A stretch of DNA of 64,000 bases from Aureimonas sp. AU4 (GTDB lineage: Bacteria; Pseudomonadota; Alphaproteobacteria; Rhizobiales; Rhizobiaceae). The position numbers and the translations under genes were made by a program. The stretch spans positions 1 through 64,000 of the forward strand of contig NZ_BBWK01000062.1 of NCBI RefSeq assembly GCF_001463765.1, given 5' to 3'. The notes beneath the pieces were generated by a model. That model saw only the letters and a program-made list of their open reading frames with translations. It made no database searches and was not told the origin of the DNA. Shown here piece after piece: positions 1 through 64,000 of this stretch (position 1 is its first letter; each line of letters begins with the position of its first letter).

Positions 1-167
1 GATTCGGCGGAACGGCACGGCGCTTTTGGTGCCGTGTCGCTTCGGCCCTCCTAGCCGAGGGCGGTTGGGTCGCTTCCTCAGCGGCCCTTTTGAGTCGGCT
101 GAGACAAGTTTCAAGCGCTCGGAAAGCACCGGCCATCCGGTAGATCTCCGACGAGAGGACGTACGCA
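1..167 (+). promoter_or_regulatory. Structured 5' leader of the S10 operon mRNA
   Basis: No gene is visible before rpsJ. Three successive inverted repeats occur: 12-18 with 29-35 (7 bp), 45-50 with 57-62 (6 bp, six-base loop) and 77-82 with 98-103 (6 bp). None is followed by a T tract. In enterobacteria the S10 leader is the target of L4 autoregulation; whether this leader does the same is inference. The upstream gene is outside the window, so part of this could be its terminator. Confidence 0.35.
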
Positions 168-476
168 ATGAACGGCCAGAATATCCGCATCCGCCTGAAG
201 GCGTTCGACCACCGGGTGCTCGACGCTTCCACGCGCGAGATCGTGTCCACGGCGAAGCGGACCGGCGCGAACGTGCGCGGGCCAATCCCGCTGCCGACCC
301 GCATCGAGAAGTTCACGGTGAACCGCTCGCCCCACGTCGACAAGAAGTCGCGTGAACAGTTCGAGATGCGCACCCATAAGCGCCTCCTCGACATCGTCGA
401 CCCGACCCCCCAGACGGTCGACGCCCTCATGAAGCTCGACCTCGCCGCTGGCGTCGACGTCGAGATCAAGCTCTAA
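168..476 (+). CDS. rpsJ: 30S ribosomal protein S10 (NusE)
   Basis: S10 sits in the head of the small subunit and, as NusE, pairs with NusB in transcription antitermination. The 102-residue length matches the family exactly, with the hallmark stretches [14 protein letters not shown] near the N terminus, [14 protein letters not shown] in the middle and a C-terminal half containing THKRLLDI. The ATG is preceded by a GAGAGGA ribosome binding site at 153-159. It is the first gene of the S10 operon and is followed 65 bp later by rplC. Confidence 0.98.
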
Positions 477-541
477 GGAGCGCCCAAGAACCGACCGGGC
501 TCTTGGGGGCTCCTAAGGTTCCTCTGAAGGAAGAACGACAT

Positions 542-1252
542 ATGCGTTCAGGTGTCATTGCACAGAAGGTCGGCATGACCCGTATCTACAACGATGCGGG
601 CGAGCACGTGCCGGTCACGGTTCTCAAGATCGAGAACCTTCAGGTCGTCGGTCAGCGGACCGAGGAAAAGAACGGCTACACGGCGCTGCAGCTCGGCGTC
701 GGCCTTGCCAAGGTGAAGAACACGACCAAGCCGATGCGCGGCGTGTTCGCGCAGGCCTCGGTCGAGCCCAAGCGCAAGGTCGCCGAGTTCCGCGTCACCG
801 AGGAGAACCTCGTCGACGTCGGCGCCGAGATCACCGCGGAGCACTTCGTGGCCGGCCAGTTGGTGGACGTCACCGGCACGACGATCGGTAAGGGTTTCGC
901 GGGCGCCATCAAGCGCCACAACTTCGGTGGTCTGCGCGCTACGCACGGCGTCTCCGTCTCGCACCGCTCGCACGGTTCGACCGGTCAGCGCCAGGATCCC
1001 GGCAAGGTCTTCAAGAACAAGAAGATGGCCGGTCACATGGGCCAGACCCGCGTGACGACCCAGAACCTCGAAGTCGTCCGCACGGACGCCGAGAAGGGTC
1101 TCATCCTGATCCGCGGCGCGGTCCCGGGTTCGAAGGGTGGCTGGATCTACATCCGCGACGCCGTGAAGGCGAAGCTTCCCGACAACGCGCCGAAGCCTGC
1201 CGCCCTGCGCCAGGCGGCCAACGCCTCCGCCGCCGCCGAGGGAGCCGAGTAA
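542..1252 (+). CDS. rplC: 50S ribosomal protein L3
   Basis: L3 is an early assembly protein whose internal loop reaches the peptidyl transferase centre. The 236-residue product starts [16 protein letters not shown]. It carries the family core with [10 protein letters not shown], the region where PrmB methylates a glutamine in E. coli, followed by KKMAGHMG. The reading frame stays open upstream to 503, but the homologous start is the ATG at 542 behind an AAGGAAGA ribosome binding site. The stop codon overlaps the rplD start by one base. Confidence 0.98.
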
Positions 1253-1872
1253 TGGACATCACCATCAAGACGCTTACGGGCGGCGAGGCCGGTTCGGTCA
1301 CGCTCAACGAGGCCATCTTCGGCCTCGAGCCGCGCGATGACATCCTGCAGCGCATGGTACGCTACCAGCTGGCCAAGCGTCAGCAGGGCACGCATCAGAC
1401 GCTCGGCCGCGCCGAGATCGCGCGCACTGGCGCCAAGCTCTACAAGCAGAAGGGTACCGGTCGTGCCCGTCACGGCTCGGCGCGCGCGCCGCAGTTCCGC
1501 GGCGGCGGCAAGGCCCACGGTCCGGTCTCGCGCAGCCATGCCCATGACCTTCCCAAGAAGGTCCGCGCTCTGGCGCTGCGGCACGCGCTGTCGGCGAAGG
1601 CTAAGTCCGGTGCGATCCTCGTGATCGACGACCTGACCTCGGCCGAGGGCAAGACCAAGGCGACGCTGTCGCAGTTCGTCGGTCTCGGCCTGACCAACGC
1701 GCTCATCATCGGCGGTGCCGAGGTGAACGAGAACTTCGCCCGTTCGGCGCGTAACATCCCGAACATCGACGTCCTGCCGGTTCAGGGCATCAACGTTTAC
1801 GACATCCTCCGTCGCCAGACGCTCGTTCTGTCGAAGGCGGCGGTCGACGCCCTCGAGGAGCGGTTCAAGTGA
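1252..1872 (+). CDS. rplD: 50S ribosomal protein L4
   Basis: L4 binds 23S rRNA near the exit tunnel and in E. coli represses its own S10 operon. The protein is 206 residues. The central basic loop contains [12 protein letters not shown] and RGGGKAHGP, the signature of the tunnel extension, and a Rossmann-like globular C-terminal half follows. It overlaps rplC by one base (TAATG) and rplW by four bases (GTGA), so it is translationally coupled on both sides. Confidence 0.98.
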
Positions 1873-2162
1873 GCGACCTTCGCCATTACGACGTCATCAC
1901 GAGCCCGGTCATCACTGAGAAGTCGACCCTGGTCTCCGAGCACAACCAGGTTGTCTTCAACGTTCCGAAGACCGCGACCAAGCCGCAGATCAAGGCGGCG
2001 GTCGAGGCACTCTTCGGCGTGAAGGTGACGGGCGTCAACACGCTCATCCGCAAGGGTAAGCTCAAGCGCTTCAAGGGGCGTCTCGGGCGCCAGAGCGACC
2101 AGAAGAAGGCGATCGTGACGCTGGCCGAGGGCCAGTCCATCGACGTCTCCACCGGCCTCTGA
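1869..2162 (+). CDS. rplW: 50S ribosomal protein L23
   Basis: L23 lines the tunnel exit and is the docking point for trigger factor (tig, 58110) and SRP. The product is 97 residues, with the conserved PVITEKST segment near the N terminus and the [18 protein letters not shown] helix-strand unit. The start codon is GTG inside a GTGA overlap with the rplD stop, a position that leaves no room for another start. rplB follows after 26 bp. Confidence 0.97.
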
Positions 2163-2188
2163 CCGCAGCGCCGCGAGGATAGAAGATC

Positions 2189-3025
2189 ATGGCACTGAAG
2201 AGTTTCAATCCGGTCACCCCAAGCACCCGCCAGCTGGTGCTCGTCGACCGCTCGGGTCTGTGGAAGGGCAAGCCGGTCAAGCAGTTGACCGAGGGCCTGA
2301 CGCAGAAGGGCGGCCGCAACAACACCGGCCGCATCACCGCTCGCTACCAAGGCGGCGGACACAAGCGCACCTATCGCGTGATCGACTTCAAGCGTCGCAA
2401 GTTCGACGCGGTCGGTACCGTGGAGCGTCTGGAGTACGATCCGAACCGCACCGCCTTCATCGCGCTCATCCGCTATGAGGACGGCGAGCTTGCCTACATC
2501 CTCGCGCCCCAGCGCCTGGCTGCTGGCGATAAGGTCGTGTCGGGCCTTTCGGGCATCGACGTGAAGCCCGGCAACGCAATGCCGCTTTCGACGATGCCGG
2601 TCGGCACCATCATCCACAATGTGGAGATGAAGCCGATGAAGGGCGGTCAGATCGCTCGCTCCGCCGGCGCCTACGCGCAGCTCGTCGGCCGCGACTCCGG
2701 CATGGCGATCCTGCGCCTGAACTCGGGCGAGCAGCGTCTCGTGCCGAGCTCGTGCCTCGCGACGGTGGGTGCCGTGTCGAACCCCGACCACGGCAACATC
2801 AACCTCGGCAAGGCCGGCCGTTCGGTCTGGCTGGGACGTCGCCCGCATGTTCGCGGTGTCGCGATGAACCCGGTCGACCACCCGCACGGTGGTGGTGAAG
2901 GCCGCACTTCGGGTGGCCGCCACCCGGTCACGCCCTGGGGCAAGCCCACCAAGGGCAAGCGCACGCGCCAGAACAAGTCGACCGACAAGTTCATCGCGCG
3001 CTCGCGCCATCAGCGTAAGAAGTAA
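2189..3025 (+). CDS. rplB: 50S ribosomal protein L2
   Basis: L2 is needed for subunit association and peptidyl transfer. The 278-residue length is typical. The C-terminal region has the diagnostic [13 protein letters not shown] loop, whose histidine is the residue studied in E. coli as functionally essential, followed by the basic [10 protein letters not shown] segment and a Lys/Arg-rich tail. A GAGGAT ribosome binding site lies before the ATG. rpsS follows 11 bp downstream. Confidence 0.98.
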
Positions 3026-3036
3026 GGAGAACCGCC

Positions 3037-3315
3037 ATGACACGTTCCGTCTGGAAGGGTCCGTTCGTTGATGGCTACCTGCTCAAGAAGGCCGAGAAGG
3101 TCCGCTCGGGCGGTCGCAACGAGGTCATCAAGATCTGGAGCCGCCGCTCCACGATCCTGCCGCAGTTCGTCGGTCTGACCTTCGGCGTCTACAACGGCAA
3201 CAAGCACATCCCGGTCTCGGTCAACGAGGACATGGTCGGGCATAAGTTCGGCGAGTTCTCGCCCACCCGCACCTATTACGGCCACGGCGCCGACAAGAAG
3301 GCGAAGAGGAAGTAA
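3037..3315 (+). CDS. rpsS: 30S ribosomal protein S19
   Basis: S19 is a head protein that complexes with S13 near the A-site tRNA. The protein is 92 residues, with the N-terminal [18 protein letters not shown] motif, a central [12 protein letters not shown] strand and the [13 protein letters not shown] motif near the C terminus. An AAGGAG ribosome binding site lies a few bases before the ATG, and the stop is 2 bp from rplV. Confidence 0.98.
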
Positions 3316-3317
3316 CC

Positions 3318-3704
3318 ATGGGCAAGGCCAAGGCCGAGCGCGTGCTGAAGGACAACGAGGCGAAAGCAGTCGCCCGTACGATCCGCGTCAGCCCGCAGAA
3401 ACTGAACCTCGTCGCCCAGCTCATCCGTGGCAAGAAGGTGGATCGTGCCCTGGCCGATCTGACCTTCTCGCGCAAGCGGATCGCCGAGACGGTGAAGAAG
3501 ACGTTGGAGAGCGCGATCGCCAACGCCGAGAACAACCACGACCTGGACGTCGACGCCCTGGTGGTCGCCGAGGCCTTCGTCGGCAAGTCGATCACCATGA
3601 AGCGCTTCCATGCCCGCGGTCGCGGACGTGCGAGCCGGGTCGAGAAGCCCTTCTCGCACCTGACGATCATCGTGCGCGAGAAGGCTGAAGAGGAGGCCGC
3701 GTAA
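3318..3704 (+). CDS. rplV: 50S ribosomal protein L22
   Basis: L22 sends a beta-hairpin into the exit tunnel, the site of macrolide-resistance changes in other bacteria. The product is 128 residues and contains [19 protein letters not shown] at the front, the ALADLTF segment and the [15 protein letters not shown] hairpin near residues 95-110. The C-terminal tail is acidic (EKAEEEAA). The stop overlaps the rpsC start by one base. Confidence 0.98.
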
Positions 3705-4426
3705 TGGGTCAGAAAGTCAATCCGATCGGCCTTCGTCTCGGCATCAACCGGACGTGGGACTCGCGCTGGTTCGCCAATACGGGTGAATACGGCCAGCTGC
3801 TCCACGAGGACCTTGCGATCCGCAAGTACCTCCTGGCCGAGCTGAAGCAGGCGGCGGTCTCCAAGATCGTCATCGAGCGTCCGCACAAGAAGTGCCGCAT
3901 CACGATCCATTCGGCTCGTCCGGGCATCGTGATCGGCAAGAAGGGCGCCGACATCGAGAAGCTTCGCAAGAAGCTGTCCTCGATGACCAAGGCCGAGACC
4001 CACATCAACATCGTCGAGGTTCGCAAGCCCGAGACCGACGCGACGCTGGTCGCTCAGTCGATCGCTCAACAGCTCGAGCGCCGCATCGCCTTCCGTCGCG
4101 CCATGAAGCGCTCGGTCCAGTCGGCGATGCGCCTTGGCGCCGAGGGTATCCGCATCAACTGCGGTGGACGTCTCGGCGGCGCGGAAATCGCGCGCATGGA
4201 ATGGTATCGCGAGGGTCGCGTGCCGCTTCACACGTTGCGCGCGGACGTGGATTACGGTACGGCCGAGGCCCACACCGCTTACGGCGTCTGCGGCGTCAAG
4301 GTGTGGATCTTCAAGGGCGAGATCCTGGAGCATGACCCGATGGCGTCTGAGCGCCGCGCGGTTGAGGGCGATGCATCGGGGGGCGGTGGCAACCGTCGCC
4401 GCGAGCGTGAGCGCGAGCACGCGTGA
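3704..4426 (+). CDS. rpsC: 30S ribosomal protein S3
   Basis: S3 forms part of the mRNA entry channel and has mRNA-unwinding activity together with S4 and S5. The 240-residue product contains the type II KH domain with the [14 protein letters not shown] loop, followed by the C-terminal S3 domain ([16 protein letters not shown]). The tail is a Gly/Arg/Glu-rich extension ([13 protein letters not shown]) that is probably disordered. It starts in a TAATG overlap with rplV. Confidence 0.98.
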
Positions 4427-4451
4427 GCGGGCGGAACTGAGGTAGAACGAG

Positions 4452-4865
4452 ATGTTGCAGCCAAAGCGCACCAAGTTCCGCAAGGCGTTCAAGGGACGCA
4501 TTCACGGAGCGACCAAGGCCGGTGCGGTTCTCAGCTACGGGACCTTCGGTCTGAAGGCCCTGGAGCCCGAGCGCGTCACCGCGCGTCAGATCGAGGCGGC
4601 TCGCCGCGCGATCACGCGTCAGATGAAGCGTCAGGGTCGCGTGTGGATCCGGATCTTCCCGGATCTCCCGGTCACCGCGAAGCCCACCGAAGTCCGAATG
4701 GGTAAGGGCAAGGGCGCGATCGAGTACTGGGCGGCCCGCGTCGCCCCCGGTCGTATAATGTTCGAGATCGACGGCGTGGCCGAGGACGTGGCCCGCGAGG
4801 CGCTTCGTCTGGGCGCTGCCAAGCTGCCGATCCGCACGCGCTTCATCGCGCGCATCGCCGAGTAA
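4452..4865 (+). CDS. rplP: 50S ribosomal protein L16
   Basis: L16 organises the A-site region of the large subunit. The product has the family's usual length of 137 residues, starts [11 protein letters not shown], and contains the basic [21 protein letters not shown] segment in the middle plus [15 protein letters not shown]. It lies 25 bp after rpsC and 12 bp before rpmC in an unbroken run. Confidence 0.98.
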
Positions 4866-4877
4866 GGAGACGAAGAG

Positions 4878-5078
4878 ATGAAAGCCTCCGATCTCACCAC
4901 GAAGTCGCAGGATGAGCTGACCGCCGAGCTGACCAAGCTCAAGAAGGAGCAGTTCAACCTTCGCTTCCAGGGTGCCACCGGCCAGCTCGAGAACACCTCG
5001 CGTGTTCGCGAGATCCGCCGCGACATCGCCCGGATCAAGACGGTCGCCCGCCAGAAGGCGACGGCAACCAAGGCCTGA
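4878..5078 (+). CDS. rpmC: 50S ribosomal protein L29
   Basis: A small 66-residue two-helix protein at the tunnel exit beside L23. The sequence begins [18 protein letters not shown] and contains the characteristic [21 protein letters not shown] motif split between its two helices. A TAAGGAGA ribosome binding site is shared with the end of rplP. Confidence 0.97.
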
Positions 5079-5093
5079 AGGTAAGAGACAACT

Positions 5094-5339
5094 ATGCCGA
5101 AACGCGTTTTGCAGGGGACCGTGGTCTCCGATAAGAATGACAAGACGGTCGTCGTGCTCGTGGAGCGTCGCTTCACGCATCCTCTCTTCAAGAAGACCGT
5201 TCGTCGGTCGAAGAAGTACAAGGCGCACGACGAGACCAACCAGTACAAGGTCGGCGACACCGTCTCCATCGAGGAGACCAAGCCGATCTCGAAGGACAAG
5301 ACCTGGATCGTCGTCGCTGCCCAGGCAGCGGCTCAATAG
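5094..5339 (+). CDS. rpsQ: 30S ribosomal protein S17
   Basis: S17 is a primary 16S rRNA-binding protein with an OB fold. The product is 81 residues, starts [21 protein letters not shown], and continues with the [11 protein letters not shown] and KAHDE segments typical of the family. It is the last gene of the conventional S10 operon; rplN follows after 68 bp without an evident terminator, so the spc genes are probably cotranscribed. Confidence 0.97.
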
Positions 5340-5407
5340 AACCATCAGCTGGGCGTGGCGCGGACGATCGCGCCCCCCGGCGGCTCGTGATTTGAAGGCG
5401 GCCTGAC

Positions 5408-5776
5408 ATGATTCAGATGCAAACAAACCTCGATGTGGCGGATAATTCCGGCGCACGTCGTGTCATGTGCATCAAGGTGCTGGGCGGTTCGAAGCGGAAG
5501 TATGCCTCGGTTGGCGACATCATCGTCGTCTCGATCAAGGAGGCCATTCCGCGCGGCCGCGTGAAGAAGGGCGACGTGATGAAGGCGGTGGTCGTTCGCA
5601 CCGCCAAGGACATCCGCCGGCCCGATGGTTCGGTGATTCGGTTCGACCGCAACGCGGCCGTGCTGATCGACAACAAGAAGGAGCCGGTCGGCACCCGTAT
5701 CTTCGGACCCGTGCCCCGCGAGCTGCGCGGCCGGAACCACATGAAGATCATTTCGCTGGCCCCGGAAGTGCTGTAA
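5408..5776 (+). CDS. rplN: 50S ribosomal protein L14
   Basis: L14 contributes to inter-subunit bridges and is the binding site of the silencing factor RsfS. The product is the canonical 122 residues, with an N-terminal [18 protein letters not shown] followed by CIKVLGG, and an [11 protein letters not shown] segment near residues 98-108. It is the first gene of the spc block. Confidence 0.98.
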
Positions 5777-5788
5777 GGAGCCGGACGG

Positions 5789-6112
5789 ATGCAGAAAATC
5801 AAGAAAGGCGACAACGTCGTCGTGCTCGCCGGCAAGGACAAGGGTCGCGCCGGCAAGGTTCTCCAGGTCATGCCGAAGGAGGATCGCGCGGTGGTTCAGG
5901 GCGTCAACATGGTGAAGAAGCACCAGCGCCAGACCGCCAGCCAGGAAGCGGGGATCGTCTCCAAGGAGGCTCCGATCCACCTTTCGAACCTTTCGGTCGC
6001 CGACCCGAAGGACGGCAAGCCGACCCGCGTCGGCTTCAAGGTCGTCGGCGAGGGCGAGAACGCCAAGAAGGTGCGCTTCGCCAAGCGTTCCGGAGAACAG
6101 ATCGATGGCTGA
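5789..6112 (+). CDS. rplX: 50S ribosomal protein L24
   Basis: L24 is one of the two initiators of large-subunit assembly. The N-terminal KOW motif is clear ([21 protein letters not shown], residues about 4-24). The product is 107 residues, ending EQIDG, and its 3' end overlaps the rplE start by 8 bp in another frame, giving tight coupling. A TAAGGAGC ribosome binding site precedes it. Confidence 0.97.
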
Positions 6113-6665
6113 AGCCGCCACCTACACGCCCCGTCTCAAGACGGTCTACAACAACGAGATCCGTGCCAAGCTTCTCGAGGAGTTCAAGTACTCCAACGAG
6201 ATGCAGGTGCCGCGCCTCGACAAGGTCGTCATCAACATGGGCGTCGGCGAAGCGACTGGCGACTCCAAGAAGCCGACCGTCGCTGCCGAGGATCTCGCGC
6301 GCATCGCTGGCCAGAAGCCTGTGATCACTCGTGCGCGCAACTCGATCGCGGGCTTCAAGGTCCGTGAGAACATGCCGATCGGCGCGAAGGTGACCCTTCG
6401 CAAGGACCGCATGTGGGAGTTCGTCGATCGCCTGGTCCAGATCGCGCTGCCGCGCGTTCGCGACTTCCGCGGCCTGAACCCGAAGAGCTTTGATGGTCGC
6501 GGCAATTTCGCGATGGGCATCAAGGAGCACATCGTGTTCCCCGAGATCAACTACGACAAGGTTGATCAGATGTGGGGCATGGACATCATCGTGTGTACGA
6601 CGGCACAGACGGACGAAGAGGCGCGAGCTCTGCTCAAGGCGCTGAACTTCCCGTTCCGCCAGTAA
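6105..6665 (+). CDS. rplE: 50S ribosomal protein L5
   Basis: L5 carries 5S rRNA into the central protuberance and contacts P-site tRNA. The protein is 186 residues, with the conserved [16 protein letters not shown] segment, the [15 protein letters not shown] segment and the [18 protein letters not shown] signature. The start lies inside the rplX coding region, and an in-frame ribosome binding site (GGAGAA) is present within rplX. Confidence 0.98.
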
Positions 6666-6686
6666 CGGCAGGCGAAAGGAACCGAT

Positions 6687-6992
6687 ATGGCCAAGAAGAG
6701 CGCCATCGAAAAGAACAAGCGCCGGCAGAAGCTCGTGGCGAAGTACGCCGCCAAGCGCGAAGCCCTGAAGGCGGTCACCACCAACCAGGAAGCCACGATG
6801 GAGGAGCGCTTCCGCGCCCAGCTCCAGCTCGCTGAGCTTCCACGCAACTCGGCGGCGGTGCGCGTGCGCAACCGTTGCGAGGTTACGGGCCGCCCCCGTG
6901 CCTACTACCGCAAGCTGAAGATGAGCCGTATCGCGCTGCGCGATCTCGGCAATTCCGGGCAGATCCCCGGCATCGTCAAGTCGAGCTGGTAA
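6687..6992 (+). CDS. rpsN: 30S ribosomal protein S14, zinc-independent type
   Basis: S14 is a head protein next to S3 and S10. The product is 101 residues, the long form. Its only cysteine is in [18 protein letters not shown], so there are no CxxC pairs; this is the zinc-free form that needs no metal ligand. The order rplE - rpsN - rpsH is the usual spc arrangement, and spacing to both neighbours is short. Confidence 0.97.
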
Positions 6993-7004
6993 GGAGACAC
7001 GCAC

Positions 7005-7403
7005 ATGGCACTGTCCGATCCTCTCGGCGATATGCTGACGCGCATCCGCAACGCGATGCAGCGCAACAAGAACACGGTGGCGACGCCGGCTTCGAAGCTG
7101 CGCGCGCGCGTGCTCGATGTCCTTAAGGACGAAGGCTACATCCGCGGCTATACGGAGACGAAGTTCGAGAACGGCACTGCCGAGTTCTCGATCGAGCTCA
7201 AGTACTACGAGGGCGCTCCGGTGATCCGCGAGATCAGCCGCGTCTCCAAGCCAGGTCGTCGCGTCTACGTCTCGGCCAAGACCATCCCGCACGTCGCCAA
7301 CGGCCTTGGCATCTCGGTCCTGTCCACGCCGAAGGGCGTGATGGCGGACCATGCCGCGCGCGAGCAGAACGTCGGCGGCGAGATCCTGTGCCGCGTCTTC
7401 TGA
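7005..7403 (+). CDS. rpsH: 30S ribosomal protein S8
   Basis: S8 binds the central domain of 16S rRNA and in E. coli represses the spc operon at rplE. The product is 132 residues, starts [22 protein letters not shown], and ends with the family motif [26 protein letters not shown] in two halves. A TAAGGAGA ribosome binding site lies just upstream. Whether S8 autoregulates here cannot be judged from this sequence. Confidence 0.98.
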
Positions 7404-7442
7404 CGCGGCATCCGGTCTCAAGCGAACAGAAGCAGGTTCCCC

Positions 7443-7976
7443 ATGTCTCGTATTGGTAAGAAGCCGGTCAGCGTGCCGGCGGGCGTGACCGCCTCGGTAG
7501 ACGGTCAGACGGTCAACGCGAAGGGTCCGAAGGGCGAGCTGTCGTTCGTTGTGAACGACGAGGTCCTGGTCAAGATGGAGGAGGGGTCGATCAAGGTCGA
7601 TCCTCGTGACGACTCCAAGGATGCGCGGTCGAAGTGGGGCATGAGCCGCACGATGATCGTCAACATCCTGTCCGGCGTGAAGGATGGTTTCGAGAAGCGT
7701 CTCGAGATCAGCGGCGTCGGCTACCGCGCGGCAATGCAGGGCAAGAACCTGCAGCTCGCGCTCGGCTTCAGCCACGACGTCGTGTATCAGGTGCCGGAAG
7801 GCATCCAGGTCGCGGTTCCGCGTCCGACGGAAATCGTCATCACCGGCATCGACAAGCAGAAGGTCGGTCAGGTGGCTGCCGAGATCCGCGAGTATCGCGG
7901 TCCCGAGCCCTACAAGGGCAAGGGTGTGAAGTACGCGGGCGAGAAGATCGTCCGTAAGGAAGGCAAGAAGAAGTAA
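7443..7976 (+). CDS. rplF: 50S ribosomal protein L6
   Basis: L6 lies near the factor-binding site of the large subunit. The 177-residue product shows the duplicated L6 fold: [14 protein letters not shown] at the N terminus and the C-terminal signature [17 protein letters not shown] with a Lys-rich tail. It lies 39 bp after rpsH and 11 bp before the rplR ATG. Confidence 0.98.
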
Positions 7977-7987
7977 GGGCGACGGTG

Positions 7988-8350
7988 ATGGCTACCCAGA
8001 AGGATCTCATCCGGCGCCGCGCGAACCGCGTTCGCCGCTCGCTCAAGGCGGTCGCCAACGGGCGCCCGCGCCTGTCCGTCCACCGCTCGTCGAAGAACAT
8101 CTACGCACAGGTGATCGACGACGCCGAGGGTCGCACGCTCGCTGCGGCTTCGACGCTCGATGCTTCGCTGCGCACGAGCCTGAAGACGGGCGCGGACGTC
8201 GAGGCGGCTTCGGCGGTTGGCAAGCTTCTTGCCGAGCGCGCCAAGGAAGCCGGCGTTACCGACGTCGTCTTCGATCGCGGCGCCTTCATCTACCACGGCC
8301 GCATCAAGGCCGTGGCCGAGGCGGCACGCGAGGGCGGCCTCAACTTCTGA
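7988..8350 (+). CDS. rplR: 50S ribosomal protein L18
   Basis: L18 is a 5S rRNA-binding protein of the central protuberance. The ATG at 7988 gives the canonical 120 residues ([20 protein letters not shown]); a GTG immediately before it would add one residue and is less likely. The basic N terminus and the [15 protein letters not shown] strand are diagnostic, and the C terminus contains [20 protein letters not shown] 160-bp gap with hairpins separates it from rpsE. Confidence 0.97.
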
Positions 8351-8359
8351 TCCGGCGGG

Positions 8360-8423
8360 TCCGTCTTCGGACGGAAACTCACGGGTCGATCGGCGCGACA
8401 TCGGCGAAGCGGGTTCACCCGCT
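8360..8423 (+). promoter_or_regulatory. Two hairpins in the rplR-rpsE intergenic RNA
   Basis: An inverted repeat at 8360-8365 and 8370-8375 forms a 6-bp stem closed by TTCG, a very stable tetraloop class. A second, 8408-8413 with 8418-8423, forms a 6-bp stem around TTCA. Neither is followed by a T run, so these are more likely processing or stability elements, or a translational control structure for rpsE, than terminators. The function is inferred. Confidence 0.4.
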
Positions 8424-8510
8424 CCGCCTTTCGTGCTTTAAGCGCGCCGCTGCGTCCAATGCGACGTGCGGCAGTCCCCAGACGCCACCGGAAAAAAACA
8501 AGGACAGGAT

Positions 8511-9062
8511 ATGGCGCCTCGTAACGAACGCAATGACCGCGAAGAGCGCGACGACGGCTTCGTCGACAAGCTCGTTCACATCAACCGCGTCGCGAAGGTC
8601 GTGAAGGGTGGTCGCCGTTTCGGCTTCGCCGCTCTCGTGGTCGTCGGCGACCTGAAGGGTCGCGTCGGCTTCGGTCACGGCAAGGCTCGCGAAGTGCCGG
8701 AGGCGATCCGCAAGGCGACGGAAGCCGCCAAGCGCGACCTGATCTTCGTGCCGCTGCGCGACGGCCGCACGCTGCATCATGACGTCCATGGCCGTCACGG
8801 AGCCGGCAAGGTGATCCTGCGTACGGCCGAGGCCGGTACCGGCATCATCGCAGGCGGCCCGATGCGCGCGGTCTTCGAGGCGGTCGGCATGCACGACGTC
8901 GTCGCCAAGTCGCTCGGCTCCTCCAATCCCTACAACATGGTGCGCGCCACCTTCGACGCTCTGAAGGGTCAGATGCACCCCAAGGACGTCGCGGCTCGTC
9001 GCGGCATCAAGTACTCGACCCTTCAGGCGCGCCGCCGCGACCTGGTCGGCGCCGAGGACTGA
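8511..9062 (+). CDS. rpsE: 30S ribosomal protein S5
   Basis: S5 works in decoding accuracy and contains a double-stranded RNA-binding-like N domain. The product is 183 residues from the ATG at 8511, preceded by an AAGGACA ribosome binding site; the frame is open further upstream but the extension is not family sequence. Core motifs are [20 protein letters not shown] near residues 36-55 and the C-terminal [16 protein letters not shown]. Confidence 0.97.
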
Positions 9063-9138
9063 GGCTCGCAGCCGGGCAGGGAGGTTTCATTCCCGCTCGC
9101 TCGCCTCGCGTAGGAACCAGAGGATCAGGAGTCGCGCC

Positions 9139-9342
9139 ATGGCCGACAATAACCCCACGGGCAAGACCGTCACCGTCGAGCAGATCGGCAGCCCGCTTCG
9201 CCGCCCGGCCGACCAGCGCCAGACGCTGGTCGGGCTTGGCCTCAACAAGTTGCACCGCGTTCGCACGCTGGAAGACACGCCGGCCGTGCGTGGCATGATC
9301 CGCAAGGTCAGCCACCTCGTGCGCGTCGTCGACGGCCAGTAA
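9139..9342 (+). CDS. rpmD: 50S ribosomal protein L30
   Basis: The product is 67 residues, slightly longer at the N terminus than the E. coli protein because of the leader MADNNPTGK. The body [20 protein letters not shown] followed by [15 protein letters not shown] is the compact L30 fold. It lies between rpsE and rplO in the usual spc order, 16 bp before rplO. Confidence 0.96.
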
Positions 9343-9358
9343 GCCGGGAGACATCAAG

Positions 9359-9838
9359 ATGAAGCTCAACGAGATCGCCGACAAGGAAGGCGCGACGCAC
9401 TCGCGCAAGCGCCTGGGTCGCGGCATCGGCTCCGGCTCCGGCAAGACCGGTGGTCGCGGCGTGAAGGGCCAGAAGGCCCGTTCCGGCGTTGCCATCAACG
9501 GCTTCGAGGGCGGCCAGATGCCGCTGTATCGTCGCCTGCCGAAGCGCGGCTTCGTGAACACGTTCGCGAAGGACTACAACGTCGTCTCGCTCGCCCGCAT
9601 CGAGCAGGCGATCGCTGCGGGCAAGCTCGACGCGTCGACGACGATCGACTCCGCAGCTCTCAAGGCAGCCGGTGTCGTTCGCCGCGCCCGCGACGGCGTC
9701 CGCGTTCTCTCGGATGGCGACGTGTCGCGTAAGCTCACGATCGCGGTCGAGGGCGCCTCGCGCGCCGCGATCGAGAAGGTCGAGAAGGCGGGCGGTTCGC
9801 TGACCGTTCCCACAGCTGCGGCGGCCGATGAGGCCTGA
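9359..9838 (+). CDS. rplO: 50S ribosomal protein L15
   Basis: L15 is a late assembly protein with a long extended N terminus. The product is 159 residues. The Gly/Lys-rich stretch [18 protein letters not shown] (about residues 16-33) and [16 protein letters not shown] are diagnostic. Unlike the common arrangement where secY follows almost immediately, a strong intrinsic terminator lies 30 bp downstream. Confidence 0.97.
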
Positions 9839-9867
9839 TCGGCTTCCCAATCAAGCCTGAGCATGTA

Positions 9868-9901
9868 GGCCGCTCGCCGGTAACGGTCGGGCGGCCTTTT
9901 C
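9868..9901 (+). terminator. Intrinsic terminator between rplO and secY
   Basis: A 9-bp stem (9868-9876 with 9888-9896, one G-U pair) with an 11-base loop is followed directly by TTTTCG. It would end transcription of the ribosomal block before secY, at least partly, and implies a separate promoter for secY-adk in 9902-10075. I could not define convincing -35 and -10 boxes there. Confidence 0.75.
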
Positions 9902-10075
9902 GTGTCTTCCATCCTGATACGCGATGCCGTTGCGGTTGATCGCGATTTTGCTTGTGTTTAGTCCCGGCAGGACGTTCTAGAGTAGCCCTGTTGCGTGTCG
10001 CTGACTCGCGCTGATGTTCCGATCCGGACAGCGCATGACGACGCGCCCAAGGGGCAACCCGGAGAGATTTCAACC

Positions 10076-11419
10076 ATGGCATCGGCAGCGGAACAACTCG
10101 CCGCGAACCTCAACTTCGCAGCCTTCTCCAAGGCCGAGGACCTCAAGAAGCGCATCTGGTTCACGCTGGGTGCGCTGCTGGTCTATCGCCTCGGCACATA
10201 CATTCCGATGCCGGGTATCGATCCGCAGGCGCTTGCGCAGGCCTTCCAGCAGCAGTCGACGGGCATTCTCGGGCTGTTCAATATGTTTTCCGGCGGTGCC
10301 GTCGGGCGCCTCGCGATCTTCGCGCTCGGAATCATGCCGTACATCTCGGCGTCGATCATTATCCAGCTAATGACGTCCGTGATCCCCTCGCTCGAAACCC
10401 TGAAGAAGGAAGGCGAGCAGGGCCGTAAGGTCATCAATCAGTACACGCGCTACGGCACCGTTCTGCTGGCGACTGTGCAGGCCTATGGCATCGCGGCCGG
10501 ACTTCAGTCGGCGAGCAACATCGTCACCAATCCCGGCACGTTCTTCATCATTTCCAGCGTCATCACGCTGGTCGGCGGCACGATGTTCCTCATGTGGCTC
10601 GGCGAGCAGATCACGGCTCGGGGCATCGGCAACGGCATCTCGCTCATCATCTTTGCCGGCATCGCGGCGAACCTGCCGTCCGCGATCGCGCAGCTGCTCG
10701 AGCTCGGACGCACGGGAGCCCTTTCCACGGGCATCATTTTGCTCGTGATCGTTGTCGTAATCGCGTGTATCGCCGGCGTCGTGTTCTTCGAGCGCGCGCA
10801 GCGCAAACTTCTCATCCAGTATCCCAAGCGCCAGGTTGGGAACCGCATGTTCCAGGGCGATACCTCGCACCTGCCGCTGAAGCTCAATACCGCGGGCGTG
10901 ATTCCGCCGATCTTTGCGTCGTCGCTTCTGCTTCTGCCGGTGACGGTCGCGAACTTCGCGGACACGAGCCGCCTGCCAGGTTGGGCGACGTCGATCATCG
11001 CGTCGCTCGGCCACGGACGCCCCCTGTACATGATCCTCTACGCGGCGATGATCGGATTCTTCGCCTTCTTCTATACGGCGATCGTCTTCAATCCGAAGGA
11101 TACGGCCGACAACCTCAAGAAGCACGGCGGCTTCATCCCGGGCATCCGTCCCGGCGAGCGGACGGCCGATTACATCGACTACGTGCTGACGCGCATCACG
11201 GTGGTCGGCGCGATCTATCTGGTCGTGATCTGCCTTCTTCCGGAAATCCTGATCTCGGCGGCGGGTATCCCATTCTATCTCGGTGGTACCTCGCTTCTGA
11301 TCGTGGTTTCGGTCACGATGGATACGGTGGCGCAAATTCAGGGTCACCTGCTGGCCCATCAGTACGAGGGCCTCGTGAAGAAGGCCAAGCTGCGCGGCGG
11401 CAGACGGGGAGTGAGATGA
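10076..11419 (+). CDS. secY: Protein translocase subunit SecY
   Basis: SecY is the channel of the Sec translocon in the inner membrane. The 447-residue product shows ten hydrophobic segments. The first follows [21 protein letters not shown], and the conserved cytoplasmic loop near the end contains [23 protein letters not shown] in pieces. The frame is open upstream to 9995, but the ATG at 10076 has a GGAGAG ribosome binding site and begins the homologous part ([14 protein letters not shown]). Its stop overlaps the adk start as ATGA. Confidence 0.98.
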
Positions 11420-12009
11420 GACTGATACTTCTGGGCCCGCCGGGGGCGGGAAAGGGGACCCAGGCCCAACGCCTGATCGAGCGGCACGGCATTCCGCAGC
11501 TTTCGACGGGCGACATGCTGCGCGAGGCGGTGGCCCGCCAAACCGAGATCGGTCGTCGCGCGCAGGCCATCATGGATGCGGGGCAGCTGGTGCCGGACGA
11601 TGTCGTAATCGGCATCGTCGCGGACCGAATCGAGGAGGCGGACGCAAGGAGCGGCTTCATTCTCGACGGTTTTCCTCGCACGGTCCCGCAGGCCGAGGCG
11701 CTCGATGATCTTCTGTCACGCAAGGGCCTGAAGATCGACGCGGTGCTGGAGTTCCAGGTCGACGAGGACGCGCTCGTATCGCGGATCGAGAAGCGGGCGG
11801 CCGAAACGCTGGCGGCCGGCAAGCCGGTGCGCAAGGACGATACGCCGGAGGTCTTCCGGCGTCGTCTGCAGGAGTTCCGGCAACTCACGGCGGCGGTCGT
11901 GCCCTACTACCGGCAGCGCGGGCTTTCGCACGTCGTCGATGGCATGGCTCCGATCGACGAGGTGACCCGCCAGATCGAGGCGATCCTTCCGGTCGCCGCG
12001 CGCGTCTGA
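11416..12009 (+). CDS. adk: Adenylate kinase, short form
   Basis: This enzyme catalyses ATP + AMP to 2 ADP. The 197-residue product has the P-loop GPPGAGKGT at residues 7-15, the AMP-binding STGDMLRE and the DGFPRT motif. The LID region between [11 protein letters not shown] and [11 protein letters not shown] is short and has no cysteines, so this is the short-LID, zinc-free class. The ATG lies in an ATGA overlap with secY, so the two genes are coupled. Confidence 0.97.
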
Positions 12010-12029
12010 CGGCCCGTCGTCGCGCGGGA

Positions 12030-12057
12030 TTGACGTCCATGGCCCGACTCCTATAAG
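12030..12057 (+). promoter_or_regulatory. Sigma-70-type promoter for the alpha operon
   Basis: TTGACG at 12030-12035 and TATAAG at 12052-12057 are separated by 16 bp, close to the housekeeping consensus. This lies 20 bp after the adk stop and about 155 bp before rpsM, leaving a leader of about 150 nt, so rpsM-rpsK-rpoA-rplQ can be transcribed independently of secY-adk. Only the motif is visible; the transcription start is not known. Confidence 0.6.
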
Positions 12058-12211
12058 GAGCGGCTTAATCGCGTCATGGCGGATGTGTCGGCGGACGAGC
12101 CCTCAAGGCGCGGCCGAAGCCGAGCATCCGTCGTTTCGAGAAGCGAGCCACTCGGTGGCGACGCTTCGGTAGCTTGTGTCGCGGCGGATCCGCGACCAGA
12201 GGAGACAGAAC

Positions 12212-12580
12212 TTGGCCCGTATCGCTGGCGTCAACATTCCCACCAACAAGCGCGTCATCATCGCGCTTCAGTACATCCACGGCATCGGCCCGCGCTTCGC
12301 GCAGGAGATCATGGAGAAGGTTCGCCTGGCAGCCGACCGGCGCGTCAACGACCTGTCCGATGCCGAGGTCCTGCAGATCCGCGAGATCATCGACCGCGAC
12401 TACCGCGTCGAGGGCGACCTGCGCCGCGAGACGTCGATGAACATCAAGCGTCTCATGGATCTCGGCTGCTACCGCGGCCTGCGTCATCGTCGCGGTCTTC
12501 CGGTTCGCGGCCAGCGCACGCATACCAACGCTCGCACCCGCAAGGGCCCGGCGAAGGCTATCGCCGGCAAGAAGAAGTAA
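12212..12580 (+). CDS. rpsM: 30S ribosomal protein S13
   Basis: S13 contacts both the P-site tRNA and the large subunit. The homologous N terminus, (M)[14 protein letters not shown], begins at a TTG codon at 12212 preceded by an AGAGGAGA ribosome binding site with good spacing. No ATG fits that position, so TTG is the likely start, giving 122 residues. The C terminus has the [19 protein letters not shown] signature followed by a Lys tail. The 202-bp gap from adk holds the promoter and leader. Confidence 0.96.
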
Positions 12581-12684
12581 GGTCGGGCGCCGCATCAGCG
12601 GCATCCGTTTCAGGCGCGCGCGTCTTGTGCGTGCCGGTGGAGCCGCCGGAACTACGGCGGTGTCGAGATCGAACAGGATAGAAC

Positions 12685-13074
12685 ATGGCCAAGGAAGCCC
12701 AGCGCGTTCGTCGTCGCGAGCGCAAGAACATCACGTCCGGCGTTGCCCACGTGAACTCCTCCTTCAACAACACGCTGATCACCATTACCGACGCTCAGGG
12801 CAATACGATCGCTTGGTCGTCGGCCGGAGCGCAGGGCTTCAAGGGGTCGCGCAAGTCCACGCCCTTTGCCGCGCAGATCGCGGCCGAGGACGCGGCAAAG
12901 AAGGCCCAGGAGCACGGTATGCGCACGCTCGAGGTCGAGGTGTCGGGCCCGGGTTCGGGACGTGAGTCGGCCCTTCGCGCCTTGCAGGCGGCCGGCTTCA
13001 CCATTACGTCGATCCGCGACGTGACCCCGATCCCGCACAATGGCGTTCGTCCGCGCAAGAAGCGCCGCGTCTGA
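12685..13074 (+). CDS. rpsK: 30S ribosomal protein S11
   Basis: S11 forms part of the platform at the E site. The product is 129 residues, with [19 protein letters not shown] at about 25-43, the [11 protein letters not shown] segment and the basic C terminus [12 protein letters not shown]. rpsD is not next to it, as is common in alphaproteobacteria. A strong hairpin follows before rpoA. Confidence 0.98.
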
Positions 13075-13102
13075 CGCCGGCCTTCGGGTCAGCACTTTTT
13101 CG

Positions 13103-13134
13103 GCCGCGCTGCCTCGATGGGGCAGCGCGGCTTT
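13103..13134 (+). terminator. Hairpin with short T run between rpsK and rpoA
   Basis: A perfect 11-bp GC-rich stem (13103-13113 with 13121-13131) with a 7-base loop is followed by TTTCG (the first T is 13132). It looks like an intrinsic terminator with a weak T tract, so it may act as an attenuator lowering rpoA relative to rpsM-rpsK, or as an RNA end-protecting element. No clear promoter is visible between it and rpoA. Confidence 0.6.
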
Positions 13135-13216
13135 CGCCGTAGTTCGGGAAGCCGATCCTTCCCTCAGACCTTTCGCCACGATTGGATGGTGGCGAGGCAG
13201 CTGAAAGGCAAGCGCG

Positions 13217-14236
13217 ATGATCGCGAGCAACTGGCAGGACCTGACCAAGCCCAACCAGGTCGTTTTCAAGAGCGGCGGTAGCCGCACCAAGGCGTCGCTG
13301 GTCGCCGAGCCTCTGGAGCGCGGCTTCGGCCTGACGCTCGGCAACGCCCTGCGTCGCGTTCTTCTGTCCTCGCTCCAGGGCGCGGCTGTGACGGCGGTGC
13401 AGATCGATGGCGTTCTCCACGAGTTCTCATCGATCGCGGGCGTCCGCGAGGATGTGACCGACATCGTCCTCAACATCAAGGAAATCGCCATCGGCATGCA
13501 GGGCGAAGGCCCGAAGCGGATGGTGCTGCGCAAGTCCGGTCCGGGCGTCGTCATGGCGGGCGATATTCAGACGGTCGGCGATATCGAAATCCTGAACCCC
13601 GAGCACGAGATCTGCACGCTGGACGACGGCGCGGAAATCCGCATGGAGTTCACGGTCAACACCGGCAAGGGCTACGTGCCGGCGGATCAGAGCCGTGCGG
13701 AAGACGCGCCGATCGGCCTGATCCCGGTCGACGCGCTGTTCTCGCCGGTCAAGAAGGTGTCCTATCGTGTCGAGAACACGCGTGAGGGCCAGGACCTCAA
13801 CAAGGACAAGCTGACCATGGAGATCGTCACCGACGGCTCCATCACCGGTGAGGACGCCGTGGCCTATGCTGCGCGTATCCTGCAGGACCAGCTGTCGGTC
13901 TTCGTGAATTTCGAGGAGCCGCAGCGCGAGACGCGCGGCGCCGAGGAGCACATCGCAGAGCTCGCGTTCAATCCGGCGCTGCTCAAGAAGGTCGACGAAC
14001 TCGAGCTCTCTGTTCGCTCGGCGAATTGCTTGAAGAACGACAACATCGTCTACATCGGCGACCTGATCCAGAAGACCGAGGCGGAAATGCTCCGCACCCC
14101 GAACTTCGGGCGCAAGTCGCTGAACGAGATCAAGGAGGTCCTCGCCTCCATGGGTCTCCACCTCGGCATGGAGGTGAGCGCCTGGCCGCCGGAGAACATC
14201 GACGATCTGGCCAAGCGCTACGAGGATCAGTACTGA
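13217..14236 (+). CDS. rpoA: DNA-directed RNA polymerase subunit alpha
   Basis: Alpha dimerises to start polymerase assembly and contacts activators and UP elements. The product is 339 residues. The N-terminal domain contains [22 protein letters not shown] split over residues about 32-53, and a linker joins it to the C-terminal domain (about 250-330). There, [14 protein letters not shown] carries the arginine equivalent to E. coli R265, and [14 protein letters not shown] forms the last helices. It ends 148 bp before rplQ. Confidence 0.98.
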
Positions 14237-14249
14237 TCCTGTTCGATGA

Positions 14250-14280
14250 GATGGCCGGCGGTTCCTGACCGCCGGCCATC
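14250..14280 (+). promoter_or_regulatory. Perfect 13-bp hairpin after rpoA, no T tract
   Basis: Positions 14250-14262 pair perfectly with 14268-14280 around a TCCTG loop. The following bases (GAGATTAGCC) are not T-rich, so this is not a classical terminator. It may stabilise the 3' end of a processed rpoA transcript or mark an RNase processing site before rplQ. The structure is seen; the role is inference. Confidence 0.5.
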
Positions 14281-14384
14281 GAGATTAGCCTATCCAAGAT
14301 TCAAAGGCACATGCGCCCGCTCCATCCGCGGGATTGCGAGGATGCCGTCCCCGGCTAATGCCGGACCTTTCACGGAGAAGACCC

Positions 14385-14810
14385 ATGCGTCACGGAAATC
14401 GCGGTCGTAAGCTCAACCGCACTCATGAGCACCGGAAGGCGATGTTCGCCAACATGGTGGCCTCGCTGATCGAGCATGAGCAGATAGTCACCACGTTGCC
14501 GAAGGCCAAGGACCTGCGTCCGATCGTCGAGAAGATGATCACGCTCGGCAAGCGCGGCGACCTGCATGCCCGCCGCGAGGCGATCAGCCGCGTTCGCGAC
14601 GAGACGGTCATCAAGAAGCTCTTCGATACGCTGGCCCCGCGCTACGCTGGCCGCAACGGTGGTTACACCCGCGTCCTCAAGGCTGGCTTTCGACGCGGCG
14701 ACAACGCCCCCCTGGCGGTGATCGAGTTCGTCGACCGCGACGTCGATGCGCGCGGCGCAGCCGATCGCGCCCGCACCGAGGCAGCTGGCGCCGAGAGCGA
14801 CGCCGCCTGA
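14385..14810 (+). CDS. rplQ: 50S ribosomal protein L17
   Basis: The product is 141 residues from the ATG at 14385, which has a CGGAGAAG ribosome binding site; the frame is open upstream to 14334 without family sequence. The N terminus [20 protein letters not shown] is diagnostic. Compared with E. coli L17 there is a C-terminal Ala/Glu/Arg-rich extension ([12 protein letters not shown]), as is common in alphaproteobacteria. It is the last gene of the ribosomal cluster. Confidence 0.97.
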
Positions 14811-14837
14811 ACGCTGGCTCGGTACACGACCTGACGA

Positions 14838-14862
14838 AGGGGCCCCTGCGGGCCCCTTTTTC
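14838..14862 (+). terminator. Intrinsic terminator after rplQ
   Basis: A perfect 8-bp stem (14838-14845 with 14850-14857), CTGC loop and a T5 run form a textbook terminator 28 bp after the rplQ stop. It closes the alpha operon and isolates it from the SDR gene. Confidence 0.9.
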
Positions 14863-14902
14863 GTTTCGAGCCAGCCCGGCGAGCCCGACCCAGGAGGACA
14901 TC

Positions 14903-15916
14903 ATGAGCGACCGCGTTCTCGTCACAGGTGCCTCCGGCTTCATTGCAAAGCACATCGTCCTGGAGCTCGTTCGGCTGGGCGTACCCGTCCGGGGCACGGT
15001 GCGCAGCGCTGCCAAGGCCCAGGAGGTACGGGCTGTCCTGCGGCGGCACGATGCGGACCCGGCGCTGTTCGATGCGCTCGAACTCGATCTCTCCCGGGAT
15101 GAGGGGTGGGAGGAGGCGGCTCGCGACTGTCGCTACGTGCTGCACACGGCCTCGCCTTTCCCGGCACGACAGCCCAGCGGCAAGTTCGACCTCGTGCCGC
15201 CGGCCCGCGACGGAACGCTTCGCGCGCTGAGCGCCGCGAGACGTGCCGGGTGCGAACGCGTCGTCGTGACGTCATCGGTGGCCGCAATTTTTTATGGTCA
15301 TCCCAATGATCCGTCACGTGTCTTCGGTGAAGGGGACGTGTCTCGGGTCGAGAGCCCGGCCATCATGCCTTATGCCGTCTCGAAAACCGTAGCCGAGCAA
15401 GCCGCGTGGGGGGTCGCGCGGGAGTACGGCCTCTCCCTGTCGACGATCAATCCGGCGCTCGTTCTTGGACCCGCGCTGGACGGCGTTCTGGGCACGTCCG
15501 CGACGCTCATCGACTGGATGGCGCGGCGACGCATTCCCGTTCTGCCCGATGTCACCTTCGGCATCGCGGATGTACGCGACGTGGCGCATGCCCACATCGT
15601 GGCCATGCGCCATCCAGATGCGAACGGTCGCCGGTTTATCGTGAGCGGCGGCGAAAGAACCTTGCGATCCGTTGCAGCGACGGCGAGGGAGGCCAATCCG
15701 AAAGCCTTTGGCATTGCGCCCTTGCCGCTACCATCCTGGCTCGTTCACGCGGGGGCGCGTGTTTCTCCGCAGTTGGCCATGCTCGCGGCGGAAGTCGATC
15801 GCGTCAAACGTCTCGACACGACACCGCTTCGGGATGTTCTCGGTATCGCGCCGCGTTCGCCGGAAGTCGCGATACGTGATCTCGTGGAGAGTATCCGACA
15901 GTATAAGTGGAAATGA
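14903..15916 (+). CDS. NAD(P)-dependent extended SDR, dihydroflavonol-4-reductase-like
   Basis: The product is 337 residues with an N-terminal Rossmann motif GASGFIA at 9-15, the SSV active-site region near 124-126 and the catalytic pair Y157/K161 in YAVSK. Motifs such as TASPF and NPALVLGP place it with aldehyde and ketone reductases of the dihydroflavonol-4-reductase type rather than sugar epimerases. The substrate is unknown. A CAGGAGGA ribosome binding site precedes the ATG. It stands alone between the rplQ terminator and a gene-poor stretch and looks like an accessory insertion. Confidence 0.8.
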   Translation: MSDRVLVTGASGFIAKHIVLELVRLGVPVRGTVRSAAKAQEVRAVLRRHDADPALFDALELDLSRDEGWEEAARDCRYVLHTASPFPARQPSGKFDLVPPARDGTLRALSAARRAGCERVVVTSSVAAIFYGHPNDPSRVFGEGDVSRVESPAIMPYAVSKTVAEQAAWGVAREYGLSLSTINPALVLGPALDGVLGTSATLIDWMARRRIPVLPDVTFGIADVRDVAHAHIVAMRHPDANGRRFIVSGGERTLRSVAATAREANPKAFGIAPLPLPSWLVHAGARVSPQLAMLAAEVDRVKRLDTTPLRDVLGIAPRSPEVAIRDLVESIRQYKWK

Positions 15917-16293
15917 ATTTGCCAGAGCCGGGGCAGCGACTTTCGGCGCTCGCTGACGCTCCGGTCGTTGGCTGTGTTCGCTTCCGCTCGACGCCATGTT
16001 GATTGAGCAGGCCTTTGAACCGCCGCAAACCCTTGTGTGCGTTAGGTTCCCAAGGTCCTTCAGAAGATGGGGAATGTTGCAGTTGGGTGATAGTCGGGCC
16101 CATGAACGCGTGCGATAGCACGCTCGCGCCGCTTCTTGTCTCCGAAATCGAAATCATGACGCAACCAACGTGCGTTAGATCCATTCCCTTATCGAATGGG
16201 GACAAGACGCTGCTCCAGGCGCGGCGAGTTTACACGGATTAAACGAATACTATGGAAGATACCGGGGCTCTCAACAACACGAGCGGGTTCTCG
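15917..16293 (+). other. Gene-poor stretch, no recognisable product
   Basis: About 380 bp with noticeably less GC-rich composition than the flanking genes. Short open frames exist on both strands (for example TTG-started 16003-16242 on plus and part of 15804-16205 on minus), but none has a plausible ribosome binding site, codon bias or recognisable motifs. It may be decayed accessory DNA plus the promoter region of the following small ORF. Confidence 0.4.
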
Positions 16294-16419
16294 ATGCGTC
16301 GCACGGTCCTTACGCTTCTTGGTGCATTCTTTGCGTTCGGCGTGCTCACTGCGAGCTATGCGACCGCCGAACTGCCGGAAACCCCGGCGGCGATCCAGAT
16401 GGGTATGCAGGCCCGCTAG
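16294..16419 (+). CDS. Putative 41-residue exported peptide
   Basis: The ORF encodes a basic start (MRRT), a hydrophobic core (VLTLLGAFFAFGVLTASY) and an ATA|E-type cleavage site near residue 25. About 16 mature residues (ELPETPAAIQMGMQAR) follow. An in-frame ATG at 16252 would add 14 non-hydrophobic residues. The ribosome binding site is weak (GAGCGGG). It is followed directly by a strong terminator, which supports a real small transcription unit. No family recognised. Confidence 0.4.
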   Translation: MRRTVLTLLGAFFAFGVLTASYATAELPETPAAIQMGMQAR

Positions 16420-16446
16420 GTCTGCGGTCGAATCCCGTCTCATCTG

Positions 16447-16470
16447 AAAGGGCCCTCGTGGCCCTTTTTT
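16447..16470 (+). terminator. Intrinsic terminator before the serine protease gene
   Basis: An 8-bp stem (16447-16454 with 16460-16467), CTCGT loop and a T6 run (16465-16470). It ends the small transcription unit upstream and means the protease gene must start from its own promoter within the next 70 bp. Confidence 0.85.
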
Positions 16471-16540
16471 CGTGACAAGTCATGGCCTATCCACGGGTAT
16501 GCCGACCCCTTCTGCGGATCGGCACGGCATCGGTGGCCTC

Positions 16541-17974
16541 ATGACACGACTTTCGACGATTCTTGCGACATCCGCTTCGCTGCTTCTGGTCGGCTCCGCC
16601 GAGCCGGTGACGGCTCAGGATGCAGCGCCACCCGTGGCGTCTCAGCCGATCACGCCGCAGGATCGGGTGCCGGCAAGTCAGTCCGAGATCAAGCTCAGCT
16701 TTGCGCCGCTCGTGAAGGCGAGCGCCCCCGCCGTGGTTAACGTCTATGCCGCGCGGGTCGTGGCGAACCGCAGTCCTTTTGCGGGCGATCCGTTTTTCGA
16801 GCAGTTCTTCGGCCGCCGGCAGTCGCGTCCCAGAATGGAGTCTTCGCTCGGGTCCGGCGTCCTCGTCGACAAGTCCGGCGTTCTCGTCACCAACAATCAC
16901 GTCATCGAGAACGCCGACGAGATTCGCGTGGCGCTCGCCGATGGACGCGAGTTCGCGGCGAAGCTGCTGCTCAAGGATGCCCGCGCTGATCTCGCGGTCC
17001 TGAAGATCGAGGGAGACGAGCCGTTCCCGGTCGTGCCCATCGCCGATTCGGATGCGGCCGAGATTGGCGACCTGGTTCTGGCGATCGGCAATCCGTTCGG
17101 GATCGGCCAGACGGTCACCAACGGAATCGTGTCCGCCCTGGCGCGCACGCATGTGGGTGTGAACGACTTCGGCTACTTCATCCAAACGGATGCCGCCATC
17201 AACCCCGGCAACTCCGGCGGCGCGCTGATCGACATGCGCGGCCAGCTTGTCGGCATCAATACCGCGATTTTTTCCCGCTCCGGCGGCTCCAACGGGATCG
17301 GATTCGCGATTCCCTCCAACATGGTGCGCGCCTTCGTCGAGGCGGCGGAACGGGGCACGCGCTTCGAGCGTCCCTATGTCGGAGCCGTCTTAACCCCGGT
17401 CACCCCCGACATCGCCGAGGCGCTCGGCCTGCCGCGCCCGGCAGGCGCCCTGGTACAGACGGTGCGTAGCGGCGGACCCGCTGAGGAAGCGGGCTTGCGC
17501 GAAGGCGACGTCGTTCTCGCGATGAACGGCTTCCCCATCGATAACCCCGATACGCTTGGCTACCGACTTGCGACCGCCGGCATCGGGCGGGACGCGGAGT
17601 TGCGGGTCGAGGGACGCAACGGCGAAGAGACGCTGCGCCTGGCGCTAGAGCCCGCGCCCGAGACGCCCCGACGGGACGAGCGCCGCATCGAAGGCGAGAC
17701 GCCCTTCTCGGGTGCCAGCGTCGCGAATCTCTCGCCCCGCCTCGCAGAAGAACTGGAGATGGCCGATACGCGCGAGGGGGTCGTCGTGACGGAGGTCGAG
17801 CCCGGCACGCCGGCGGCTCGCCTCGGTTTTCAGCCAAAGGACATCGTCCTTTCGCTGAACGGGCGCGACATCCGCTCCTCCGCCGATCTCGAACAGCGGG
17901 CGGAAGACGGCCGCAGGGGGTGGGAGATCGAGGTCGAGCGCAACGGCAAGACGCTGACGCAGCGGGTGCGGTAG
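16541..17974 (+). CDS. Do/DegQ-family periplasmic serine endoprotease
   Basis: This is a trypsin-like envelope protease. From the ATG at 16541 (477 residues) the N terminus is a signal peptide (MTRLSTILATSASLLLVGS). The catalytic triad is visible: H120 in TNNHV, D150 in DARADLAVLKI and S225 in NPGNSGGAL. Two PDZ domains follow at about 272-365 and 390-477, the DegP/DegQ layout. An alternative ATG at 16499 would extend the N terminus. rarA starts 17 bp later, suggesting cotranscription. DegP versus DegQ cannot be settled here. Confidence 0.93.
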   Translation: MTRLSTILATSASLLLVGSAEPVTAQDAAPPVASQPITPQDRVPASQSEIKLSFAPLVKASAPAVVNVYAARVVANRSPFAGDPFFEQFFGRRQSRPRMESSLGSGVLVDKSGVLVTNNHVIENADEIRVALADGREFAAKLLLKDARADLAVLKIEGDEPFPVVPIADSDAAEIGDLVLAIGNPFGIGQTVTNGIVSALARTHVGVNDFGYFIQTDAAINPGNSGGALIDMRGQLVGINTAIFSRSGGSNGIGFAIPSNMVRAFVEAAERGTRFERPYVGAVLTPVTPDIAEALGLPRPAGALVQTVRSGGPAEEAGLREGDVVLAMNGFPIDNPDTLGYRLATAGIGRDAELRVEGRNGEETLRLALEPAPETPRRDERRIEGETPFSGASVANLSPRLAEELEMADTREGVVVTEVEPGTPAARLGFQPKDIVLSLNGRDIRSSADLEQRAEDGRRGWEIEVERNGKTLTQRVR

Positions 17975-17991
17975 GGCGCAGGTCACCCCCC

Positions 17992-19338
17992 ATGGCCGAT
18001 CTCTTCGGATCCAGCGAGCCGGAACCGCCGCGCCGCAAGGCTGCGGACGACGACCTGACCGGGCGGCCTCTCGCCGACCGACTGCGGCCCCGCGCCTTGA
18101 GCGAGGTCGTCGGGCAGGACCACCTGACAGGATCCGACGGTCTTCTGACGCGCATGCTGGCCAGCGGTACGCTGGGATCCCTGATCCTGTGGGGACCGCC
18201 GGGCACGGGGAAGACGACGCTCGCGCGCCTTCTCGCCAATGAGACCGACTTTGCCTTCGAGCAGATTTCAGCGATCTTCTCGGGCGTCGCCGACCTCAAG
18301 AAAGTCTTCGAGTCCGCACGCGTGCGTCGCCTGAGCGGCCGGCGCACTCTGCTCTTCGTCGATGAGATTCACCGCTTCAATCGCGCACAGCAGGACAGCT
18401 TCCTGCCGGTGCTGGAGGACGGCACGGTCGTGCTCGTGGGCGCGACCACCGAGAACCCGAGCTTCGAGCTGAACGCGGCCCTTCTGTCGCGCGCTCGGGT
18501 CCTGGTTCTCCATCCGCATACGCAGGAGAGCCTTGCCAAGCTCCTGGAGCGGGCCGAGCGCATCGAAGGACGGTCGTTGCCGCTGGATGACTCGGCGCGT
18601 CTCTCGCTTCTGCGCATGGCGGACGGGGACGGGCGAGCCGTCCTGACGCTGGCCGAGGAGGCATGGCGCGCGGCGCGGCCGGGCGAGCGTCTCGACGAGG
18701 CCGCCCTGCAGCGGGTCCTGCAGCGCCGTGCGCCGATCTACGACAAGTCACAGGACGGCCACTACAACCTCATCTCCGCGCTGCACAAGTCGGTGCGCGG
18801 CTCCGATCCGGACGCCGCGCTCTACTACCTCTGCCGGATGCTCGACGCAGGCGAGGATCCGCTCTTTCTCGGCCGTCGCCTAGTGCGCATGGCGGTCGAG
18901 GATATCGGCCTTGCCGACCCGCAGGCTCTTGTCGTGTGCAATGCCGCCAAGGACGCCTACGACTTCCTCGGCAGTCCGGAGGGCGAGCTCGCGCTCGCGC
19001 AGGCGGCCGTCTATCTCGCGAGCGCGCCCAAGTCGAACGCCGTCTACGTCGCCTACAAGGCTGCGGTGCGAACCGCCAAGGAGAACGGCTCGCTCCCGCC
19101 GCCGCCCCACATCCTCAATGCGCCGACCAAGCTCATGAAGGACGAAGGCTACGGCAGCGGATACGAGTACGACCACGACAGGCCGGGCGCCTTTTCCGGT
19201 CAGGACTATTTCCCGGAGCGCCTCGGGCGGCAGACGTTCTACCATCCGACCGAACGGGGGGCGGAACGCGAGATCGGCCGGCGGCTGGCACATTGGGATG
19301 CGATCCGCCGTGAGCGTGCCGATCGCTCGGGCGACTGA
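17992..19338 (+). CDS. rarA: Replication-associated recombination protein RarA (MgsA)
   Basis: An AAA+ ATPase of the clamp-loader type acting at stalled replication forks. The product is 448 residues from the ATG at 17992. The Walker A motif GPPGTGKTT is at 68-76, Walker B VDEIHRF at 123-129, and the Sensor 1 stretch GATTENPSFELN follows. The C-terminal tetramerisation region contains YEYDHDRPGAFSGQDYFP. A fused longer frame upstream is not family sequence. Confidence 0.96.
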   Translation: MADLFGSSEPEPPRRKAADDDLTGRPLADRLRPRALSEVVGQDHLTGSDGLLTRMLASGTLGSLILWGPPGTGKTTLARLLANETDFAFEQISAIFSGVADLKKVFESARVRRLSGRRTLLFVDEIHRFNRAQQDSFLPVLEDGTVVLVGATTENPSFELNAALLSRARVLVLHPHTQESLAKLLERAERIEGRSLPLDDSARLSLLRMADGDGRAVLTLAEEAWRAARPGERLDEAALQRVLQRRAPIYDKSQDGHYNLISALHKSVRGSDPDAALYYLCRMLDAGEDPLFLGRRLVRMAVEDIGLADPQALVVCNAAKDAYDFLGSPEGELALAQAAVYLASAPKSNAVYVAYKAAVRTAKENGSLPPPPHILNAPTKLMKDEGYGSGYEYDHDRPGAFSGQDYFPERLGRQTFYHPTERGAEREIGRRLAHWDAIRRERADRSGD

Positions 19339-19368
19339 CACGCGTTCGTCCAACCAGGAGACCGTTCC

Positions 19369-19749
19369 TTGCTGCTGAACGTCCTGCTCGTCGCTCTCGG
19401 CGGCGCGACCGGCTCCGTGCTTCGCTATCTCGCCACTGTCGTGGCCACGCGGTGGCTGGGACCCGACTGGCCGTACGGCACGGTCTTCGTCAACATCACG
19501 GGTTCGTTTCTCATGGGGCTCGTCGTCGAGGCCATCGCGCGCCGCTTCGGCGCCTCGAACGAGCTGCGCCTTCTCGTGGCGACCGGCATTCTCGGCGGCT
19601 ACACGACCTTTTCGTCCTTTTCGCTCGACGCGTCGATGCTCTGGGAGCGCGGCGATGGCTTGATGAGCCTGGGCTACGTCCTCCTCAGTGTCGGGCTCGG
19701 CATCTGCGCGCTGTCTGCCGGTCTCGCGCTCGGTCGGCATGCGTTTTGA
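19369..19749 (+). CDS. crcB: Fluoride exporter CrcB/Fluc
   Basis: A small four-helix membrane protein (126 residues) that forms dual-topology dimers exporting fluoride. The family signatures NITGSFLMG, GGYTTFSSFS and the GGATGSVLRY opening are present. The start is TTG at 19369, with a CAGGAG ribosome binding site 8 bases upstream and no suitable ATG. I see no fluoride-riboswitch-like leader in the 30-bp gap after rarA, so it probably depends on the upstream promoter. Confidence 0.94.
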   Translation: MLLNVLLVALGGATGSVLRYLATVVATRWLGPDWPYGTVFVNITGSFLMGLVVEAIARRFGASNELRLLVATGILGGYTTFSSFSLDASMLWERGDGLMSLGYVLLSVGLGICALSAGLALGRHAF

Positions 19750-19819
19750 GACCGCGCGAGGCCGTTTCGGTTTCGTTCCGGATGCGCTATTGCGGCCTTT
19801 AACGCGAAGAGGAGCCGGT

Positions 19820-20812
19820 ATGTCGTCCGTTGAACAGATCAGGGTCGAGCCCGACGAGGCGGGTCTGCGCCTCGATCGATGGTTCAAGCTCCATTATCCC
19901 GGCCTCGGCTTCGGGCATCTCCAGAAGCTCCTGCGCTCGGGCCAAGTGCGCGTCGACGGGGGCCGGGCCAAGACGGATACGCGCATCGCGCCGGGGCAGG
20001 TGATCCGCATCCCGCCGATGGGCGCGGACGCCGCTCGCCTGAAGGTCGCCCCGCTCACCGCCAACACGATGCGCGACCGCAACGATGCGGACGTCCTCAG
20101 CCAGATGCTGATCTACGAGGACGAAAAGGTCTACGTCTTCAACAAGCCGGCGGGTCTGGCGGTGCAGGGCGGCTCGGGCGTGTCGCGCCACGTCGACATG
20201 ATGCTGGAGGCCTGGCGCAACCGGAAGGGCGAGAAGCCCCGGCTCGTCCACCGCATCGACCGCGACACGACGGGCATCCTCGTGGTCGCGCGAACGCGCG
20301 GCGCGGCGGTGGCGCTCACCAGGGCCTTTCGCGAGCGCGACACGCGCAAGACCTACTGGGCGCTGGTGAAGGGCGTGCCGACACCGCACGAGGGTCGCAT
20401 CTCGACCTATCTCGTGAAGGAGCAGACCATGGACGGCGACCGCATGCGGGTCGCTCGCCACGGCGACGAGGGGGCCGACCATGCCCTCTCGCACTACCGC
20501 GTCATCGATCAGGTCGCGCAGAACTACGCCTGGCTCGAGATGGAGCCCCATACCGGACGTACCCACCAGCTGCGCGTCCATGCCGCTCATATCGGCCATC
20601 CGATCCTGGGCGATCCGAAGTATTTCGAGGCCGACGCCAACTGGGACTTCCCCGGCGGCGTCCAGAACCGCCTCCACCTTCACGCACGCCGCATCGTCAT
20701 TCCCCATCCCGACGGTGGCGGACGCCTGATCGACCAGATCGCGCCGCTGCCGCCGCACATGGTCCAGACGTGGAACCTCTTCGGTTTCGACGAGGCGGCG
20801 GAGAACGACTGA
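19820..20812 (+). CDS. rluC: RluC/RluD-family rRNA pseudouridine synthase
   Basis: It isomerises uridines in 23S rRNA. The ATG at 19820 follows an AAGAGGAG ribosome binding site and gives 330 residues. An S4-like RNA-binding domain occupies about 1-65. The catalytic motif HRIDRDTTG is at 144-152 with the nucleophilic aspartate at 147, and HTGRTHQLRVH is the second family signature. RluC rather than RluD is the likelier assignment, but the target site is not provable. The HAD gene begins 5 bp after its stop. Confidence 0.9.
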   Translation: MSSVEQIRVEPDEAGLRLDRWFKLHYPGLGFGHLQKLLRSGQVRVDGGRAKTDTRIAPGQVIRIPPMGADAARLKVAPLTANTMRDRNDADVLSQMLIYEDEKVYVFNKPAGLAVQGGSGVSRHVDMMLEAWRNRKGEKPRLVHRIDRDTTGILVVARTRGAAVALTRAFRERDTRKTYWALVKGVPTPHEGRISTYLVKEQTMDGDRMRVARHGDEGADHALSHYRVIDQVAQNYAWLEMEPHTGRTHQLRVHAAHIGHPILGDPKYFEADANWDFPGGVQNRLHLHARRIVIPHPDGGGRLIDQIAPLPPHMVQTWNLFGFDEAAEND

Positions 20813-20817
20813 GCGCG

Positions 20818-21513
20818 ATGAAGGCGATCCTCTTCGACTGCGACGGCACGCTGGCCGACAGCTTCGGCCTGATCTGCGAGACCATGCAGCGCTGCTTCGC
20901 CATCGCCGGATTGGCCGTTCCGGAGCGGCGGGCGATCGAGGGCATCATCGGCCTTTCGCTCGATCTTGCGATCCACCGGCTCGCGCCGACGGTTCGTCAG
21001 TCCGATTTGCCGGCGCTCGTCGACATATATCGGCAGGAGTTCCACCGCGCGCGGTCCGATCCGGCGTTCCGCGAGACCTTGTTCGAGGGTGTCGAACCCC
21101 TGCTGCGCCGGCTCGCTTCGCAGGACGACGCCCTCGTCGGCATGGTGACGGGCAAGTCCCGTCGCGGCGTTGCGAACGTCGTCGCGGCCCACGGACTCGA
21201 AGGCATCTTCCTCGCGGTCCGAACGGCCGACGACTGCCCGTCGAAGCCGCACCCGGCCATGGTGCTGGAGTGCTCCTCGGAGCTCGGCATCGATCCAGCC
21301 GAAACCGTCGTCGTCGGCGACGCGATCTACGACATGCAGATGGCGAACGCGGCCGGTGCTCGGGCGATCGGCGTGTCCTGGGGGGCATGCGAGCCGGCCG
21401 TGCTGACGGCGGCCGGCGCGCACGAGGTCGCCCTCGACGTGTCCGATCTGGAGCAGCGCCTCGCAGCCTTCTTGAGCCCGGCTCCCGTGATTCTCGAAAC
21501 CGTTCTGGACTGA
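20818..21513 (+). CDS. HAD-superfamily hydrolase, phosphoglycolate phosphatase-like
   Basis: The product is 231 residues. Motif I DCDGT at 7-11 supplies the nucleophile D7 and acid D9, motif II is in VTGKS, and motif IV is VVGDAIYDMQMA. A helical cap lies between motifs I and II, so this is subfamily IA, close to Gph/PGP phosphatases. The true substrate is unknown. It is sandwiched 5 bp after rluC and 10 bp before the ATP12 gene, an arrangement consistent with one operon. Confidence 0.88.
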   Translation: MKAILFDCDGTLADSFGLICETMQRCFAIAGLAVPERRAIEGIIGLSLDLAIHRLAPTVRQSDLPALVDIYRQEFHRARSDPAFRETLFEGVEPLLRRLASQDDALVGMVTGKSRRGVANVVAAHGLEGIFLAVRTADDCPSKPHPAMVLECSSELGIDPAETVVVGDAIYDMQMANAAGARAIGVSWGACEPAVLTAAGAHEVALDVSDLEQRLAAFLSPAPVILETVLD

Positions 21514-21523
21514 CCTGCCGCCC

Positions 21524-22246
21524 ATGCCCGACATGCCCGCCCGCCCGGAACTGCCGAAGCGCTTCTACACCGCGGTCGAGATCGCCGAGGATGCGGCCGG
21601 CTTTTCGGTGCGGCTCGACGGCCGGCCCGTTCGCACGCCGGCCCGCGCACCGTTGGCGCTGCCGACGCGCGAGGCGGCCGAGGGCGTTGCCGAGGAGTGG
21701 CGGAGCCAGCGCGACGTCATCGATCCCGGCACCATGCCCATCACGCGGCTCGCCAACACCGTCATAGACGGCGTCGTATCCAACCCCGATCCGATTCGGC
21801 AGGACCTTGCGCGTTACGCCGAGACCGACCTTCTCGCCTACCGCGCGGACGGACCGGATCGTCTCGTCCGGCGGCAGGCCGAGCAATGGGATCCGATCGT
21901 CCGCTGGGCCGAGGAGGAGGTCGCCGCGCTCTTCGCCACCGGCCAGGGCGTCATGTACGTCGCGCAGCCGCCTGAGACCGTCGCGGCGCTGCGCGCGCGT
22001 CTCGACCGCGAGACGGATCCGTTCCGGCTCGGGGCGCTGCACCAGGCGACGACCCTGACCGGGTCGCTGATCCTCGCGCTGGCGCTTGCGTCGGGTCGTC
22101 TTGATGCCGCCGCCGCATGGTCGCTCGCCCATGTGGACGAGGATTGGAACATCGAGCAGTGGGGCGAGGACGACGAGGCGAGGGCGCGTCGCGACGCACG
22201 CTTTGCCGACATGCGCGCGGCCGCCCTTCTGCTTGGCCGTCGCTGA
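21524..22246 (+). CDS. ATP12 family F1-ATPase assembly chaperone
   Basis: The product is 240 residues. The signature elements are FSVRLDGRPVRTPA near the N terminus, the central DPIVRWAEEEV segment, and LAHVDEDWNIEQWGED near the C terminus. In mitochondria ATP12 (ATPAF2) binds the F1 alpha subunit before assembly with beta; alphaproteobacteria carry the same family. No signal peptide, so cytoplasmic. It ends 3 bp from the convergent molybdopterin gene. Confidence 0.93.
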   Translation: MPDMPARPELPKRFYTAVEIAEDAAGFSVRLDGRPVRTPARAPLALPTREAAEGVAEEWRSQRDVIDPGTMPITRLANTVIDGVVSNPDPIRQDLARYAETDLLAYRADGPDRLVRRQAEQWDPIVRWAEEEVAALFATGQGVMYVAQPPETVAALRARLDRETDPFRLGALHQATTLTGSLILALALASGRLDAAAAWSLAHVDEDWNIEQWGEDDEARARRDARFADMRAAALLLGRR

Positions 22247-22249
22247 GGA

Positions 22250-23029
22250 TCAGATCCCCGCGAACCATTCGTAGCCGCGGTCTTCCCAGTATCCGCCGCT
22301 GCCCTCGCCATAGTCCCGCAGGCTGTCGGTCAGCGTGATGCCGGCGAGGAACTTCGCCATCTTGTACCCGAGCTGCCGTTCGACGCGCACGCGCAGCGGC
22401 GCGCCGTTGGAGACCGGAAGCGCGGCATCGTTCAGCCCGTAAGCGAGGATGGTCTGCGGGTGGCGCGCGTCCACGAGGTCGATCGACTCGTAGTACCGCA
22501 CGGGACCCAGGAAACCGTTCTCCATTGTGTCGAGGCAGGAGAAGACCGCGTATCGCGCCTGCGGCTTAACACGGGCCTGATCGAGCAGCCCCGCGAGCGG
22601 CGTTCCCGTCCACTTGGCGATGCAGCTCCAGCCTTCGACGCAGTCGTGCCGGGTGATCTGCGTTCGGCTCGGCATGGCACGCAGATCGTCGAGCGACAGG
22701 CTGAGGGGGCGATCCACCATCCCGTCGACCGTCAGGCGCCAGGACGCGAAGTTCTCGCGCGCAAGGGCTATGTAGTCCGCGTCCTGCGGGCTCACCGTGC
22801 CGTTCGGGCGCATCGGCTGGCGGATCTCGCTTGCGGCGAACTCGGGCGCGAGCTGGTCGGAACGCAGCAGCAGGCGCTGCGCGCGATAGGTGAGGTCGTT
22901 CGCCTCTTCCAAGACGTTCCGGGCGGCCGAGTCGGACGCGACGAGCGGATCGAAGCAGCCCGAGAGCGGAAGCGTCGAGGCGAGCCCGAGACCCGTGAGG
23001 AAACGGCGGCGATCGAGGCGGAGGGTCAC
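22250..23029 (-). CDS. Tat-exported molybdopterin oxidoreductase, predicted lipoprotein
   Basis: Sulfite-oxidase-fold molybdenum protein of 259 residues. The GTG start at 23029 overlaps the cytochrome gene stop (GTGA). The N terminus carries a twin-arginine motif (DRRRFLTG, residues 6-13) and then a lipobox ending at C25 (PLSGC), so it is probably exported folded and lipid-anchored. C130 in HDCVEGWSC is placed like the molybdenum-ligand cysteine of YedY/MsrP. The partner is the adjacent cytochrome b. The substrate cannot be deduced. Confidence 0.88.
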   Translation of the reverse strand: MTLRLDRRRFLTGLGLASTLPLSGCFDPLVASDSAARNVLEEANDLTYRAQRLLLRSDQLAPEFAASEIRQPMRPNGTVSPQDADYIALARENFASWRLTVDGMVDRPLSLSLDDLRAMPSRTQITRHDCVEGWSCIAKWTGTPLAGLLDQARVKPQARYAVFSCLDTMENGFLGPVRYYESIDLVDARHPQTILAYGLNDAALPVSNGAPLRVRVERQLGYKMAKFLAGITLTDSLRDYGEGSGGYWEDRGYEWFAGI

Positions 23030-23850
23030 GGCTTCGTCTCCTCGGGATCGATTCGCATGCGGCCGGTGATCATCGAGCGCAACTCGTTGAAGGGACCGGC
23101 CAGGATCACCATCACGATATGAACGACGAAGAAGGCGACCAGCGACAGCATCACGACGAAGTGGATGGTGCGGGCGGTCTGGCGACCTCCAAAGAGATCC
23201 AGCGTCCAGGGCGCGAGGGCATTGAAGCCGGGCGACATCGTGAGCCCCGTCAGGATCATCAGCGGCAGCGCGACGAAGAGCACTCCGAAATAGGACAGTT
23301 TCTGCAGCGGGTTGTAGGAGCGGCCGTGGTGGAGCCGCAGCCGTGCATGGTCGGCGACGTCGCGAGGCAGGGCCTTCAGGTCGCGCCCGCGCGGCAGGAG
23401 ATCGCGCAGCAGATGACGGTTCGCGATGCTCGCAACGAGCCAGACGAGAAGTGTCGTGCCTAGCACCCAGGCGAAGAAGAAGTGAACGACGCGCCCCGAG
23501 GCCAGGTCGCGATAGGTCGGGATCACCATCGAGCCCGGAAAGGACTGCGGCACCAGTTGGCCGTCCTGCCAGACCGCTCCGAGCCACCCCGTCGTGTCGA
23601 ATCGATGGCCGAAGAGATTGGTCACGCCGCGCATCGCGCCGTTCTCGACCACCGCACCGATCGAAAGGATGCTGTTGTCGAACTGGAAGCCGGACTGCGC
23701 GCCGATATAGAGGTCCGGGCGCGCCATGAAGATCTGCAGGCCCGACAGCAGCAGGAAGAAGAGCGCGACGGCCCAGATCCAGTGTGTGAGACGGGTCCAG
23801 ATCGACTGCCGTTGGACGACTGGACCGTTTCGTGGGGCTATGAGCTTCAT
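23026..23850 (-). CDS. Membrane cytochrome b (b561/hydrogenase-type)
   Basis: The product is 274 residues with four to five hydrophobic helices; the first is WTRLTHWIWAVALFFLLLSG in the N-terminal 40 residues, and later ones include VVHFFFAWVLG and RTIHFVVMLSL. The histidines in these helices (for example H23 in LTHW) are candidate haem ligands, as in the cytochrome b561 and Ni,Fe-hydrogenase cytochrome families. It is upstream of and overlaps the molybdopterin lipoprotein gene, so it probably exchanges electrons between the quinone pool and that enzyme. Confidence 0.85.
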   Translation of the reverse strand: MKLIAPRNGPVVQRQSIWTRLTHWIWAVALFFLLLSGLQIFMARPDLYIGAQSGFQFDNSILSIGAVVENGAMRGVTNLFGHRFDTTGWLGAVWQDGQLVPQSFPGSMVIPTYRDLASGRVVHFFFAWVLGTTLLVWLVASIANRHLLRDLLPRGRDLKALPRDVADHARLRLHHGRSYNPLQKLSYFGVLFVALPLMILTGLTMSPGFNALAPWTLDLFGGRQTARTIHFVVMLSLVAFFVVHIVMVILAGPFNELRSMITGRMRIDPEETKP

Positions 23851-23923
23851 CGCGGGAATCCGAACCGGGGTATGCGGAAGATACGCAGTGTCATGGCCGA
23901 CGGTTTCGGCGCCATTGCGAGGT

Positions 23924-24388
23924 TCAGGTCATCTGCGCCAAACGTCGCAGCGCCAGGTCAAGCTGGTTGCGGAAGCGCGCCCGGTCCGCGCCTGTGAAGG
24001 CGGCGTTCAGTCCCCGACTCTCACCGGTCTCCCGAAGGTGCTGGTTGAAAGCGCGCATCGACAGGGCAGCGCCGATCGATTCCGTCGTGAACGGCCGGCC
24101 GTTGGGATTGAGTACCGTCGCCCCGCGCTCGAGGGCACGCGCCGCCAGCGGAATGTCGGCCGTCACCACCGTGTCTCGCGCACCGGCCTCCTCGGCGATC
24201 CAGTCGTCCGCGGCATCGGCACCCGCGCCGACCACGACGATTCGCGCGCCGGGATAGCGCGAGGGCCGGATGCCGCCGTTCGACACGAGAACCAGCTCGG
24301 CTCCGAATCGATCGGCCACTTCCAGCGCCTCGTCCTTCACCGGACAGGCATCGGCATCCACGAGAACGCGCAGCGGCTTCTGGCTCAT
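23924..24388 (-). CDS. YaiI/YqxD family (DUF188) protein
   Basis: The product is 154 residues with the family hallmarks [11 protein letters not shown] near the N terminus, [26 protein letters not shown] and [12 protein letters not shown]. The conserved aspartates resemble those of PIN-like nucleases, but no activity is established for the family. The ATG overlaps the stop of lipB by 4 bp (ATGA), so the two are cotranscribed. Confidence 0.9.
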
Positions 24389-25128
24389 GCCAGCGTTCCG
24401 GGCGCCGCGACCGATGCGCCGAAGACGCGCTCGAAGCTTGCGCGCAGCACCATGTCCACCTCGGTCATCGAGACCGGGACGCCCAGATCCACGAGGCTCG
24501 TCACCCCGTACCCCTGGATGCCGCAGGGCACGATGCCTTTGAAATGCGAGAGATCGGGATCGACGTTGAGGCTGATGCCGTGGAAGCTCACCCAGCGCCG
24601 AACGCGGATACCGATCGCGGCGATCTTGTCCTCGGCCGGCGAACCGTCCGGGAGAGGCGGGCGCTCCGGCCGGCGAACCCAGACGCCGACCCGGTCCTCG
24701 CGCCGCTCGCCGCGCACCTGGTATTGGGCCAGCGTATCGATGATCCAACGCTCCAGCGCGGCGACGAAGCGGCGCACGTCGGACCCGCGTCGGCGCAGGT
24801 CCAGGAGGACGTAGGCCACGCGCTGCCCTGGGCCATGGTATGTGTATTCGCCGCCGCGTCCGGTTTGGAAGACCGGAAAGCGGGCCACGTCGAGAAGGTC
24901 TTCGGCGCGCGCGCTCGTGCCGGCGGTGTAGATCGGCGGATGTTCGAGCAGCACGACCGCCTCGGCCGCCTCGCCCCGCGCGATCGCCGCCGCGCGATCG
25001 TCCATGAAGGCGAGTGCGGCGTCGTAGGGCACGGGTTCGTCGAGAACGATCCACTCCACCGCCGCTCCGTCGTCGCGGGGAAGGGCGGTCGGCTCGACCT
25101 GGAGGCGGGAACTGCTCGGCATGTCCAT
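24385..25128 (-). CDS. lipB: Octanoyltransferase LipB
   Basis: LipB transfers octanoyl from acyl carrier protein to lipoyl domains, the first step of lipoate synthesis. The product is 247 residues. The [12 protein letters not shown] motif lies at 91-102, the invariant lysine of the active site is K168 ([10 protein letters not shown]), and the catalytic cysteine is C202 in GIVPCGI. A later ATG (residue 3) is an alternative start. DUF188 follows with a 4-bp overlap. Confidence 0.96.
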
Positions 25129-25280
25129 GAAGGGGTTCTAGCCTTTCAGGGCAGGGCGTTCCAGCTTCGCGCCAGTCCCGGCATCGCCTTTCACGTCGAA
25201 GATCGCTTTTGGGGCTTGTGCCCCCCATGAGCGTTTGTTACATCGCCGCCACCGCACCAGACGGAGCGGGAACACGGCGT

Positions 25281-25365
25281 GCGGTCGTGGCGGAATTGGT
25301 AGACGCGCAGCGTTGAGGTCGCTGTGGGGCAACCCGTGGAAGTTCGAGTCTTCTCGACCGCACCA
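25281..25365 (+). tRNA. tRNA-Leu(GAG)
   Basis: A 7-bp acceptor stem (25281-25287 with 25355-25361) is followed by discriminator A and an encoded CCA at 25363-25365. The D arm reads GGCGGAATTGGTAGACGC, the leucine-class signature, with a long variable arm and a T loop GTTCGAGTC. The anticodon loop TTGAGGT gives GAG, reading CUC and CUU. It lies between divergent lipB and the methyltransferase gene, on the plus strand. Confidence 0.96.
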
Positions 25366-25523
25366 GTGTTCTTTCGGCAACCTCGCCGGTCTCCCCACCA
25401 TACAGATTGAGAGTTTTTAATCCCCGGGCGGGCTTCCGTTCGAGGGTTGATTTGCCGTGCTTGCCAGCCTCCCCGCAGGCGCATAAGGAACGGCACCCGA
25501 ACCCACCGATGCCGGAACATGCC

Positions 25524-26177
25524 ATGGACTTCGCCGCCGCCCGCGTGAAGATGGTCGACAACCAGATCCGCACGACGGACGTCACGACGCACGACTTGCT
25601 GCGCGCCTTTCTGACCGTGCCGCGCGAGCTTTTCGTGCCCGACGCCCGCAAGCCGCTCGCCTATATCGACGAGGACCTGCCGCTCGGCGTCGCGGACCGC
25701 TACCTCATGGAGCCGTCGCCGTTCGCCAAGCTTCTGCAGATGGCCTCGATCCTGCCCGGCGACACCGTGCTCGACGTCGGCTGCGGTACCGGCTACGGCG
25801 CGGCCGTGATGGCGAAGGTCGGCTTGCATGTCGTCGCGCTGGAGGAGGATGAGACGCTCGCGGAGACGGCGCGGGCGGCCTTGCGCGAGGCGGGGGCGGC
25901 CAATGTCGAGGTCGTGACGGGCCCTCTCACGGCCGGCCATGCGGCGGGCGCGCCCTACGACGTGATCGTTCTGGAGGGGGCGGTCGACGAGGTGCCGGAT
26001 GTCTTCTTCGAGCAGCTGCGAGAGCGTGGCCGGCTCGTGACCGTGGTCGGCTCCGGCCTTTCGGCCATGGCGAAGCTCTACACGAAGGAAGACGGCATCG
26101 TCTCCGACCGGTTCGGCTTCAACTGCAGCCTCAAGCCGCTTCCCGGCTTCCGGCGCGAGCGCGGTTTCGTATTCTAG
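25524..26177 (+). CDS. PCMT-like methyltransferase without the isoaspartate motif
   Basis: A SAM-dependent methyltransferase related to protein-L-isoaspartate O-methyltransferase. From the ATG at 25524 it has 217 residues starting MDFAAARVKMVDNQIRT, the usual start of this rhizobial family; an ATG at 25509 would add five residues. The SAM motif VLDVGCGTGYG is at 82-92. The expected GYGQTISQP-type substrate motif is replaced by DRYLMEPSPF, so repair activity is doubtful. It precedes tolC, and the link may be organisational only. Confidence 0.82.
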   Translation: MDFAAARVKMVDNQIRTTDVTTHDLLRAFLTVPRELFVPDARKPLAYIDEDLPLGVADRYLMEPSPFAKLLQMASILPGDTVLDVGCGTGYGAAVMAKVGLHVVALEEDETLAETARAALREAGAANVEVVTGPLTAGHAAGAPYDVIVLEGAVDEVPDVFFEQLRERGRLVTVVGSGLSAMAKLYTKEDGIVSDRFGFNCSLKPLPGFRRERGFVF

Positions 26178-26185
26178 GCCAAGGG

Positions 26186-26206
26186 GCGCCGCGCATGGCG
26201 CGGCGC
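26186..26206 (+). terminator. Perfect GC hairpin after the methyltransferase gene
   Basis: A 9-bp perfect stem (26186-26194 with 26198-26206) with an ATG loop lies 9 bp after the stop codon. It is followed by AAGCTTTAC, a weak T tract. It probably terminates the methyltransferase transcript and separates it from tolC. Confidence 0.5.
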
Positions 26207-26405
26207 AAGCTTTACAAACGTCTTGTGTTTTAGACGGGTCACACTTGGTCGCGATTCCGGTGTACTTCGTAACTCCACGCTAGCATTTCGTTGGCGTGCG
26301 GTTCATGTCGATGGGGAAGCATATCCCGTCCGCCCGTCCCGTTCCGCCGCCGCTGCGGAGTTCGGTTTCGTAACGGTTCGTGACGGGGGAACTCGGAGTG
26401 AACAT

Positions 26406-27827
26406 TTGCGCAAGCGTTCCTGGATTCTGGCAGCTGTTTCCGCCGCCCTCCTCGTCGGAACGGCATCGGGCGCGAGCGCCGAAACCCTGCGGGGCGCGCT
26501 CGCCAAGTCCTACACCAACAACCAAGACCTGAACTCCGCCCGCGCGCAGTTGCGCGCGACCGATGAGAACGTCACGCAGGCGCGTGCTGGGCTCCGGCCG
26601 ACCGTCGCCGCGACCGCGGACGCGCAGGCCAGTCGCTCGCGGACCACGTTCGGTGACAACCTCCCCAACCAATCGAGCCGGACCGGTGCGCTCGTCGGCG
26701 GCATCCAGATCAACCAGACGATCTTCGACGGGTTTCAGACGCCCAACAACGTCAACGCCCAGCAGGCGCAGGTGAGGGCGGCTCAGGAGAATCTGGCCAA
26801 CACGGTCCAGAACACGCTTCTGAGCACCGTTCAGGTCTACATGAACGTTCGTCGCGACCGCGAGATCGCTGCGTTCCGCCAGCAGAACCTGAACTTCCTC
26901 AACGAGCAGGTGCGCGCGGCGGACGCGCGCTTCCAGGTCGGCGAGGGCACCCGTACGGACGTCGCCCAGGCTCAGGCTCAGCAGGCGCTGGCCACCGCGC
27001 TCCTCAACACCGCTCTCGCGCAAGTCGCCTCCAGCGAGGCGCAATATCTCGATGTCGTCGGCGATCCGCCGACGCAGCTCGAGGCCGGCAACCTGCCGCC
27101 GTCCGCGATCATCCCGTCCAGCGTCGCGCGTGCTCTCGACGTTTCCCAGCAGGAGCATCCGGCGATTCTGGCGAACCAGTTCGCCGTGGATGCCGCGTCC
27201 TTCCTCGTGAAGTCGGCCGAAGGGCGTCGCCTGCCGACCGTCGCGGTCCAGGGGTCGGTGAACAATACCTACGCGCTCAGCGACACGACGCCGAATTCCG
27301 CGAACCTTCCGGGCGTGGACGTCCTCACGCAGAACGAGGTCACCGGCACGGTCACGGCCCGTCTGTCGGTTCCGATCTACCAGGGCGGTCTCGTCTCCTC
27401 GCAGGTGCGCCAGGCCAAGGAGGTCGTGAGCCAGCGGCGGATCGAGGTCGACGGAATCCGCGACCAGGTCCGCTCGGCGGTGGCGACCGCCTGGGCGCAG
27501 CGCCAGGCGGCGATCGCGAACGTCCAGGGCTACAAGGCTCAGGTCTCCGCAGCGCAGCTGGCGCTCAACGGCGTCGTCGAGGAGCGCAACGTCGGCCAGC
27601 GCACGACGCTCGACGTCCTGAACGCGCAGTCCGACGTCATCACGGCGCAGATCCTCCTCGCCGGTGCCCAGCGCGACGCCGTGGTCGCGGCCTACCAGCT
27701 TGCCTCCGCCATCGGTCGTCTTTCGCCGCAGCGCCTGTCGCTGAACGTCGCGACCTACGATCCGGAAGAGCACTACCAGCAGGTCCAGGACAAGTGGTAC
27801 GGCCTGCGCACCCCGGACGGTCGCTGA
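26406..27827 (+). CDS. tolC: TolC family outer membrane efflux protein
   Basis: The outer-membrane channel of tripartite efflux and type I secretion. The reading frame is open from 26223, but the signal peptide begins with a TTG at 26406 (LRKRSWILAAVSAALLVG) preceded by CGGAGTG, giving 473 residues and cleavage near ASA|ETL. Two repeated halves are visible, each with long Ala/Gln-rich helices and an NxxxFDGF or PIYQGG strand motif (TIFDGFQTP; SVPIYQGGLV). No efflux pump genes are adjacent. Confidence 0.92.
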   Translation: MRKRSWILAAVSAALLVGTASGASAETLRGALAKSYTNNQDLNSARAQLRATDENVTQARAGLRPTVAATADAQASRSRTTFGDNLPNQSSRTGALVGGIQINQTIFDGFQTPNNVNAQQAQVRAAQENLANTVQNTLLSTVQVYMNVRRDREIAAFRQQNLNFLNEQVRAADARFQVGEGTRTDVAQAQAQQALATALLNTALAQVASSEAQYLDVVGDPPTQLEAGNLPPSAIIPSSVARALDVSQQEHPAILANQFAVDAASFLVKSAEGRRLPTVAVQGSVNNTYALSDTTPNSANLPGVDVLTQNEVTGTVTARLSVPIYQGGLVSSQVRQAKEVVSQRRIEVDGIRDQVRSAVATAWAQRQAAIANVQGYKAQVSAAQLALNGVVEERNVGQRTTLDVLNAQSDVITAQILLAGAQRDAVVAAYQLASAIGRLSPQRLSLNVATYDPEEHYQQVQDKWYGLRTPDGR

Positions 27828-27837
27828 CGCGCCTGCG

Positions 27838-27852
27838 TTAAAAATCCGTTAC
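27838..27852 (+). promoter_or_regulatory. CtrA-box-like motif upstream of popZ
   Basis: TTAA at 27838-27841 and TTAC at 27849-27852 are separated by 7 bp, matching the TTAA-N7-TTAA layout with one mismatch in the second half. It lies about 115 bp before popZ. A GANTC methylation site (27859-27863) is 7 bp away. The combination is typical of cell-cycle-regulated promoters in alphaproteobacteria, but such short motifs also occur by chance. Confidence 0.35.
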
Positions 27853-27964
27853 GAACGCGATTCCTGCAGTCCGGCGCATTCAATTCCTCGGTCATCGGCG
27901 CTAGCTTGATGGCACGAGGAATCGGCGCGGGCAGGGCGCCGAAAAGGGCGGATGCGAAAACGTC

Positions 27965-28819
27965 ATGAGTAAACCCAGCATCGCGCAGGAACCATCCATG
28001 GACGAGATCCTGGCGTCGATCCGCCGGATCATCGAGACCGGAGAGGACCGCGCCGGCACGACGTCCCGCCAGGACGATTCAGCTGCGGAAGCGCCGCCCG
28101 CCCGTGCGGCATCCGGGCTTCCCCGGTTGCCGGAACGCTTCGACACGCGCGATCTGCCGCCCGGCCATCGTGCGTCCAATCCCGTTCTTGCGGCCGCGGC
28201 CTCCGACGTGTCGAGCCGCATCACGGCCTCGATGCCCGAGGCTACGTCGATTTCCGAAGCCTCCCAGGCTCCGGCCGAACTCGACGACGACGCGCGACTG
28301 ACGGCGAATCTCGAGGAGGAGCTTGCCGCGACCTGGGATCAGCCGGCCGCCGAACAGCCGCCGCAACCCGAACCCGAACCGGAGATCGCCGCCGCCCTGC
28401 CGCAATCCCCGTCGCCAACGGAAGGCTCACAGCCCATGTCCGACATGCCGTCCTACGAGCGCCGTCCCGAGTTTCATCCGGCTCCGGTCGCCGAGCCTCA
28501 CGCGGAGCAGCCGGTCAGCAACGCTGAGCGTGGGAGTTTCAGCCCGGCGAACAGCGACCGGCCGCTTCCCTTGAGCGATGAGCGCTACGAGCCTGTGACC
28601 CTGCCTTTGACCTCGGAGGCGACCGGCACCCTTGTCGCGGCCTCGTTCAGTGATCTTGCCCAGGCGATCCGCTCCGGCGAGCTTCGCTCGATCGAGGCGA
28701 TGGCGCAGGAGATGCTGCGCCCGATGCTGCAGGAATGGCTCGACGACAATCTGCCGCGCATGGTCGAGCGCCTCGTGCGCGAGGAAATCGAGCGCATGTC
28801 CCGCGGCGGGCGCCGCTAG
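27965..28819 (+). CDS. popZ: PopZ-like polar organising protein (DUF2497)
   Basis: The product is 284 residues in three parts. The conserved N-terminal helix is EPSMDEILASIRRIIE (about 9-24). A long Pro/Ala/Glu-rich disordered spacer spans about 30-220. A C-terminal helical region (about 225-284) has MLRPMLQEWLDDNLPRMVE. This is the architecture of PopZ, which forms polar networks that tether the ParB-centromere complex and recruit cell-cycle proteins. The ATG is well separated from tolC by 137 bp containing a CtrA-like motif. Confidence 0.9.
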   Translation: MSKPSIAQEPSMDEILASIRRIIETGEDRAGTTSRQDDSAAEAPPARAASGLPRLPERFDTRDLPPGHRASNPVLAAAASDVSSRITASMPEATSISEASQAPAELDDDARLTANLEEELAATWDQPAAEQPPQPEPEPEIAAALPQSPSPTEGSQPMSDMPSYERRPEFHPAPVAEPHAEQPVSNAERGSFSPANSDRPLPLSDERYEPVTLPLTSEATGTLVAASFSDLAQAIRSGELRSIEAMAQEMLRPMLQEWLDDNLPRMVERLVREEIERMSRGGRR

Positions 28820-28848
28820 CCGGCGAGCCCTTCCATCCAGTGCAAGTA

Positions 28849-28879
28849 CGGGGGCCGGTTTCATTGATTCCGGCCCCCG
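28849..28879 (+). terminator. Strong hairpin after popZ
   Basis: A 10-bp perfect stem (28849-28858 with 28870-28879) of mainly G-C pairs with an 11-base loop, followed by TTCGCGTT. The T tract is weak, but position and stability suggest termination before valS, 43 bp further on. Confidence 0.65.
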
Positions 28880-28921
28880 TTCGCGTTAACCGGGGCGGCT
28901 CGTGCCAACTCGGATTCTCTC

Positions 28922-31699
28922 ATGATCGACAAGACCTTCGACGCCGCCGCCGTGGAACCGCGGATCGCGGAGCGGTGGGAGGCGGCGGACGCCTTCCGCG
29001 CCGGTGCCGGCGCTCGTCCGGGGGCTCCGGCCTTCTCGATCGTGATCCCCCCGCCCAACGTCACCGGCTCGCTCCATATCGGCCATGCGTTGAACAACAC
29101 GCTGCAGGACGTGCTCGTCCGGCATCGCCGCATGTTGGGCGACAACGTGCTTTGGCAGCCCGGCCTCGACCATGCCGGCATCGCGACGCAGATGGTTGTC
29201 GAGCGCCAGCTCGCCGAGCGGCAGGAGCCGCATCGCCGCGAGATGGGGCGTGAGGCGTTCATCGACCGCGTCTGGTCGTGGAAGGGCGAGTCGGGCGGGG
29301 CGATCCTGCGCCAGCTCCGGCGTCTGGGCGCGTCCTGCGACTGGTCGCGCGAACGCTTCACGATGGACGAGGGCCTGTCGCGCGCGGTGCGCCGCGTCTT
29401 CGTGCAGCTCTATCGCGACGGCCTGATCTACAAGGATCGCCGACTGGTCAATTGGGACCCGAAGCTGCGGACCGCCATCTCGGACATCGAGGTCGAGCAG
29501 CACGAGGTGAAGGGCTCGCTCTGGCACTTCCGCTATCCCGTGGAAGGGCGGAACTACGATCCCGAGAACGCCAATACCTTCATCACGGTCGCGACCACGC
29601 GCCCGGAGACCGTGCTTGGCGATACGGCCGTCGCCGTGAACCCCGAGGACGACCGCTACCGCAACCTCGTGGGACAGCATGTCCGCCTGCCGCTGATCGG
29701 GCGTGTCATCCCGATCGTCGCCGACGACTACGCCGACCCCGAGGCGGGATCGGGCGCGGTCAAGATCACGCCGGCCCACGATTTCAACGACTTCGAGGTC
29801 GGCAAGCGGCACGACCTGCCCCGCATTAACGTGCTGTCGCCTGACGCGCGCATCGCGATCCGCGACAATCCTGACTTCGCGGAGGGTCTGTTTGCCGACG
29901 ATGCCGAGCGCGCCATCGGCATGTTCGAGGGGCTCGACCGCTTCGCGGCCCGCAAGCTTCTCGTCGAGTGGATGGCGGAGGAGTGCTATCTCGCCAAAAT
30001 CGACGACCATGTCCACATGGTCCCCCACGGCGACCGTGGTGGCGTGCCGCTCGAGCCGTTCCTGACGGACCAATGGTATGTCGATGCCGCGACGCTCGCG
30101 CGGCCGGCCATCGCGGCGGTGCGCGAGGAGCGCACGACCTTCGTCCCGCGCAACTGGGAGAAGACCTACTTCGACTGGATGGAGAACATCGAGCCCTGGT
30201 GCATCTCGCGCCAGCTCTGGTGGGGGCATCAGATCCCGGCCTGGTACGGGCCGGACGGCACCGTCTTCGTGGACGAGGACGAGGATGCGGCCGCCGCCGC
30301 CGCGCTTGCCCACTACGTGACCAACGGCACGATCACCGACGCGCGCGCACGAGAGCTCGCCGAGAACGCGGAGGAGCGGGCGGCCTTCCTCACGCGTGAC
30401 GAGGACGTGCTGGACACGTGGTTCTCGTCCGGCCTTTGGCCCTTCTCGACGCTGGGCTGGCCCGACCGGACGCCGGAACTCGAGACCTACTACCCGACCA
30501 ATGTCGTGGTGTCGGGCTTCGACATCATCTTCTTCTGGGTCGCCCGGATGATGATGATGGGCCTCTACGTTACGGACGAGGTGCCGTTCCGCACCGTCTA
30601 CATGCACGCCCTCGTTCGCGACAAGAACGGCGCGAAGATGTCGAAGTCCAAGGGCAACGTCATCGATCCGCTCGATCTCGTCGACGAGTTCGGAGCCGAT
30701 GCCCTGCGCTTCACGCTGACGATCCTCGCCGCGCAGGGACGCGATGTGAAGCTCGATCCGCAGCGTATCGCGGGCTACCGCAACTTCGGCACCAAGATTT
30801 GGAACGCGACGCGCTTCGCCGAGATGAACGGCGCGATCCACGGCGTAGCGGTCGATCCGCAGACGCTGCGCGAGCCGGTCAACCGCTGGGCGCTGAGCGA
30901 GCTGTCCGTCGCGATCCGTGAGATCGACACGGCCTTGGCCGCCTATCGCTTCAACGATGCGGCAAGCGCCGTCTACCGCTTCGCCTGGAACGTCGTGTGC
31001 GACTGGTATGTCGAGCTGACGAAGCCGATCTTCCTCGGCGCGGACGAGATGGCGAAGGAGGAGACGCGGCGCGTCACCGGCTTCATCCTGGACCAGCTCT
31101 ACGCGCTGCTTCATCCGATGATGCCCTTCCTGACCGAGGAGCTGTGGGCGGTCACCGCGCCCGACGGCGCGTCCCGTCCGAACCTGCTCTGCCACACCGC
31201 TTGGCCGACGCTCGACTATCGCGACGAGAGCGCGGCCGAGGACCTGAACTGGCTTGTCGAGATGGTCGGGACCATCCGCTCGGTGCGCTCGCAGATGAAC
31301 GTTCCGGCGGGGGCCGAAGCGCCGATCGTGGCTGTCGGCGCGTCGGCGGCGACCATGGAGCGCCTGGAGCGGCACGGGGCGGCCCTTGCGCGACTCGGCC
31401 GCGTCAGCGCCACGTCTGCTGCCTCGGTGGCGCCCGACCAGTCGGCGCAGTTCGTGCTCGGCGGCGAGACCTTTGCGCTGCCGCTCGCCGGCATGATCGA
31501 CATTGCCGCCGAGAGGACCCGCTTGTCCAAGGCCGCCGTCAAGGCCCGAGGCGAGGTCGAGCGCATCGACCGCAAGCTCGCCAACGAGCGTTTCGTCGCC
31601 AGCGCACCCGAAGAGGTCGTCGACCAGGAGCGCGAGAAGCGCCGCGATTACGCGTCCGAGGTCGAGAAGCTCGACGCCGCGATCGCGATGCTGGGCTGA
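28922..31699 (+). CDS. valS: Valyl-tRNA synthetase
   Basis: This enzyme charges tRNA-Val. The product is 925 residues, a class I synthetase. The HIGH motif is at 52-55 in SLHIGHALNNT, and KMSKS is at about 572-576 (AKMSKSKGN). The editing domain contains TTRPETVLGD, and a tRNA-binding anticodon domain and a C-terminal coiled coil (ERTRLSKAAVKARGE onward) follow. All core parts are present and complete. Confidence 0.98.
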   Translation: MIDKTFDAAAVEPRIAERWEAADAFRAGAGARPGAPAFSIVIPPPNVTGSLHIGHALNNTLQDVLVRHRRMLGDNVLWQPGLDHAGIATQMVVERQLAERQEPHRREMGREAFIDRVWSWKGESGGAILRQLRRLGASCDWSRERFTMDEGLSRAVRRVFVQLYRDGLIYKDRRLVNWDPKLRTAISDIEVEQHEVKGSLWHFRYPVEGRNYDPENANTFITVATTRPETVLGDTAVAVNPEDDRYRNLVGQHVRLPLIGRVIPIVADDYADPEAGSGAVKITPAHDFNDFEVGKRHDLPRINVLSPDARIAIRDNPDFAEGLFADDAERAIGMFEGLDRFAARKLLVEWMAEECYLAKIDDHVHMVPHGDRGGVPLEPFLTDQWYVDAATLARPAIAAVREERTTFVPRNWEKTYFDWMENIEPWCISRQLWWGHQIPAWYGPDGTVFVDEDEDAAAAAALAHYVTNGTITDARARELAENAEERAAFLTRDEDVLDTWFSSGLWPFSTLGWPDRTPELETYYPTNVVVSGFDIIFFWVARMMMMGLYVTDEVPFRTVYMHALVRDKNGAKMSKSKGNVIDPLDLVDEFGADALRFTLTILAAQGRDVKLDPQRIAGYRNFGTKIWNATRFAEMNGAIHGVAVDPQTLREPVNRWALSELSVAIREIDTALAAYRFNDAASAVYRFAWNVVCDWYVELTKPIFLGADEMAKEETRRVTGFILDQLYALLHPMMPFLTEELWAVTAPDGASRPNLLCHTAWPTLDYRDESAAEDLNWLVEMVGTIRSVRSQMNVPAGAEAPIVAVGASAATMERLERHGAALARLGRVSATSAASVAPDQSAQFVLGGETFALPLAGMIDIAAERTRLSKAAVKARGEVERIDRKLANERFVASAPEEVVDQEREKRRDYASEVEKLDAAIAMLG

Positions 31700-32004
31700 C
31701 TGAGCGGGGCTCCGGCCCCGCTGTCTCCCCCGCGCAACTATCCCGAACTCTTCCGTAAACGGAAGAGTTTGTGGCGCTTTGGTGACAGCCTGCATCGCAG
31801 CGGTTAGCGAGCCGTATCGGTCCCGTTTAGCATGTTGATGCAGGGCGTTAGGACGAAGCCTTCCTTGTCCGGTCGAAGAGCACCTTGGGGCTCGCCACGT
31901 TTCTAGCTGCAGATCGCCATATTCCCAACGCCGGTCCGACATGACAGGTTCGCGCCAGACGGGAACCCCAGAGTTCCCGCAAGGCGTCGATTGGGGGAAC
32001 GGAC
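31700..32004 (+). other. Intergenic region between valS and the FadL-type porin
   Basis: About 305 bp without a supported gene. A perfect 8-bp hairpin (31703-31710 with 31715-31722, TCCG loop) directly follows the valS stop and may help termination, though it lacks a T tract. The rest presumably carries the porin promoter; no motif is clear enough to mark. Confidence 0.4.
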
Positions 32005-33345
32005 ATGGCGTATTGGGGACGTTGGCTGGCGGGAACCGCGCTGGCCGTCGGACTGGGAAGCGGAACGGCCTTGGCGGGCGGCTTCCAGCGCGGTGTCGCC
32101 GATACCGACACCCTCTACGAGAACGGCGAGTTCGTCACGCGGCTCGGCTTCACCTACGTCTCGCCGGAGCGTGGGTTCACGAGCGTCAACGGCGTGGCCG
32201 GCGACTTCGGCGATTATACCGGCACCTATCGCATTCCCAGCGTCGCGCTGAAGTATGGCGGCGACATGGGAGCCTGCGTCGGCAACTACACCGAGTCCTT
32301 TGCGGCCGAGGGCGACTATTCGGGCCTGCCCGGCGGCGCGCAGCCTGCTCCGATCGGCGGCGGCTCACGGGTGCGCAACCTCGAGTTCCAGTCGAACGAG
32401 GTAAGCGCGACCTGCCGCGTCAGCTACTCGACCAACGGCATGCGCTTCAGCCTGCTCGGCGGCATCTACGGCGAGGACTTCGCGTTCCAGGGCGAAAGCC
32501 TCGCGACGCGCAACATCGCCACGACGCTGCCGGTCGCCCTCCAGGGCGCGCTGACCCGGGCCAATGCCCAATTGCTCCTTCCGGTCTCCGTCAGCGTCGA
32601 CACGAGCGACGACGTGAGCGTCGGCTACCGCATCGGTGCCGCCTTCGAGATTTCCGAATACGCACTGCGCGCGCAGGTCCTCTACCGTTCCGAGGTCCAG
32701 CATGACGGCATTGCGGGCACGGGCAACGTCGCGTCCACCGGATCGGCCTTCGTCCGGGTCGCGGACGGTCGCGAGGTATCCGTTCCGACTGCACTCGGCG
32801 CGCTCGGGATCGCCGCGCCGCCCGCGCTTCTCGGCGCGCTTCCGGCGCCAGGCACGGTGCTCGCCTCCGGTCTTCCCGCGTTCCAGAACACGGCGACCAG
32901 TCCACAGAGTCTCTACGTGAACGCGCAGATGGGCATCGCCGAGGGCACGCTTCTTCTCGCCTCGTTCCGCTGGACCGACTGGAGCACGAACCGCGCGGTG
33001 GTCACCACCACGGCGGGCGCGTCGAGCGTCAGCCCCTACTATTGGAACGACGGCTATACGGCCTCGATCGGCATCGGCCGCGCCTTCAACGAGCGCGTCT
33101 CGGGTTCGGTCTCCATCGGCTATGACAGCGGCGTGTCCACCGGGGCCGAGACCACATATACCGATCTCTACACCCTGTCCGGCGGCCTTTCGCTCAAGGA
33201 CAGCTGGGCGGAGCTGCGCGTGGGAGGCCTGATCGGCTACTGGACCGACGGGAGCCAGAGCATCAGCCGGGGCGCCATCTATAACGGCACGGTTGGCGAC
33301 GACTGGGTCTATGCGGCATCGGCGTCGCTCAAGCTGACCTTCTAA
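32005..33345 (+). CDS. OmpP1/FadL family outer membrane transport protein
   Basis: The product is 446 residues. A signal peptide (MAYWGRWLAGTALAVGLGSG, cleavage near ALA|GGF) is followed by alternating amphipathic strands and an aromatic C-terminal end (SASLKLTF) expected of a beta-barrel. FadL homologues import long-chain fatty acids and other hydrophobic compounds. The middle has variable loops, and the substrate cannot be inferred. It stands alone with its own terminator. Confidence 0.88.
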   Translation: MAYWGRWLAGTALAVGLGSGTALAGGFQRGVADTDTLYENGEFVTRLGFTYVSPERGFTSVNGVAGDFGDYTGTYRIPSVALKYGGDMGACVGNYTESFAAEGDYSGLPGGAQPAPIGGGSRVRNLEFQSNEVSATCRVSYSTNGMRFSLLGGIYGEDFAFQGESLATRNIATTLPVALQGALTRANAQLLLPVSVSVDTSDDVSVGYRIGAAFEISEYALRAQVLYRSEVQHDGIAGTGNVASTGSAFVRVADGREVSVPTALGALGIAAPPALLGALPAPGTVLASGLPAFQNTATSPQSLYVNAQMGIAEGTLLLASFRWTDWSTNRAVVTTTAGASSVSPYYWNDGYTASIGIGRAFNERVSGSVSIGYDSGVSTGAETTYTDLYTLSGGLSLKDSWAELRVGGLIGYWTDGSQSISRGAIYNGTVGDDWVYAASASLKLTF

Positions 33346-33370
33346 CGCTTTTCCCCACGATCCACATCGC

Positions 33371-33398
33371 AAAGGCGTCCCTCGCGGGGCGCCTTTTT
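33371..33398 (+). terminator. Intrinsic terminator after the FadL-type porin
   Basis: A 7-bp stem (33371-33377 with 33390-33396) extended by up to three inner pairs, followed by a T5 run (33394-33398). It lies 26 bp after the porin stop. Confidence 0.85.
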
Positions 33399-33715
33399 CG
33401 TTTGTGAATCAGGCGGTTCGAACAGAAAGCTCACTTCAAACCAAGGCTCTGTTGGAAAGCTGCAACAGTATGGCTTCGTTGCATCGCATATGGTGGGGAC
33501 GTCGTATCCCGCGCCGTGGTCCCGCCATAAAGCAGGGGCAACCCCGTAGGGTAAGGCGAACGGCAGGCAAGAGCCGCGCCGTCAGCGGTACGGGCACGCA
33601 AGGCCCGGAGCCGGGCGAGGGACGATGGACGCTACCAACCTGATTTTGCGGGTGGCTGGGACCGGGCGAAGCCCGCTCTTCCATCACGCACGGCGTCCGT
33701 CGGATTGGCAGATGG
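33399..33715 (+). other. Gene-free stretch with a possible IS6-family terminal remnant
   Basis: About 317 bp. Positions 33445-33458 read GGCTCTGTTGGAAA, one mismatch from the terminal repeat typical of IS6-family elements (GGCTCTGTTGCAAA). No matching second end, transposase frame or target duplication is visible. A small hairpin (CTGTTG with CAACAG) overlaps it. The only open frames have no recognisable content. The downstream part must contain the exoR promoter. Confidence 0.3.
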
Positions 33716-34519
33716 ATGCTCATGCGCGCTAGCCGGATCCTCGCGGGAATCATCGTCCTGAAGTTCGTCGCGGCGACCCCAGCCCTGGCGCTCGATCCCG
33801 CCGTTCTCGCGGCAACGCCGCCCTCGCCCTCGCCCCGCGAGATGCTCTCGATGGGCTTCGCCGCCTACAAGCGAGGCGAGAAGGCGGAGGCGATCGAGGC
33901 GCTGCAGCAGGCGGCCGAGCGCGGTCATCCCGGCGCACGCTGGAAGCTCGGCATGATGTACGCCGCCGGCGACGGCGTGAAGGAAGACGACTACCAGGCC
34001 TTCCAGATGTTCGAGGAGATCGTCCGCGATCAGGACGACGACACGGCCTCCTCGCCGAACGCGGCCTATGTCGCAAGTGCCGTCGTGGCGCTCGCCGCCT
34101 ACATGCGCGAGGGCATTCCGAACAGTCCTGTCGCGGCCGATCCAGGGCAGGCGCGCCAACTCTATGCCCATGCCGCGACGTATTTCGGCGACGCCGAGGC
34201 GCAGTTCGAGCTCGGTCGGATGCTGCTGGCCGGCGAGGGCGGCAAGAGCAATCCCCGGCAGGCCGCACGCTGGTTGAAGCTCGCGGCGGCCAAGGGCTAT
34301 GCCAAGGCCGAGGCTCTGCTCGGCTATCTTCTATTCGATGGTGAGGCGATCTCGATGCGGGCGGACCCCGCTCGCGGTCTCGCCATGCTGACGCGGGCCC
34401 TGCGTCTGGCGTCTATCAAGGACCGCGAGTGGATCCGTCCGCTGCAGGAGGAGGCCTTCTCGCTCTCCACCGAGGACGACCGGCGCCTCGCCCTGACGGA
34501 CGCCCAGAGTCCCCATTGA
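33716..34519 (+). CDS. exoR: ExoR-like periplasmic Sel1-repeat regulator
   Basis: The product is 267 residues. An N-terminal signal peptide (LAGIIVLKFVAATPALA|LD) is followed by Sel1/TPR-like repeats, including AAERGHPGARWKLGMMYAAG, AQFELGRMLLAGEGG and KAEALLGYLLFDGE. Length and motif order (the GFAAYKRGEK start, the ADPGQARQLY block, the ALMLTRALRL-like end) match ExoR of Sinorhizobium. There ExoR inhibits the ExoS sensor kinase in the periplasm and controls succinoglycan and motility. ATG at 33722 is an alternative start. The kinase genes are not in this window. Confidence 0.85.
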   Translation: MLMRASRILAGIIVLKFVAATPALALDPAVLAATPPSPSPREMLSMGFAAYKRGEKAEAIEALQQAAERGHPGARWKLGMMYAAGDGVKEDDYQAFQMFEEIVRDQDDDTASSPNAAYVASAVVALAAYMREGIPNSPVAADPGQARQLYAHAATYFGDAEAQFELGRMLLAGEGGKSNPRQAARWLKLAAAKGYAKAEALLGYLLFDGEAISMRADPARGLAMLTRALRLASIKDREWIRPLQEEAFSLSTEDDRRLALTDAQSPH

Positions 34520-34542
34520 GCCGCGAGGGTGTGCGCCGCCCC

Positions 34543-35325
34543 TCAAGCTCGCAGGTCGACCACCACCGGTACGTGATCCGAAGGCTTCTCCCAGCCGCGC
34601 ACGTGACGGTCGATCGAGACACCCTGCAGGCGTACCGCCGCTTCCGGCGACAGCAGGACGTGATCGATCCGGATGCCGTTGTTCTTCGGCCAGGACCCGG
34701 CCTGATAGTCCCAGAACGTGTAGGTTTCGCCGGCGTCGCTCGCCGCTCGCACCGCGTCCGTGAGGCCGAGGTGGAGAAGGCGTCGGTAGGCCGCGCGGCT
34801 CTCCGGCTGGTAAAGTGCGTCGTTCGTCCAGGCGGCCGGCTCGCGCACGTCCTCGGGCTGGGGAATGACGTTGTAGTCGCCCATCAGGACGAAGGGCAGT
34901 TCTTCCTCGAGGCGCGTCTTGGCATGTGCTTCGAGCCGCGCCATCCAGTCGAGCTTGTAGGTGAATTTCTCGGTGCCGAGCGGATTGCCGTTCGGCAGAT
35001 ACAGGCAGGCGACGCGCACCCGCCCGCCGTCCAGCGCGTAGACCGCCTCGATGAAGCGCGACTGCTCGTCTCCGGGCGCGCCCGGTAGTCGACGCTCGAG
35101 CGAGAGCGGTGCCACCTTCGACAGGAGCGCCACGCCGTTGAAGCCCTTCTGGCCGTGCGTCTCGACATGCCAGCCGCGCTTCTCGAGTTCCGCTCGCGGA
35201 AGCTGCTCGTCGACGCTCTTGATCTCCTGCAGTCCCACCACGTCGGGCTGACGCTCGTCGAGCCACGCGAGAAGAGCGTCCAGGCGAGCCTTGACGCCGT
35301 TGATGTTCCAGGTGGCGACGAGCAT
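34543..35325 (-). CDS. xth: Exodeoxyribonuclease III
   Basis: A metal-dependent AP endonuclease and 3'-5' exonuclease of base excision repair. The product is 260 residues, starting MLVATWNINGVKARLDAL. Catalytic signatures are LQEIKS (metal-binding glutamate), GDYNVIPQPED and the C-terminal SDHVPVVVDL (catalytic histidine). It follows erpA by 22 bp on the same strand and converges with exoR with a 23-bp gap. Confidence 0.96.
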   Translation of the reverse strand: MLVATWNINGVKARLDALLAWLDERQPDVVGLQEIKSVDEQLPRAELEKRGWHVETHGQKGFNGVALLSKVAPLSLERRLPGAPGDEQSRFIEAVYALDGGRVRVACLYLPNGNPLGTEKFTYKLDWMARLEAHAKTRLEEELPFVLMGDYNVIPQPEDVREPAAWTNDALYQPESRAAYRRLLHLGLTDAVRAASDAGETYTFWDYQAGSWPKNNGIRIDHVLLSPEAAVRLQGVSIDRHVRGWEKPSDHVPVVVDLRA

Positions 35326-35347
35326 GCGATGTTCCGGGAAGGCGGGG

Positions 35348-35689
35348 TCAGACCGCGAAGGACGTGCCGCAGCCGCAGGAGGCGACGGCGTTCGGATTGC
35401 GGATCTGGAAGGACTGACCCATCAGATCGTCCACGAAGTCGATCACCGCGCCGTCCATGAAACCGAGCGATACGGGATCGATCAGGACCCGCGCGCCGGC
35501 GTGCTCGATCACGACGTCGTCGCTCTCATGCTCGTGCGTCAGATCGAACTTGTAGGAGAAGCCCGAGCAGCCCCCGCCCTCGACGGAGATGCGCAACGCA
35601 TCGTCCTCTGAAGTCTTGGCAAGGATCGCGAGGATCCGGCGGGCGGCGGCGTCGGAAACGGTGACGGGGGCGGCGAGCGTCTCGCTCAT
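35348..35689 (-). CDS. erpA: Iron-sulfur cluster insertion protein ErpA
   Basis: An A-type carrier delivering [4Fe-4S] clusters. From the ATG at 35689 there are 113 residues. The three invariant cysteines are C41 (GGGCSG), C105 and C107 (SCGCG). The frame is open upstream to 35779, but the upstream part is not family sequence and overlaps the divergent dgt region. The name ErpA is preferred over IscA because no isc genes are nearby, but the two are hard to separate by sequence. Confidence 0.88.
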   Translation of the reverse strand: MSETLAAPVTVSDAAARRILAILAKTSEDDALRISVEGGGCSGFSYKFDLTHEHESDDVVIEHAGARVLIDPVSLGFMDGAVIDFVDDLMGQSFQIRNPNAVASCGCGTSFAV

Positions 35690-35836
35690 GGCGTGGGATC
35701 CGGCGGGACGAGGCCGGCCTTCTGCTTGTTGGAGGCTGCCGCCTAACGTATGGACGAGGGGGACGAGGGTCAACGTCACGGTTCGGCGATGGACCGTTTC
35801 GAACCGGCTCGCGAACCGCCGTCACCGGACACGCCC

Positions 35837-37048
35837 ATGGCCGCCTTCTCCCCGTCGTCGATCGGCTTCGGCCGTGATGGTCTCGCTTCCTTCGCGGCTC
35901 CCGCGCAGGCGAGCCGCGGCCGGTTGTTCCCGGAGCCCGACAGCCGCACGCGCACGCCCTTCCAGCGCGACCGGGACCGCATCGTCCATTCCACGGCGTT
36001 CCGGCGGCTGAAGCACAAGACGCAGGTCTTCGTCGCCTACGAGGGCGACCACTTCCGCACGCGGCTCACCCATACGATCGAGGTCTCGCAGATCGCCCGG
36101 GCGTTTGCTCGCGCGCTGCGCCTCGACGAGGACCTGACCGAGGCGGTTGCGCTCGTCCACGATTTCGGCCACACGCCTTTCGGGCATGCCGGCGAGCGGG
36201 CGCTCAACCGGCGCATGGCGTCGTTCGGCGGCTTCGACCACAACGCTCAGTCGCTCAGGATCGTCACGGCGCTTGAGCGTCGTTACGCCGAGTTCGACGG
36301 TCTGAACCTGTGTTTCGAGACGCTCGAAGGGCTGGTCAAGCACAACGGGCCCTTGGCCGGGCTGCATGCCGACGGCGCCGAGCCCGTGCCCCAACCGATC
36401 CTCGACTTCGACCGCCTGTTCCCGCTCGACCTCGACCGGTTCGCGAGCCTCGAGGCGCAAGCGGCCGCGATTTCTGACGATATCGCCTATAACACACATG
36501 ACCTCGACGACGGCCTGCGGGCCGGACTGATCCAGCTCGACGACCTCGCCGAACTGGATCTCGCCGGCGATATCCTGCGCGAGGTGCGCGGCCGCTATCC
36601 CGATCTCGATCCCGTGCGCACCTCGCACGAGATCATGCGCCGACACATCACGCGAATGGTCGAGGACGTGATCGACGCCACGCAGGTGCGTCTTGCCGAT
36701 GACGCGGTCGGCTCGATCGAGGATGTTCGCGGCGCGCGCCGGACGCTTCTCGACTTCTCTCCGACGATGCGGGCCGCCGTCGCCCAGACGCGGCGCTTCC
36801 TCTTCGCCCGCGTCTACCGCGATCCGAGCGTGATGAGCGTCATGGATCGTGCGGAGACGGTGGTCGAGGAGCTGTTCGACGCGTTCGTGGCCGAGCCGCG
36901 CCTCATGCGCGGCGACTGGAGCGCCGAGGTGCCGCTCGAAGGCGAGCGACTGGCGCGGCGCGTCTCGGACTACCTGTCCGGCATGACCGACAGCTACGCC
37001 ATGGGCGAGCACCGCCGCTTGTTTGACGCTACCCGCGAATTGGGCTAG
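35837..37048 (+). CDS. dgt: dGTPase-like triphosphohydrolase
   Basis: An HD-domain enzyme that hydrolyses deoxynucleoside triphosphates to nucleoside and tripolyphosphate. The homologous start is the ATG at 35837 (403 residues, [12 protein letters not shown]); the frame is open to 35750. HD-domain metal ligands are visible in [10 protein letters not shown] (H), [13 protein letters not shown] (HD) and [14 protein letters not shown] (D). The [22 protein letters not shown] signature of the family is present. erpA lies divergently, and argS follows 76 bp later. Confidence 0.93.
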
Positions 37049-37124
37049 CGCGCCGGTTTCGCTGCGCCGCCGACATGTCGTCGGCCGGTGCGCCGACACC
37101 GATCACAGAGCCGGAACGAAACCC

Positions 37125-38876
37125 ATGAACATCTTCGCCGACTTCGAGCAGCGCATCGCGCGGACCGTGCGATCGACGCTCGACGAGTTGGGCATCGGCG
37201 AAGCCGACCTGTCGCGCCTCGCGGTCGAGCCGCCGCGCGACGCCGCGCACGGAGACCTTGCGACGAACGCGGCGATGGTCCTCGCCAAGCCGCTCGGCCA
37301 GAAGCCGCGCGAGCTGGCCGAACGCTTCGCGGACGCGCTCCGGCAGGACGCCGACGTCGCCTCCGTCGAGATCGCGGGTCCCGGCTTCATCAATCTGCGC
37401 CTCATCCCGGACTTCTGGATCCGGCACCTTCACGACATCCTGCGGCTCGGGCCGGACTATGGGCGCGGCGAGCCGACGGGACATCGCCTCAACGTCGAGT
37501 ACGTCTCGGCCAATCCGACCGGTCCGCTGCATGTCGGCCATTGCCGGGGCGCGGTGGTGGGCGACACGATCGCCAATCTCGCGGCCTTCGCGGGCGACGA
37601 GGTGACCAAGGAATACTACATCAACGACGCGGGCGAGCAGGTGAACGTCCTCGCGCGCTCCGCCATGCTGCGCTACCGCGAGGCGCTCGGCGAGACGATC
37701 GGCGAGATCCCGCCCGGCCTCTATCCCGGCGATTACCTGAAGACGGTCGGCGCGGCGCTTTCGATGCGCTACAAGCGGGAACTCCTCGACATGGGCGAGG
37801 AGGAGTGGCTGCCGATCGTGCGCTCCTACGCGATCGCCGCGATGATGATGACCATCCGCGATGACCTCAAGGCGCTGAGCATCCAGCAGGATGTCTTCTT
37901 CTCCGAGCGCACGCTTCACGAGGGCGAGGCCAGCCGCATCCGCACCGCGATCACGGACCTGCGCGAGCGCGGCTTCGTCTACGAGGGACGTCTGCCGCCG
38001 CCCAAGGGGCAGCTGCCGGAGGACTGGGAGGATCGCGAGCAGACGCTCCTGCGCTCGACCGACGTCGGCGACGACGTCGACCGGCCGCTCATCAAGTCGG
38101 ACGGCGCCTACACCTACTTCGCCGCTGACGTCGCCTACTTCGCCGACAAGTTCGCCCGCGGCTTCGACGAGATGGTCTACGTGCTGGGCGCCGATCACGG
38201 GGGCTATGTGAAGCGGCTCGAAGCGGTGGCGAAGGCGGTGGCCGGCGGGAAGGCGACCGTCGACGTCATCCTGTGCCAACTCGTGAAGCTGTTCCGCGAC
38301 GGCGAGCCCGTGCGCATGTCGAAGCGGTCGGGCGAATTCGTCACGCTGCGCGACGTCGTGGACGAGGTCGGCCGGGACGCCGTGCGCTTCATGATGCTGT
38401 TCCGCAAGAGCGATGCGCCGCTCGACTTCGACTTCCGGAAGGTGACCGAGCAGTCCAAGGACAATCCGGTCTTCTACGTCCAGTACGCCCACGCGCGAAC
38501 GGCCTCGATCATGCGGCAGGCCGAGGGCGAGGGGATCGACGTCTCGGCGGTGGCCGGTCTCGACGCGTCGGCGCTGGCGCGCCTCGGCGACGAGGGCGAG
38601 ATCGCGCTGGTCCGAAAGCTCGCCGAGTTCCCGCGCCTCGTCCAGGCGGCGGCCGCCGCGCGCGAGCCGCACCGGGTGCCCTTCTATCTCTACGACCTCG
38701 CCCAAAGCTTCCACGCCCAGTACAATCGCGGCAAGGACCAGCCGGGCCTGCGCTTCGTGCGCGCGGACGACCATGACCTGACGCTCGCGCGCCTGGCGCT
38801 GGTGCGGGCGGTGGGGAATGTGGTGGCGTCCGGTCTCGCGCTGACCGGTGTCTCGGCGCCCGACGAGATGCGCTGA
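37125..38876 (+). CDS. argS: Arginyl-tRNA synthetase
   Basis: A class I synthetase of 583 residues from the ATG at 37125. The HIGH motif appears as HVGH at 136-139 ([10 protein letters not shown]). The KMSKS region is the variant [10 protein letters not shown], as in many ArgRS. The N-terminal additional domain precedes, and the C-terminal DALR domain contains [14 protein letters not shown]. It begins the argS - SPOR - nagZ - tat cluster. Confidence 0.97.
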
Positions 38877-39083
38877 GACGACGGTCTTCGGCGCGCCAAC
38901 CATCCTTTGAACAACATCGGTTGCCAATCGTCGGCTCGGGGACCCGAGGGATGACGGTCGCTCGGCTCGCATCAGGACCGAGACCACGATCACGGCTCGG
39001 TGTTGCTCTATGCGCAAGGTTCGCCCCGCATAGTGTGCGTTCGGAAGGGGCGGGCCGTTCAGTCCCGCGAGGGGTCGATTGCG

Positions 39084-40550
39084 ATGAAGCCTACAAACGA
39101 GTCTTTGGGCGGCGGCGCGCCGCGAAAGGATCCGTTCGGCGACCTCGTGCGGGCGGTCGAGGGCGGTGGCGCACGGACCGTGGCCGGCGGCGAGCCGGTC
39201 TATTCCGGCTTCGAGCCCGTCGAGGTTCCACTCCAGTCCAACTGGGACAGCTTCACCTACGAGCGTGCGAGCACGCCGCGCCGCGCGCCCATGCAGGCTG
39301 CCGCCATCACGTCGGTCGGCGCTCCGGGCGTGTCGGGCGAAATGCGCCTCGACGCCGCGGACGTAGATATCCAGATCGACGAGGCCTTGCGCGGCCTCAG
39401 CAGTCCGGCGCGCCCGCGCGTCAATGCCCCAGCCGAGACGCAGTCCTTCGCGCCCGCCCGTCAGGCCGACGACCATGCCGTGCAGGGTGGTCGGACGCTC
39501 GATGACTTCGACGAACTGATCGCCAGCGAGCTCGCGGCGATGCGCACCGCGCCCGTGCAGGACGAGGACGAGGGCTACTACGCGGATTACGAGGACGAGG
39601 ATCGCTATGTGCCGCCGCGCCGGGTTGTGCGCGGACGCAGCATCGCCATGACCGTGGGCGGCGTTGCCGCCGTCGTGGTGCTGGGGGCGGTGGGTGTGCT
39701 CGCCTTGTCCGGCTCCATGCCCGTGGGCGGCGTCAACGACGGTCCGCTTCTCATCAAGGCGGACGCCGAACCCTTCAAGGTCGCTCCGGCCGATCCCGGC
39801 GGACGCTCGATCCCGAACCAGAACAAGGCCGTCTACGGAAGCGTCGCGGGCGGCCCCGTCGCCGCGCCCACCCAGCATGAACTGGTGACGGCGATCGAGG
39901 AGCCGCTCGACATCGCCGAGGACGAGCCGCCCGCCGATGCGCTTCCGGGCGTCGAAGTGGGCGAGGACGTTCCGCTTCCCGGCGACACGCCGAAGCAGGT
40001 TGCCGAGCGCACCCCGGAGAACGAGACGCTGCAACCGCGCAAGGTTCGGACCCTGACGGTCCGTCCCGACGGCACTCTCGTGGCCTCCGACGCGCCGGCC
40101 GATGCTGCTGGTGCGTCCGCGATGCTGCCGGCCTCGTCGTCGGCGCATGCGGCGGTGCTCGATCCGGTCGCCGGCATCGCGCCATCCATGCCGTTCGGCG
40201 ACGATGCCGCGATGACCACGGCCTCCACGGCTCCGGCTGCCGACGACGTCGCCTCCGCGACGCCTACGCCTGCGACCAACGGTATCGCCGATGCGCCGCG
40301 CGTCGGTGAGGGGTTCTACGTCCAGATCTCGTCCCAGCCGAGCGAGGCGGCGGCACGCGACTCACTGTCGAGCCTGACGCGCCGCTTCGCCGGCCAGATC
40401 GGATCTCGCGGCGTCGGCATCCGCACGGCCGAGATTCCGGGCAAGGGCACGTTTTACCGCGTCCGCGTCGCGGCCGAGACCCGCGATGAGGCTGTCCAGC
40501 TTTGCGAAACCCTGAAGTCGGCCGGCGGAAGCTGCTTCGTGACGCGTTGA
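39084..40550 (+). CDS. SPOR domain membrane protein
   Basis: The product is 488 residues from the ATG at 39084 (GCGAGGGG ribosome binding site). It has a long acidic cytoplasmic part, one transmembrane helix (IAMTVGGVAAVVVLGAVGVL, near residue 190), a Pro/Ala-rich periplasmic linker and a C-terminal SPOR domain (about 410-488) containing GFYVQISSQPSEAAARDSL. SPOR domains bind denuded glycan strands at division septa. Its place between argS and nagZ is typical of rhizobia. A role in septal remodelling is inferred. Confidence 0.88.
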   Translation: MKPTNESLGGGAPRKDPFGDLVRAVEGGGARTVAGGEPVYSGFEPVEVPLQSNWDSFTYERASTPRRAPMQAAAITSVGAPGVSGEMRLDAADVDIQIDEALRGLSSPARPRVNAPAETQSFAPARQADDHAVQGGRTLDDFDELIASELAAMRTAPVQDEDEGYYADYEDEDRYVPPRRVVRGRSIAMTVGGVAAVVVLGAVGVLALSGSMPVGGVNDGPLLIKADAEPFKVAPADPGGRSIPNQNKAVYGSVAGGPVAAPTQHELVTAIEEPLDIAEDEPPADALPGVEVGEDVPLPGDTPKQVAERTPENETLQPRKVRTLTVRPDGTLVASDAPADAAGASAMLPASSSAHAAVLDPVAGIAPSMPFGDDAAMTTASTAPAADDVASATPTPATNGIADAPRVGEGFYVQISSQPSEAAARDSLSSLTRRFAGQIGSRGVGIRTAEIPGKGTFYRVRVAAETRDEAVQLCETLKSAGGSCFVTR

Positions 40551-40639
40551 CGGTCGGCGCGGCCGCCGCACTCACTCGCGCGGGACTGGCCGGGCTACCG
40601 CTTCCCGACCCCTCGGATGCCCTTTCCCGAAAGCCGATC

Positions 40640-41668
40640 ATGTCATCTTCGAAAAGCTGGATCGCCGGTTGCAGCGGGTGGTCGCTGACGTCCGACGAGC
40701 GCGCGTTCTTTCGCGACGAGCGCCCGTGGGGCTTCATCCTCTTCGGCCGCAACATCGGCGAGGCGGAGCAGGTCCGCGAACTCGTGGCGGAGCTCAAGGA
40801 GATCGGGGGTCGCGAGACCGTCCCGGTGCTGGTCGACCAGGAGGGTGGGCGCGTCCAGCGCCTGCGTCCGCCGCTCAGCCCGCGCATGCCGCCCTCGGCC
40901 GAGATCGGCCGCGTCTACGCCGCCTCGCGCGAGGACGGTCTGCGTGCGGCCTGGCTTCAGGGACGACTCCTCGCCGTCGACCTCCTGGACGGCTACGGGA
41001 TCAACGTCGACTGCATTCCCTGCCTCGATGTTCTCCAGCCGGGGGCCCATTCTGTGATCGGCGACCGATCCTACGCGCATGACGGCGCGAGCGTCGCCGC
41101 GCTCGGCGGCGCGGCGGCCGAGGGGCTTTCGGCCGGCGGCATGCTGCCGGTGATGAAACACCTGCCCGGTCACGGTCGCAGCGAGGTCGACAGTCATCTC
41201 GAGCTGCCTCGCGTCACGGCGTCGGTCGAGGCCTTGCGCCACGACGATTTCGTTCCGTTCCAGGCTCGTCGCACGCTGCCCGCGGGCATGACGGCTCATC
41301 TTCTCTTCGAGGCGATCGACCCCGAACGTCCCGCGACGCTCTCGCCAAAGATCATCAGTGAGGTGATCCGGGGCGAGCTCGGCTTCGATGGGCTCCTCAT
41401 GACCGACGACATGTCGATGAAGGCGCTTCAAGGCGAGATCGGCGAACTCGCCGGTCGGGCGATCGCAGCCGGCTGCGATCTCGCCCTTCACTGCAACGGG
41501 GACATGGCGGAGATGCGGTCGGTCGCGGCGGCCGTTCCCGAGCTTTCCGGTCGCAGCCTCGAGCGCGCCGAGCGCGCGTTGGACATCGTGCGGGCGGGCC
41601 CGACATCGCGAGGCGATGCCGCCGCATGGCGGGCGGAGTTCGAGGCGCTGTTCGGTCGCGTATCCTGA
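40640..41668 (+). CDS. nagZ: Beta-N-acetylhexosaminidase NagZ
   Basis: A cytoplasmic peptidoglycan-recycling glycosidase of family GH3. The ATG at 40640 gives 342 residues starting MSSSKSWIAG. The catalytic loop KHLPGHGRSEVDSH (from K173) and the nucleophile region LLMTDDMSM (D256/D257) are clear. An open upstream frame overlapping the SPOR gene is not family sequence. In related genomes scpA and scpB usually follow; here they are absent. Confidence 0.95.
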   Translation: MSSSKSWIAGCSGWSLTSDERAFFRDERPWGFILFGRNIGEAEQVRELVAELKEIGGRETVPVLVDQEGGRVQRLRPPLSPRMPPSAEIGRVYAASREDGLRAAWLQGRLLAVDLLDGYGINVDCIPCLDVLQPGAHSVIGDRSYAHDGASVAALGGAAAEGLSAGGMLPVMKHLPGHGRSEVDSHLELPRVTASVEALRHDDFVPFQARRTLPAGMTAHLLFEAIDPERPATLSPKIISEVIRGELGFDGLLMTDDMSMKALQGEIGELAGRAIAAGCDLALHCNGDMAEMRSVAAAVPELSGRSLERAERALDIVRAGPTSRGDAAAWRAEFEALFGRVS

Positions 41669-41950
41669 CGAGCTTCCCCGCGCGCTCGCCGAGGTTCGCG
41701 GCACGCGACGGGAACGGCGCTCCGTCGCAGACTCGCCATGATCGCGCCCTAGCGTCGCTGACGCCGCTTGTTCAGGCCACCCCTTCGCTTGTTCGCACCA
41801 AGGCGCAACGAAAAGGTGACCGCGAGCCTGCGGCACCGGGTCGTGGACGCGTCGCTGTCCGTTGATCCTTCGAATGTTTTCGTGTTTGAAGGCACGAACG
41901 ACAGGTTTTCTGACCCGCGACTCGCATGCGGGACGCAACGGAGGCATGAG

Positions 41951-42181
41951 ATGGGTAGCTTCAGCATCTGGCACTGGCTCATCGTTCTGGCTGTCGTGCT
42001 GCTGCTGTTCGGTCGCGGCAAGATCCCGGAACTGATGGGCGACGTCGCCAAGGGCATCAAGAACTTCAAGAAGGGCATGGCCGACGACGAGACGACGGCC
42101 GCTCAGGAGCGTCGCGCCCTCGAGACCGGCAAGTCCGATCCGCTGGCGCACGACGTGACCGTCGAGAAGACCCGGATCTGA
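41951..42181 (+). CDS. tatA: Sec-independent translocase subunit TatA
   Basis: TatA forms the pore component for folded, twin-arginine substrates. The product is 76 residues from the ATG at 41951, with a GGAGG ribosome binding site six bases upstream. One short transmembrane helix ([16 protein letters not shown]) precedes the FGRGKIPEL hinge and an amphipathic helix, then a charged tail. A substrate candidate in this window is the twin-arginine molybdopterin lipoprotein (22250-23029). Confidence 0.95.
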
Positions 42182-42230
42182 TCGATCCGCTGACGCCGTT
42201 GGACGTCGGAGCCGGCTGGAGGCGTCGCAT

Positions 42231-42695
42231 ATGTTCGATATCGGTGGGCTCGAGCTCCTCGTCATCGCCGTCGTGATGATCGTCGTGGTGGGTCCCAAGG
42301 ACCTGCCGCGCATGTTGCGCACCTTCGGTCGCGTGACGGGGCAGATGCGCCGCATGGCCGGCGACTTTCGCCGCCAGTTCGACGACGCGCTGCGCGAGGC
42401 CGAGATGGAAGAGTTGCGCAACACGGTCAACGACGTGAAGTCGCTCGACCCGCGCGAGGATATCCGCAAGGCGATGAACCCGATCCGCTCCGTGGGCGAC
42501 GAGATCCGGTCCTCGCTGAAGGCCGCCGCGACGGCGCCCGAGCCGACCGTGGCTCGTCCCGACGCGCCGGCCGCGCCGATGCCGGACCCGGAGCCGGCGG
42601 AGCCCGCGCCGGCCGCCAAACCCATCCACATGAACGGCAGCGGCCACCCGCTGCCGGCCGACGGGCCGCAGGACGGCGGCAGGAGCAGCACGTGA
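42231..42695 (+). CDS. tatB: Sec-independent translocase subunit TatB
   Basis: TatB forms the receptor with TatC. The product is 154 residues, with one N-terminal transmembrane helix (GGLELLVIAVVMIVVVGP) and a GPKDLPRMLRTFG amphipathic helix. The long Pro/Ala-rich tail (from about 100) is typical of alphaproteobacterial TatB. tatC starts with a 4-bp GTGA overlap. Confidence 0.95.
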   Translation: MFDIGGLELLVIAVVMIVVVGPKDLPRMLRTFGRVTGQMRRMAGDFRRQFDDALREAEMEELRNTVNDVKSLDPREDIRKAMNPIRSVGDEIRSSLKAAATAPEPTVARPDAPAAPMPDPEPAEPAPAAKPIHMNGSGHPLPADGPQDGGRSST

Positions 42696-43504
42696 GCCGG
42701 TCCGAGTCCGAGATCGAAGCCTCTTCGGCGCCGCTGATCGAGCACCTGATCGAGCTTCGGCGTCGACTGATCTGGTCGATCCTCGGCTTCTTCGGCATGT
42801 TCCTGATCTGCTTCTTCTTCGCCAAGCAGATCTTCAACCTTCTGATCGTGCCCTACCAGATTGCGTCGTCCTGGGCCGGGCTCGACCCGGCCAGCGTCGA
42901 GCTGATCTACACCGCGCCTCAGGAGTACTTCTTCACGCAGGTGAAGGTCGCAGCGTTCGGCGGCTTCTTCCTCGCGTTCCCGGTGATCGCGATCCAGGTC
43001 TACAAGTTCGTGGCGCCGGGGCTTTATCGCGACGAGCGCGAGGCCTTCCTGCCGTTCCTGATCGCGACGCCGCTCCTGTTCATCCTCGGCGCGCTGCTTG
43101 TCTACTACTTCTTCACCCCCATGGTGATGTGGTTCTTCCTGTCGATGCAGCAGCCGGGCGAGGGGACCGACGCCGCGATCCTGCTTCTGCCGCGCGTGTC
43201 GGAATACCTGTCGCTGATCATGACGCTGATCGTGTCGTTCGGCCTCGTGTTCCAGTTGCCGGTCATCTGCTCGCTGCTGGTTCGCACAGGCATCATCACC
43301 GCGAAGTCGCTGGCCGAGAAGCGCAAGTGGGCGATCGTCCTGTCGTTCATCGTGGCGGCCGTCCTCACGCCCCCCGATCCGCTGTCCCAGATCGGTCTTG
43401 CGATCCCGGCCATCCTTCTCTACGAGATCTCGATCATCGTGGCCCGGATCATCGAGAAGAAGCGGGCCGAGCGGCTGGCGCAGACCGAGGCGAGCGCCGA
43501 GTAG
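42692..43504 (+). CDS. tatC: Sec-independent translocase subunit TatC
   Basis: TatC is the six-helix membrane receptor for twin-arginine signals. The product is 270 residues starting at GTG 42692. The conserved N-terminal [12 protein letters not shown] and [25 protein letters not shown] (in two parts) are diagnostic, with a P/G-rich first periplasmic loop. The C terminus is cytoplasmic and charged. It follows tatB in an operon and precedes serS by 43 bp. Confidence 0.96.
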
Positions 43505-43547
43505 AGGTGCCGCCTCCCCATGGCCGCCGGATGCGGACTGGGGAAGA

Positions 43548-44825
43548 ATGCTCGATCTCAAATGGATACGCGAGAACGCTCAACGCTTCGACGAGGCGAT
43601 GGGTCAGCGCAACTCGGCCGTGCGCGCCGAGGGCCTTCTGCGACTCGACGAGGAGCGTCGTTCCCACCTGAAGACGCTTCAGGACCTCCAGAGCCAGCGT
43701 AACGACGCCTCGAAGGAGATCGGTCGCGCGAAGGCATCCGGCGACGCGGCGAAGGCCGACGAGGTGATGGCTCGGGTCGCGGACCTCAAGTCCCGCATCC
43801 AGGAGGGCGAGGCTCGCGAGCGCGACCTCGACCAGCAGATCGCGACCTTCCTTGCCGCCGTTCCGAACGTTCCGCTCGACGAGGTGCCGGTCGGCGCCGA
43901 CGAGAGCGACAATGTCGAGGTGCGCCGGGTCGGCACGAAGCCGAGCTTCGACTTCAAGCCGCGCGAGCATTTCGAGATCGGCGAGGCGCTGGGCCTCATG
44001 GACTTCGACCGCGCGGCCAAGATCGCCGGCTCGCGCTTCACCGTGCTGCGCGGTGGGCTGGCGCGCCTCGAGCGCGCGCTCGGACAGTTCATGATCGACA
44101 TTCACACGCGGGAGTTCGGATACGAGGAAGTCTCGCCCCCGTTGCTCGTGCGCGAGGAGGCCGCGTTCGGCACGGGCAACCTGCCGAAGTTCGCCGAAGA
44201 CCTGTTCCAGACGACCGACGGGCGCTGGCTGATACCGACCGCCGAGATCTCGCTCACCAATCTCGTGCGCGAGGAGATCACGGAAGAGGCGAAGCTGCCG
44301 TTGCGCTTCACAGCCCTCACGCCCTCGTTCCGCTCCGAGGCCGGTTCGGCCGGCCGCGACACGCGCGGCATGTTGCGCCAGCACCAGTTCTATAAGGCCG
44401 AACTGGTTTCCGTGACGACGCCCGAGACCGCGCTGGAGGAGCATGAGCGCATGACGCGCGCGGCCGAGACCGTGCTCGAGCGTCTCGGCCTCCATTTCCG
44501 CACGGTGGTCCTGTGCACCGGCGACATGGGGTTTGCCTCGCGCAAGACCTTTGACATCGAGGTCTGGCTGCCGGGGCAGGACACGTTCCGCGAGATCTCG
44601 TCCTGCTCGGTCTGCGGCGACTTCCAGGCCCGTCGGATGAACGCGCGCTACCGTCCCGCCGGCGAAAAGCAGGCCCCCCGCTTCGTCCATACGCTGAACG
44701 GATCGGGCACCGCCGTCGGGCGCGCCCTGATCGCGGTCATCGAGAACTACCAGAACGCTGACGGCACGGTGCGCGTACCGGAGGCCCTGCGACCCTACAT
44801 GAACGGGCTGGAGAGGATCGGCTGA
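43548..44825 (+). CDS. serS: Seryl-tRNA synthetase
   Basis: A class II synthetase of 425 residues. From the ATG at 43548 (GGGGAAG ribosome binding site) the N-terminal coiled-coil arm runs from about 30 to 105. Motif 2 is in [21 protein letters not shown] and motif 3 in [17 protein letters not shown]. The frame is open upstream within tatC but not homologous. The stop overlaps surE by one base. Confidence 0.97.
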
Positions 44826-45580
44826 TGCGCATCCTCGTCACCAACGACGACGGCATCCATGCCCACGGCCTCAGGGTCCTGGAGCGCATCGCCGGCGAAT
44901 TGTCCGACGAGGTCTGGACCGTCGCGCCCGAGACGGACCAGAGCGGCCTCGCGCATTCGCTGACGCTTTCCTCGCCGCTGCGCGTGCGCCAGGAGAACGA
45001 GCGCCGCTTCGCTGTGACGGGCACACCGACCGACTGCGTCATCATGGCGGTCAAGCGCCTGATGCCCGAGCCTCCGGACCTCGTGCTGTCGGGCGTGAAC
45101 GCGGGACAGAACATCTGCGACGACGTCACCTATTCCGGCACCGTCGCGGGAGCGATCGAGGGCACGATGCTCGGACTGCGCTCGATCGCCCTCAGTCAGG
45201 CTTTCCGGCCCGACCGTGACCGCAAGGCGACCTGGATGGTGGCGGAGCGCCATGGAGCGAGAACCGTTCGCCGTCTCCTCGAAACCAACCTTCCGCGTGG
45301 CTCGCTCCTCAACGTGAACTTCCCGGCGGTGGAGCCGGACGAGGTGACGGGCATCGAGGTCACCCGCCAGGGCAAGCTCGACTACGCGCTCGGTATCGAG
45401 GAGCGACGGGACGGGCGCGGCTTCCCCTACTACTGGCTGAAGTTCGGCCGGCAGGCCGGCGAGCGCATGGACGGCTCCGACATGGAGGCGCTTCGTGCCG
45501 GCGCGATCTCGGTGACGCCGCTTCAGCTCGACCTGACCCACCACGAGCTTCTGCAGTCGCTGCGCGACGCGCTTCGCTAG
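44825..45580 (+). CDS. surE: 5'/3'-nucleotidase SurE
   Basis: A metal-dependent nucleoside-monophosphate phosphatase. The product is 251 residues. The invariant metal-binding DD is at 8-9 in [13 protein letters not shown], with the family signatures SGVNAGQNI and the [11 protein letters not shown] segment. It starts inside the serS stop (TGATG) and is followed 9 bp later by pcm, the surE-pcm-LytM order seen in many proteobacteria. Confidence 0.96.
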
Positions 45581-45589
45581 GCGCCGCTC

Positions 45590-46240
45590 ATGCCGAACAC
45601 ACAGGGCGATCGCGAGCGTCTGGCTTCCTTTCTGATGACGCTGCGCTCCGTCGACGGCGTCGCGGGACGGCTGATGGCGGCGGTGGAGGCCATTCCGCGT
45701 CGGCGATTCATACCCGACGAGATCGCCGATCCCTACGCGGATCATGCGGTTCCGATCGGCTGCGGACAGACCATGCCGAGCGCCCGCCACGCCATCCGTC
45801 TGGTCGCGGCGCTCAAGGTGCAGCCGGAAAGCCGTATCCTCGAGATCGGCACCGGCAGCGGCTACGTGACCGCGCTTCTGGCGCGACTCGGCCTGCATGT
45901 CACGACGCTGGAGCGCTACAAGTCGCTGATCGCCGCCGCCTCCGACCGTCTCAAGGCGGCCTCGCTGACCAACACGACCTTCGTGCAGGAGGACGGCCGC
46001 AGCGGCTACGCCGAGATGGGGCCGTTCGATCGCATCGTCGTCCACGGCTCTTTCGAGGCGGTGCCGCGCGTCCTTCTGGACCAGCTCGCCTCGCACGGCA
46101 TCCTGATCGCCGCCGTTGGCCACCCCGAGGGCGAGCAGCGCATCACGCGGTTCCAGAAGTTCGGATCGCGCTTCGAGGAGGACGCGATCTTCCCGGCGCG
46201 TCTCCAGCCCCTCGAGAGCGGCATCGCGAGCTTTCTTTAA
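45590..46240 (+). CDS. pcm: Protein-L-isoaspartate O-methyltransferase
   Basis: It methylates isoaspartyl residues to start repair of damaged proteins. The product is 216 residues. The substrate motif is recognisable, though changed at its end: PIGCGQTMPSA at 55-65 versus the usual GQTISQP. The SAM motif ILEIGTGSGY is at 83-92. A second, more divergent family member lies at 25524-26177. Confidence 0.93.
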   Translation: MPNTQGDRERLASFLMTLRSVDGVAGRLMAAVEAIPRRRFIPDEIADPYADHAVPIGCGQTMPSARHAIRLVAALKVQPESRILEIGTGSGYVTALLARLGLHVTTLERYKSLIAAASDRLKAASLTNTTFVQEDGRSGYAEMGPFDRIVVHGSFEAVPRVLLDQLASHGILIAAVGHPEGEQRITRFQKFGSRFEEDAIFPARLQPLESGIASFL

Positions 46241-46266
46241 GGTCCTGCCACCAAAGCCAGGCTCGC

Positions 46267-46281
46267 TTAACCCACGGGTAA
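46267..46281 (+). promoter_or_regulatory. CtrA-box-like motif upstream of the LytM-factor gene
   Basis: TTAA at 46267-46270 and GTAA at 46278-46281 are separated by 7 bp, one mismatch from TTAA-N7-TTAA. It lies 41 bp before the gene's start. Another TTAA-like string (ATTAACG) follows closely. Cell-cycle control of a division-associated peptidoglycan factor would be sensible, but the match is imperfect. Confidence 0.25.
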
Positions 46282-46322
46282 CATTAACGCGCTCTAATGC
46301 GGCTCAGGATAGGGGCGTCGGC

Positions 46323-47639
46323 ATGGGGACTGCGATGCGTACGGACAAGGTGAGAATCACGAGGCTTCGGCTGGTCCGGTCCGCGGCTCTCGTGACAGTG
46401 GCGGCTCTGGCGGGCTGCAGCGCGGACGCGACGCGTCTGCAGGACGGTTTCTACACGGGTGCGATCCCGCAGGCCTCCGTCCCGACGCAGGTCGCGGCCG
46501 TCCCGGTGGCACAGCCCAATGCTTCGATGGGCATGGGCACGACGGGCGCGTCGCAGACCTACGCGGCGGCGACGCCGCCGGTGACGCGCTCCTCGCTGCC
46601 GCCTCCGCCGGCCGCTTCCTACAATGGCGGCGGATCGACCTACGCGCCGATGGCGCAGGCAGGCGCGCCGGCTTCGAGCGCGCCGATCGCCAGCCGGGAG
46701 GTCGGGCAGACCCAAGCGGCCCAAGCCATGTCGAACGCCTCGCATTCGGGCGGAGCGGGCACCTGGACCGTGACCTCGGGCGACTCGGTACTCGGTATCG
46801 CGCGCCGCAGCGGCGTCCGCGCCGCCGACCTTCGCGCCGCCAACAACCTGAGCGACGACAATATCCGCATCGGTCAGGTACTGCGTCTACCCGGCGGAGC
46901 CAGCGCGCAGGCGCCGGCCTCGAACACCCGCATCGCCTCGCTGGGCGCCCCGCCGACCACGCTGCAGGCGCAGGCCGCGGCGATCGCGGTGCCGCGTGCC
47001 GCGCCCGTCCGGGCCGCTGCCGCTCCCGCCGCGACGGCCGCCGCGCCGGTGCCGGCCAGCAACACGCCGCACAAGACCGCCAAGGTCGAGACGCCCGCTC
47101 ACAAGCCGGCCGAGCCGGCGCCGGTAGTGGCCGCTGCGCCGGCCGCCGAGGCGCCGGTCGCAACCCAGTCGAGCGTTGCGGCGGCGGTGCCCGCAGCTCC
47201 CGCCACCACGGTCGAGAAGGAGGAAACGCGCGAGGTCGCCTCGCTCGCCCCGGCTTCCACCGGCATCGACCAGTTCCGCTGGCCCGTCCAGGGACGCGTC
47301 GTGAAGAACTTCGGCGACAAGGTCGGATCGCGCCGCAACGAGGGCCTCAACATCTCCGTGCCGCGCGGGACGCCCGTGAAGGCGGCCGAAAACGGCGTCG
47401 TCATATATGCCGGCGACGGTCTGAAGGAGTTCGGCAAGACGGTTCTCGTCAAGCACGACAACGGCCTCGTCACGGTCTACGGCCACGCCGACGACATCCT
47501 CGTGCAGCGCGGCGCGACGGTGAAGCGCGGCCAGGAGATCGCGAAGGCGGGCATGACCGGCGACACGGACACCCCCATGCTGCACTTCGAGGTCCGCAAG
47601 GACTCCTCGCCCGTGAACCCGATGACCTATCTCCACTAG
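46323..47639 (+). CDS. LysM/M23 lipoprotein, NlpD/DipM-like with degenerate active site
   Basis: The product is 438 residues from ATG 46323; ATG 46335 is an alternative. A lipobox (ALAGC, C32) follows a basic hydrophobic signal. One LysM domain (about 142-195, GTWTVTSGDSVLGIA), a long Ala/Pro linker and a C-terminal M23/LytM domain (FRWPVQGRVVKNFG) follow. The usual first zinc-ligand motif HxGxD is replaced by RRNEGLNIS, though GHAD and LHFEVR remain. It is thus probably a non-catalytic amidase activator in division, like NlpD and EnvC. Confidence 0.88.
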   Translation: MGTAMRTDKVRITRLRLVRSAALVTVAALAGCSADATRLQDGFYTGAIPQASVPTQVAAVPVAQPNASMGMGTTGASQTYAAATPPVTRSSLPPPPAASYNGGGSTYAPMAQAGAPASSAPIASREVGQTQAAQAMSNASHSGGAGTWTVTSGDSVLGIARRSGVRAADLRAANNLSDDNIRIGQVLRLPGGASAQAPASNTRIASLGAPPTTLQAQAAAIAVPRAAPVRAAAAPAATAAAPVPASNTPHKTAKVETPAHKPAEPAPVVAAAPAAEAPVATQSSVAAAVPAAPATTVEKEETREVASLAPASTGIDQFRWPVQGRVVKNFGDKVGSRRNEGLNISVPRGTPVKAAENGVVIYAGDGLKEFGKTVLVKHDNGLVTVYGHADDILVQRGATVKRGQEIAKAGMTGDTDTPMLHFEVRKDSSPVNPMTYLH

Positions 47640-47667
47640 CGTCATCCGGTAGCCGACATGGTCAGGA

Positions 47668-47697
47668 GGGGTCCGGCAGCGATGCCGGGCCCCATTT
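47668..47697 (+). terminator. Hairpin between convergent LytM-factor and DUF815 genes
   Basis: An 11-bp stem (47668-47678 with 47683-47693, one G-T pair) with a GCGA loop of the GNRA class. It is placed between the two convergent stop codons (47639 and 47702). T runs are short on both sides. It can serve both directions. Confidence 0.65.
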
Positions 47698-47701
47698 CAC
47701 G

Positions 47702-48568
47702 TCAGGCGATGTCGATACGCCGGCCGAGGCGTCCGGCGAGATCCTGCACGAACTGGAACGCGACGCGGCCCGAGCGGCTGCCGCGCGTCGTCGACCATTC
47801 CAGCGCTTCGGCACGGACACTGTCGGGCTCGGCCTTGATCCCGGCCGCCTCAAGATAGCCGTCCACCATCGCGAGATATTCGTCCTGCGAGCATTTGTGG
47901 AAACCGAGCCAGAGGCCGAACCGGTCCGAGAGCGAGACCTTCTCCTCCACGGCCTCTCCCGGATTGATCGCGGTGGAGCGCTCGTTCTCCATCATGTCGC
48001 GGGGCAGGAGATGCCGCCGGTTCGAGGTCGCATAGAAGAGGACGTTGTCGGGTCGTCCCTCGACGCCGCCGTCGAGCGCGGCCTTCAGCGACTTGTAGGA
48101 CGTATCGTCGTGGTCGAAGGAGAGGTCGTCGCAGAAGAGAAGGATCGGAAAAGGCGCCGCCCTCAGCGCCGACATGAGTTCGGGCAGCGAATCGATGTCC
48201 TCGCGATGGATCTCGATCAGCTTGAGCGGCGGCCGCGTGCCGTCGCCTTCGCAGTTCACCGTATGCTGGGCGGCCTTGACCAGCGACGACTTGCCCATGC
48301 CCCGCGCCCCCCACAGGAGGGCGTTGTTGGCGGGCAGTCCCTGTGAGAAGCGACGTGTGTTCTCGAGCAGGATGTCACGCGCGCGGTCGATGCCCTTCAG
48401 CAGCGTCACCGGCACGCGGTTGACTCGCGGGACCGGGGTCAGCCCGGCCGGCGGGGCGAAGACGAAGCAGTCCGCGACCGAAAGGTCGAGCGGGGCCGCA
48501 GCGGGCGGTGCCAGGCGTTCCAGCGCATCCGCGATGCGTTCGAGTGTCGTGAGGATATCCGCGTTCAT
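47702..48568 (-). CDS. DUF815 family AAA ATPase
   Basis: The product is 288 residues from the ATG at 48568 (MNADILTTLERIADALERL). Walker A is GARGMGKSS at 87-95, Walker B-like PILLFCDDLS at 141-150, and a Sensor 1 region contains NVLFYATSNRRHLLP. The family's function is not established; it resembles the DnaC/IstB-type AAA fold. It is transcribed away from yajC, with a 135-bp shared intergenic region. Confidence 0.88.
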   Translation of the reverse strand: MNADILTTLERIADALERLAPPAAAPLDLSVADCFVFAPPAGLTPVPRVNRVPVTLLKGIDRARDILLENTRRFSQGLPANNALLWGARGMGKSSLVKAAQHTVNCEGDGTRPPLKLIEIHREDIDSLPELMSALRAAPFPILLFCDDLSFDHDDTSYKSLKAALDGGVEGRPDNVLFYATSNRRHLLPRDMMENERSTAINPGEAVEEKVSLSDRFGLWLGFHKCSQDEYLAMVDGYLEAAGIKAEPDSVRAEALEWSTTRGSRSGRVAFQFVQDLAGRLGRRIDIA

Positions 48569-48703
48569 GAGCCGACCCGCATCGCCCGATCGTGAGGCGA
48601 TCCGGCCTGACTTGTGTTGCATTCAGGCCGACCGTTCGTATATTCCGCGCGACTTGGACAGGGCCTTTTTCAGCGCCTTCTGTCGTTTCGCGAGGAAATT
48701 GGA

Positions 48704-49045
48704 ATGTTCGTCACACCGGCTTTCGCACAGACCGCCACCGCTGCGGGAGGGCCGGAGAGCATTCTGATCAGCGTCCTGCCCTTCGTGGCCGTGTTCGCGA
48801 TCATGTACTTCCTGATCATCCGACCGCAGCGCGCCGCCGCCAAGCGACGTGACGAGATGCTCAAGAACATCCGGCGCGGCGATACGATCATCACCGGCGG
48901 CGGCATCGTGGCGAAGGTCACCAAGGTGATGGACAACGGCGAACTCGAGGTCCAGATTTCCGAGCAGACCAAGATTCGTGTCCTGCAGAGCATGGTCGCC
49001 GACGTGCGCGTGAAGGGCGAGCCCACGGCGGCCAACACGAAATAG
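48704..49045 (+). CDS. yajC: Preprotein translocase subunit YajC
   Basis: YajC associates with SecDF. The product is 113 residues from the ATG at 48704 (GCGAGGAAATTGGA region before it). A short N-terminal stretch (MFVTPAFAQ) is followed by a single transmembrane helix ILISVLPFVAVFAIMYFLII. The conserved cytoplasmic block RPQRAAAKRRDEML then leads to RRGDTIITGGGIVAKV. It is 129 bp before secDF. Confidence 0.95.
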   Translation: MFVTPAFAQTATAAGGPESILISVLPFVAVFAIMYFLIIRPQRAAAKRRDEMLKNIRRGDTIITGGGIVAKVTKVMDNGELEVQISEQTKIRVLQSMVADVRVKGEPTAANTK

Positions 49046-49174
49046 CCGCAAGCGGCGCGCAACTGGCCCGCGTCCGGCACGACAGCCGGGCAGGGCCGCT
49101 CTTCGCCGAAAGGCGTTCCAAAAAGGACTCCGGCGCCCTTGCGTCAGGGGTCCTGTTCGACGTTCAGGATACCG

Positions 49175-51748
49175 ATGCTCTACTTCGCGCGCTGGAAGAC
49201 CATTCTCATCTGGCTGGCCGTTCTGGCGGGTATCCTCTTCGCGCTGCCCAACGTCCTGACCGATAGTCAGCGCGCCAGCCTGCCCCGCTTCATGCCGGAC
49301 AGGCCGATGACGCTGGGTCTCGATCTCCAGGGCGGCTCCTACGTCCTCCTGGAAGTCGACCGCGCGTCGCTCGTCAACGACCGCCTCCAGAGCCTGCGCG
49401 ACGACGTTCAGGTCAGCCTGCGCAACGCCAATGTCGGCTTCAACAGCGTCACCGAGCAGAACGGCGGCATCCAGTTCACCTTGCGCGACCCGACGCAGGC
49501 GGAAGCCGCGCGCACCGCGCTTCAGGGCCTGACCTCGCCGATCTCGACGAGTCTTCTGGCCGGCGGCTCGGTCACCGAGACCGAGCTGGCCGAAATCCAG
49601 CCCAACACGTTCCGCCTGACGTTGACGGATGCCGGCGTGAACTACCGCCTGTCGACCGCCGTCTCGCAGTCGATCGAGGTCGTGCGGCGGCGCGTCGACG
49701 AACTCGGCACGACCGAGCCGGTGATCCAGCGGCAGGGTCTCGACCGGATCATGGTTCAGGTGCCCGGCCTGCAGGATCCCGCTCGTCTCAAGAACCTCTT
49801 GAATCAGACGGCGCGCCTGACCTTCCGCCTGGTCGACGTCAACAACTCCGCCCAGGCCGTCGCTGCCGGGCAGCAGCCCGCGCCGGCCGGCTCGGAACTG
49901 CTTCAGACCACCGACAACCCGCCGGCGCCGATCCTCGTGCAGCGGCAGGTCATGATCGCGGGCGACAACCTGACGGACGCGCAGGCTGGCTTCGACCAGC
50001 AGACCAACCAGCCGGTGGTGAACATCCGCTTCGACTCGCGCGGCGCCCAGCGCTTCGGCGAGGTGACGCGTGACAACGTCAACCGCCCCTTCGCCATCGT
50101 CCTCGACGACAAGGTCCTGTCGGCGCCCAACATCCGCGAGCCGATCCTTGGCGGACAGGCTCAGATCTCCGGCAACTTCACGGTGCAGACCGCGAACGAC
50201 CTGGCGGTTCTGCTGCGCGCGGGCGCCCTGCCTGCGACGCTCGACATCATCGAGGAGCGGACCGTCGGTCCGGGCCTTGGCGCCGACTCCGTCGCGGCCG
50301 GGCAGAACGCCGGCATCATCGGTGGCGTCTTCGTGATCGCCTTCATGCTGATCGCCTACGGCTTTCTCGGCGTCATCGCCAACATCGCGCTGATCGTGAA
50401 CGTCATTCTCCTGGTGGCGGTTCTCTCGGTGCTGGGCTCGACGCTGACGCTGCCGGGCATCGCCGGCATCGTGCTCACCATGGGCATGGCGGTCGATTCG
50501 AACGTCCTCATCTACGAACGCATCCTGGAGGAACGGCGACAGGGACGATCCGTCGTCCAGTCGATCGACGCCGGCTTCCACAAGGCGCTCGGCACGATCA
50601 TGGACGCCAACATCACGACGCTGATCGCGGCGGCCGTTCTGTTCTTCCTCGGCTCCGGTCCGGTGCGTGGCTTCGCCGTGACGCTGGCGCTCGGCATCTT
50701 CACGACGATCTTCACGGCGCTGACGTTGACGCGCTGGATGGTGGCCTTCTGGGTGCGCCGCCGCCGTCCGAAGGAAGTGCCGCGCGGCTATAACTTCATT
50801 CCGCACGGCACGAACGTCCGCTTCATGGCGATCCGCAAATGGGCCTTCGCCACGACGCTCAGCCTATCGGTCCTGGCGATCGCCAGCGTCTTTGTCGGCG
50901 GCCTCAACTTCGGCATCGACTTCACGGGCGGAACGGTCCTCGAGCTGCGTGCCAAGGGCGATGCCGCAGACGTCGCCAAGATCCGGGAAGACCTGTCCCC
51001 GATCGTGGATGGCGACATTCAGGTTCAGGAGTTCGGCACCCCCCGCGACGTCCTGATCCGCTTCGCGGTTCAGCCGCAGGATGCGGCGAACCCGCAGGCA
51101 AGCGTCAATGCGGTTCGCGGCGCCCTCGCGCAGGACTACGACTTCCAACGCGTCGAGGTCGTCGGACCGACCGTGTCGGGTGAACTCGCCTGGGCCGCCA
51201 TCTTCGGCGTCGGCGCGGCGATGCTCGCCATAGCGGTCTACGTCTGGGTGCGGTTCGAGTGGCACTTCGCCGTCGGCGCGCTGCTCGCAACGGCTCACGA
51301 TGTCGCCATGGCGATGGGCTTCCTCGTCGTGTCGCAGCTCGAGTTCAACCTATCGACCATCGCCGCGCTGCTGACGATCGTCGGCTACTCGCTGAACGAC
51401 ACGGTGGTGGTGTTCGACCGCATCCGCGAGAATCTGCGCAAGTACAAGAAGATGCCGATCGCCGACATCATCGATCTGTCGCTGAACGAGACGCTGTCCC
51501 GCACGATGCTGACGGCCGTCACTCTTGTGCTCGCGCTGGTGGCCCTCTACGGCTTCGGCGGCGACGTGATCCGCGTCTTCGTCGCGCCGATGCTGGTCGG
51601 CGTTCTGGTCGGCGTCTATTCGTCGATCTTCATCGCCGCGCCGATCCTCATCTACTTCCGCCTGCGGCCGGATAGCATCAAGGGCGGTGCGACCGACGAG
51701 ACGGCCAAGCCGAGCCCGTCCGGTGGTGCCACCGCCGGCAAGGCCTGA
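49175..51748 (+). CDS. secDF: Fused protein translocase SecDF
   Basis: SecD and SecF use the proton gradient to pull exported proteins. Here they are one 857-residue chain. The SecD half (to about 530) contains LGLDLQGGSYVLLEV and the GMAVDSNVLIYERI motif. A conserved GTNVRFMAIRK-type linker leads to the SecF half with GGLNFGIDFTGG and GYSLNDTVVVFDRIREN. About 12 membrane helices in total. An earlier TTG at 49139 is an alternative start. Fusion is known from several alphaproteobacteria. Confidence 0.96.
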   Translation: MLYFARWKTILIWLAVLAGILFALPNVLTDSQRASLPRFMPDRPMTLGLDLQGGSYVLLEVDRASLVNDRLQSLRDDVQVSLRNANVGFNSVTEQNGGIQFTLRDPTQAEAARTALQGLTSPISTSLLAGGSVTETELAEIQPNTFRLTLTDAGVNYRLSTAVSQSIEVVRRRVDELGTTEPVIQRQGLDRIMVQVPGLQDPARLKNLLNQTARLTFRLVDVNNSAQAVAAGQQPAPAGSELLQTTDNPPAPILVQRQVMIAGDNLTDAQAGFDQQTNQPVVNIRFDSRGAQRFGEVTRDNVNRPFAIVLDDKVLSAPNIREPILGGQAQISGNFTVQTANDLAVLLRAGALPATLDIIEERTVGPGLGADSVAAGQNAGIIGGVFVIAFMLIAYGFLGVIANIALIVNVILLVAVLSVLGSTLTLPGIAGIVLTMGMAVDSNVLIYERILEERRQGRSVVQSIDAGFHKALGTIMDANITTLIAAAVLFFLGSGPVRGFAVTLALGIFTTIFTALTLTRWMVAFWVRRRRPKEVPRGYNFIPHGTNVRFMAIRKWAFATTLSLSVLAIASVFVGGLNFGIDFTGGTVLELRAKGDAADVAKIREDLSPIVDGDIQVQEFGTPRDVLIRFAVQPQDAANPQASVNAVRGALAQDYDFQRVEVVGPTVSGELAWAAIFGVGAAMLAIAVYVWVRFEWHFAVGALLATAHDVAMAMGFLVVSQLEFNLSTIAALLTIVGYSLNDTVVVFDRIRENLRKYKKMPIADIIDLSLNETLSRTMLTAVTLVLALVALYGFGGDVIRVFVAPMLVGVLVGVYSSIFIAAPILIYFRLRPDSIKGGATDETAKPSPSGGATAGKA

Positions 51749-51756
51749 GCCGGGCG

Positions 51757-52146
51757 ATGGCCGACGAGCAGGTCATCCGCGACGCGCACTATCCGCGTCG
51801 CGCTCCGGTCGATGCCTACGGTTCGGGTGGCTTCCGTTTCGCCGACATGTCGCATCGGGGCTCGCTGCTGTGCCTCCCGTCCGGCATCTACGGATGGGAC
51901 GCAACGCCCGAGGCGCCGTTCGGCGGGGAGCGCCTTCTGAAGGTCTTCGAGGAACGCGACGACATTCGCTTCTTCCTCTACGGGACGGGACGGGACATTC
52001 GGCGCCTTCCTCCCGCGCTCACCGATCGCTTCCGCGCTGCCGGCATCTCGGTCGATCCGATGTCGACCGGGGCCGCGGTGCGCACCTACAACATCATGCT
52101 GGCCGAGGGCCGGCCCGTCGGCGCCGCTCTGATCGCGGTGGATTGA
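51757..52146 (+). CDS. Mth938-like domain protein (NDUFAF3 family)
   Basis: The product is 129 residues with the family pattern of FADMSHRGSLLCLPSGIYGW, FLYGTGRDIRRLP and STGAAVRTYNIMLAEGRPV in three blocks. The mitochondrial member NDUFAF3 is a complex I assembly factor, and bacterial homologues often sit next to secDF as here. It starts 8 bp after the secDF stop. The bacterial function is inferred. Confidence 0.85.
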   Translation: MADEQVIRDAHYPRRAPVDAYGSGGFRFADMSHRGSLLCLPSGIYGWDATPEAPFGGERLLKVFEERDDIRFFLYGTGRDIRRLPPALTDRFRAAGISVDPMSTGAAVRTYNIMLAEGRPVGAALIAVD

Positions 52147-52150
52147 CCCG

Positions 52151-52993
52151 ATGAGCGATGCGGGACGAAGTGCAGGGCTCGACGGCTTTGCGGAATGCGA
52201 GCGGCTTCTGGCCGAGGGCGATCCCGAACGCGCCGTCTCGGTCGGCTTCGCTCCGGCGGACCGGCGCGACGCGCTGAACGCCCTTTATGCGTTCAACCTC
52301 GAGACGGCTCGCGTTCGCGATCACGTCAGCCAGCCGCTGCCGGGTGAGATCCGGTTGCAGTGGTGGCGTGACCGGATCGAGGCCGACCCTGGTTCCGAAG
52401 AACCGGGGCAGGGCTCGCCCGTCGCGGCGGCCCTCGTCGAGACGATTCGGCGGCATGATCTGCCGACCGACGCCTTCGATCGCTTTCTCGAGGCCCGCAT
52501 CTTCGATCTCTACGACGACCCGATGCCGTCGGTGACCGATTTCGAGGCCTATGCGGGGCAGACGGCTTCGACGCTGATCGTCCTCGCCTCGATGGTCCTC
52601 GACCGTGCCGAGGCGCACCGTATCACGGAGGCCGCGGGACATGCCGGGGTCGCGCAGCTCGCGGTCGGTGTCCTGCGCCTTGCCACGATCCATCGCCGAC
52701 GCAACCAGGTTTTCGTGCCGGTCGATCTCCTCGCCTCGGTCGGAACGGATGCCGCCGACTGGCTGGCGGGCGGCGAAGGGGCGAAGCGAGCGGAAGCCGC
52801 GATGGCCGCGCTGGCCGCGGATCACCTTGAGAAGGCGCGAACCCATCTTCGTGCCGCGCCACGTCAGTTCCGCCCGGCCTTCCTGCCGGCCCTTCTGACA
52901 TCCCGGCATCTCGCCAAGCTGGACCGCGATTCGCCGCAGCCCGTCGGCCCGCTCGATCGCCTCTGGTTCTACTGGCGGAGCATGCGCGGTTGA
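52151..52993 (+). CDS. Phytoene/squalene synthase family protein, NDUFAF6-like
   Basis: The product is 280 residues with an isoprenoid-synthase fold, recognisable by LNALYAFNLETARVRDHV and GEIRLQWWRDRI. True synthases carry Asp-rich motifs (such as DELVD) at the position of LETARVRD; here the aspartate pattern is absent, so catalysis of prenyl condensation is unlikely. The same substitution occurs in NDUFAF6, a complex I assembly factor. It begins 4 bp after the Mth938 gene, supporting a joint role. Confidence 0.82.
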   Translation: MSDAGRSAGLDGFAECERLLAEGDPERAVSVGFAPADRRDALNALYAFNLETARVRDHVSQPLPGEIRLQWWRDRIEADPGSEEPGQGSPVAAALVETIRRHDLPTDAFDRFLEARIFDLYDDPMPSVTDFEAYAGQTASTLIVLASMVLDRAEAHRITEAAGHAGVAQLAVGVLRLATIHRRRNQVFVPVDLLASVGTDAADWLAGGEGAKRAEAAMAALAADHLEKARTHLRAAPRQFRPAFLPALLTSRHLAKLDRDSPQPVGPLDRLWFYWRSMRG

Positions 52994-54771
52994 TCGCAAC
53001 GGCGCGCAGCGTGCGTGCGGGACGAGTGAGGGCGCTCGCCGCTGCCGTTGTCGACCTGGTCCGCCGGGCAACCTCCCGCTTTCCGGTCACCACAGCGCTT
53101 GTCGTTCTGTTCGGAACGCTCGCCGTCGCTGAGCAACTCGACCTGACGGGTGATGCTTTATCAACCGCGCGGCTCCTCGTAGCCTTGAGCGGGGCTGCGG
53201 CCGCTTCCCTTGCCGGACATCTTCTGACGGAGGGGCGGCTCGCGAGCGCCGTGCTTCGGATTCTCACGTCCGCAGGCCTCGCCGCGATGGCGGGAAGCGC
53301 GCTCTGGCTCGCCGAGCCCTTCGAACTCTACGGGCCGATCCTGATCGCGACCTGCGTCGGCGCCGTACCGGTCGTCGGCATGGCGGGTCGGGGAAGCGCG
53401 GCCGACTTCTGGGGCTTCGTCCTCTGGACGACCGCCGGGATCGTCCTCGCCTTCCTGGCTGTGGTCGTCTTCTCGGTCGGTGTCTACGCCATCCTCCAGA
53501 TGCTCGAATACCTTCTGGACGTGCCACGCTTCCAGCGGATCGAATCGGCAGTCTGGGTAGCGGCGATCTCGCTGGTCGGGCCACTCGTCGCGCTCGGGCG
53601 TGTCCCTCCGACCAGCGGCCCCGAAATCGCCTTCGATCCGCAGGAACGCTTCGTGCGGACCACGCGGCCCCTGGCGGACTGGGTGCTCGCGCCCCTCGTG
53701 CTGGCGGCCGCAGCGGTCATTCACCTTTATGCCGCGCGCATCGCTTTGACGGGAGATGTCCCGAAGGGCCAGATCGGCTGGATCGTCTCGGCCTATCTGC
53801 TGGCCGTTCTCCTGATGCGGATCGCGATCGACCCCTTCGCAGCGCAGGAGGCCGCGCCAGCGCGCCTGTTCAGGCGCCTGTGGTCCTGGTTTCTCGTCGT
53901 CCCCCTCGGCCTCCTCGCCTACGCGCTCTGGCTGCGGGTGGCGACGGAGGGCGTCACCGTCAGCCGCTACGTCCTCGGCCTATGGCTGGTTGCCGGGGTG
54001 CTGGCGCTGGCGGCTCAGGCCGTGCCACGCTGGCGCGGCGATATCCGCATCCTGTCGGCCATTCCGCTCGGGCTCCTCCTCCTGTCGACCTTCGGACCGT
54101 GGGGCGTTGCCGCGACGGTGACAGGGAGTCAGCTCGCTTTCCTCGATCGTGACTACGGACCGTTGCTTCGCGAAGCCGGACGCGGTGGTGGCGCACCGGC
54201 CGGAGCCTCGTCCGTCATCTCCTCGCGCCTGGAAGCGCTCGAAAGCGTCGGGGCACTGCGCCGCGTGGCGGGTCTCGTCTCGGCCGAACGGCAGAGCGAT
54301 CCGATCTGGTCCCGACCGAACCTGCTGACCTGGGACGTCGTCGCCTTTCTAGCGCTTGAGCCACAGCCGCCCGAGCCGCCTCGCGCCCGGTACTTCGTGG
54401 CCCGGAGCGGAGACGCGCTGGATACGAGCGGTTTCGATCGCGTCGTCTTCCGGGACGCGCAAGACCCCGGCGCCCCGCTCGCATCCGTCGACATCCGTCT
54501 AACGCAAGGGCGGTCCGAGCTCGCCATCCGCATCGGTTCGCTGACCGATACGCTCGATTTGGCACCCATTCTCGCGACGCTGCCATGGACGGATGAGCGC
54601 GGTGTCGCCACCGCGACGCCGGCCGTCGCGGACCTCACGACGGCCGGGGGTCGCCATATGCGGGTGCGCGTCGAGCGCGCGAACCTCGTTCTGGACGACC
54701 GGCTGGTGGCACTCGCCGCCGCGTATCTCTGGCGGGACGCGGAGTGGCGGGCCGCTACTCCGCCGCGATAG
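52990..54771 (+). CDS. DUF4153 family multi-pass membrane protein
   Basis: The product is 593 residues with about ten hydrophobic segments in the first 390 and a soluble C-terminal part. The family has no assigned function. The TTG start at 52990 overlaps the preceding stop as TTGA and has a CGGAG ribosome binding site; GTG at 53011 is an alternative. Its 3' end overlaps the 3' end of trmFO by 17 bp on the other strand. Confidence 0.8.
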
Positions 54772-56167
54772 CGGCCGGCTCCGCGATACCGAGCCAGGCG
54801 CGGCAGTCGGACAGGGCGCGAGCCGAGAGAGCGTGCTTCTTCGCCACGGTCTTCTCCTTGCCGCGCAGGCGCTTGCCCTCCTCGCGCGGAACCTCGATCG
54901 GGGGAAAGAGGCCGAAGTTGACATTCATCGGCTGGAAGGACCGCTTGCCTCCTTCCTCCTCGGTCGATAGGTGGCCGCCGGTGATGTGGGCGAGGAGCGC
55001 GCCCATCGCCGTGGTGACGGGTGGCGGCGACGCCGCTCGGCCGAGGGCCTCGGCCGCCGCGAAGCGCCCGGCCATGAGACCGACCGAGGCGGACTCCACA
55101 TAACCTTCGCAGCCCGTGATCTGACCTGCGAAGCGCAGCGCCGGACGGCTCTTCAGCCGCAGCGTCGCATCGAGCAGGGTCGGCGAGTTGAGGTAGGTGT
55201 TCCGGTGCAGACCGCCGAGCCGGGCGAACTCCGCGTTCTCTAGGCCCGGAATGGTCCGGAAGACGCGGACCTGATCGGCGTAGCGCAGCTTCGTCTGGAA
55301 GCCCACCATGTTGTACAGCGTGCCGAGGGCGTTATCCTGGCGCAGCTGCACGACGGCATGGGGCTTGGTGGCGGGGTCGTGGGCATTGGTCAGGCCCATC
55401 GGCTTCATCGGACCCCAGCGCAACGTCTCAGGACCACGCTCCGCCATGACCTCGATCGGCAGGCAGCCGTCGAAATAGGGCGTGCCTTCCCACTCGCGGA
55501 ACTCGGTCTTATCACTGGCGAGAAGCGCGGCGATGAAGCCCTCGTACTGCTCGCGGCTCATCGGGCAGTTCACGTAGTCCTTGCCCGTGCCGCCAGGCCC
55601 GACCTTATCGTAGCGCGACTGGAACCAGGCCTTCGTCATGTCGATCGTGTCGAAATGTACGATCGGCGCGATGGCGTCGAAGAAGGCGAGGGCGTCCGAT
55701 CCGGTCTCGGCGCGGATCGCCTCGGCGAGCGCCGGCGCCGTCAGCGGACCGGTCGCGACGATGGTCGGTCCCCATTCGGCGGGCGGCAGGCCGGAGACCT
55801 CCTCGCGGCGCACGTCGATCAGCCGATGCGCCACGATCTCAGCGGTCACGCGCTCGGCAAAGCCATCGCGGTCGACCGCGAGCGCGCCGCCGGCTGGAAC
55901 CTGATGGGCGTCCGCGCAGCGCATGATCAGCGAGCCGGCCAACCGCATCTCGGCATGGAGCACGCCGACCGCGTTGGACTGCGCGTCGTCGGAGCGGAAG
56001 GAGTTGGAGCAGACGAGCTCCGCCAGAGAGTCGGTCTTGTGGGCATCCGTGCCGCGCGTTCCGCGCATCTCGTGGAGCATGACGGGCACGCCCGCCTCGG
56101 CGATCTGCCATGCGGCTTCGGAGCCGGCGAGGCCGCCGCCGACGATGTGGATGGGTGTCTGGGTCAT
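54755..56167 (-). CDS. trmFO: Methylene-THF-tRNA-uridine-54 methyltransferase TrmFO
   Basis: A folate- and FAD-dependent enzyme that makes m5U54 in tRNA, in place of SAM-dependent TrmA. The product is 470 residues. The FAD motif [11 protein letters not shown] is at 10-20, followed by the family signatures [26 protein letters not shown] and [19 protein letters not shown], where the second and third anchor the folate site. It lies 51 bp downstream of the epimerase on the minus strand. Confidence 0.96.
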
Positions 56168-56218
56168 GCGCCGGTTTTAGCAGTCCGGCGCCGGCCGTCA
56201 AAGTGCGCCGGAAAGCGC

Positions 56219-57184
56219 TTACAGGAAACTGCTATGCGACTGCTCGCGCCAGTCGGCCAGCGCGCTGGCAAGGTCTGATTCGAAACGGTAGCCGCTTTGC
56301 GTCAGCCAGCCGGGATGGATGCGGGTGGAGTAGACGAGCTTTGCGATGCGCTCCCGGTCGATGCCGTTGCGCAGTCCCGCCTTGTTCAGGATCTCGAAGG
56401 GCAGCGCTGCCGCGTTCATCACGCCGAGCGGAACAAGGCCGCGCGGCGGCTTGAAGCCGGCGACGCTTTCGAACGTGCGGCAGATGTCCTCGATCGTGTA
56501 GGCGTCGGGATAGCAGAAGTTGTAAAGGATGACCGGCTCGTCGCGGTCCAGCGCGAAGCGCATGGTGCGTACGAGCTCGCCCACGTAGCCGCCGCTCTTG
56601 ATCGTGTCCCGGCGGCCCGGATAGACAAAGATTCCCCGGCGCAGGGCCTGGGCGAGGCGCGTGTAGTTGCCGCCCTCGCCGGCGCCGAACACCACGGCCG
56701 GCCGCACGATCACGAGGCGCCGCGCCTCGGCGCCTGCCTGCCATTCGCGGTGGACACCTTCGGCAAGCAGCTTGGAGCGGCCGTAATCGGAGGTCGGGGT
56801 CGGCGGAGTGCTTTCGTCTTTCAGGTCCTCGCCCGGTCCGTAGACGGCGATCGACGAGGTGAAAACGAGCCGCTCAATTCCGGTCTCGCGGCAGAAGCGA
56901 ACGATGTTGGTCGCGCCGCACAGGTTCGCGAGATAGTACTCGTGCGGCTCATGGCCGGGCGTGCGATGCACCGCCGCTAGATTGAAGGCCTCGTCGAAGC
57001 GCGGGAACGCGGCCGGGTCGAGCGGCTGCGTCAGGTCGTGGCACCGGTACTCCACGCCCTCGACGGGCCGCTTCGGCTCGGCGATGTCGACGCTGACTAG
57101 AGGGTGGTAGCCCCGGGCCTTGAGGTCGCGCAGGAGATGGGTGCCGATGAAGCCGGCTCCGCCGAAAACAACCGCGCTCGTCAT
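56219..57184 (-). CDS. NAD-dependent epimerase/dehydratase family protein
   Basis: An extended SDR of 321 residues. The Rossmann motif GGAGFIG is at 8-14, with the SSIAVYG segment and the catalytic YGRSK motif (Y134, K138). TPTSDYGRSKLLAE and the NFCYPDAYTIEDI region are close to UDP-sugar epimerases. The product sugar is unknown. Its start has a short ribosome binding region and its promoter lies in 57185-57250. Confidence 0.82.
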   Translation of the reverse strand: MTSAVVFGGAGFIGTHLLRDLKARGYHPLVSVDIAEPKRPVEGVEYRCHDLTQPLDPAAFPRFDEAFNLAAVHRTPGHEPHEYYLANLCGATNIVRFCRETGIERLVFTSSIAVYGPGEDLKDESTPPTPTSDYGRSKLLAEGVHREWQAGAEARRLVIVRPAVVFGAGEGGNYTRLAQALRRGIFVYPGRRDTIKSGGYVGELVRTMRFALDRDEPVILYNFCYPDAYTIEDICRTFESVAGFKPPRGLVPLGVMNAAALPFEILNKAGLRNGIDRERIAKLVYSTRIHPGWLTQSGYRFESDLASALADWREQSHSSFL

Positions 57185-57285
57185 GCGCTATCCCTCGTGA
57201 ACATGCTCTCTCGGAGCGTGGATAAGGTGTCGGCGTGCAAGGAGGCAAGGTGCCGGCTCGCCGATGTGGACAGCTGAAACGACAA

Positions 57286-57312
57286 CACCCGCCGGGGGAG
57301 GACCGGCGGGTG
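57286..57312 (-). terminator. Terminator after the DUF1127 gene
   Basis: A perfect 10-bp stem (57286-57295 with 57303-57312) with a 7-base loop. On the minus strand it is followed by TTGTCGTTT. It lies about 90 bp after the DUF1127 stop and before the epimerase start, so it separates the two genes. Confidence 0.7.
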
Positions 57313-57399
57313 CTGTTGGGAAGCCTGCGATGGAAGGAGGAGACGCAGGCTTGTATCGCTTGGGCCCTTTTGGGAGGAGGATGGGCCCTTGCGAAGGGG

Positions 57400-57543
57400 T
57401 TAGCGGGTCGCCTGACGCGCGATCTGCCGGATGTCGGAACGGGCGATGCCCAGATCCGAAAGGTCGCGCTGGGACAGGCGGCCGAGTTCGCTGCAGGTCT
57501 CGCGGTAGCGGCGCCAGTTGCTGTAGGAGCGGAGAATGTTCAT
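57400..57543 (-). CDS. DUF1127 (YjiS-like) small protein
   Basis: A 47-residue protein reading MNILRSYSNWRRYRETCSEL, then GRLSQRDLSDLGIARSDI and a basic RQIARQATR tail. The RETxxELxxLSxRxLxDIGIxRxDI pattern is the DUF1127 signature. A family member in Rhodobacter (CcaF1) is an RNA-binding protein, so a role in RNA turnover is possible. A weak ribosome binding site is the only other evidence. Confidence 0.85.
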   Translation of the reverse strand: MNILRSYSNWRRYRETCSELGRLSQRDLSDLGIARSDIRQIARQATR

Positions 57544-57942
57544 GACGCACCCGGACGGTACAAGCGTTTAAATCGTTTGAAGTTCGATGGCCGCCGGCCC
57601 CGTGCTTCTGTGTCCAAGAGATAGGCGCATGGCTCCCTTCCAACCAGAACCGCTGCCGCATGGCTGCCTTGCGATTTGTGCAATGCAATCACGCGAGTGC
57701 GAAGCTTCGGTGATGAAGGCGCTCGGCCCGTTTTTCCGCGTCAGTCCGATACGGTTCGTGAGCCCGCGTGAACTCGATCTCAACTTTCCCATGTTGCATC
57801 GAGCTCATCCATCAGCGCATGGCGGCTGGTGGTCGGTCGATCCTTTCGTTCGCCCGGGCCGATACGCCGCTTTCAACTTTGACGCCTTCGACACCGGTGC
57901 TATAGAGGCGCGCCGCGCGACCGAAGCGTTCGCGGCTGCCGT
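57544..57942 (+). other. Intergenic region between the DUF1127 gene and tRNA-Leu(UAG)
   Basis: About 400 bp with no supported gene. The plus-strand frame 57587-57964 encodes 125 residues but runs into the tRNA and resembles no family; a minus-strand frame at 57568-57792 is equally featureless. It must contain the DUF1127 promoter (minus) and the tRNA promoter (plus). An AT-rich run (GTTTAAATCGTTTGAAG) is near 57565-57581. Confidence 0.4.
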
Positions 57943-58026
57943 GCGGGTGTGGCGGAATTGGTAGACGCACCAGATTTAGGTTCTGGCGCCGAAAGCGTGG
58001 GGGTTCGAGTCCCTCCACCCGCACCA
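57943..58026 (+). tRNA. tRNA-Leu(UAG)
   Basis: The acceptor stem 57943-57949 pairs with 58016-58022, followed by discriminator A and encoded CCA (58024-58026). The D arm GGCGGAATTGGTAGACGC is identical to that of the tRNA-Leu at 25281. The anticodon loop TTTAGGT gives UAG, reading CUN codons. The long variable arm and T loop (GTTCGAGTC) confirm the leucine class. It lies 83 bp before tig. Confidence 0.97.
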
Positions 58027-58109
58027 CACTCCGGTAGACAACGAGAACACGAGACCGCCCCGGCGCTCGCGAAAAGGCGAGGGCGCCGGGCGTCAGAGCG
58101 AGGTAGACG

Positions 58110-59468
58110 ATGCAGGTGACGGAAACCAAGGCCGAAGGCCTGAAGCGCGAGATCGAGGTCGTCGTGCCGGCCGCGGACCTTGAGGCGCGGCTGCAGACCC
58201 GCCTCTACGAGGCGAAGGATCGGGTGCAGCTCAAGGGTTTCCGCCCCGGCAAGGTACCCATGGCGCACATGCGCAAGACCTACGGCCGCTCCATGATGGC
58301 CGAGATCGTCAACGAGATCCTCAACGAGACGCCCCGCTCGGTCATCGCCGACCGCAAGGAGCGTTCGGCCATGCAGCCCGAAATCCAGATGACGGAGGAC
58401 GAGGGCGAGGCGGAGAAGGTCCTGCGCGGCGAGAGCGACTTCCGCTTCACCGTGTCCTACGAGACCCTGCCGACCTTCGAGCTGAAGGAGACCGACAAGA
58501 TCAAGATCGAGCGTCCCGTCGTCGAGATCGCCGACGAGGAGGTAGAGGAGCAGGTCAAGCACATCGCGGAGAACGCGCGCACCTTCCAGGCGAAGGACGG
58601 TCCCGCCGAGAACGGCGACCGCGTGACGATGGACTTCGTCGGCAAGGTCGACGGCGAGGCGTTCCAGGGCGGCTCGGCGACCGATTCCAATCTCGTTCTC
58701 GGTTCGGGCCAGTTCATTCCCGGCTTCGAGGACCAGCTCGTCGGCACCAAGGCCGGTGACGAGAAGACGGTCGAGGTCAAGTTCCCCGAGGACTACGGCG
58801 CATCGCATCTCGCCGGCAAGGACGCGGTCTTCGACGTCACCGTCAAGTCCGTCGCGGCGCCCGATGCGCTGGAGCTCGACGACGAGCTCGCCAAGAAGAT
58901 GGGCCTCGAGTCGATCGAGCGCCTGCGGGAGATCGTTCGCGGCCAGATCGAGTCGCAGTTCGGTCAGGCGACCCGCCAGAAGGTGAAGCGCCAGCTCCTC
59001 GACCAGCTCGACGCCGACTACGCGTTCGAGCTGCCGCAGAAGCTCGTCGACGCCGAGTTCAACAACATCTGGACGCAGGTCTCGCGCGAGCTCGAGCAGA
59101 GCGGCAAGTCCTTCGAGGACGAGGACACGACCGAGGAGAAGGCGCGCGAGGAGTATCGCAAGCTCGCCGAGCGCCGCGTACGTCTCGGTCTCGTCCTCTC
59201 CGAGATCGGCGAGAAGGCCGGCGTCACGGTTTCCGACGAGGAGCTGCAGCGCGCCGTGATCGAGCAGGTCCGCCAGTACCCGGGCCAGGAGCAGCAGGTC
59301 TACGACTACTTCCGCAAGACGCCGGAAGCCGTCCAGAGCCTGCGCGCTCCTATCTACGAGGAGAAGGTCGTCGACCACCTCCTCGCGACCGTCGACGTCA
59401 CCGACAAGACGGTTTCGAAGGAAGAGCTGCTGAAGGAAGACGACGAGGAGACGGCGGCAGCCGCCTGA
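58110..59468 (+). CDS. tig: Trigger factor
   Basis: A ribosome-bound chaperone and peptidyl-prolyl isomerase that docks on L23. The product is 452 residues. The N-terminal ribosome-binding region contains [17 protein letters not shown] (about 48-64). The FKBP-type domain spans about 165-250 ([21 protein letters not shown]). A long helical C-terminal cradle ends in an acidic tail ([11 protein letters not shown]). It is followed by a strong terminator and precedes the channel gene and clpP. Confidence 0.97.
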
Positions 59469-59491
59469 TCCCGCACGATCTTCGCGAATGG

Positions 59492-59519
59492 AAGGGCTCG
59501 GCATTGCCGGGCCCTTTTT
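59492..59519 (+). terminator. Intrinsic terminator after tig
   Basis: An 11-bp stem (59492-59502 with 59506-59516, one G-T pair) with an ATT loop and a T5 run at 59515-59519. It begins 24 bp after the tig stop, so tig is a separate transcript from the channel gene. Confidence 0.9.
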
Positions 59520-59619
59520 CGTTATGGCCGACGCTTGCCGGGATGCACGCCCCTTTCCGCCATGCTGCCCCGCCATAGCTGTGAGCGCTCTCCGACCCAT
59601 AGACCGAACGGACCATCTG

Positions 59620-61995
59620 ATGATCCGACGCGCTGCCTGGGCGTTCCTGCTCGTCCTCGTCGTGACCCTGCCGGCCGCAGCCCAGCTTCTCTCCCTGCCG
59701 GGTATGCCGAAGGTGACGGGCTCCGCGGCCGCCGCGTCTCAGTCGGCAACCGCCGAGGACCGCAAGTCCCTCGACGACCTGATCGGCATCCTCGAGAACG
59801 AGACGACCCGGAACCTGCTGATCGAGTCGCTGAAGGCGTCCGCCTACCAGCCCGCCAACGGGCAGGCTTCCACGAATGCCGAGGCCGCATCCGACCAGGG
59901 CGACGAGACCATCGTCGATAGCGTGCCCGCCTATCTCGCCGATACGGTGCGTGGTTCGATAGAGGCGGTTCGAGAGACCGTCGTTCAGTTCGGAGAGATC
60001 GCGGGTCAGGGGGCGAACTTCTTGGCGGGTGCGCAGTGGATCGACCTGCCACGCATCTGGCTGGCTCTCCAGCCCGTGCTCCTCGTGATTGCGGTGGTGA
60101 TCGCGGCGCGGGTCGCCCTGCGCTTCGCCGAGCGGCCGGTCGAGCGCTGGATCGTCTCGCGCGACGACCGCCGCTCGCCGCTGCGCCGCCTTCTTCTTCT
60201 GGCTCTCGCGACTCTTCTCGACGGAGCGACGATTCTGCTCGCCGCCGCCTGCGGGCACTTGGCGGCCCTCTGGCAGCAGGGCGGGCCTCCCACCTTCAAC
60301 CAGGCGCTGTTCCTCAACGCCTTCGTTCTCACCGAGATGATCCGCCTGGGGCTGGCCGCCTTCGTCGTGCCGCGCCTCATGCCGTTGCGCCTGACGCCCT
60401 TCAGCGACGGGCAGGCCGCATACTGGTACGGCCGCCTAGCGATCCTCGTTTCGCTTCTCGGCTACCCATTCCTGTTCGTCGCGCCGATTGTTCAGACGAA
60501 CTCCTCGATCGCGGCCTCGAATGCTGTGCGCTTCATCGCGGTCACGTTTGTCTTCATCTCGATGCTGACGCTGATCATCGCCAACACCCACCATGTCGCC
60601 CGAAGGCTGCAGCGCGCCCACAGGAATGGCGACCGTTCGTTTCAGGCCCGCTTCTACGCCTTCCTCGGCTCGCTCTGGTACCTGCCGGCGATCAGCTTCG
60701 TCTTCGCCCTCTACGCCGTCTGGCTGTCGAGCCCGCGCTCGGGCTTCCAGTTCATGCTCGGCGCTTCGCTGCGCTCCGTCGCCGCCATGGCCATCGGCGG
60801 TCTCATCGTCACCATTCTCAGCCGCTTCATCGCGACGGGCTTCAGACTACCGGCCGGGGCCAAGGCACGGTTCCCGCTTCTGGAGCGACGCATCAACGGC
60901 TTCATTCCCCGCCTGCTTCTGGTGCTGCGGGTCATCGTCATCCTCGGCGTGATCGGCATCATCCTCGACGCCTGGTCGATCCTGGATTTCGCCAGTCTCC
61001 TGCAAAGCGATCTGACGGGCCGCGCCATGCGCGGAACGCTTGGCGCTCTGCTTATCCTCTTTATCGGGTTCGCGGTCTATCTCGTTGTCTCGTCTTGGGT
61101 CGAGTACAGGCTCAATCCCAACTACGGCTCGGTTCCCACATCGCGAGAACGCACGCTTCTCGCCTTGTTCCGCAACGCCTTCACGGTGGCGCTGGCGGTC
61201 ATCGTCGCGATGCTCGTGCTCTCCCAGCTCGGCATCGACATAGCGCCGCTTCTGGCGGGCGCCGGCGTCGTCGGCCTCGCGATCGGCTTCGGCGCGCAGA
61301 AGCTCGTCCAGGACATCATAACCGGGGCGTTCATCCAGATCGAGAACGCGCTGAACGAGGGCGACGTCGTGCAACTTGGCTCGGTCTCCGGGGTCGTCGA
61401 AAAGCTGACGATCCGGTCCGTCTCGCTGCGCTCCGTCGACGGCACCTACCACCTGATCCCTTTCTCGTCGGTCGACCAGGTCGCCAACATGACCAAGGAC
61501 TTCTCGAACTTCGTGGCCGACGTCGCGGTGGCCTATCGCGAGGACGTGGAGGAGGTGAAGGCCGCCATGCAGGAAGCCTTCGACCGCGTGCGCGCGGGCG
61601 AGCAGGGCATCAACATCATCGCCGACTTCGAGATGCTGGGCGTCGAGACGCTGGGCGACAACGCCGTCACGGTGCGCGGGCGCATTCGGACGCTGCCCGG
61701 CAAGCAATGGCCTGTCGGCCGCATCTATCGACAGGTCATCAAGTCGCTCCTGGAGGAGCGCGGGATCGAGATTCCGTTTCCGCAGACGACCGTGTGGTTC
61801 GGCGAGGGCAAGAACCACGAGGCCGTGCCGCTGCGCATCGCCCAGCCGGCGCCGGGGCCCTCGTCCGATCCGCTCGGCGCGGCGGAGGGGCGCAGTCGCG
61901 ACGCCGCGCTGCACACGCCGGAACGCAATCTCGACGGCACGCCCATCCCGCCAAGCTCGCGCGAGGATGACGCCGACGACGGGCCGGAGCGGTGA
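59620..61995 (+). CDS. Large MscS-family mechanosensitive channel
   Basis: The product is 791 residues from ATG 59620, with a signal peptide (MIRRAAWAFLLVLVVTLPAAAQ), a periplasmic segment of about 130 residues and about 10 membrane helices. The conserved pore-lining helix and beta domain read GVVGLAIGFGAQKLVQDII, then EGDVVQLG and GVVEKLTIRSVSLR. The C-terminal tail is charged. It is longer than E. coli MscS and resembles the YbdG/MscK class in layout. A frame starting at 59488 reads through the tig terminator and is rejected. Confidence 0.9.
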   Translation: MIRRAAWAFLLVLVVTLPAAAQLLSLPGMPKVTGSAAAASQSATAEDRKSLDDLIGILENETTRNLLIESLKASAYQPANGQASTNAEAASDQGDETIVDSVPAYLADTVRGSIEAVRETVVQFGEIAGQGANFLAGAQWIDLPRIWLALQPVLLVIAVVIAARVALRFAERPVERWIVSRDDRRSPLRRLLLLALATLLDGATILLAAACGHLAALWQQGGPPTFNQALFLNAFVLTEMIRLGLAAFVVPRLMPLRLTPFSDGQAAYWYGRLAILVSLLGYPFLFVAPIVQTNSSIAASNAVRFIAVTFVFISMLTLIIANTHHVARRLQRAHRNGDRSFQARFYAFLGSLWYLPAISFVFALYAVWLSSPRSGFQFMLGASLRSVAAMAIGGLIVTILSRFIATGFRLPAGAKARFPLLERRINGFIPRLLLVLRVIVILGVIGIILDAWSILDFASLLQSDLTGRAMRGTLGALLILFIGFAVYLVVSSWVEYRLNPNYGSVPTSRERTLLALFRNAFTVALAVIVAMLVLSQLGIDIAPLLAGAGVVGLAIGFGAQKLVQDIITGAFIQIENALNEGDVVQLGSVSGVVEKLTIRSVSLRSVDGTYHLIPFSSVDQVANMTKDFSNFVADVAVAYREDVEEVKAAMQEAFDRVRAGEQGINIIADFEMLGVETLGDNAVTVRGRIRTLPGKQWPVGRIYRQVIKSLLEERGIEIPFPQTTVWFGEGKNHEAVPLRIAQPAPGPSSDPLGAAEGRSRDAALHTPERNLDGTPIPPSSREDDADDGPER

Positions 61996-62009
61996 GCCGG
62001 GCCGCGCGC

Positions 62010-62039
62010 CTTGCGAAGGCGCGGTCCCGCGCCCTATCT
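62010..62039 (+). promoter_or_regulatory. RpoH-like heat-shock promoter of clpP
   Basis: CTTGCG at 62010-62015 and CCCTATCT at 62032-62039 resemble the heat-shock sigma factor elements of alphaproteobacteria (CTTG ... CCTATNT) with workable spacing. It is about 80 bp before the clpP start. Induction of clpP by RpoH is known in related species; this site is inferred from the motif only. Confidence 0.45.
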
Positions 62040-62115
62040 GTCGAAAGCCGACCGGCACCGTTTGATTCGGGTCGGTCCCCGCCTTGTTCGAACGACCATC
62101 TTTGAAAGATCACCC

Positions 62116-62754
62116 ATGAGACACCCGATCGAAACGGCCATGAACCTCGTCCCGATGGTGGTCGAGCAGACGAACCGGGGCGAGCGGGCCTACGACATCT
62201 TCTCGCGCCTCCTGAAGGAGCGCGTGATCTTCATCACGGGTCCGATCGAGGACGGGATGTCGACGCTGGTCTGCGCGCAGCTCCTGTTCCTCGAGGCGGA
62301 GAACCCGAAGAAGGAGATCAGCCTCTACATCAACTCGCCGGGCGGCGTGGTCACCAGCGGCATGGCGATCTACGACACGATGCAGTTCATCAAGCCAGCG
62401 GTCTCGACCCTCTGCATCGGTCAGGCGGCCTCGATGGGCTCGCTTCTGCTGTGCGCCGGCCATAAGGACATGCGCTTCGCAACGCCGAACGCGCGCATCA
62501 TGGTGCACCAGCCTTCAGGCGGTTTCTCGGGCCAGGCGTCGGACATCGAGCGCCACGCCCAGGACATCATCAAGCTGAAGCGCCGCCTCAACGAGGTCTA
62601 TGTCGAACACACCGGCCAGGACTACGAGACCATTGAACGGACCCTCGACCGCGACCATTTCATGACGGCGGACGAGGCCAAGGCGTTCGGCCTTATCGAT
62701 AAGGTCTACTCGTCCCGCGAGGCGCTCGAGACCACGGTTTCGAGCGGGAACTGA
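62116..62754 (+). CDS. clpP: ATP-dependent Clp protease proteolytic subunit
   Basis: ClpP is the serine peptidase core of ClpXP/ClpAP. From the ATG at 62116 there are 212 residues starting [20 protein letters not shown], the rhizobial form. The catalytic triad is S106 (GQAASMGSL), H131 (MVHQPSGG) and D180 (TLDRDHFM). clpX follows 251 bp downstream, so the partners may be transcribed separately. The frame is open upstream to 62011 but not homologous there. Confidence 0.97.
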
Positions 62755-62769
62755 CGCCGCGCCACCGTC

Positions 62770-62794
62770 CTTGATCTGGCCATACGCGCCCATT
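62770..62794 (+). promoter_or_regulatory. RpoH-like promoter candidate upstream of clpX
   Basis: CTTGAT at 62770-62775 and CCCATT at 62789-62794 with a 13-bp spacer match the enterobacterial-style heat-shock layout (CTTGAA ... CCCAT). It lies about 210 bp before clpX. A hairpin AAATCCG with CGGATTT at about 62869-62892 lies in the leader. The leader's function is unknown. Confidence 0.35.
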
Positions 62795-63005
62795 AGCCTG
62801 CATGGTTCGCCGGCCAGGCGGGCGCGTTAAGCTGCGATCAAGGATGGATCCGCTAACTTGGATGCGCAAATCCGTCACATGGGCGGATTTGACCTTCGCA
62901 TCCGGCGGTTGCCACCGGCGCGTCGCAGCATAGGATTGTGGAAGGGTCGCCTGGTGACCCGTCGCCGCGCCTCTGTCGAGGGGCGCGGAACCGAAGGGAA
63001 GAACG

Positions 63006-64000
<995 letters not shown>

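Follow-up and report, generated by a model that had tools for sequence, protein, structure and literature searches.

Relatives of the mitochondrial factors NDUFAF3 and NDUFAF6 downstream of secDF as candidate assembly helpers of mitochondrial-type complex I in Alphaproteobacteria

ND1 of complex I corresponds to NuoH, and the membrane arm of the enzyme and its Q module join there. By gene order, NDUFAF3 was reportedly linked by Saada et al. in 2009 (cited in PMC3436739) to SecF/SecD/YajC and C8ORF38, and the same role in complex I is said to have been proposed there for these genes. Hence, the association of this gene pair with complex I is already known as an idea: that work reportedly dealt with the same genes, the same neighborhood and the same proposed role, and is not known to have compared types of complex I or genomes devoid of nuo genes. 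According to PMC8007014 and PMC10910544, NDUFAF3 (C3orf60) is a mitochondrial complex I assembly factor tied to the Q module, and human NDUFAF6 (C8orf38) is tied to the biogenesis of ND1. PMC8007014 further describes Candida NDU1, required for both assembly and activity of complex I, as the fungal orthologue of human NDUFAF6, and states that both DxxxD motifs are absent from NDU1, NDUFAF6 and their orthologues, which retain the squalene/phytoene synthase (SQS/PSY) fold.

We analyzed a stretch of 64,000 nucleotides from Aureimonas sp. AU4 (contig NZ_BBWK01000062.1, positions 1 to 64,000), which is further referred to as the window. A preliminary description of this DNA had pointed to two genes lying 4 bp apart after secDF and encoding an Mth938-domain protein and a phytoene-synthase-fold protein without the Asp-rich motif. 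Both reading frames were found where they had been placed (Table 1); they are called AF3 and AF6 below, and encode 129 and 280 aa, respectively, each from an ATG start. Four bases (cccg) lie between the AF3 stop and the AF6 start, and the end of secDF (position 51748) is separated from AF3 by 8 bp. AF3, AF6 and secDF are likely to form one operon. The secDF reading frame starts with TTG, an internal ATG at 49175 being a possible alternative, and the probable start of yajC is an ATG within a longer reading frame (48614-49045). The TTG start of the DUF4153-like gene overlaps the AF6 stop; this gene is perhaps co-transcribed with AF6, and no relative of it was found in 51 AF3 loci of other genomes. 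The ATP12 homologue that had been annotated at position 21524 was confirmed as well (21524-22246; PF07542, 129.9 bits with a cut-off of 27). The genome contains one NuoD match.

Table 1. Genes of the AF3-AF6 locus in the window
Gene	Product	Coordinates	Strand	Profile matches
yajC	YajC	48704..49045	+	PF02699, 83.7 bits; TIGR00739, 78.6 bits (cut-off 44.2)
secDF	Fused SecD-SecF	49139..51748	+	PF02355, PF22599, PF21760; TIGR01129, TIGR00966
AF3	DUF498/Mth938 protein, alphaproteobacterial relative of NDUFAF3	51757..52146	+	PF04430, 1.9e-27
AF6	SQS/PSY-fold protein without Asp-rich motifs, relative of NDUFAF6	52151..52993	+	PF00494, 2.5e-49
	DUF4153-like membrane protein	52990..54771	+	PF13687, 24.7 bits (just below the cut-off of 27)
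trmFO	TrmFO (convergent)	54755..56167	-	PF01134, 323.8 bits

The assignment of AF3 to the Mth938 family holds: its match to PF04430 (95.8 bits, cut-off 33) covers profile positions 1-109 of 109, and relatives of solved structure are available (2fi9 and 2fvt). In the GAACRTYN motif the window protein has Val at the position where most relatives carry Cys. The Mth938/DUF498 domain is shared with NDUFAF3, parts of the human sequence of which match the profile of the AF3 alignment (A2, 52 rows) with E 1.7e-24 and 28% identity over 112 columns; this match serves as a lead only. The DUF498 family is wider than complex I. It includes proteins of known structure from outside the class (3cpk, 2k2e, 2gm2) and human AAMDC (2ab1), the latter matching A2 at 3e-6. 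A sequence search of the PDB returned no chain of NDUFAF3 or NDUFAF6.

AF6 was likewise described correctly as having the phytoene-synthase fold (PF00494, 168.8 bits, cut-off 26) without the Asp-rich motif, both DxxxD motifs being absent from the window protein. All NCBIfam models of the enzymes score it far below their cut-offs: the best is HpnD (79.9 bits versus 278.6), followed at a distance by two CrtB models (30.8 of 500 and 26.1 of 550 bits) and HpnC (28.8 bits, cut-off 250.45). The first Asp motif is gone in 37 relatives of AF6 and in 10 short variants, and the second one is either absent there or not alignable. The alignment of AF6 (A1) was built from 33 proteins, that is, 32 relatives and the window protein, after five partial or divergent sequences of the 37 had been left out. 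Its invariant residues are D24, R27, R68, W72, L95, R116, D119 and P190. The site occupied by DDxxD in the enzymes is replaced in AF6 with a pattern like FNxEIARxRExVSEPxLGxIRLQWWRD, and the site of the second motif reads GLLRAxPFHA in most AF6 proteins. The predicted model of AF6 (pLDDT 91.5) matches CrtM-like and dehydrosqualene synthases over almost the whole length, the best structural match being 8is6 (Z 28.4, rmsd 2.4, 267 aligned residues). AF6 shares with HpnD, HpnC and CrtB the fold and a distant sequence similarity, and differs from them in the loss of the Asp motifs and in its position on the tree, where 16 enzymes of the HpnD, HpnC and CrtB types and 43 AF6 proteins, all of them bacterial and the latter including the 10 short variants, are split by a 100/100 branch. 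Judging from the sequence, AF6 is not an enzyme of the squalene/phytoene synthase fold. The genome of the window has a separate CrtB-like phytoene synthase gene with intact Asp motifs on another contig. The closest named relative of AF6 among those returned is from Aureimonas jatrophae (82% identity).

The absence of DxxxD from a protein of this fold is common to AF6, NDUFAF6 and NDU1 (PMC8007014 for the latter two); the difference is that AF6 is bacterial and probably shares an operon with AF3 and secDF. Parts of human NDUFAF6 match the A1 profile with E 2.3e-40 and 30% identity over 256 columns, again as a lead only. The short or divergent variants of AF6 (L285-L294, 224-311 aa) retain the N-terminal RLQWWR-like signature, and large parts of the second half, conserved in other AF6 proteins, are gone.

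Alphaproteobacteria widely share the order yajC-secD(F)-AF3-AF6. We considered 51 AF3 loci of the class, hand-picked among the matches listed so as to be spread over families, some of them being cut by contig ends. yajC lies on the same strand as AF3 in 50 of these loci, and secDF is located upstream of AF3 in 49 (within 250 bp in 46). AF6 is found at most 5 kb from AF3 on the same strand in 37 of the 51, and trmFO, on the other strand, in 29. The gene that often separates AF3 and AF6 is on the other strand and encodes either SodB or a urate_ox_N membrane protein; a methyltransferase similar to NDUFAF5, considered as a candidate for this position, was found in none of the loci. In the best 80 loci from named genomes, which all belong to Hyphomicrobiales and say nothing about breadth, AF3 precedes AF6 on the same strand in 79 cases, and in the 80th the contig ends first. 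The two genes are nearly always adjacent in these 79 loci, the distance reaching 2.8 kb in L142. Such an arrangement is not due to chance. In 75 of the 80 loci trmFO runs in the opposite direction; it is the usual neighbor beyond AF6. Coupling to secDF, which had been proposed together with the pair, stands in part: the order with yajC and secDF is conserved, but the linkage is loose, as secDF is present in 71 of the 80 loci and in eight (L122, L128, L131, L143, L147, L148, L153, L160; Rhizobium, Neorhizobium and a Rhizobiales isolate) the locus reads yajC-AF3-AF6 without it.

SQS-type genes that have Asp motifs adjoin AF6 in several loci. They score as HpnC and HpnD in L034 and as HpnD-like in L055, only the HpnD of L034 being above the cut-off; others were seen in L038, L054, L067 and L079, and L081 contains a further weak SQS-type match. 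These neighbors may be a hint that AF6 arose by duplication.

The distribution of both genes was compared with that of complex I in 389 alphaproteobacterial genomes, complex I being defined by the presence of NuoD or NuoH. NuoD was found in 351 genomes; a search of the remaining 38 for NuoH gave a match in G290 only, leaving 37 genomes without either. G067, with a weak NuoD and no NuoH, was kept in the complex I group. G290, which has NuoH and AF6, was treated as a complex I genome in the analysis of AF3 and enters none of the AF6 counts. AF3 is present in 234 of the 389 genomes, namely in 233 of 352 with complex I (in one of them, G002, the match is below the family cut-off) versus one of 37 without (Fisher p 6.6e-15). 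Genome size confounds this association, since 36 of the 37 genomes lacking nuo do not exceed 2.0 Mb; among genomes of this size AF3 occurs in 12 of 87 with complex I versus none of 36 without (p 0.012, kinship not corrected). Two genomes of 1.5 Mb, G159 and G225, keep AF3, AF6 and complex I.

Proteins were called AF6 if they scored at least 170 bits or if a lower match had the range of the AF6-specific N-terminal part. With the score threshold alone, AF6 was found in 55 of 80 genomes having both nuo and AF3 (hand-picked from 232), in 21 of 119 genomes with nuo and no or weak AF3, and in one of 37 without nuo (p 0.014 for the comparison of AF3-less genomes). With the lower matches called by alignment range these numbers become 64 of 80, 46 of 119 and one of 37. 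The range-called proteins come from nine genomes with nuo and AF3 and from 25 with nuo and no AF3, the latter including six matches below 55 bits and a full-length match of 134 bits in G017. Seven of the 34 sequences were fetched; together with those from family f21 discussed below, all 10 fetched range-called proteins (L285-L294; G248 is counted in both samples) fall into the AF6 clade on the tree. Ambiguous full-length matches below 135 bits outside f21 (e.g. in G062, G088, G100 and G373) were not counted as AF6, and the one in G373, a genome without nuo, proved to be HpnD. SQS-type genes in the absence of AF6 are present in five of six nuo-less genomes of family f37, and the two that were checked score best as HpnD.

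A genome with AF6 or AF3 nearly always has complex I, while the reverse does not hold. Co-occurrence with nuo rather than with hopanoid genes had been proposed as a check of the complex I role; AF6 passes it clearly and AF3 more weakly. The suggestion of a bacterial complex I assembly module is partly supported, by the protein families, the motif loss, the conserved gene order and the co-occurrence, but many genomes with complex I have neither gene. The draft genome G229 (L082; 130 contigs, 96% complete) contains AF3 and AF6 without NuoD or NuoH; its genus-mate G085 has NuoD, and the nuo genes of G229 are either missing from the assembly or truly absent.

Family f21 offers a comparison of two types of complex I. 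It is probably Acetobacteraceae, judging from its make-up and from PMC10715153, where Acetobacteraceae are described as having separate nuo13 and nuo14 operons. Eighty f21 genomes were searched with the AF6 profile. NuoD is unfused in some of them and part of a fused NuoCD in others; further genomes have both forms, and the rest have none. The type of complex I was read from the score, the start and the ORF length, and Pfam analysis of four proteins agreed with it. All three of the scanned proteins read as fused indeed consist of NuoC and NuoD. The fused protein of G405 is closest to NuoCD of E. coli (795.9 bits; 376 for the next kind); for the unfused NuoD of G432, the closest kind is mammalian NDUFS2 (613 bits). 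In this family AF6 was called at a score of at least 113 bits (49 of 58 genomes) or by the AF6 range (G116, G248, G389, G396, G409 and G441, four of these six sequences having been fetched); matches of the HpnD type score at most 108.5 bits. The 58 genomes are those outside the groups with fused NuoCD only and without complex I. They include four drafts with AF6 and a broken or missing NuoD, which were left out of the comparison below: G399 and G495 have AF6 together with NuoH of alpha-type score, and G406 and G449 have AF6 without a clear alpha-type complex I.

AF6 was found in 51 of 54 f21 genomes with a full NuoD of the alphaproteobacterial type, in none of 12 with fused NuoCD only, and in none of 10 without complex I, that is, with no NuoD above the cut-off and no NuoH (p 3e-16, kinship not corrected). 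The three genomes with the alpha-type NuoD in which no AF6 was found are G434, G445 and G499. All eight genomes read as having both types of complex I keep AF6. Since the genomes with fused NuoCD only still have a complex I, this contrast separates the alpha-type enzyme from complex I as such. The co-existence of two complex I enzymes (L266-L271) was confirmed in G432 and read from the score and ORF length in seven more genomes. The 22 AF6-less genomes with fused NuoCD only or without complex I still have SQS-type matches, one in G481 and two in each of the others. The best of these was fetched in 17 genomes and scores best as HpnD in all 17 (14 above the cut-off, two just below it, one a fragment). 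The first Asp motif is seen in 16 of them, the 17th (G187) being the fragment, and the Asp motifs are present wherever the fetched stretch covers them.

A phylogenetic tree of rpoB was built for 71 of the 80 genomes, nine without a whole rpoB being left out. The 21 AF6-less genomes placed on it, with fused NuoCD only or without complex I, form one clade (SH-aLRT 98), and hence the contrast represents one evolutionary event. The clade adjoins G409, which has the alpha-type enzyme and AF6, as well as G417, G432, G443 and G475, which were read as having both types and keep AF6.

The 30 fetched AF6 loci of f21 are often near yajC with sodB between them on the opposite strand, some with trmFO beyond; neither secDF nor AF3 was found near AF6 in the fetched stretches of 2.3-3.9 kb. 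Coupling to secDF is weakened further here, since yajC is often seen within about 1.5 kb of AF6, and neither AF3 nor secDF is. None of the six genomes that represent f21 in the class sample has AF3. We also considered, and rejected, that a diverged AF3 might lie hidden in the gap from yajC to AF6: the gene in this gap is sodB on the opposite strand in 13 loci (its identity being confirmed by Pfam in one of the 13), and the AF3 profile gave no match in the gaps between yajC and AF6. AF3 and AF6 form a pair in the sense of conserved order, but the pair is not obligate, as AF6 persists without AF3 in f21.

Outside Alphaproteobacteria, no AF6 was found among the candidates scored, at most eight per genome, in 299 genomes of the phylum. 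Matches there score no higher than 167.5 bits. Ten of the stronger ones (not exactly the best ten) all score best as HpnD, nine of them above the cut-off. The tenth, L280 from G681, is HpnD-like and just below it, with degenerate Asp motifs and 259.5 bits versus the cut-off of 278.6; catalytic activity may have been lost here independently once more within this fold.

Given its fold and the SQS-type genes beside it in some loci, AF6 could be an isoprenoid (hopanoid or carotenoid) enzyme or a lipid-binding protein placed beside AF3 by chance. We consider this very unlikely, as all aligned AF6 proteins have lost the first Asp motif, and also the second wherever it is alignable, AF6 and the enzymes lie on the two sides of a fully supported branch, the genome of the window has its own CrtB-like gene, and HpnD is kept without AF6 in all 17 f21 genomes checked, in two nuo-less f37 genomes and in nuo-less G373. 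A hopanoid or carotenoid role as the main reading was rejected on these grounds: the motif loss, the separate clade and the HpnD kept without AF6. The tight gene order with yajC and secDF would agree with AF3 and AF6 being general accessories of SecDF-YajC-mediated insertion, linked to complex I only indirectly. Against this, f21 genomes without the alpha-type complex I have no AF6, AF6 occurs near yajC in f21 with no secDF found in the fetched stretches, and in eight of the 80 named loci no secDF was found beside yajC-AF3-AF6; we assign this explanation a low probability.

An equally small chance is given to the co-occurrence being a side effect of genome reduction or of a broader change in respiration, with AF6 serving some other component lost on the same branches, e.g. 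the bc1 complex. Alphaproteobacteria without nuo mostly have small genomes, the f21 contrast is a single event, and PMC10715153 mentions deranged bc1 complexes in Acetobacteraceae too. At the same time, the four genomes read as having both complex I types beside the AF6-less clade keep AF6, the 1.5 Mb genomes G159 and G225 keep AF3, AF6 and complex I, and the human and Candida proteins of the AF6 family act on complex I, according to PMC8007014.

The interpretation that we consider fairly probable, based on sequence comparison, is that AF3 and AF6 are assembly helpers for complex I of the alphaproteobacterial (mitochondrial) type. The predicted fold, the motif loss, the conserved locus, the co-occurrence and the absence of AF6 from one f21 clade make the link to complex I plausible, the comparative support being mainly for AF6. 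Both proteins would be cytosolic, membrane-associated helpers in building the alpha-type enzyme. AF6 may be a former prenyl-diphosphate synthase that lost the metal-binding aspartates and now functions by binding, most likely at the step that joins NuoH (ND1) with the quinone module. There it could hold NuoH, or a lipid or quinone needed at this place, until docking of the Q module, with AF3 acting as its escort and serving the same stage on the hydrophilic side. We propose that AF3 and AF6 are made together with YajC-SecDF because membrane subunits that this machinery inserts are part of their client. AF3 and AF6 may also be orthologous to the mitochondrial factors.

What is new, as far as we know, is that the distribution in one family suggests that AF6 tracks the mitochondrial-type, and not the E. 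coli-type, complex I. We know of no knockout or complementation of bacterial AF6, and in the literature searched, mostly without subscription journals, there was no bacterial knockout of AF3 or AF6. With a slight preference over the contrary, we suppose that AF6 is a dedicated helper of the alphaproteobacterial-mitochondrial complex I, which the E. coli type does not need, and that mitochondria inherited the helper with the enzyme. If so, the loss of AF6 in bacteria having both types (e.g. G432) would disable one complex I and spare the other. The short likely operon and the relatives with two complex I enzymes would turn the role of AF6 into a simple genetic and biochemical problem that can be addressed inside one cell. 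The answer would tell which part of complex I is served by AF6, namely one in which the mitochondrial and the E. coli type are unlike.
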